DNA from: a virus
Virus record (IMG/VR): IMGVR_UViG_3300028025_000133
Location: 1 to 26,418 of that record
DNA length: 26,418 bases
Strand: one strand, 5' to 3'
Positions within the stretch are counted from its first letter, which is position 1; each line of letters opens with the position of its first letter. The position numbers and the translations under genes are program-made. Positions 1 through 26,418 of this stretch are shown here, piece by piece. The notes under the pieces are model-generated. The model saw only the letters and a program-made list of their open reading frames with translations. It had not been told where the DNA came from and did no database searches.

Positions 1-264
1 GACAGTATCAACGCTGCCAGAACCATCTTCAGAAACTGCTGGTTTGACCGTGACAATTGCCACGAAGGATTGCAGTGCTTGCGTCACTACCGTTACGATG
101 TTGACCCAGACACCAAGCAATTCAGCAAAACACCAGTCCACGACCAATATTCACACGGGGCTGACGCTTTCCGTTACATCGGTCTGATGATTAACGAACC
201 CAAAGAGCGCAGAAGGCCGCGACCCGTTCAAAATTACGGTGGCGCAAATAGCTGGATGGGCTAA
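1..264 (+). CDS. Terminase large subunit, C-terminal end (partial)
   Basis: This frame is open from base 1, so the 5' part of the gene lies outside the window; 87 codons are visible before TAA at 262-264. The visible tail carries HDQYSHGADAFRYIGL, a typical end of the nuclease domain of phage terminase large subunits, in which a late acidic residue in a DAxRY context follows the RNase H-like fold. The protein is the ATP-driven motor that cuts and pumps concatemeric DNA into the prohead. It is followed 30 bases later by the portal gene, the normal partner and neighbour. The ATPase motifs cannot be checked because they lie upstream. The short residue run and the synteny support the call. Confidence 0.85.
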   Translation, partial: DSINAARTIFRNCWFDRDNCHEGLQCLRHYRYDVDPDTKQFSKTPVHDQYSHGADAFRYIGLMINEPKERRRPRPVQNYGGANSWMG

Positions 265-294
265 AATTGGCAAACTTGTCAACCTAGGACATAT

Positions 295-2406
295 ATGGCA
301 GATGATTACGACCCACGGATTCAAGAAGCAATTGAATTCTTGAAATTGGCAAATGATGCCGACACAATGAACCGCCAAGAGGCGCTTGAAGACCTGAAAT
401 TTGGTGGTGGCGACCAATGGCCCGTGGAGTTGCAGAACTCACGAAATCTGGAATCACGCCCTGTCATTACGGTCAACAAGGTGGACAACTATTGTCGCCA
501 AGTTTGTAACCAACAGCGCCAGCAACGCCCACGAATCAAAGTCCATGCAATGAACACGCATGACGACATGGTTGATGCTCAGACAATCCAAGGCATCGTG
601 CGCCACATTGAAAACAATTCCAATGCTGACCACGCTTACGACAACGCTTTTGAATACGCTGTCCGTATGGGTTGGGGCTATTTCCGTGTTCGTACAGACT
701 ACGTTTCTGAAGATTCTTTTGAACAAGAAATCTACATTGACCCAATCGACAACCCTTTTACCGTCTACTTTGACCCCAATTCAGTAGCCCCTGATGGCTC
801 TGACGCTGACCGTTGTTTAATTACAACAATGATGCCAAAGAAGGAGTTTTCAAAGCTTTATCCTGACGCATCGGTTGATGGTGGTACGTCTTTCACGCAA
901 CGTGGAACGGGTGACAGCCAATCAGAATGGATTACCAAAGAGGACATTCGCCTTGCTGAATACTTCTACACAGTGCGCGAGAAAGCCACGCTGTATCAAT
1001 TGAGCGATGGTTCTTCTACGTTTGCTGAAGACAAAGATTTGTTTGCCCGTTTAGCTAGTGCTGGCATTGTGGTGGTTGACCAACGTTCTTCATACAAGAA
1101 AACCATCAAGTATTGCAAATTAACCGCCATCGACATTATTGAAGAAGGCACTTGGGCTGGTAAGTACATCCCAATCATCCCTGTTTACGGTCGCCACATC
1201 GTGATTGGTGACAAGCGCAAGAAGTTCGGCATGATTCGTTATGCCAAAGACCCACAGCGTATGTATAACTTCTGGCAGACTTCTATCACAGAAGGCGTTG
1301 CGTTGGCTCCAAAGGCTAAGTGGTTGATTGCTGAAGGTCAAGACGAAGGCCACGAAAACGATTGGGCAAACGCCAACATCAAGTCTTTCCCGCTGTTGCG
1401 ATACAAGCAGACAGACATTGAAGGTCGCCCTGCGCCTGTGCCTGTTCGTTTGCAACCAGAGCCACCACAGCAAGGCATCATGATGGCTGCTGCTGGTGTG
1501 GATGATGACATTAAGTCAATTATGGGCGTGTTTGACCCTGCACAAATGAAGCAAGGCAACATCTCAGGCAAGGCTTTAAATGGTCAGCAACAACAAGTTG
1601 ACCTGACAAACTACGATTATTACGACAACTTGACACGCTCAATTTCCCATTGCGGCACGATTATTCTGGACTTGTTGCCTAAGATTTACGACACCGAGCG
1701 TGTTATGCGAATCATTGGCGATGACGGCAAACCTGAGTTGTTGACCGTTAACCAGCGTGATTCAGTTGGTCGCGTGTTGAACGACATGACGGTTGGTCAA
1801 TATGACGTGGTAATGGACACTGGCCCTGGCTACAACAGCAAACGCCAAGAAGCCGTTGATTCAATGCTGCCATTGTTGGCTGCTGACCCAAGCCTGATGC
1901 AGACTTGTGGTGACTTGGTGTTCCGTAACATGGATTGGCCTGGCGCTGACGTTATCGCTGACCGCTTGGCTGCGGGTAACCCATTGGCTCAGATTGACGA
2001 ACACAGCGAAATCCCGCCGCAAGTTCAAATGCAATTGGCCCAAGGCAAGAAGCAGGTGGAAGAACTGCAACAACAACTTCAGTCTATGCAGTTGATGTTG
2101 AAGAACCGCGCTGATGTTGAGCAAATGAAGCAAGAGGGTGAAACCAAGCGCAAGCTGATGGATGTTACTTCTCGCGCCCACAACACCGAAACAATGGCTG
2201 AAGTGAAGGTCAATGACCAAAACACCCGTTCAATTACAAGTCAAAACAAGACTGAGTTGGATGCGATTGTTCAGCTTATGTTGCACAACATGGACACTAG
2301 CCGCTTAGAGCGTGAGATTGCCCTGCGTAATGCAGACCAAATGCAAGCCGCACAAGTTGCAGTGTCTGACATTGATAACCAACAAAACCCCTTGATGGGA
2401 CAATAA
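295..2406 (+). CDS. Portal protein, P22 gp1-like
   Basis: This 703-residue protein is close in length to the P22 portal (725 residues). It would form the dodecameric ring at the capsid vertex through which DNA enters and leaves, and bind terminase on one side and the gp4-like neck protein on the other. The N-terminus (YDPRIQEAIEFLKLANDAD, then WPVELQNSR and RPVITVNKV) has the style of P22-type portals. Residues about 590-650 are rich in Q, E and K and predict a long helix or coiled coil, which matches the C-terminal barrel of this family. The start ATG has AGGA at 286-289 with 5 bases of spacing. The position between terminase and scaffold agrees with the P22 gene order. Confidence 0.9.
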   Translation: MADDYDPRIQEAIEFLKLANDADTMNRQEALEDLKFGGGDQWPVELQNSRNLESRPVITVNKVDNYCRQVCNQQRQQRPRIKVHAMNTHDDMVDAQTIQGIVRHIENNSNADHAYDNAFEYAVRMGWGYFRVRTDYVSEDSFEQEIYIDPIDNPFTVYFDPNSVAPDGSDADRCLITTMMPKKEFSKLYPDASVDGGTSFTQRGTGDSQSEWITKEDIRLAEYFYTVREKATLYQLSDGSSTFAEDKDLFARLASAGIVVVDQRSSYKKTIKYCKLTAIDIIEEGTWAGKYIPIIPVYGRHIVIGDKRKKFGMIRYAKDPQRMYNFWQTSITEGVALAPKAKWLIAEGQDEGHENDWANANIKSFPLLRYKQTDIEGRPAPVPVRLQPEPPQQGIMMAAAGVDDDIKSIMGVFDPAQMKQGNISGKALNGQQQQVDLTNYDYYDNLTRSISHCGTIILDLLPKIYDTERVMRIIGDDGKPELLTVNQRDSVGRVLNDMTVGQYDVVMDTGPGYNSKRQEAVDSMLPLLAADPSLMQTCGDLVFRNMDWPGADVIADRLAAGNPLAQIDEHSEIPPQVQMQLAQGKKQVEELQQQLQSMQLMLKNRADVEQMKQEGETKRKLMDVTSRAHNTETMAEVKVNDQNTRSITSQNKTELDAIVQLMLHNMDTSRLEREIALRNADQMQAAQVAVSDIDNQQNPLMGQ

Positions 2407-2409
2407 ATC

Positions 2410-2427
2410 TGTGGTAGATTAACCACA
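2410..2427 (+). other. Small hairpin between portal and scaffold
   Basis: TGTGGT at 2410-2415 and ACCACA at 2422-2427 pair perfectly around the 6-base loop AGATTA, just after the portal stop codon. No T-run follows, so it does not look like an intrinsic terminator. It may be an mRNA processing or stability element, or chance. Confidence 0.35.
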
Positions 2428-2473
2428 AACCTTACCCGTGAGGTACACGGGGCAAATTCGGAGTGACAACGTA

Positions 2474-3370
2474 ATGTCTGAAAAAGAAGCAAGTCAAGTA
2501 TTGACGAGCGACAACGCAGCGGAATTTTATGCAAACAGATTAGGTTTAGCTGAATCACCAGCCCCTGCCGAGGCCGAGCAATCGGAGCCGACAGAGGTAG
2601 TTGAACAGAGTGAACCTGAAGAAGCAGAAGCCGAAGCAAAACAAGAGGGTGAGCGCAAGCAAAATCCTAAACTTGAGCGCCGTTTTTCTGAGATTACTAA
2701 GCAACGTGAAGAAGCGCGTAAAGAAGCGCAACAAGAACGTGAAGCAAGGCAAGCTCTGGAACAGCGTTTGGCAGCTTTAGAAAACCGTGGTCAGCCTCAA
2801 CGGGCTAATCCAGTTGACGAAAAGCCGCAACCCAGTCAGTTCAGCGATGCGTTTGAATACGCCGAGGCTCTTGCAGAGTACACGGCAGACAAGCGAATTG
2901 GTGAAATGAAGCAACAAGAAGCTGAAGCTAAACAAGCTGAAGAACGCCAGAAGGTTATCAACCAATGGACTTCTAAAGTGGAAGCAGCTAAAGCAACGTT
3001 GCCTGATTTTGATGACATTGTTGCATCGAGCGATGTGGTCGTTAATGACGACATTCGTGATGCCATTCTGGAGAGTGATGTTGGGCCTCAAATCCTGTAT
3101 CACCTAGCTGAAAACGATGAAGTCGCTAAGAAAATCGCTGGTTTGTCGCCAAAGCAAGCGTTGCGAGAGATTGGAAAGTTGGAAGCAAGGTTTGAGGCAA
3201 AGCCTGAAGCCGAGAAGCCAGCCCCTATTGTTAGAAGTAAAGCACCAGCACCGATTCAACCGATTCGTGGCGGCAAAAACACACCTGATGTGCCATTAGA
3301 TTCCAACGGGGTTTTCTTTGGTACAGCAGCACAGTGGAAAGAGCTGCGCAAAGCGGGAAAAATTCGGTAA
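2474..3370 (+). CDS. Scaffolding protein, P22 gp8-like
   Basis: This 298-residue protein is the same size as P22 scaffold (303 residues) and sits at the same place, between portal and coat. It would direct coat polymerisation into proheads and leave before or during packaging. The composition is very acidic and low in complexity: residues about 18-60 are rich in E, A and P, about 60-105 are rich in E, K, Q and R and predict a coiled coil, and the end is basic (QWKELRKAGKIR), as in scaffolds whose basic C-terminus binds coat. I chose ATG 2474 because GGAGTG lies at 2460-2465 with good spacing. A GTG at 2438 in the same frame would add 12 residues but has no ribosome site. Assignment rests on synteny and composition, not on a sequence motif. 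Confidence 0.82.
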   Translation: MSEKEASQVLTSDNAAEFYANRLGLAESPAPAEAEQSEPTEVVEQSEPEEAEAEAKQEGERKQNPKLERRFSEITKQREEARKEAQQEREARQALEQRLAALENRGQPQRANPVDEKPQPSQFSDAFEYAEALAEYTADKRIGEMKQQEAEAKQAEERQKVINQWTSKVEAAKATLPDFDDIVASSDVVVNDDIRDAILESDVGPQILYHLAENDEVAKKIAGLSPKQALREIGKLEARFEAKPEAEKPAPIVRSKAPAPIQPIRGGKNTPDVPLDSNGVFFGTAAQWKELRKAGKIR

Positions 3371-3394
3371 ACCTAATCTTTTTGAAAGCAAAAA

Positions 3395-4645
3395 ATGTCA
3401 AACAATTTATTGACCATTAGCAAGATCACCAACGAAGCGTTGATGGTCTTGGAAAACGAGTTGACCTTCACTTCTGAAGTTGACCGCAACTATGACGACC
3501 AGTTCGCTGTCGTGGGCGCAAAAATCGGTAACACCGTAAACGTTCGCAAGCCTGGTCGTTTCATCGGTACATCTGGCCCTGCCCTGAACGTTGAAGACTT
3601 CAACGAGACTTCAGTGCCTGTTACCTTGTCCACACAGTTCCACGTTGACACTCAGTTCACCACACAAGACTTGGCTTTGTCCTTGGATATGTTTAGCGAC
3701 CGCGTGTTGAAGCCTGCAATCGCTGCAATCGCCAACAAGATTGACCGTGACGGTATGGCTATGGCTGTGGCTCAGACTGCCAACATCGTTGGTACTGCTG
3801 GCACTGTTCCTACTGACCTGTTGACCTACTTGACCGCTGGCGCTTATCTTGACAGCGAAGGCGCACCACGTGACGGTCGCCGTTCATGTATCGTTGAACC
3901 CTTTACATCTGCTTCCATCGTGAACAGCTTGAAAGGTTTGTTCGTTCCTCAAGAAGCCATTGCCTCTCAATACCGTAAAGGTTTGATGGGTCGTGATTCT
4001 GGTGGCATGAACTGGAAACTGGACCAGAACGTTGTGTCTCAAACTTTCGGCACTAACGGCGCTGGCGCTACCGCTTCCGTGAACACTACCACTGGCACAG
4101 GCTTCCTGACTAGCGGTTGGGCTTCTTCTGGTTCGGTCAGCATCACTGCTGCTGTGGCTACTGTGAACCTCAACGCTGGTGACGTGTTCACTATCGCTGG
4201 TGTGTTTGCTGTCAACCCACAGAACCGCCAACCCTACGGCTCTAACAAGCTGCGCAACTTTGTGGTGAAAACTGCTGTGTCTATCGCTTCTGGCGCTACC
4301 ACTGCTGTCACCGTGTCGCCTGCTGTTATCACCGCTGGTCAGTTCCAAAACGTGAGCATCCCAACAACTTCTAGCACTGCTGCTGTTACTCAGTTCAACG
4401 CCACTGGCGCTGTGTCTGCTCAGAACATCATCATGCACAAAAACGCTTTCACTTTGGCAGTAGCCGATTTGGAATTGCCAGAAGGTGTGCATTTTGCTGG
4501 TCGTGCAAGCGACAAGGAAATTGGTTTGTCGATGCGCGTTGTGCGTCAGTACACTATCAACAACGACAGCATCCCAACTCGTTTGGATGTGTTGTACGGT
4601 TGGGCTCCTCTGTACCCTGAATTGGCTTGCCGCGTTGCATCCTAA
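3395..4645 (+). CDS. Major coat protein, P22 gp5-like
   Basis: This 416-residue protein is close to P22 coat (430 residues). It is the HK97-fold subunit of the icosahedral shell. The N-terminal half (ITNEALMVLENELTF, then VNVRKPGRF and LDMFSDRVLKPAIAAIANKID) is strongly of the P22 coat family type. The middle, about residues 215-340, is Ala/Thr/Ser/Val-rich and beta-like and corresponds to the insertion (I) domain of this family. The end has MRVVRQYTINNDSIPTRLDV and YPELACRV, also typical. Its ribosome site is weak for a major structural gene: only GAAAG at 3384-3388. A strong terminator follows within 10 bases of the stop codon, as is common after major capsid genes. Confidence 0.93.
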   Translation: MSNNLLTISKITNEALMVLENELTFTSEVDRNYDDQFAVVGAKIGNTVNVRKPGRFIGTSGPALNVEDFNETSVPVTLSTQFHVDTQFTTQDLALSLDMFSDRVLKPAIAAIANKIDRDGMAMAVAQTANIVGTAGTVPTDLLTYLTAGAYLDSEGAPRDGRRSCIVEPFTSASIVNSLKGLFVPQEAIASQYRKGLMGRDSGGMNWKLDQNVVSQTFGTNGAGATASVNTTTGTGFLTSGWASSGSVSITAAVATVNLNAGDVFTIAGVFAVNPQNRQPYGSNKLRNFVVKTAVSIASGATTAVTVSPAVITAGQFQNVSIPTTSSTAAVTQFNATGAVSAQNIIMHKNAFTLAVADLELPEGVHFAGRASDKEIGLSMRVVRQYTINNDSIPTRLDVLYGWAPLYPELACRVAS

Positions 4646-4652
4646 TTCTGAT

Positions 4653-4674
4653 GGGGGGTTCGCCCCCCGTTTTT
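4653..4674 (+). terminator. Intrinsic terminator after coat
   Basis: GGGGGG (4653-4658), loop TTCG (4659-4662) and CCCCCC (4663-4668) form a perfect hairpin with a very stable UUCG tetraloop. It is followed by GTTTTT to 4674. It begins 8 bases after the coat stop codon and would reduce late transcription past the coat gene. Confidence 0.93.
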
Positions 4675-4697
4675 AAACATTTTTAAGGAAAACTATC

Positions 4698-4931
4698 ATG
4701 GCTAATCCAGGACCAGCATCGACCCAAACCCCTATCTATTTGCTTAACGGCAATGCCGCTGATGGCATTTTGCTTGGCATTGAAGGCGGCAAAATCGGTT
4801 TCTACGGCGAAACTCCAGTTGTTCAAGCAGGCGCAATCACAGCATTGACCGCAGGCCCATCGACTGCTGAATTTGTTGCAGCAACTAACGCTATCATTAC
4901 AGCGCTCAAGAACATCGGCGTCACAGCTTAA
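4698..4931 (+). CDS. Small virion protein, possible head decoration or head-fibre type
   Basis: The 77-residue product has two visible parts. The first is PIYLLNGNAADGILLGIEGG. The second is KIGFYGETPVVQ followed by a spacer and TNAIITALKNIGVTA. The pattern GFxGxTPVxQ plus a final NAIIxALKxxG helix recurs at the C-terminal ends of phage head-fibre and other small virion proteins; this is recalled family knowledge, not a search result. No signal peptide or membrane segment is seen. AAGGAA at 4685-4690 lies 7 bases from ATG. The gene is flanked by two intrinsic terminators and directly follows coat, where decoration genes are often found. The product is surely made; the exact role is inferred. 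Confidence 0.7.
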   Translation: MANPGPASTQTPIYLLNGNAADGILLGIEGGKIGFYGETPVVQAGAITALTAGPSTAEFVAATNAIITALKNIGVTA

Positions 4932-4949
4932 TTCTTGCAGTTGCCTTTT

Positions 4950-4984
4950 ACGCCACCTGAGTAAAATCGGGTGGCGTTTCTTTT
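4950..4984 (+). terminator. Intrinsic terminator after the 77-residue gene
   Basis: ACGCCACC (4950-4957) pairs with GGTGGCGT (4970-4977) across a 12-base loop. The stem runs into a T-rich stretch, TTTCTTTTT, ending at 4985. It stands between the small virion gene and the glycosyltransferase gene. Confidence 0.9.
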
Positions 4985-4999
4985 TGAGAAGGAAAAAGA

Positions 5000-5662
5000 A
5001 TGAAACACATAATGATCGCCATTCCTGCTTACACGGGAACGGTTCACATGGGAACAATGCGTTCTCTGATAAATGACACGCTTGAACTGGTCAAAAGGGG
5101 TGACCGCTTCACGTTGGTTGACGATATTGGCAACGCGCTAATTGCTGACAGTCGAGGCATCATTGCCACACGCTTTTGGGAATCAGACTGCGACCAATTA
5201 ATTTTTGTTGATTCAGATGTAACTTGGCAGGCTGGCGCATTACTGAAGTTAGTTGACGCTAACGTTGATGTGGCTGCTGGCGTGTACCCTAGTCGCCGTG
5301 ACCCAATCAATTATCCGCTTCACTATCTTGACAAGAAAGAACTGTGGGCAGACCCAGACACAGGGCTATTGGAAGTTAAGTCAGTAGCCACGGGGTTTAT
5401 GAAAATCAGCCGTAAATGTATTGAAAAGATGATTGCGGAATACCCAGAGCGTCATTTCTACACCGCAGAGCGTGACAAACAGTTCTACCCTTTGTTTGAC
5501 CACATCTTTGAAGATGGTTACAAATGGGGTGAGGATTATAGTTTCTGCATCCGCTGGCGAAAGATTGGCGGTCAGGTGTGGATTGACCCAGAAATTGCAA
5601 TGGGCCATATTGGATATAAAATCTTCCAAGGGCATCTAGGAAATTACCTGAGAAATAGGTAA
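5000..5662 (+). CDS. Glycosyltransferase, GT-A type
   Basis: The 220-residue protein begins with MIAIPAYTG, a nucleotide-binding beta strand of GT-A glycosyltransferases. It goes on to ADSRGIIATRFWES (residues 49-62) and LIFVDSDVTW (67-76). D71-S-D73 is the DxD motif that holds the metal and the sugar nucleotide. VAAGVYPSRRD and, near the end, GEDYSFCIRWRKIG (an acidic ED pair like the catalytic base of GT-A enzymes) complete the usual order. It would transfer a sugar from an activated donor in the cytoplasm; the acceptor is unknown. AAGGA at 4989-4993 gives a good start. Its place between head and fibre genes suggests that it modifies a virion protein, but a cell-surface or DNA target cannot be excluded. 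Confidence 0.85.
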   Translation: MKHIMIAIPAYTGTVHMGTMRSLINDTLELVKRGDRFTLVDDIGNALIADSRGIIATRFWESDCDQLIFVDSDVTWQAGALLKLVDANVDVAAGVYPSRRDPINYPLHYLDKKELWADPDTGLLEVKSVATGFMKISRKCIEKMIAEYPERHFYTAERDKQFYPLFDHIFEDGYKWGEDYSFCIRWRKIGGQVWIDPEIAMGHIGYKIFQGHLGNYLRNR

Positions 5663-5691
5663 AATCCGCACATCTTTGCAAAGGAAAATTT

Positions 5692-6027
5692 ATGTCTACT
5701 CCTTTCCGTGTGGTTGGACCCACAGTCGCAGTTTCTGCTGGCGCTACCGCTACTTCAGAAGCATTGGTCAATAACAACCCCAACATTCAATGTAACTACG
5801 TTTCCTTGATTAACACTGGTGCAACCAGCGTTGCGGTAAAGTTTGGCCCTACTGGTGTTACAGCGCCTGTTTTGCCCGTAAGCGGCTCAACAACTGGTGA
5901 ATTTGTTTTACCCCCTTTGATGACTGATGCAATCCTGTTTGGCGTTCCAACAACTCCCACTTATGTGCGAATGATTGGTTCTGCTGCTGGTCCTTCTATC
6001 GTTTACGTTACACCTATCGCTTTCTAA
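5692..6027 (+). CDS. Small beta-rich structural protein, unknown
   Basis: The product has 111 residues, with no membrane segment or signal peptide. The sequence alternates short hydrophobic strands with small and polar residues (YVSLINTGATSVAVKFGP, FVLPPLMTDAILFGVP, YVRMIGSAAGPSIVYVTP), the look of a small beta sandwich. Similar proteins are often found beside fibre and tail genes of phages. AAGGAAAA lies just before the ATG. It opens the fibre cassette and is followed by the long fibre gene after 9 bases. I do not recognise a named family; a virion or fibre-attachment role is inferred from context. Confidence 0.75.
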   Translation: MSTPFRVVGPTVAVSAGATATSEALVNNNPNIQCNYVSLINTGATSVAVKFGPTGVTAPVLPVSGSTTGEFVLPPLMTDAILFGVPTTPTYVRMIGSAAGPSIVYVTPIAF

Positions 6028-6036
6028 GGTGATTTG

Positions 6037-8532
6037 ATGGCTGAACCCGCCGAATCCGAAAACCAAAACTTACTGCCTGTTCAGGCATATTTTTCGGTTG
6101 ACGGTGAATTTCAAACCTTCATTGGTCAGGGACAACCGTTTTATGCGACTGTTGACCCAGACCAATCTGGGTTAAACATCACCAACAGCACAATAAATAG
6201 TTCAACTATTGGTGCTACAACGCCTTCAACTGGCGTGTTTACCAATGTCTCAACGACAACGGGAACAATTGCCACTGCTCCAAGCGCAAACACAGACATT
6301 ACCAACAAGGCATATGTTGATGCTGTTGCGCAAGGTCTAAACCCCAAAGGCGCTGTCAAATGCGCTACCACGGCAAATATTACGCTGTCAGGGCTTCAGA
6401 CCATTGATGGCTACACTACGTTGGCTGGTGACAGGGTTTTAGTAAAGAACGAATCTAGCGCACCAACAAACGGCATTTACATTGCTGGTTCTGGTGCTTG
6501 GACACGCGCAGTTGACATGGATGTGTGGGCAGAAGTGCCTGGCGCTTATTGCGTAGTCCTAAACGGCACACAGAACGGAAACACCGCATGGGTTTCCACA
6601 TCTTCTGATGCTGGCACGATTAACGTCACGCCAATCACTTTTGTTCAGTTTGCAGGCACAGGCACTTACTACGCTGGCACAGGCTTGTCTTTGTCAGCTA
6701 ACACGTTCAGCATCACAAATACTGGCGTAACTGCTACAACTTACGGTTCTGCTTCAAGCGTTCCAGTTTTAGCTGTAAACGCACAAGGTCAGATCACATC
6801 GGCTAGTTCTAGTGCGATTGCGATTGCCAACACGCAAGTTTCTGGCCTTGGAACAATGTCAACGCAAAACGCCAATTCTGTTGCCATTACTGGCGGCACG
6901 ATTGATGGCGCAACAATTGGCGGCACGACTGCTGGCGCTGTAACTGGCACAACCATTACGGCAAACACTCAATTTACGGGTTCTGGCGCTGGTCTTACAG
7001 GCACAGCGGCAAGCCTTTCAATTGGTGGCAATGCTGCTACGGCTACGTCAGCTACATCTGCAACATCTGCAACAACAGCAACTAACCTTGCTGGCGGCGC
7101 TGCTGGCTCAGTTCCATACCAAGCATCTAGCGGTTCAACTTCAATGTTGGCGGCTGGCTCAAATGGTCAGGTATTGACTTTGGCTTCTGGTGTGCCTTCA
7201 TGGGCTACGCCTACGGTGGGAACAGTCACATCGGTTAGCGGCACAGGCACAGTGTCTGGCATTAGTTTGTCTGGTACGGTCACAACATCAGGCGATTTGA
7301 CCTTGGGCGGTACACTTGATCTGTCCGCACCTCCCGCTATTGGTGGAACGACTGCAAACACGGTCAGAGGCACAACGATCACGGCAACGACAAAGTTTGT
7401 CGGGCCTTTCTTTGATGCTGCAAATTCTGCTGGTGGTGCTTTGCGTAATGCTTCAGGTGTTGCGCAAATCCAATGGGGCAGTGGTGGCGGTAGTAACGTA
7501 AGTGTTGACGTATCAACCAACCTGAATGGTTCTAATGCTCAAATTGACATTAGCCCAACAGGAACTGGTCACGTTCACATGAAGCCAAGTGGTACGGGTT
7601 CTGTTGAAATTGCTCCAACAAACGCTGGAACTTTGGACAATTTGGTAATTGGTGGTGTTACGCCTTTGGCTGGCACTTTCACAACTTTGCGACTGAACAC
7701 GACTTTATCGGTCAACGGCTCAACAGGCTCAAGCGGTCAGGTTTTGACTTCTAGCGGCTCTGGTTTGCCTACATGGTCAACGCCAACAGCTTACGCTACC
7801 GTAACTGATGACACGACCACAAACGCCACGCGTTATCCGTTGTTTTCAGACGCTACAAGCGGCAATTTAACAACTGAGTACACCAGCTCCACAAAGTACC
7901 AATTCAACCCGTCTACGGGCGTTTTGACAGCAACCAGCTTCTCTGGCGCAGGTGCTTTCACTACTTTGAGCGCCAGCTCTACGGTTTCGGGTACAGGGTT
8001 TAGCACTTACTTGGCTTCACCCCCTGCGATTGGTGGGACAGCGGCTGCGGCTGGAACTTTCACAACGCTTACAGCAACGGCTGATTCGGCTTTTACGTCA
8101 ACAGGCGCTTTGCAGTTGCCAGTTGGTACGACAGCCCAACAGCCTACGGGCGCTGCTGGTAAGTTGCGATTTAACAGCACAACAAGCCAATTTGAAGGTT
8201 ACACCGGTGCGGCATGGGCTTCTGTTGGTGGTGCGGCTATTACTGACGACACCACAACAAACTCAACTTTCTACCCTTTGTTTGCAAGCACGACTAGCGG
8301 AACGGCTACGACTGTTTACACATCATCAACGAAATACAAGTACAACCCTTCAACGGGTACGTTGTCAGCACCGCAAGTTGCTGCGTCAAACGGCATACTT
8401 GTAAATTCCCAAACCGTAGCTGCAAACTATACAATTGCAACAGGCGATAACGGATTGTCGGCAGGACCAGTTACTGTTTCTTCTGGCATAACAGTAACAA
8501 TTGCAAGCGGTTCAGTCTGGACAGTTGTTTAA
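6037..8532 (+). CDS. Long repetitive tail fibre protein
   Basis: This 831-residue protein is dominated by Ser, Thr, Gly, Ala and Val, typical of a trimeric beta-structured phage fibre. The N-terminal 50 residues (AYFSVDGEFQTFIGQGQPFY) differ in composition and may be the attachment part. Residues about 88-205 (ITNKAYVDAVAQGLNPKGAV, then GDRVLVKNES and WTRAVDMD) form a domain seen in many fibre proteins. A 43-residue TDDTTTN...YPLF block occurs twice (7804-7932 and 8242-8370). The last 47 residues and an upstream 49-residue block are repeated in the next gene. ATG 6037 is preceded by AAGGTGA; an in-frame TTG at 6034 is less likely. It probably contacts the host surface. Confidence 0.85.
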   Translation: MAEPAESENQNLLPVQAYFSVDGEFQTFIGQGQPFYATVDPDQSGLNITNSTINSSTIGATTPSTGVFTNVSTTTGTIATAPSANTDITNKAYVDAVAQGLNPKGAVKCATTANITLSGLQTIDGYTTLAGDRVLVKNESSAPTNGIYIAGSGAWTRAVDMDVWAEVPGAYCVVLNGTQNGNTAWVSTSSDAGTINVTPITFVQFAGTGTYYAGTGLSLSANTFSITNTGVTATTYGSASSVPVLAVNAQGQITSASSSAIAIANTQVSGLGTMSTQNANSVAITGGTIDGATIGGTTAGAVTGTTITANTQFTGSGAGLTGTAASLSIGGNAATATSATSATSATTATNLAGGAAGSVPYQASSGSTSMLAAGSNGQVLTLASGVPSWATPTVGTVTSVSGTGTVSGISLSGTVTTSGDLTLGGTLDLSAPPAIGGTTANTVRGTTITATTKFVGPFFDAANSAGGALRNASGVAQIQWGSGGGSNVSVDVSTNLNGSNAQIDISPTGTGHVHMKPSGTGSVEIAPTNAGTLDNLVIGGVTPLAGTFTTLRLNTTLSVNGSTGSSGQVLTSSGSGLPTWSTPTAYATVTDDTTTNATRYPLFSDATSGNLTTEYTSSTKYQFNPSTGVLTATSFSGAGAFTTLSASSTVSGTGFSTYLASPPAIGGTAAAAGTFTTLTATADSAFTSTGALQLPVGTTAQQPTGAAGKLRFNSTTSQFEGYTGAAWASVGGAAITDDTTTNSTFYPLFASTTSGTATTVYTSSTKYKYNPSTGTLSAPQVAASNGILVNSQTVAANYTIATGDNGLSAGPVTVSSGITVTIASGSVWTVV
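7804..8370 (+). repeat. Two copies of a 43-codon block inside the fibre gene
   Basis: The block beginning TDDTTTN and containing YPLF, YTSSTKY and NPSTG is present at 7804-7932 and again at 8242-8370. Both are in frame and of the same length. The copies differ at many bases, so the duplication is not recent. Confidence 0.85.
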
Positions 8533-9017
8533 GGAAAATCATGGGAACTTTAGTCTTTCTATCCACTGCTGGCGGTCAGGTAAATCTGGTCGGGCCTAAC
8601 ACTGGCTCAACTTATAACATTAACGTTCCAACAACCAACGGCAACATGATTGTTGATGATGGCGCTGGAATGTTGACCATTCAAGGTCTAACGGCAACCG
8701 CAAACTCTGCGTTTACATCCACAGGCGCATTGCAGATTAGTAAGGGAACTACGGCACAACGCCCAACGCCCGTGTCTGGCATGATGCGTTTCAACGCTAC
8801 TACAAGCAAGTTTGAAGGCTACAATGCAACGGCTTGGGGTCAGCTTGGTGGCGGCGCAACGGGTGGCGGTTCAGACCAAATCTTTGTTGAAAACGGTCAA
8901 ACAGTAACAACTGATTACACAATCAGCACAAACTTCAACGCCATGTCAACAGGCCCGATTACCGTGAATTCGGGCATCACAGTCACAATCCCCACAGGCG
9001 CTGTGTGGGTGGTTTTG
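8086..9017 (+). repeat. Duplicated fibre-end modules across two genes
   Basis: A 49-codon block at 8086-8232 is repeated at 8706-8852, and the closing module at 8389-8529 is repeated at 8874-9017. Order is kept, but the DDTTTN block that separates the two modules in the long fibre is missing from the short one. Confidence 0.85.
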
Positions 9018-9020
9018 TAA
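8541..9020 (+). CDS. Short tail fibre protein sharing the end of the long fibre
   Basis: The product has 159 residues. Residues 1-45 (MGTLVFLSTAGGQVNLVGPN and on) are unlike the upstream gene. Residues 56-104 match a 49-residue block of the long fibre (SAFTSTGALQ, GTTAQ, RFN, FEGY). Residues 112-159 match its last 47 residues, ending in SGITVTI and VWVVL against VWTVV. The protein therefore looks like a new head joined to a copied fibre end. AAGGA precedes the ATG, overlapping the upstream stop codon. It may be an alternative fibre tip or a second fibre segment that docks in the same way. No enzyme motif is visible. Confidence 0.8.
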   Translation: MGTLVFLSTAGGQVNLVGPNTGSTYNINVPTTNGNMIVDDGAGMLTIQGLTATANSAFTSTGALQISKGTTAQRPTPVSGMMRFNATTSKFEGYNATAWGQLGGGATGGGSDQIFVENGQTVTTDYTISTNFNAMSTGPITVNSGITVTIPTGAVWVVL

Positions 9021-9029
9021 GGAACAATT

Positions 9030-9572
9030 ATGGCAATCACAATCAACGGCTCTGGTACGGTTACTGGCATTACTGCTGGTGGCTTGCCTGACGCAATCAT
9101 TACACAGCCTGACTTAGCTGCTAACGTGGCTGGTAATGGCCCTGCGTTTAGTGCTAGAAGCTCTGCAACAACTGCAATTTCCGCAGCAACTTGGACAAAA
9201 ATCGCGTTTACATCAGAAGATTTTGATACAAATTCAAATTACAACAATACAGGAAGCACCGTAGGTTCAACACCCGCGTATGCCTTTTTACCAACTGTTG
9301 CAGGATATTATCAATTTTCGGCAGGGGTTATTCTTAATAACACAACATCGACAGGAACAGCTTCTTTTTATAAAAATGGGTCATCTTTTTCTGCTACCCC
9401 TAGTAATACGGGAGGCATTGGTATTCTTGGCGGCTTAGGCGGTACTGCTTTAATTTATTTAAATGGCTCTACTGACTATGTTGAGTTTTACGTAGTTCTT
9501 GGTGTAGGAGCTTCTCTTGCTGGACAGTCACCTGCAACATTTTTCCAAGCATTTTTAGCAAGGGCAGCATAA
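9030..9572 (+). CDS. C1q/TNF-like domain tail protein
   Basis: The product has 180 residues. Residues 1-30 (MAITINGSGTVTGITAGGLP) form a short adaptor seen at the start of many phage fibre proteins. Residues about 37-180 have the pattern of a C1q-like jelly roll: PAFSARSS, then TWTKIAFTSEDFDTNSNY, then FLPTVAGYYQFSAGVIL (strand with the conserved Gly-x-Tyr), then a Gly-rich stretch, YVEFYVVLG and a final FFQAFLA. C1q-like folds form trimers and serve as binding heads. The start has AAGGAACA upstream. The stop codon overlaps the next ATG (TAATG at 9570-9574). It probably is a receptor-binding tip; the ligand is unknown. Confidence 0.75.
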   Translation: MAITINGSGTVTGITAGGLPDAIITQPDLAANVAGNGPAFSARSSATTAISAATWTKIAFTSEDFDTNSNYNNTGSTVGSTPAYAFLPTVAGYYQFSAGVILNNTTSTGTASFYKNGSSFSATPSNTGGIGILGGLGGTALIYLNGSTDYVEFYVVLGVGASLAGQSPATFFQAFLARAA

Positions 9573-9748
9573 TGACAACACTCTACACTACGTTATACGA
9601 ACGCATAAAAGCACTCTACCCTGAACTGCAAGACGCAGACTTCATGGACACCATCCGCTTGCAAAACGACAGCGATGGCAAAGGTGACTACATTGCCTTC
9701 TGGTCGCATCCAGTCTATGCAAAGCCAACAGAGGAGCAACTGGCATGA
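9572..9748 (+). CDS. XkdW-like small tail-associated protein
   Basis: This 58-residue gene overlaps its neighbours at both ends (TAATG upstream, ATGA downstream). AAGGG at 9560-9564 lies 7 bases before the start. It reads MTTLYTTLYERIKALYPELQ, then a short acidic segment DADFMDTIRLQNDSDG, then YIAFWSHP and the end KPTEEQLA. This matches the pattern of XkdW-like and tail-fibre-assembly small proteins (N-terminal LYP helix, DF, I-x-x-W, PTxEQL). Such proteins lie beside fibre genes in many phages, but their role is not well known. Coupling to the two fibre genes suggests help in folding or joining. Confidence 0.78.
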   Translation: MTTLYTTLYERIKALYPELQDADFMDTIRLQNDSDGKGDYIAFWSHPVYAKPTEEQLA

Positions 9749-10629
9749 CCATCAAAGTAACAGTTCCAAACACAAGCAATGACAGCTTAACCTTTGGTAG
9801 TGCTAACACGCCAACAGCGGCGCAAGTCATTGGAATTGACAGCGGTTCGTCTAACGGTCAACTAGCGTTTAACACCACGGCATCGGGTACGTCTACTGAG
9901 CGTATGCGTATTGATGCGTCAGGTAACGTAGGTATTGGTACGAGTTCTCCAAGCACAAAATTACATGTTGCTGGAACTACCACTTTGGCGGGAGATGTAG
10001 TTTCCTCTGGGGGGACGGGAGCTAATTTAGCCTTATATGGCGGCACTGCCTACAATAATGGCGCAGGTATTGCCTTAAAAGGCTCATCTAATACGACCAC
10101 ACCAGATGCAGTAATTTTTACTCGTGGCGCTTTTGTTGAGTCTGCCCGTATCGACTCCAGCGGTAACTTGCTGGTGGGGACTACGACTACAAACGGAAGT
10201 GGCGCACCTCTTTCACTAAGTCGTGGTGGAGTTAATTGGGGAGTTGGTCCAAACTCTGGCGGTTCCTTTATTATTTATAACACTGCCGGCACAGGTCAGT
10301 ACATGACTAGCGGCGGTACTACTTGGAACTCATCGTCTGATGAAAGACTAAAAACAGCCCTAGTTCCTTTTGAAAATGCCGTAGAAAAAGTAATGACTTT
10401 ACGCGCTGGAACAGGTCGATATTTAACAGATGAAACCACAGTAAGCCGATCATTCTTACTTGCTCAGGATGTTTTAAACGTACTGCCTGAAGCTGTTGAT
10501 GCAACTAATCCTGATGCGTTAGGTCTTGCCTATACCGACTTGATTCCTTTGCTCACAGCAGCCATCCAAGAACTCAAAGCAATCGTAGACACACAAGCAG
10601 CCAAGATCGCTGCGCTGGAGGCAAAATGA
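9745..10629 (+). CDS. Tail fibre protein with C-terminal S74 intramolecular chaperone
   Basis: The product has 294 residues. Residues 1-190 are fibre-like, with two copies of an R-I-D-x-S-G-N motif (RMRIDASGNVGIGTSSP and ARIDSSGNLLVGT). Residues 194-294 form an S74 peptidase (endosialidase-type CIMCD) domain: WNSSSDERLKTAL holds the Ser198/Lys203 catalytic pair, followed by VMTLRAGTGRY, SFLLAQDVLNVLPEAV, LAYTDLIPLLTAAI and a helical end. These domains help trimer assembly and then cut themselves off just before the catalytic serine, leaving about 197 residues in the virion. GAGGAG at 9731-9736 is a strong ribosome site. Stop and next start overlap (ATGA). Confidence 0.9.
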   Translation: MTIKVTVPNTSNDSLTFGSANTPTAAQVIGIDSGSSNGQLAFNTTASGTSTERMRIDASGNVGIGTSSPSTKLHVAGTTTLAGDVVSSGGTGANLALYGGTAYNNGAGIALKGSSNTTTPDAVIFTRGAFVESARIDSSGNLLVGTTTTNGSGAPLSLSRGGVNWGVGPNSGGSFIIYNTAGTGQYMTSGGTTWNSSSDERLKTALVPFENAVEKVMTLRAGTGRYLTDETTVSRSFLLAQDVLNVLPEAVDATNPDALGLAYTDLIPLLTAAIQELKAIVDTQAAKIAALEAK

Positions 10630-11729
10630 GCGTTTCAATTAACGGCACAAACGGCCTGACGTTTAACGATGCCTCTACGCAGAACACTGCGGCAACAGGC
10701 TTTGGCTTCAAGAATAGAATTCTGAACGGCAGCATGGTTTTAGACCAGCGTAATGCGGGGGCTAGTGTTACTGTTACGACAGCAAACCAATATACTGTTG
10801 ATAGATGGCAAGCATTTGCAACGCAGTCTTCTAAATATACGGCGCAGCAAAATGCAAATTCTGTAACCCCACCATCAGGTTTTACAAACTATTTAGGTTT
10901 AACTTCCTCATCAGCGTATTCAGTTGTATCTGGAGATTACTTCTTTATTCGTCAAGGTATTGAAGGTTTTAATGTTGCAGACCTTGGATGGGGTGCGGCT
11001 GGCGCTGCAACAGTTACTTTGTCATTTCGTGTCTACTCTAGCCTTACTGGAACATTTGGCGGTGCTTTAGGAAACGCAGCAGGTGATAGATCATATCCTT
11101 TCACCTATACAGTTTCTTCAGCAAACACTTGGACAACAATTACTGTAACTGTTGCTGGCGACACTGCTGGCACATGGTTAAAAACCAATGGTGGCGGTTT
11201 ATATGTTTATTTTGGTATCGGGGTAGGCTCTACATACAGCGGAACCGCTGGAGCATGGGCTGGCGCTCAATACTTGTCAGCAACAGGCGCAACCAGCGTA
11301 GTCGGCACAAACGGAGCAACCTTCTACATCACCGGAGTGCAATTAGAAAAAGGCAGCACAGCCACATCGTTTGACTACCGCCCGTATGGTACTGAGTTGG
11401 CTTTGTGTCAGCGGTATTATGAAGTTGTGGCAACTGCAACCGAGTATTTGGGTTGCGGGTTTTGGAATAGTGCTACTGCGCCATATGTCATGGCAACATA
11501 CAAAGTTACAAAACGTGCCGCACCAACAATGTCATATGTCGGAACAGTTGGAAACATGACGGCTTTTTGGTCGGGTTCTGGCTTGGCATTTTCTTCGATG
11601 ACGCTCACTAGCGGGCAAGGAAACACGTTTTATCTTTATGGAGTCACTTCAAGTGGCGGCACGACAGGCCAAGCAGTTGGAGTAAGCCTCGGCTCTGGGA
11701 ATCAAATTGTTGCATCAGCGGAGTTGTAA
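10626..11729 (+). CDS. Tail/receptor-binding protein with carbohydrate-binding-like domain
   Basis: The product has 367 residues. The start [15 protein letters not shown] resembles the adaptor of the 9030 gene product. Residues about 28-60 ([17 protein letters not shown], then YTVDRWQAF) and about 230-265 ([11 protein letters not shown], then [17 protein letters not shown]) are hallmarks of a widespread phage and environmental protein type with a carbohydrate-binding-like beta-sandwich domain between the two motifs. The remaining 100 residues (about 265-367) are beta-rich and probably variable. GGAGG precedes ATG. It is likely a host-surface glycan binder on the tail; no hydrolase motif is visible. 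Family membership is recalled from motif patterns. Confidence 0.8.
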
Positions 11730-11731
11730 AA

Positions 11732-11896
11732 ATGTTCAAACTGTATAAAGACCCAAAAGGTAATTCAGTAAACGGCGTAATTCGCCTTTCTGACATGGCT
11801 TGCATCCCTTTCGACCCCGCTAACACAGACTACCAAGCCTATTTGAAATGGCTGGACGAGGGCAACACGCCTGAACCTGCTGACGAAAGCGCATGA
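11732..11896 (+). CDS. Small tail-fibre-assembly-type protein, 54 residues
   Basis: The frame starts 2 bases after the upstream stop codon, with GGAG at 11720-11723. It reads [45 protein letters not shown] and ends ESA. The [18 protein letters not shown] pattern, followed by an acidic Pro-rich end, is frequent in small phage proteins next to fibre genes and is often labelled fibre assembly. Its stop overlaps the next start (ATGATG at 11893-11898). A chaperone or linker role for the preceding receptor-binding protein is inferred from position. Confidence 0.78.
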
Positions 11897-12201
11897 TGTT
11901 TACTTGGAAAATACTAGAAGTTTTTGCAGATGGTGAAGCAATCACCTCTGTGAAATACTTGTGTTCAGTCAAAGACGGTGACAACACCGTTGAAACTGAA
12001 GGCTACTGGAATTTTCCAGAAGCAGGAATTGTGCCGTTTGCTGAAGTGACAGAGGCCATGATTGTCCAATGGATTGAAGATTCTTCTATGGTTGACGGAA
12101 AGAATGTCATAAAATCAAGGCTAATAGAACAGCTTGAATCGCTGTCAAAGAAGCCTGTTCCAGCCCCTTGGTTGCCACAGGTATTCACACCAGACCTGTA
12201 A
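11893..12201 (+). CDS. Conserved phage protein of unknown function, tail region
   Basis: The product has 102 residues. It has an N-terminal beta-rich half ([20 protein letters not shown], then [11 protein letters not shown]) and a helical second half ([14 protein letters not shown], then [12 protein letters not shown]), ending in PAPWLPQVF. The pattern WKILEV, KYLCSV, EGYWxF, PWLP recurs in small phage proteins encoded near fibres, but no function is known to me. There is no membrane segment. Two ATGs in tandem (11893, 11896) could start it; the first overlaps the upstream stop codon. It closes the fibre cassette before gp4. Confidence 0.75.
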
Positions 12202-12209
12202 GGTAAAAC

Positions 12210-13193
12210 ATGACCACAAAGCCAATTGACATTATCAGCCGAGCGTTAAAGGATATTGGCGCACTTGAAGGCGGCGAAACGCCTACACCAGACGCAACGC
12301 AAGATGCGTTTGATATGTTGAACGACCTTGTAGACCAATGGTCCAACGAAAACATGATGGTGTTTAACGTCACGGAAATCATTTTTCCCGTGATACCTGG
12401 TCAAATTCAATACAGCCTTGGACCATATCCGCAAACGACCAACTTCATTGGTGCATCGTTTCAAGGCTCAATTTCTGGCGACATTCTGACCGTCACAACT
12501 GTTAATTCAGGCGCTGTGGCACAAGGTCAACTGTTAAGCGGTGGCGGCATTGTTGCTGGCACACGCATTACCCTAGAAATTACTGGTGCTGGCGGTAACG
12601 TCTTGCAAGCTGGTACATATCGGGTAAGCATCCCGCAAACTGTGGCGACCACAACAATCACGGCAAACTATCAAAAGCCTTTAGGCATTGATTCAGCGTT
12701 TGTTCGCGTGAACACAACGTCTAATGGTCAACCAATTCAAGGCGGCGGTTTGGACTATCCAATTTCTGTTTTGTCGTTGCAAGACTATCAAATGATTGGC
12801 TTGAAAACGCTAAACGGTCCTTGGCCTAAAGCGGTTTATTACAACCCTAATGAAGAATCAGCAAACTTGTTTGTTTGGCCTAACCCTTCTCAGGGTGAAA
12901 TGCACTTGTTTGCAAACACTTTGTTTACGCGCTACGGCAGTCTTTATGAGGATGTTGTTTTGCCACAGGGTTACACAATGTGCCTGCGCTGGTGTTTGGC
13001 TGAACGTTTGATGCCTATGTACGGCAAAGCAAATCAAATCCAAATTGCCATGATTCAGCAATATGCTGCGCAAGCCAAAGCCACTTTGAAGCGCACAAAT
13101 ATGTCGCCGCTTCAAGTTGCGCGTTACCCTGATGCTCTGCTGGTTGGCAAAGCTAAAGACGCTGGCTGGATTCTTACTGGCGGTTTCATTTAA
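12210..13193 (+). CDS. Tail accessory / head-to-tail connector protein, P22 gp4-like, enlarged
   Basis: P22 gp4 has 166 residues and binds below the portal to start tail assembly. This product has 327. Residues 1-80 ([20 protein letters not shown], then [16 protein letters not shown]) and 155-327 ([16 protein letters not shown], then [35 protein letters not shown] and the end GWILTGGFI) have the family pattern. In between, residues 81-154 are an inserted beta-rich module that also occurs twice in the next gene. AAGG precedes ATG with 6 bases of spacing. The position before gp10 agrees with P22. The insertion explains part of the size; the core may also be larger than in P22. Confidence 0.85.
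12450..12671 (+). repeat. Beta-rich inserted module, copy 1 (in gp4-like gene)
   Basis: Codons 81-154 of the gp4-like gene encode the pattern GSISGxxLTVTxVxSG, QxxxGxGI, TxITxxxxGxG, GTYxVSxxQTV. The same order recurs at 13593-13799 and 13806-14012. It reads as a small Ig-like or beta-sandwich domain. Confidence 0.85.
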
Positions 13194-13202
13194 AGGACTG
13201 AT

Positions 13203-15185
13203 ATGCCTGATTTTGGCTTTGTTGGCCCAAGTTATGAAGCACCAAGCATTTACCAAGATGCTCAAGAGTGCATTAACTTCTTTCCTGAGATTGACCCGCT
13301 AAAGCAGCCTGGCACTAACGGTGTTGTGGCTCTGTACCCTACGCCTGGACTTACCTTAAAAGCTGTCTTGCCTAACACGCAAGAAGTGCGTGGTATGCAC
13401 ACCGTTTCTGGCGGCTCACAGATGATTGTTGTGTCAGGCCCGTATGTTTACGCGCTGACTTCTAACCTTGTTCCATCTGTTATTGGTGTTTTGAATTCAT
13501 CTGCTGGTCAGGTAAAAATTACCGACAACGGTGTGAACGTCTATTTGGTAGATGGTGCTTATCGTTACACATGGCGCATTTCTAGCCCTGCCAACGCTGT
13601 TTTTACAGGTTCTGTAAGCTCAACTACCTTAACCGTTACAAGTGTTTCTAGCGGCACTTTGGCTGTTGGTCAATCGCTTTACGGCATTGGCGTTGCTGAT
13701 GAAACTGTCATTACTGCATTGGGTACAGGCACTGGCGGCGCTGGCACTTATACGGTCAACGTTTCACAGACTGTTGCCGCTTCAAGTTTGAATTCCACTG
13801 CTACTGGAGCAACATTTACTGCCACGATTACTGGCACGACAATGACTGTCGCATCTGTTGCTTCTGGCACTATTTACTTAGGTCAGACCATTCAAGGCGT
13901 TGGCGTTACTGCTGACAGCGTGGTTACTGCATTAGGAACTGGCACTGGCGGCGTTGGCACTTACACGTTAAGCGTGGCAAGTACGGTTGTTGTTGGCGTG
14001 ACCATGTACGCAATTAGCTTTTCCATTTTGCCGTCTACGGACGGTGCGTTTAGCGGTGCTAACACCGTTGACGTAATGGACAACTATATTGTTTACAACA
14101 ACCCAACAACTCAACAATGGGGGTCTACTGACCTTCTTTCGCCTATTTCGCCAACTACTAGCTATTCGCTAAAAGATGGCGCACCTGACGATTTGGTGGC
14201 TTTGATTGTTGACCACCGTGAAGTTTATTTGTTGGGTGAAATTTCATCTGAAGTGTGGACTGATGTTGGCTCTGTACCTTTCCCGTTCCAACGCATCCCT
14301 GGCACTTCTACCCAACACGGCTGCGCTGCGCCGTTTTCATTGGCTAGATTTGGAAATTCGTTTGCTTACGTTTCGCGCAACAACCGTGGTCAAGCGCAAA
14401 TCATGCAAATGAAAGGCTACGTGCCTGAACGCATTTCTACTCACGCTGTTGAGAATTCCATCACAAATCAATATATTGATGATGCAATTGCTTGGACATA
14501 CCAGCTTGAAGGCCATGAAATCTATGTTGTGACGTTTCCAACGTTAAACCTTACATGGGCTTACGACATTGCTTCAGGTATGTGGCACAAGTGGCTTTAC
14601 ACCGCTGACGACAACTCTTATCAGCGTCACCGTGGTAATTGCTGCGCTGTGTTTCAAGGGATGGTCTTGGTTGGCGACTATGAAAACGGTCGCATTTACG
14701 AACTAGACAAGAAAAACTACACAGACAACGGGCAAAAAGTCCGTAGACTGCGCCGCGCACCGCATTTGGTGACTGACTATCAGCGTCAGTATTTTGACGA
14801 GTTGCAGATTCAGTTCCAGCCTGGCGTTGGCACAACTGGTTTTTCTGTGCCAAACGGACTTACCTACATTGGCGACCCTTATTACATCTTGCCTGATGGC
14901 AGTCTTGTAATTGCGCCTGATAATACTTTGTATCTTGGCAAGACCTTGAATGATGAAACTGTCACGACCGACCCGCAAGCAATGTTGCGCTGGTCTAATG
15001 ACGGTGGTTCTACTTGGTCAAAAGAATATTGGGTTGGCATTGGCAAATTGGGCAAATACCGCAATCGTGCCATTTGGCGCAGATTGGGCATGGCGCGTGA
15101 CCGTGTGTTTGAAGTGTCGATTACTGACCCTGTCAACGCAGTCATTATTGGCGCTAACTTAAAAGCAAGTGGTGGAGCAAACTAA
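13203..15185 (+). CDS. Packaged DNA stabilization protein, P22 gp10-like, enlarged
   Basis: P22 gp10 has 472 residues and plugs the tail below gp4 to keep DNA inside. This product has 660. The start ([20 protein letters not shown], then FFPE and LYPTPGL), the middle ([17 protein letters not shown], then [20 protein letters not shown]) and the end ([47 protein letters not shown]) follow the family pattern of a beta-propeller-like protein. Residues 131-270 are two tandem copies of the module also found in the gp4-like protein. They interrupt a strand pair between YRYTWRIS and [15 protein letters not shown] at 13193-13197 gives the start. The stop overlaps the next ATG. Confidence 0.88.
13593..14012 (+). 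repeat. Beta-rich inserted module, tandem copies 2 and 3 (in gp10-like gene)
   Basis: Codons 131-199 and 202-270 carry the same 69-residue pattern as each other. TALGTGTGG followed by GTYT occurs in both. The DNA of the two copies differs at many third positions, so they are old or separately acquired. Confidence 0.9.
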
Positions 15186-15427
15186 TGTCTAATGGACTTT
15201 ACAGCTCACCACAAGTAAACCCCTATCCACAAAGTGAATTCTTGGATGGTGGGACAAAAAGACCAACACGGGCTTGGCAACAATTCTTTTTGAACTTGTT
15301 GAACTTCTCGTCATCGGCAACAGCGAACACAGACGCAAGTGGACCAACACTGCCTGCTAAACCTGTTGGGTTTATAAATGTGACCGTGAACGGCAAGCCT
15401 TACAAAGTTCCTTATTACAATCCGTAA
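15185..15427 (+). CDS. Small phage protein in the tail-needle position, unknown
   Basis: The product has 80 residues. The first 30 are polar and Pro-rich, then TRAWQQFFLNLLNFSSS forms a short amphipathic helix, and the end (VGFINVTVNGKPYKVPYYNP) is a beta hairpin. The final motif xVTVNGxxYKxPYYN recurs in small phage proteins next to gp10-like genes. GGAG at 15174-15177 and a TAATG overlap with gp10 support the start. It occupies the place of P22 gp26 (tail needle, 233 residues) but is too short and lacks the coiled coil. It may be a minor tail plug, but no function can be read. Confidence 0.72.
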   Translation: MSNGLYSSPQVNPYPQSEFLDGGTKRPTRAWQQFFLNLLNFSSSATANTDASGPTLPAKPVGFINVTVNGKPYKVPYYNP

Positions 15428-15832
15428 ATGAAAATTTTACGCATACCAACTGACCAAATTGCACAAAGATGGCATGGGATTGCGCCTTTCATTGAGGATT
15501 CATTGGTTCACTCTGGTGGAGATTTCACCATTGACCAAGTTAAGGTTTATTTGTCTTCAGGCCAATGGCTAACGCTAGGGGTTTTTGACGAACAGAGTAT
15601 GTTGGGCGTGATTGCTGTTCAATTCACAAATATGCCAAATGACCGTGTGGCGTTTATTACTGCAATTGGCGGTAAAAACATCACGAATTCGGAAACTTTT
15701 AATCAATTTCAGACTATCTTGAAGGCGCATGGTGCGACTAAAATACAAGGTGGTGTGAGAGAATCAGTTGCAAGGCTGTGGCGCAGATTGGGTTTCAGTC
15801 AGCGTTACATTCTGGTGGAGCATAAATTATGA
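15428..15832 (+). CDS. GNAT-fold-like small protein upstream of ejection proteins
   Basis: The product has 134 residues. The order is strand-helix at the N-terminus (MKILRIPTDQIAQRWHGIAP), WLTLGVFDEQSMLGVIAVQF (paired central strands of a GNAT fold), FITAIGG, and a C-terminal ESVARLWRRLGFSQRYILVE, the common ending of acetyltransferases (arm, x-LGF, Y-strand). The acetyl-CoA loop R/Q-x-x-G-x-G/A is not clear, so enzyme activity is doubtful. It starts directly after the upstream stop codon without its own ribosome site. It lies just before three ejection genes, at the place of P22 gp14. T7 gp13, also of GNAT-like type, precedes that phage's core genes. A head or ejection role is inferred. Confidence 0.72.
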   Translation: MKILRIPTDQIAQRWHGIAPFIEDSLVHSGGDFTIDQVKVYLSSGQWLTLGVFDEQSMLGVIAVQFTNMPNDRVAFITAIGGKNITNSETFNQFQTILKAHGATKIQGGVRESVARLWRRLGFSQRYILVEHKL

Positions 15833-17229
15833 GATACAACGCTTTTTTCGGTGAACTGCCAATCAATGCTTTCAAGCCTATTGGCGGCAGAATGACGCTG
15901 CATGGCGGTGGAAATCCATTTTCAATTATTACTGATGCGATTGAAGGCGTTGGCGACATTGTTGGTGACGTTGTTGAAGGCGTTGATGACATTTACATGG
16001 ATGTGCGCGACCCGCTAGTTGCTGCCGCTGTAATTGGTGGCAACTACGTTTTGCCTGGCTCTAGCCTGATTACGTCACAGCTAGTTAATGATGGCGCACA
16101 AGAAATTCTAAACAGCGACATGGGCAGATTGGCAAACCTTGCCGCTGGTGCTACTGGCGGTTATCAAGGCAACTTGTCTAACTACGGAAAGATTGGCGAA
16201 GCTGCTGGTTTTACTGGTAGTGGTGACGCTGTTGGCGCAGTCTCAAGCCCTGTTACACAAGGTTCTGTTGTTGGTACACCGCTTGGCGAACTTGGGGCTG
16301 TAACATCACCTGTTTCTGCTGGCGCTGTAACTGGTACATCACTTGGTCAACTTGGCGCAACAGAAGCTGTTTCAGGCGGCGAGGCTTTAAGCGGCATTGA
16401 CCTTGGTGGTGTTGGCGGTTCTCCAAACAGCATGACGCTTGGTGGTGGATATAGCGCTGTTCCTGCGGCTCTTTCTAGCGTTACGCCTGCTGCCAGTTCA
16501 GGTTTGTCTGGAATGTTGCCTTATATGGCTGGCGGTCAAGCCGTAACTGGTTTGTTGCAAGCAGATGCCGCAAAGAAAGCTGCAAACATTCAATCTGCCG
16601 CTGCAAGAGATGCAACAGCATTGCAGGGCGAAATGTTTAACACCATTAACCAACAGCAAGCGCCTTATCGTTCTGCTGGTTATGGCGCATTAAATCAAAT
16701 TGGAAACCTTGGTGCTGGCAATTACGTTCAATATGATGCTTCTGGCAATCCAATTGGCACAGGTACAGGCACAGGTTATTTAACACATCAATTTGATGCT
16801 AACGACCTAAAAAGTGGCTTGGCTCCAAACTATGACTTTATGCTTGGTCAAGGTCAGATGGCTAATCAACGCGCTGCCAATATGGGTGGTGGCGCTTTAG
16901 GTGGTAATGCTCTGCAAGGTCTGAACAAGTACACGCAAGACTACGCCGGCAATGCGTATCAAAACGCGTTTACCAACTATCAGAACCAACGTTCAAACAT
17001 TTACAACACTTTGGCTGGCATTGCTGGCATTGGTCAAACAGGTCAAACAGCCACCAACACAGCGGCACAAAACGCAACAAACGCGGCAACTCAGTTGGGC
17101 GTAGGTAGCGCAGCGGCTCAAGCGGCTGGACAAGTTGGCTCTGCAAACGCTATGGCTAACACAGTTGGAAACATTGGCAACACATATATGTTGTCTCAGT
17201 TGCTAAACCAAAGCGGTCGTGTCGCATAA
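15829..17229 (+). CDS. DNA ejection (internal virion) protein, P22 gp7 position
   Basis: The product has 466 residues. Residues 30-100 hold amphipathic and hydrophobic stretches (FSIITDAIEGVGDIVGDVVE, then PLVAAAVIGGNYVLPG) that could meet membranes. Residues 140-179 contain a 20-residue tandem repeat (SPV...GxxLGxLGA). The C-terminal half has the pattern QAPYRSAGYGALNQI, YDFMLGQGQMANQRAANMGG, YQNAFTNYQNQRSNIYNTLA, seen in many phage DNA-transfer proteins, then an Ala/Asn/Thr/Gln-rich end. The first of three long proteins in the order gp7-gp20-gp16 of P22, it would leave with the DNA and help form a channel across the envelope. Start overlaps the upstream stop (ATGA), with GGAG at 15817-15820. 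Confidence 0.8.
   Translation: MRYNAFFGELPINAFKPIGGRMTLHGGGNPFSIITDAIEGVGDIVGDVVEGVDDIYMDVRDPLVAAAVIGGNYVLPGSSLITSQLVNDGAQEILNSDMGRLANLAAGATGGYQGNLSNYGKIGEAAGFTGSGDAVGAVSSPVTQGSVVGTPLGELGAVTSPVSAGAVTGTSLGQLGATEAVSGGEALSGIDLGGVGGSPNSMTLGGGYSAVPAALSSVTPAASSGLSGMLPYMAGGQAVTGLLQADAAKKAANIQSAAARDATALQGEMFNTINQQQAPYRSAGYGALNQIGNLGAGNYVQYDASGNPIGTGTGTGYLTHQFDANDLKSGLAPNYDFMLGQGQMANQRAANMGGGALGGNALQGLNKYTQDYAGNAYQNAFTNYQNQRSNIYNTLAGIAGIGQTGQTATNTAAQNATNAATQLGVGSAAAQAAGQVGSANAMANTVGNIGNTYMLSQLLNQSGRVA
16246..16365 (+). repeat. 60-bp in-frame tandem repeat in ejection gene
   Basis: Codons 140-159 and 160-179 carry SPVTQGSVVGTPLGELGAVT and SPVSAGAVTGTSLGQLGATE. The period is exactly 20 codons, and a third, degraded unit (SGIDLGGVGG) follows. 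Confidence 0.8.
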
Positions 17230-17238
17230 GGATTAAAA

Positions 17239-18588
17239 ATGGCAGATTATCAATTTAACACCAACCTTGGCCCTGCGGCTCAACAAGGCACAAGCCTTGG
17301 CGACATGATTAACACCGCCAGAGGAATTCAGTCATATCAACAAGCGCAACAGTTAAACCCTTTGGCTTTGCAAAAAGCACAGATGGAGATTGACCAAGCA
17401 AAACAGATGAACCCTTTGGCGGTGCGTAAAGCTACATCTGAGGCTAGCACTTCTGAACTTGGCTTGAGTGAAAAGCAAACCAACATTCTTTACGGCTTGG
17501 CTGGTGGTGTTTTAAACGACACACGAATTCAAAAAGGCAACAAAGAAGAAGTAATGAGTGCTTTGGAAGAAGCAAAAAAACGTTCATCTTCTTTTGGAAT
17601 TCCTAAACAAGTTGTTGATGATGTGTTTGGGCAATTAAATTCTTACGCTGAAAAGAATCACGGCGCAATTAAACAAGTGCTTGGCAATATTATTCAAAGT
17701 GGTATTGGTGCTACTGGTCAACAAGCCTTGCAAACTCCTCAACTTGCTACTGTGGCAGGTGCGCCAGCTACTTTCCAAAGCGGTCCAGGCGTTGCAAAAG
17801 AGTTAAATCTTGGTGGTCAAGGCAATACTGGATTGGTTCAACCGCCAGCAGCAGGCGTTGCTAACGTTGAAAATGCGAGAACAGGTGTAACGCCAACTCA
17901 AATGAGTTTGTCTTACCCTGTTCGCCGAGCTGGTGACATTCGCCCAATGGCTCCAAACGAAGCACAAGATGCAGAGCGTGGCGCTAAGTACCGTAATGAT
18001 TTGACTACCCGTCAAACAGACTTGTCAAAATCACGCCGTAACTTGGATGAGGTAATTGAAGCTGCTGGCAATATTGCTAAAGAAGATTTCTTTTCCACTG
18101 GTGTGTTGGGGGCGGCTACACGTTCCATCAAAGGCGCATTGGGCGATGAAAAATACAAACAACTTAGCAAAGATTTGGCTAACGTTCAGATTTCCAACAT
18201 GGCGGCTATGGGCGGTTCAATGGAAACCGATGCTGGAAAACAATTGATTCGCATGGCTAACGGTGACGAAACTTATCCGCCTGAAGTGCTTAAAAAGATT
18301 GCTCGCCGTACCTATGCAGACTTAACCAATTTGGACATGCAAGCGACTGGTGCAGCTAAGTTTGCACAAAAATACGGCGATAGCAACCTCAATACGTTTA
18401 AGCAGCAATGGTCTTCAAACGCTGATTCAAAAGTGTTTGAGGCTATGAGTTTGTTTGAAAACATCAAAGACCCTGCCAAACGCAAAGAGGAAATTGACCG
18501 TTTGCTTGGAAACAATCCCGAACAGCGTCAACAGTTCTTTCAAAAGTACAATAACATCAAGAAATTGACTGCCACTGGAGAACTCTAA
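17239..18588 (+). CDS. DNA ejection (internal virion) protein, P22 gp20 position
   Basis: The 449 residues compare with 471 for P22 gp20. The N-terminal third is helical and Gln/Ala-rich, with a repeated NPLALQKA / NPLAVRKA motif 18 residues apart (residues 40-47 and 58-65). The middle (about 160-235) is Pro/Gly/Thr-rich and likely flexible. The C-terminal half is strongly helical and charged (KYRNDLTTRQTDLSKSRRNL, then EDFFSTGVLGAATRSIKGAL, KKIARRTYADLTNLDM). No catalytic motif or classic membrane helix is visible. AAGGA at 17228-17232 sets the start. The stop overlaps the next ATG, so it is coupled to the third ejection gene. Call rests on synteny and composition. Confidence 0.72.
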   Translation: MADYQFNTNLGPAAQQGTSLGDMINTARGIQSYQQAQQLNPLALQKAQMEIDQAKQMNPLAVRKATSEASTSELGLSEKQTNILYGLAGGVLNDTRIQKGNKEEVMSALEEAKKRSSSFGIPKQVVDDVFGQLNSYAEKNHGAIKQVLGNIIQSGIGATGQQALQTPQLATVAGAPATFQSGPGVAKELNLGGQGNTGLVQPPAAGVANVENARTGVTPTQMSLSYPVRRAGDIRPMAPNEAQDAERGAKYRNDLTTRQTDLSKSRRNLDEVIEAAGNIAKEDFFSTGVLGAATRSIKGALGDEKYKQLSKDLANVQISNMAAMGGSMETDAGKQLIRMANGDETYPPEVLKKIARRTYADLTNLDMQATGAAKFAQKYGDSNLNTFKQQWSSNADSKVFEAMSLFENIKDPAKRKEEIDRLLGNNPEQRQQFFQKYNNIKKLTATGEL

Positions 18589-20612
18589 TGGATGAATTAG
18601 GCCAACTGATTCTTGGTGAACGACCTGCAAGCCGAGAAGCAGACAGGTCTAATGTCATTGCGCCTAAAAAAAGTGCAATGAGTGGCCGCAATCCTGAATT
18701 GCAGCCACAACCTGATATGCCTGACGAGCTAGGCGCTTTAATTCTTGGTGGTTCTCCTGCTCAAGAATCTAAACAAACACAAACAGAGCAAACATCCAAA
18801 GGGATGCTTCCGACTGCTTTGCAAAACTTGTTTGAAGCTAAAAAACAAGCTCCTGCTTTTGCCGCATCTGCAATGGATGTTGTTGCTGGATTGCCTTCTG
18901 CTGTTGCTGGAACTGTTGGATATGGCGCTGGTCGTTTGTTTGGTTTGTCTCCTGAAGAAGCCACGGGCGCATCACAAAAGGTAGCAGGGCAACTTGCAGA
19001 GCCTGTTGGTCGCCTTACTGGTACAGCAGGAACAAAACAATACGAACAAGCGTTGCCAACCCAAGCAATGAAAAAGTTTGGTGAAGTCGTACAAAGTAAC
19101 GTTGTAGAACCAATTGCAAAAACAACTGGCGCAGACGTTACTGACGTTGGACAAGGTGTTAACGCTGCAATGATGGCTTTGCCATTTGCTGCCAAACCTC
19201 TTGCAAAAGGTTACGCTGCCGCTAAAGCTGAATTGCCAACTGTGCGTATTGAAACTGTTAAGCCTAGCGGTATGCAATCTGGCGGCGCTGCTGCTGCTTC
19301 TAATGAGGCATTGTTAACTGAAGCGGTAAATCGTGCTTCTCCTACATTAGCCGCTGAATTGAAGAATCTTGACCCAAAGACATTAAATCCTGATGTTTTG
19401 GAAAATTATTTAAAAGCAGACCAATTTGGTATTCAGTTAACAAAAGGGCAAGCTACTGGCGACCCAAATCTGATTTCAATTGAACGTAATGAACGAGGTT
19501 TAAAGCCTCAACTTGCTGAAGAATATGCAAAGCAAAACAGAGCTTTAGCTGAAAATGCTGACTTGCTTAGAAAAAAAGCTGGCGAAGGAACAAATGAAAT
19601 TAATTATGTTGGTAATGCTGAAAGGTCAATTGAGTATTACAAAGACATAAACAAAGAATCAAAAACAGGCATCAAACAAGCGTATGAAGAAATAGATAAA
19701 TTAGGCGCTGGCAAAATTAAGATTGATAGCAAGACTTTAGGTGAAAATGCTATGAAAGCATTGACCGAAAAAGAAGATATTGATTTTTTACCAGAAAAAA
19801 TGAAAAGCAAAGTTGAAGAATTTGTAAATGGTAAAGAAATAAATTTTGACCAACTTGACAATTTAATTACTCAAATTTCTCGTGAAACCCGTAAGGCGCA
19901 ACGTGCAGAAGACGGGAACGCTGTTCATGCTTTAACAATTTTGCGAGGCGAAGTGGAAAAGTTGCCTTTACTTGGCGAAACTGCGGCAGTAAAAGTTGTT
20001 GCAGACAAAGCGCGCAGTTTGGCTGCAAAAGAATTTGGCTTGCTTGACAAACGCAAAGACACATACAACGCTGTCTATGCTGACATTGTTAATGGTGCTG
20101 CTGATAGTAAAGATTTCATTCCAAAAACTATTTTTACAAGCAAAAATGCGCCATTTAAAAAGGCGTTGGATTTAATTGCAGACAAACCAGAAGCTGTGCA
20201 ACAGTTAAAAGCTGGAACATTAGATTACATGATTCGTAAATCTACTGATGCTTCTGGCAATTTCAATACATCAAAATTTCGTGAATTTGTTGATAATTTA
20301 GATGTAAACGGCAAAGGCGCTCCTTTGTTTTCTGACGATTGGCAATCTATAAAAGATTTGGCAAAAACAGGTCAACTAATTGAAGCTCAGCCAAAAGGTA
20401 GTTTTGTTAGCAATGCAAACACAACACCTGCTGCCGCACAACTTGCAAAACAATATGGCACAAAGTTAGCAACAAAAATTCCTATTGTTGGTAGTCTTGT
20501 TGAGCCAGCCTTACAAATAAGGGCAGAACAACAAATGGCTAGGGAAGTTAAAGAAACAATGCGACCTGGCGCTGGCGCTGGCACTAAACTTAAAAATGTA
20601 GGCAAGGAATAA
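18588..20612 (+). CDS. DNA ejection (internal virion) protein, P22 gp16 position
   Basis: The 674 residues compare with 609 for P22 gp16. A short motif is repeated at the N-terminus: DELGQLILG (residues 2-10) and DELGALILG (46-54), each followed by xxPA. Residues about 88-215 are Ala/Gly-rich with weak amphipathic helices (AASAMDVVAGLPSAVAGTVG, then GVNAAMMALPFAAKPLAKG), typical of ejection proteins that enter the inner membrane. Residues about 290-620 are charged and helical. The final part (KIPIVGSLVEPALQIRAEQQ) is again amphipathic. GGAG at 18577-18580 precedes the start. No lytic transglycosylase motif is seen. The last of the three ejection genes, it matches the P22 order. Confidence 0.75.
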   Translation: MDELGQLILGERPASREADRSNVIAPKKSAMSGRNPELQPQPDMPDELGALILGGSPAQESKQTQTEQTSKGMLPTALQNLFEAKKQAPAFAASAMDVVAGLPSAVAGTVGYGAGRLFGLSPEEATGASQKVAGQLAEPVGRLTGTAGTKQYEQALPTQAMKKFGEVVQSNVVEPIAKTTGADVTDVGQGVNAAMMALPFAAKPLAKGYAAAKAELPTVRIETVKPSGMQSGGAAAASNEALLTEAVNRASPTLAAELKNLDPKTLNPDVLENYLKADQFGIQLTKGQATGDPNLISIERNERGLKPQLAEEYAKQNRALAENADLLRKKAGEGTNEINYVGNAERSIEYYKDINKESKTGIKQAYEEIDKLGAGKIKIDSKTLGENAMKALTEKEDIDFLPEKMKSKVEEFVNGKEINFDQLDNLITQISRETRKAQRAEDGNAVHALTILRGEVEKLPLLGETAAVKVVADKARSLAAKEFGLLDKRKDTYNAVYADIVNGAADSKDFIPKTIFTSKNAPFKKALDLIADKPEAVQQLKAGTLDYMIRKSTDASGNFNTSKFREFVDNLDVNGKGAPLFSDDWQSIKDLAKTGQLIEAQPKGSFVSNANTTPAAAQLAKQYGTKLATKIPIVGSLVEPALQIRAEQQMAREVKETMRPGAGAGTKLKNVGKE

Positions 20613-20614
20613 AA

Positions 20615-21157
20615 ATGGCAGTCAATCTATCCCCCATTGGTAACGGCTTTCAGTTCTTTACCACCACAGGAATCCCGCTAAACGGCGGGTATATCTACAC
20701 CTACCAAGCAGGCTCAACAACGCCTGCAACGACCTACACAAATTCTGCTGGAACTATTGCCAACACTAACCCTGTCCAATTGGGTTCTGATGGTCGTCCA
20801 CCACAAGAGATTTGGCTAACCGCTGGTTCTACCTATAAGTTTGTTTTGGCTGATTCATCTAACGTGGTGATTCAAACATACGACAACCTTTACGGCATCA
20901 TTGGCACAAGTCCAAGCGTTTCTGCTGTGCCTGCTGGCGGCATCATCATGTGGTCAGGCTCTATTGCTTCAATCCCTTCTGGCTACGTTCTTTGCGATGG
21001 AACTAACGGAACGCCCAACTTAAAAGACAGCTTTGTTGTTGGCTCTGGTAACACCTACGCTGTGGGTAACACAGGCGGCTTCACAAGTTCTGTCACTAGC
21101 AACATTGGTACTAACTTGCCTTTGTACTATTCATTGGCTTTTATCCAGAAGACATAA
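20615..21157 (+). CDS. Tail protein: tailspike-head-like domain plus tail-collar domain
   Basis: The product has 180 residues. Residues 1-95 (GFQFFTTTGIPLNGGYIYTY, then QAGSTTPATTYTNSAGT, LGSDGRPPQEIWLTAGSTYK) have the pattern of the head-binding domain of tailspikes, which attaches spikes to the P22-type tail. Residues 104-180 (PAGGIIMWSGSIASIPSGYV, then LCDGTNGTPNLKDSFVVGSG) are a phage tail collar domain with its conserved W-x-G, P-x-GW/Y-x-LCDG-x-x-G-TPxL motif. AAGGA at 20604-20608 sets the start. It follows the ejection genes, where tailspike genes often lie. It is much shorter than an enzymatic tailspike and has no beta-helix, so it is a binding rather than a cutting tail tip. Confidence 0.83.
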   Translation: MAVNLSPIGNGFQFFTTTGIPLNGGYIYTYQAGSTTPATTYTNSAGTIANTNPVQLGSDGRPPQEIWLTAGSTYKFVLADSSNVVIQTYDNLYGIIGTSPSVSAVPAGGIIMWSGSIASIPSGYVLCDGTNGTPNLKDSFVVGSGNTYAVGNTGGFTSSVTSNIGTNLPLYYSLAFIQKT

Positions 21158-21158
21158 C

Positions 21159-21362
21159 ATGGCAACCATTGACGCAACAGATGCAAGACTGTCTACGCAT
21201 GAAGAAATTTGTGCGCTTAGATATGAAAAGATTAATGATTCGCTAGAAAACGGCGATAAGCGCATGACCAAAATTGAATACTTGTTGTATGCGGTAATGG
21301 CTGTCGTGCTTCTTGGCCCTGGCGTTGGTGCTGAGTTCTTTAAAAAGTTAATCGGTCTGTGA
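21159..21362 (+). CDS. Small membrane protein with N-terminal coiled coil, XhlA-like or holin-associated
   Basis: The product has 67 residues. Residues 1-40 are charged and helical (THEEICALRYEKINDSLENG, then DKRMTKIEY), followed by one membrane segment at about 41-60 (LLYAVMAVVLLGPGVGAEFF) and KKLIGL. A soluble helix followed by one C-terminal membrane helix is the plan of XhlA-type proteins, which assist holins. ATG 21159 starts 1 base after the upstream stop codon. A longer reading from 21033 would overlap the collar gene and is rejected. It is the first gene of the lysis region. Membrane location is clear; the lysis role is inferred from context. Confidence 0.68.
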   Translation: MATIDATDARLSTHEEICALRYEKINDSLENGDKRMTKIEYLLYAVMAVVLLGPGVGAEFFKKLIGL

Positions 21363-21363
21363 T

Positions 21364-22050
21364 GTGCCAATTGGAACTGCGTTATTCGCGGCAACAACGG
21401 CTTTCCAGTTAGTCAAAGAAGGCTGCGCTCTTTACAAAGAAGTAAAGGGTGTAGCTGGCAATGTAAAGCAAATCTACGATGAAATTTCTGGGCAGTTTGC
21501 TGGCAAGACGGTTACTAAGGAGCAAGCTAAAAAAATTGAGGCTGAGAAAGCGCGTGTTCAAGAGGTAGCAAAGACTGACCCTGACCAAGTTATTTTCAAA
21601 ATTGGCGATAACCTTGGTGAAATGTTTGATGCGTTTGACAGGCTTGAAGAACTTTTCTGGGAGCAGGAACGAGAAGCCAAGAAGGTTCAAGCGCCTGGCA
21701 CTTCGTTAAAGAGAATGGCTTTGAAGCGCATCATGGTGCGTCAAAAGCTGCTGGCTATGCAAGTGGAGTTGCGTGAACAGATGGTGTATCACAGCCCACC
21801 TGAGTTAGGTGCGTTGTGGTCGCAGTTTGAGGAAATGCGTGAGCAGATAGAAGAAGAACAACGGATTGCTCGTGAAAAGCAAGCAAAGGAAGATGCTTCA
21901 TTACGCAAAGAAAAAGAGTTGATGATGCGTGAAGTTGCTGAAAAGTCAATTGATGCTGGCGTTGCTTTGGTTGGTTTGATTTTTTTGGGATGGTTGTTGT
22001 GGCAAGTAAAAAACCAAGCGATTCAACGAGCGTCTTTTTGGCACACCTGA
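21364..22050 (+). CDS. Coiled-coil protein with C-terminal membrane anchor, unknown
   Basis: The product has 228 residues and starts with GTG, 1 base after the upstream stop codon, without a clear ribosome site. Residues 1-20 (MPIGTALFAATTAFQLVKEG) are hydrophobic and amphipathic. Residues 45-195 are long charged helices (KEQAKKIEAEKARVQEVAK, then FEEMREQIEEEQRIAREKQA). Residues 197-215 (DAGVALVGLIFLGWLLWQVK) form a membrane helix near the end. The opening ALxAATxAFxLVKEGCxLYKE is one I have met in proteins of unknown function in aquatic phages. It may be a lysis accessory or a minor virion protein. The last 61 bases overlap the next gene in another frame. Confidence 0.65.
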   Translation: MPIGTALFAATTAFQLVKEGCALYKEVKGVAGNVKQIYDEISGQFAGKTVTKEQAKKIEAEKARVQEVAKTDPDQVIFKIGDNLGEMFDAFDRLEELFWEQEREAKKVQAPGTSLKRMALKRIMVRQKLLAMQVELREQMVYHSPPELGALWSQFEEMREQIEEEQRIAREKQAKEDASLRKEKELMMREVAEKSIDAGVALVGLIFLGWLLWQVKNQAIQRASFWHT

Positions 22051-22187
22051 TTGTGTTGGTTGTGCTGATTGTGGTGTTTGCTCTGTCTTTTATGGCCTAT
22101 GTGGAAACGCTGTGGATGAAGACGGAAATCAGAAAAGAAGCCCGTGAACTACGGAAATTGAAAGAAGAACTTAGAAAGGAAAAATGA
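21990..22187 (+). CDS. Small membrane protein with charged C-terminal helix, lysis region
   Basis: The product has up to 65 residues. One strong membrane segment at about 16-38 (VFLAHLIVLVVLIVVFALSF) is followed by MAYVETLWMKTEIRKEARE and a very basic/acidic helix ending RKLKEELRKEK. ATG 21990 lies directly on GGGATGG; GTG 21999 has that GGGATGG 5 bases upstream and may be the true start (62 residues). It overlaps the upstream gene by 61 or 52 bases and the holin candidate by 1-4 bases. It resembles an i-spanin or antiholin in plan, but Rz is found elsewhere. An antiholin or holin partner is possible; no family recognised. Confidence 0.65.
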   Translation: MVVVASKKPSDSTSVFLAHLIVLVVLIVVFALSFMAYVETLWMKTEIRKEARELRKLKEELRKEK

Positions 22188-22441
22188 TGGATGAAACGCA
22201 TAAACAAAAATGGACTTATTTGATGGGCGTGACCTACATGGTGGTAAACATTGCCGACTTTGTAGCGTTTCCTGTTATGTTCACCATTGTTCAGTTCTGG
22301 GAAACACAAGCAGCCAATGATGCGTTTCGCCAATGGGTTCCTCTTACGTTAACAAACGGCGGCTTTATTCACATTGCGTTTGCCGCAATCTTGGGCATTT
22401 CTGCTTTTAACAAAGAAGAAAAAAATGCCAAGCCCGAATAG
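22187..22441 (+). CDS. Putative holin, two to three membrane segments
   Basis: The product has 84 residues (85 if ATG 22184 is used). AAAGGA at 22175-22180 favours ATG 22187 (6 bases). Hydrophobic segments lie at about 12-36 (LMGVTYMVVNIADFVAFPVM and on) and about 56-74 (NGGFIHIAFAAILGISAF), followed by a short charged tail NKEEKNAKPE. The order, with GGxIHIxFxAILGxSA near the end, resembles the three-membrane-segment holin family used by phages and gene-transfer agents. It would make the membrane holes that start lysis. It lies before Rz and overlaps that gene's start by 17 bases. This is the best holin candidate in the window. Confidence 0.75.
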   Translation: MDETHKQKWTYLMGVTYMVVNIADFVAFPVMFTIVQFWETQAANDAFRQWVPLTLTNGGFIHIAFAAILGISAFNKEEKNAKPE

Positions 22442-22820
22442 TGTTATTGCAATTGCGCTTGCATTGATTTCTGTGTTCTACATGGGGCATCACGTTGCCT
22501 ATTTAGAGCAACAAGAAGAAATCAACCGCATTGTTGCCCAACGTGCCATTGATGCGGCAAAGGCTGCTGACGAACTTCACAAGGACAAAGAAAATGCCAA
22601 ACAAAAAATTAACCAACTTCGTTCTGATGTTGCTGCTGGCGCTGTCAGGTTGTCAGTCCGTTCCAGTTGCTCTGCCACCACTGCCGCAGGAAATACAGAA
22701 GCGCGAGCCGAACTTGACCCAAAGACTTCTGACGACCTTATCGCCATCACAGCAGACGGTGACCAAGCCATAATTGAATTGAATTCTTGCATTGACCTTT
22801 ACAACAAGTTTACAAAATGA
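22425..22820 (+). CDS. Rz: Rz-like inner-membrane spanin
   Basis: The product has 131 residues. Residues 5-24 (NSVIAIALALISVFYMGHHV) are a signal-anchor helix. A periplasmic coiled coil follows (YLEQQEEINRIVAQRAIDAA, then KAADELHKDKENAKQKINQL). The segment RSDVAAGAVRLSVRSSCSAT and the final NSCIDLYNKF are hallmarks of the lambda/P22 Rz family, including two cysteines. It would join with Rz1 to fuse inner and outer membranes in the last step of lysis. I chose ATG 22425; an in-frame upstream start at 22374 lies deep in the holin gene and would put basic residues before the anchor. The stop overlaps the endolysin start (ATGA). Confidence 0.92.
   Translation: MPSPNSVIAIALALISVFYMGHHVAYLEQQEEINRIVAQRAIDAAKAADELHKDKENAKQKINQLRSDVAAGAVRLSVRSSCSATTAAGNTEARAELDPKTSDDLIAITADGDQAIIELNSCIDLYNKFTK
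22594..22773 (+). CDS. Rz1: Rz1-like outer-membrane spanin lipoprotein, nested inside Rz
   Basis: The product has 59 residues and is encoded in another frame wholly within Rz. MPNKKLTNFVLMLLLALSGC is a clear lipoprotein signal peptide with lipobox LSG|C. The mature part has about 40 residues (QSVPVALPPLPQEIQKREPN and on) and is rich in Pro, Gln and Thr, as is usual for Rz1. AAGGA at 22581-22585 lies 8 bases before the ATG, and a longer reading from 22531 has no such site. It would be sorted to the inner leaflet of the outer membrane and bind the Rz C-terminus. This arrangement implies a host with an outer membrane. Confidence 0.92.
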   Translation: MPNKKLTNFVLMLLLALSGCQSVPVALPPLPQEIQKREPNLTQRLLTTLSPSQQTVTKP

Positions 22821-23266
22821 ACCTTAGCAAACACTTTACCCTTGAAGAAGGCACTTACAGCGAAACCGCTGTTCGTATGCACATTGACAACCAGCCAAGC
22901 GAAAAGCAACTTCAAAACATGAAGATTGCTGCTGAACATCTTGAGCTTGTGCGTGAACTGTCTGGTCCTATGCGTGTAAATTCTTGGTTGCGTTTGCCAG
23001 CCGTGAATGAAGCTGTGGGCGGCTCAAAGATTTCTAGCCACATGGATGGTTGGGCTATTGACTGTTCATCGTCTACACACACGCCTTACGAGTTGTGCCA
23101 ACTGGTTAAAAATGCTGGCATCAAGTTTGACCAGATGATTCACGAATATGGTCGCTGGATGCACATTTCGTTTGCGCCTGAAATGCGTCAGCAAGAGTTA
23201 ACCATTTTTAAGCCTGAAGGCAAGTACAAGCCTGGCATCCTGACAGAAGCCGAATACCACGCTTAA
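22817..23266 (+). CDS. Endolysin, M15-type peptidase
   Basis: The product has 149 residues and is a single-domain M15 zinc peptidase (M15_3-like, as in many phage endolysins). FTLEEGTYSETA lies at residues 7-18. VNSWLRLPAVNEAVGGS precedes SSHMDGWAID, which gives zinc ligands His75 and Asp82. HEYGRWMHISFAP gives catalytic Glu110 and zinc ligand His116. It would cut a D-Ala-containing peptide bond in peptidoglycan. No signal peptide is present, so release depends on the holin. Its ATG overlaps the Rz stop. Its TAA (23264-23266) overlaps the stop codon of a gene on the other strand. Confidence 0.92.
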   Translation: MNLSKHFTLEEGTYSETAVRMHIDNQPSEKQLQNMKIAAEHLELVRELSGPMRVNSWLRLPAVNEAVGGSKISSHMDGWAIDCSSSTHTPYELCQLVKNAGIKFDQMIHEYGRWMHISFAPEMRQQELTIFKPEGKYKPGILTEAEYHA

Positions 23267-23367
23267 TTGTCAAGCGCAACTATCAATGCGGCAACAAGCG
23301 CAAACACTACAACAAAAAGTGCTGCGCCTGCCAACAAGATGGCTGAAAGAACGGTAATGTTATCCAT
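23263..23367 (-). CDS. 34-residue single-pass membrane peptide
   Basis: The peptide reads MDNITVLSAILLAGAALFVV, then VFALVAALIVALDN: a short polar N-terminus, one hydrophobic helix of about 27 residues, and an acidic end. AAAGGAG at 23375-23381 lies 7 bases before the ATG, one of the best ribosome sites in the window. The start overlaps the upstream stop codon by 8 bases (ATGGATAA). Its stop codon overlaps that of the endolysin on the opposite strand within TTAA. It is the last gene of the minus-strand operon. A regulator of lysis or membrane function is possible but not shown. Confidence 0.72.
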   Translation of the reverse strand: MDNITVLSAILLAGAALFVVVFALVAALIVALDN

Positions 23368-23473
23368 GTCGATGCTCCTTTGCTTCGCCTAGGGTTTGGA
23401 AGTATTCGTCACACACCTTGCAATGCCAGAGCTTTTGTTCTCTGACAGTTGCAAGGCGCTGTTGCCTACCCAT
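23360..23473 (-). CDS. Small putative zinc-binding protein, unknown
   Basis: From ATG 23473 the product has 37 residues, MGRQQRLATVREQKLWHCKV and CDEYFQTLGEAKEHRHG. C-x2-C is followed 12 residues later by H-x-H, near the C2H2 zinc finger plan but with a short last spacing. AAGG lies 4 bases before this ATG, and the start then falls 7 bases after the upstream stop. The frame is open to an ATG at 23560 (66 residues), but that would overlap the preceding gene by 80 bases and has no ribosome site; GTG 23515 is another option. DNA, RNA or protein binding is possible. Confidence 0.55.
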   Translation of the reverse strand: MGRQQRLATVREQKLWHCKVCDEYFQTLGEAKEHRHG

Positions 23474-23480
23474 CCAGCCT

Positions 23481-23714
23481 TCAATTACTCTTGAATCGCC
23501 CCGATAACTTGTCACGGATTCGAGATTTTGTGGCAATCTTTGATTGATTAAGTTCTTCATGTGTTTCTAAAAAGTAGTCCAGACTTGTTTTATCAAAGTC
23601 TATACGAATCTTTTTTAGACCCACAACACGACTAGGCTTCTTTTCCTGTGTCTCCCACTTGGGCCACGGTGCGTTCGGTGCTAGTACGGTCTTGAATACG
23701 GTTGAATTCTTCAT
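23481..23714 (-). CDS. Small basic protein, unknown, start uncertain
   Basis: From ATG 23714 the product has 77 residues, beginning MKNSTVFKTVLAPNAPWPKW. The second half (VVGLKKIRIDFDKTSLDYFL, then a basic tail IATKSRIRDKLSGRFKSN) lies free of other genes. The first half overlaps the better supported 23632-23817 gene by 83 bases in another frame, so the true start may be GTG 23624 (47 residues). Neither start has a strong ribosome site. There is no membrane segment and no recognised family. The frame itself is probably coding because the region would otherwise be empty in a tightly packed operon. Confidence 0.42.
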   Translation of the reverse strand: MKNSTVFKTVLAPNAPWPKWETQEKKPSRVVGLKKIRIDFDKTSLDYFLETHEELNQSKIATKSRIRDKLSGRFKSN

Positions 23715-23817
23715 CTTCTTCTTTTGTCCATTGAATGTTGTCATAACCACTTGACCACTTCTTGTGGTCCGTAGGTCGCATATTGCCACCTTTGCCTGCT
23801 TCGCTGTAATGCGTCAT
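23632..23817 (-). CDS. Small conserved phage protein with KGxxMRPTDxxKW motif
   Basis: The product has 61 residues. MTHYSEAGKGGNMRPTDHKK, then WSSGYDNIQWTKEEDEEF, has the pattern KGxxxRPTDxxxxxxxYDxI that recurs at the start of many very small phage and prophage proteins in early regions. Their function is not known to me. The remaining part is acidic and then polar. The start overlaps the upstream stop (ATGA at 23814-23817), so it is probably coupled. The C-terminal 28 codons share bases with the next frame. No membrane segment. Confidence 0.68.
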   Translation of the reverse strand: MTHYSEAGKGGNMRPTDHKKWSSGYDNIQWTKEEDEEFNRIQDRTSTERTVAQVGDTGKEA

Positions 23818-24068
23818 TTCTTTACCACTTTTGGCATCCCTGCCTTTGAATAAACAAAAAAGTCAGTGCGTTCAATTGACACGCGTTTGGTCTTTGGAAA
23901 GTCGCTCAAGGCGCTTGTTTTGGTTCTGCCATCGCTCTCGCGGGTGGCTCTTGCTTTGCTGCCAAACTTCATTCCGTTTGCCTTGGCATCCGCTTCTTTG
24001 CGGATTGTGCTTAAAAACTCAGGCATATACGTTGAAACGTAATCTTTGTGAAACGCATTAACAATCAT
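23814..24068 (-). CDS. Small basic protein, unknown
   Basis: The product has 84 residues from ATG 24068. The N-terminal half (MIVNAFHKDYVSTYMPEFL, then STIRKEADAKANGMKFGSK) is helical. The second half is basic and Ser/Thr-rich (TRESDGRTKTSALSDF, then KTKRVSIERTDFFVYSKAGM), ending in KVVKK. A TTG at 24071 would add one residue. GGA lies about 7 bases upstream. I see no known motif or membrane segment. The basic charge might fit nucleic-acid binding, but this is only a guess. It is coupled to the downstream gene by ATGA. Confidence 0.6.
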   Translation of the reverse strand: MIVNAFHKDYVSTYMPEFLSTIRKEADAKANGMKFGSKARATRESDGRTKTSALSDFPKTKRVSIERTDFFVYSKAGMPKVVKK

Positions 24069-24110
24069 CAATCATCCAATCAATTAAAAGTGCAAAAATC
24101 AAAAACGTAA

Positions 24111-24440
24111 TCACAGCGTTTTTCCAATTTCTGCTGCTGCTCTTACGATTGCTCGGCGGGTTGCTGCGTATGTGTCATTGTTTACTTCGCTATGCCACAC
24201 AGTTATTTCATCTTGATAATCTACTTTTGGAGCAAAAGTTCTGCAAACGCTTACATATGAACCATAAGCACCAACAATCAAGTTCAACTTTACAGCCAAA
24301 CGCAACGCATCACCATCGTCTGTTAGTGGGTTCCAATAGTCTTGTTCATCTGCCCAATCCAAAGCAAATACGTCACCAACAAGGCCACCCTCAATTCCAG
24401 CCGCCTTTGCAGCCAGTTCTAGCTGTTCTTTATCTGTCAT
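24111..24440 (-). CDS. Conserved phage protein of unknown function (WNPLTDDGDALRLAVKL type)
   Basis: The product has 109 residues. The first part (DKEQLELAAKAAGIEGGLVG) is a helix, then DYWNPLTDDGDALRLAVKLN, the strongest signature, and the end (AATRRAIVRAAAEIGKTL). These three blocks in this order are frequent in small proteins of proteobacterial phages and prophages, near recombination or replication genes. No function is known to me. AGGA lies 6 bases before ATG 24440. The start overlaps the stop of the winged-helix gene (ATGA). Confidence 0.75.
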   Translation of the reverse strand: MTDKEQLELAAKAAGIEGGLVGDVFALDWADEQDYWNPLTDDGDALRLAVKLNLIVGAYGSYVSVCRTFAPKVDYQDEITVWHSEVNNDTYAATRRAIVRAAAEIGKTL

Positions 24441-24739
24441 AGCAAATCCTGTTGAAAAGGTTTAAACCGCCATTCACGCTCTTGCCTTCCGCTAAGTGAT
24501 TCAACTGTTTTACCTGTTAGTTCAATCAAATCAAGTTTCTGAAGCTCGTTCATACGTCTTGCTACTTGATTGCTTTGAAGACCTGTGTGCATGGCAATGC
24601 CATCTTTGCCCATTGGGCCAAAACGTTGCAATGCAGCCACAATGACTTCTTGGTGCATTTTGGCTACGTCTTTGATTGAATCAGCCGCCTTGAAGCTGGT
24701 GATTGCGTCTGTTGCTCTTGCTCGTATAAATTTAAACAT
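24437..24739 (-). CDS. Winged helix-turn-helix DNA-binding protein
   Basis: The product has 100 residues. Residues about 28-90 follow the wHTH plan: a helix (KMHQEVIVAALQRFGPMG), then KDGIAMHTGLQSNQVARRMN (turn and recognition helix), then ELQKLDLIELTGKTVESLSG (wing) and a final strand (EREWRFKPF). The helix-turn-helix resembles MarR-like domains used in phage early regions. It may regulate the minus-strand operon or help replication. AGGA lies 6 bases before ATG 24739. It is separated from the upstream SSB-like gene by 113 bases, the largest gap in this operon. Confidence 0.75.
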   Translation of the reverse strand: MFKFIRARATDAITSFKAADSIKDVAKMHQEVIVAALQRFGPMGKDGIAMHTGLQSNQVARRMNELQKLDLIELTGKTVESLSGRQEREWRFKPFQQDLL

Positions 24740-24852
24740 ATTGGTTCCTAAAGGTTGTGGTGGTGGTACTGGCTACGTCTGTTGGGGCTTCGCCGCATGA
24801 ACTTAATCACTTGGTTGGGCGTTATCCAACAGCATCCGCTTTCCCACCGAAA
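24740..24852. other. 113-base gap in the minus-strand operon
   Basis: No coding frame of useful length is seen here. A weak hairpin is present (GTTGG and CCAAC around the 7-base GCGTTAT loop on the + strand), with no T-run. The gap may hold a promoter for the winged-helix gene and downstream small genes, but no convincing -35/-10 pair is visible. Confidence 0.4.
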
Positions 24853-25092
24853 TCAAAACTCTACATCATCAAATGATGTGGACTTGGCTGGCGCTTTGTA
24901 GCCATCTTCTTTGGGTGTGAAAAGGTATGCCCAACCTTCCCAACCGCCTTCAACCAAAGGCACTTGGTCAAGTTTAAGCATCGGACCTTTCTTGGTTTCA
25001 ATGACGCTACCAATGCGCTGATAACGCACCTTTTCTTGACCGTCTTTTTGGTATGTGCCAGCGCGGACAGTCACTTCATAAATTGTTGCCAT
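24853..25092 (-). CDS. Small SSB-like protein beside the exonuclease
   Basis: The product has 79 residues. It is beta-rich (IYEVTVRAGTYQKDGQEKVR, then YQRIGSVIETKKGPMLKLDQ, WAYLFTPK), ending in STSFDDVEF. The acidic tip DDVEF resembles the DDxxF C-terminal tail by which single-strand DNA-binding proteins recruit partners. The pattern AGTYxKDGQEKxRYxxxGxVxxTKxGPxLKLxxxP recurs in small phage proteins next to recombination genes. It overlaps the exonuclease gene by 17 bases, so the two are probably coupled. Single-strand binding is inferred from the tail, size and context; it is not a classic full-length SSB. Confidence 0.68.
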   Translation of the reverse strand: MATIYEVTVRAGTYQKDGQEKVRYQRIGSVIETKKGPMLKLDQVPLVEGGWEGWAYLFTPKEDGYKAPAKSTSFDDVEF

Positions 25093-25720
25093 GTTTTTCT
25101 TTCAGTTCGTTAAGTTTCGTAATTTTGCCATCCAGTTCAACCAAGAACTTTTTGACTTCTTCTTCAAGCATTTGAATGTAAGCAGCATCACGGGGAACGC
25201 GCTTTACAAACAATTGAAGTTCTGTGGGCAACCGTGGGTCAAAAGACACAAAGTCACACCATTGGCGACCAGTACACGCAAGCTGCCATTGCATCTGGGT
25301 GTTGTACTTGCCTGGCACTGTTTGGCTCAACAACGTGTCAATATGCGTTGCCGTGTTAGGACACTTAATCTCAAGCTGCCCAACATCGCCCACAAGCCCG
25401 TCAGGAGAAGCGCCAGCGGCTTCAATCGTTGGGTGGGTAATCATGGCAACTTCATCCACTAAAACGTCAGCATGGGCTTCATACGCTGCCCTAGCCAATG
25501 GTTCGGTTTCAGTGCCGTGAACCATAGCAGCATTGCTAAACGATTCGGCTACTGTGTTTGTCATACGCTCACAAACCAACTGCGCCATGTAGTTGTCACG
25601 GCTGGTGCTGTAACCTGTCTTTGTCTTGGCAATAACGTCAGCAACACGACTGGCAGTCACTTTGCCCATTCTGCTTTGAAACCAAGCATCTGAGCCTTGG
25701 ACAATTGTTGTATCAGTCAT
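25076..25720 (-). CDS. YqaJ / lambda-type recombination exonuclease
   Basis: The product has 214 residues. GSDAWFQSRMGKVTASRV (residues 9-26) is the opening motif. HGTETEPLARAAYE (68-81) gives Glu72. GASPDGLVG gives Asp107, and QLEIKCPN gives Glu117 and Lys119 of the D-ExK nuclease site. YNTQMQWQLACTG (139-151) is the Gln motif. The order and size agree with YqaJ-family 5'-3' double-strand exonucleases, which resect DNA ends for a single-strand annealing protein. GGAAGG lies 8 bases before ATG 25720, inside the HNH gene end. The C-terminal helix is charged. With the ERF-type gene upstream it forms a two-part recombination system. Confidence 0.92.
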   Translation of the reverse strand: MTDTTIVQGSDAWFQSRMGKVTASRVADVIAKTKTGYSTSRDNYMAQLVCERMTNTVAESFSNAAMVHGTETEPLARAAYEAHADVLVDEVAMITHPTIEAAGASPDGLVGDVGQLEIKCPNTATHIDTLLSQTVPGKYNTQMQWQLACTGRQWCDFVSFDPRLPTELQLFVKRVPRDAAYIQMLEEEVKKFLVELDGKITKLNELKEKHGNNL

Positions 25721-26129
25721 AAATTACACCTTCCAATTTTTTACGTTTGAATCTCAAATGTGCCGCGCCTTTGGTTATGCCAAGTTTTTTTGCATAGTCA
25801 ACCAATGGAATTTCACCGTCTACTGTTTTGACAATCTTCAAATCTTTTCTGTTTCTTGATTGTTGATATGGTGTAGCCCATCGGCAATTACCAGGCTCAT
25901 AACCTTTGTTGGGGTCAATCCTGTCAATGCTAGTGCCTTCTGGTTTTTCTCCCATATCCTCAAAAAAATTTTCAAATTTAAACCATCGTTCTGCCATTCC
26001 TAATCCAACAGCGCCATATCTATGAAAGTCTTTGCTGTTTGGATTTGTGGCTCTATCTTTTGCAGAAGTCCAACTGGAATATGTTGATGTGTGTCTCATT
26101 CCGTGAGTTGTTCTGTTATGCACTTTCAT
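25713..26129 (-). CDS. HNH-like endonuclease with C-terminal HTH
   Basis: The product has 138 residues. HTSTYSSWTSAKDRATNPNS, then the motif SIDRIDPNKGYEPGNCRWAT, then PYQQSRNRK follow a phage HNH-like family in which the first His position is often Asp. After that a basic C-terminal part (VDGEIPLVDYAKKLGITKGA, then LRFKRKK) looks like a helix-turn-helix DNA-binding element of homing endonucleases. It overlaps the ERF stop (ATGA at 26126-26129) and the exonuclease start by 8 bases. It may be a free-standing homing endonuclease now built into the operon, or a domesticated one. Catalytic competence cannot be decided from motifs alone. Confidence 0.78.
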   Translation of the reverse strand: MKVHNRTTHGMRHTSTYSSWTSAKDRATNPNSKDFHRYGAVGLGMAERWFKFENFFEDMGEKPEGTSIDRIDPNKGYEPGNCRWATPYQQSRNRKDLKIVKTVDGEIPLVDYAKKLGITKGAAHLRFKRKKLEGVIYD

Positions 26130-26418
26130 TTCAAACTCGCTTTCTTTTCATCTTTGACCGCAATAATCTTTTTTTGCCAGTTAGCGTCTGTGCCGCAGGC
26201 TTTGTAGGCGTTCTGATAAGCCACTTTAAGAGATGCTTCGTCAGTTGCGTCTTGGATTGCTAACAAATGGTCAGCCATTAAATTGGAATCAACCACAGTC
26301 TTTTCAGGGCGTGAGGCTTTGTTGTTATCATCATCTTCAGGGGCAATACCGCAAGCCGCCATCAAGCTGTATCGTCTGGCGTATGTCAGCGCAGAAGCAT
26401 AGCCTTGTGGGTCTCGTT
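26126..26418 (-). CDS. ERF-family single-strand annealing protein, C-terminal end (partial)
   Basis: The frame is open to the right edge of the window, so the N-terminal part lies outside; 96 residues are visible. DPQGYASALTYARRYSLMAA, then CGIAPEDDDNN, is the hallmark end of the ERF core (SALTYARRYxLxxxxGIxxEDDD). After that come a linker and a helical C-terminal part (LAIQDATDEASLKVAYQNAY, then WQKKIIAVKDEKKASLK). ERF proteins form rings that anneal complementary strands. Here it would work with the downstream YqaJ exonuclease and the SSB-like protein. An internal ATG at 26362 lies inside the conserved motif and is not a start. Confidence 0.9.
   Translation of the reverse strand, partial: RDPQGYASALTYARRYSLMAACGIAPEDDDNNKASRPEKTVVDSNLMADHLLAIQDATDEASLKVAYQNAYKACGTDANWQKKIIAVKDEKKASLK

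Follow-up and report, generated by a model that had tools for sequence, protein, structure and literature searches.

A widespread, unnamed beta module inserted in the adaptor and hub of a P22-like phage, probably as a tail decoration

The P22-like tail encoded in virus record IMGVR_UViG_3300028025_000133 raises the question of why two neighbouring tail proteins carry the same small segment, where each obtained it, and what it does on the particle. The window, by which we mean the whole stretch of DNA analysed, comprises 26,418 bases of this record and holds a P22-like structural cassette of portal, coat, gp4-like adaptor, gp10-like hub, and DNA-ejection protein. The gp4-like head-tail adaptor (327 aa; 12210..13193, + strand) belongs to the P22 gp4-like adaptors by both sequence and fold: it matches phrog_12985 among the PHROG profiles (E 6e-39) and PF24175 (SU10_adaptor) above the Pfam cut-off (E 1.7e-7), and Foldseek matches its model to the phage adaptors of cyanophage A4, DEV, KHP30, and SU10 (E 4e-6 to 1e-3). 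The next gene, directly adjacent with no gene between, encodes a gp10-like tail hub or head closure protein (660 aa; 13203..15185, + strand) which, judged by its sequence outside the insert, belongs with P22 gp10 and head closure protein Hc3, matching phrog_578 over residues 4-544 (E 1.6e-97) and the needle head protein of cyanophage Pam1 (7eeq, E 1.4e-13). Core family, gene order, and fold are common to these two proteins and the P22 gp4 adaptor and gp10 hub, whose lengths, given as 166 and 472 aa in the first-pass annotation, are too short to hold the segments described here. Elsewhere in the window, a small ORF on the - strand (24437-24739) has a weak CARF-like PADLOC match (E 7e-4, 17 bits) that is probably due to chance.

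The segment is a module of about 67 residues, present once in gp4 (residues 81-154; 12450..12671, + strand) and as a tandem pair in gp10 (copy 1, residues 131-199, 13593..13799; copy 2, residues 202-270, 13806..14012; both + strand). The first-pass annotation had proposed that one pattern is common to these three stretches; they translate as it described, and every pairing lies 11-18 standard deviations above shuffled sequences. Local BLOSUM62 scores are 192 between the two gp10 copies (shuffle maximum 89, z = 18.4), 140 between the gp4 copy and gp10 copy 1 (64, z = 14.9), and 116 between the gp4 copy and gp10 copy 2 (67, z = 11.1). A profile of the module recovers the gp4 copy at residues 81-151 (81.5 bits) and the gp10 copies at residues 131-197 (95.2 bits) and 202-268 (81.8 bits). 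Across all 11,756 ORFs in the loci surveyed it finds 626 domains, with 0 matches when the same 11,756 ORFs are reversed or locally shuffled.

All three copies are true insertions. The gp4 module occupies a loop that links two strands, after a conserved YTIGP stretch in the alignment with phage homologues, while in gp10 the copies had been described as separating YRYTWRIS from a following 10-residue stretch, and homologues without the pair indeed join these two directly. Homologues without modules align cleanly on both sides of the gp4 and gp10 sites, and one gp10 (locus L082) is about 60% identical to that of the window, yet is without the module pair. Were the modules an ordinary core of the gp4 and gp10 folds, no such homologues would be expected; module-free forms, mostly of ~237 aa for gp4 and of 475-490 aa for gp10, already refute this reading, to which we give practically no weight. 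The modules are thus discrete inserts outside the core, missing from many relatives, as had been supposed, with 72 P22-like loci without a module in either protein.

Copy numbers across the 278 loci with both genes complete form a stepped series. Written as gp4 copies, gp10 copies, the states are 0,0 (72 loci), 1,0 (72), 1,1 (2), 1,2 (113), 1,3 (9), 2,0 (7), 2,2 (1), and 2,3 (2), counts that should not be read as frequencies, since the searches supplying the loci were selected for differing similarity, and in which a third gp10 "copy" is often copy 2 split by another insert. Both proteins carry copies in 127 of the 278, and gp10 copies occur without a gp4 copy in 0 of the 278. In L325, L322, L154, L328, and L329, gp4 has 394-398 aa and two tandem module copies. 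Longer tblastn spans of 2.75 kb were considered as longer gp10 genes, and are taken instead as cross-matches to the gp4 module. A FastTree phylogeny built from gp10 cores stripped of their modules shows a single change in gp4 state and a single change in gp10 state, with the gp10 gain nested inside a clade already holding the gp4 module. The gp4 module therefore came first and the gp10 pair later, each by a single event, so that this order is one observation and sets no rule. Presence and absence at a fixed site in alignable homologues identify a mobile insertion, although each protein changes state only once on the sampled tree; within the lineage, then, the insert has not been hopping in and out.

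If gp4 acquired the module first and the gp10 gene lies beside it, the gp10 copies could have been duplicated from their neighbour, possibly in an old event whose signal has decayed. The first-pass annotation had favoured such spread by recombination between adjacent genes, and homing-endonuclease-like genes found between gp4 and gp10 in several relatives suggest that this boundary may be recombination-prone. These genes, with HNH, zf-His_Me_endon, or NUMOD3 motifs, lie at L001:4352-5005, L006:4399-4995, L005:4327-4995, L122:5000-5605, and L346:3379-3993. The copies themselves argue against it. Within a single phage, gp4 and gp10 copies are 50.0% and 48.2% identical, no more than those of different phages (48.9% and 47.8%) or than gp4 copies are to the modules of unrelated proteins (48.5%). 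Same-position copies share 64-70% identity. At the DNA level, the gp4 and gp10 copies in the window are only 59-61% identical. On a tree of the modules, poorly resolved with its 67 columns, the first gp4 copies group in a single clan, outside which the gp10 copies lie mixed with copies from other proteins. Neither this tree nor the comparison of same-phage with different-phage identity supports recent gene conversion between gp4 and gp10, and the proposal of spread between the two genes was not sustained. Local copying is consequently improbable, and independent acquisition of the gp4 and gp10 copies is the simpler reading of their sequences.

What kind of domain was acquired is suggested by structure prediction. 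That the modules fold separately had been anticipated, and an AlphaFold2 model of the gp10 pair with short flanks (mean pLDDT 89.9) bears this out, with two small, confident domains, each all beta, at pLDDT 92-97 within the modules. In the gp4 model (mean pLDDT 79.7), the module spans residues 81-153 between strands 67-70 and 157-167. For gp10 module 2, the top of the PDB list is chain 1 of 8eci, from Arthrobacter phage Bridgette (Z 7.7, rmsd 1.7 Å, 64 residues, 33% identity); Foldseek gives this chain a probability of 0.99 and an E-value of only 0.21, in a search of the module against the PDB in which no E-value falls below 0.05. PDB sequence searches with the module pair or its profile returned chance matches only, and not this chain. 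The capsid cement proteins of Bridgette are reportedly dimeric (PMC13033339), and 8eci chain 1 is probably one of them. It probably has the same fold as the module. Like the module it is part of a phage particle, but it is a separate chain of 124 aa where the window module is an insert within tail proteins; the two likely belong to one family. Most of the best 50 rows are barrels like domain 2 of EF-Tu (Z 5.8-7.0, rmsd 2.2-3.0 Å, 66-71 residues), where a Z under 8 may reflect just a common arrangement, so that resemblance of the predicted fold to EF-Tu domain 2 is likely, not certain; the translation-protein barrels differ from the module in function and setting. Foldseek rows to EF-Tu over ~200 columns, with an rmsd of 14-15 Å, were set aside in favour of VIA alignments over ~70 residues. 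No Ig family profile in Pfam or NCBIfam matches the module, antibody chains reach a Foldseek probability of 0.04 or less against its model, and the VIA rows contain no Ig-fold chain, although absence from either list excludes nothing. Among viral models, matches include a P22 gp10 from an uncultured phage, an HK97 capsid protein, and a repeat protein of side tail fibres. The giant virus Indivirus ILV1 contributes two further matches, both collagen-repeat proteins (BFVD A0A1V0SCQ2 and A0A1V0SDM6_2; 33-39% identity).

The module is found far beyond this tail. With a consensus query, at least 454 stretches were confirmed in viral contigs, and contigs of bacterial genomes gave 34 loci, many of which are probably prophage. 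At least 58 proteins other than gp4 and gp10 carry it, in one to five copies each, and the profile search against phage proteins places the same family in many other virion proteins, among them a tail sheath (L180), a capsid protein (L174), cement or minor capsid proteins (L172, L178), a DUF2612 structural protein (L169), virion structural proteins (L145, L156), and a tail fibre (L170). Outside phages, it occurs in a GH5 cellulase of Roseicella (L167) and in a 2286-residue protein of a Bacteroidota bacterium with GEVED, fn3, and secretion-tail parts (L187). Adhesion modules and carbohydrate-binding modules, too, are typically found in settings such as secreted bacterial enzymes and GEVED-fn3 proteins. 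Pfam and NCBIfam hold no curated model covering the module, and matches of the gp4 copy to FeoA (Pfam, E 0.088) and PRK04612 (NCBIfam, E 0.02) were treated as chance. PHROG 38233 (tail fiber protein) and PHROG 21413 (unknown function) both contain the module, but these are long whole-protein profiles that cover much else and do not delimit it as a domain. When the module pair of the window was compared by tblastn with 50,697 phage records, nothing matched, probably because its biased composition was masked as low complexity; the module consensus matched four phage records, and profiles on ORFs were used in place of tblastn for the module survey.

Once in place, the module is maintained by purifying selection and evolves slightly faster than the proteins that carry it: in low-dS pairs, dN/dS is 0.083 for the gp4 module and 0.11 for the gp10 modules, compared with 0.069 and 0.081 for the respective cores, and these values give no sign of diversifying selection on the module. 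The sites also accept other material. A second module kind (GTGYAVNDTVTVLGG...; phrog_32129/phrog_9703) interrupts gp10 copy 2 or adjoins copy 1, an insert within an insert, at gp10 residues ~240-350 of L142, L144, L162, and L163 and also in the gp10 of L141 and L159. Alignment and a length survey define a second variable insertion site in gp10, distinct from the module (residues 544-589; 14832..14969, + strand), which is about 40 aa longer in the window than in L082, and which ranges from 10 to 364 residues among relatives between FQPGVG and DPQAMLRWS. The 364-residue insert, in L159, contains an alpha/beta-hydrolase (esterase-like) domain. Because the site of the module takes another module and an insert of 364 residues is hard to place except outside, we infer that the gp10 loops are exposed and that the modules lie on the surface of the assembled tail. 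The gp4 of Xanthomonas phage PBR31 (L085:5045-5998) has a different, GIPAG-type insert at the gp4 module site (residues ~75-146), which hhalign relates to the module with P 6e-4 and a probability of only 29%.

The explanation that we consider probable is that the module belongs to an autonomous beta-domain family inserted in exposed loops of virion proteins, and that its copies here are surface ornaments of the tail. A small domain without a name has entered turns between strands in many unrelated virion proteins and, in this lineage, the gp4 adaptor received one copy first and the gp10 hub a tandem pair afterwards. The cores would build the portal-tail junction as in P22, with the modules projecting from it. 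P22 has 12 copies of gp4 and 6 of gp10, and with these numbers some 24 modules would surround the tail neck. The analogy with phage Ig-like domains suggests a function, in which numerous weak contacts with polysaccharide on the host surface could keep the virion at the cell while it adsorbs. Weak glycan contact is the function that we tentatively rank as most likely, with cementing next. The conserved positions, mostly glycine, threonine, and tyrosine, look structural, which counts against a glycan role, and the lack of diversifying selection counts against a specificity-determining receptor binder, which might show such selection.

Cementing would have the gp4 and gp10 modules touch each other or their neighbours and stabilise the portal-tail joint, with host contact incidental. 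It is rather less likely, but draws on the nearest solved structure being a chain of the capsid structure of Bridgette, with its dimeric cement proteins (PMC13033339), on strong purifying selection, and on gp10 copies being found only alongside a gp4 copy. This last point is weakened by the order of gain depending on just two events, and the 72 loci in which gp4 alone carries the module imply that the gp10 copies are not needed for that of gp4; its occurrence in secreted bacterial proteins likewise fits poorly with a clamp. A module tolerated because it folds by itself and fits turns, with no function of its own, would explain its insertion at turns of many unrelated proteins. We regard such a neutral spacer as unlikely in view of a dN/dS of ~0.1 and of 0 losses on the tree of the two-protein clade, though resemblance to module-bearing proteins was one reason for choosing the loci. 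The stepwise series of loci with no module, with gp4 alone, and with gp4 and gp10 together provides natural comparisons for learning the role of such ornaments.

In our assessment, the module is a widespread, unnamed decoration module that behaves like the Ig-like domains of phages. Promiscuous surface domains of virions are already known; this family is without a name or a curated model, and a definition of it would allow stretches of many virion proteins to be annotated. More speculatively, and with some doubt, this undefined non-Ig barrel family could be a second general surface add-on of tailed phages, inserted independently in adaptor, hub, sheath, capsid, cement, and fibre, also present in secreted bacterial enzymes and adhesins and perhaps in giant-virus proteins, and binding polysaccharide weakly. 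Ig-like domains have been reported from about a quarter of tailed phages (PMC7602432, PMC13033339), in tail fibres, baseplate wedge initiators, decoration proteins, and the major proteins of tail and head (PMC7602432). In phage Douge, those of the capsid and tail tube proteins bind host glycans (PMC13033339), a property demonstrated for the Douge domains and extended to the module by analogy only. The best structural matches of the module are EF-Tu domain 2-like barrels, in contrast to the Ig sandwiches of the phage domains. The two are nevertheless alike in being small autonomous beta domains on head, tail, and fibre proteins whose presence varies among relatives (PMC7602432, PMC13033339), and the module, which is easily missed in searches, seems to play a similar part with a different fold.
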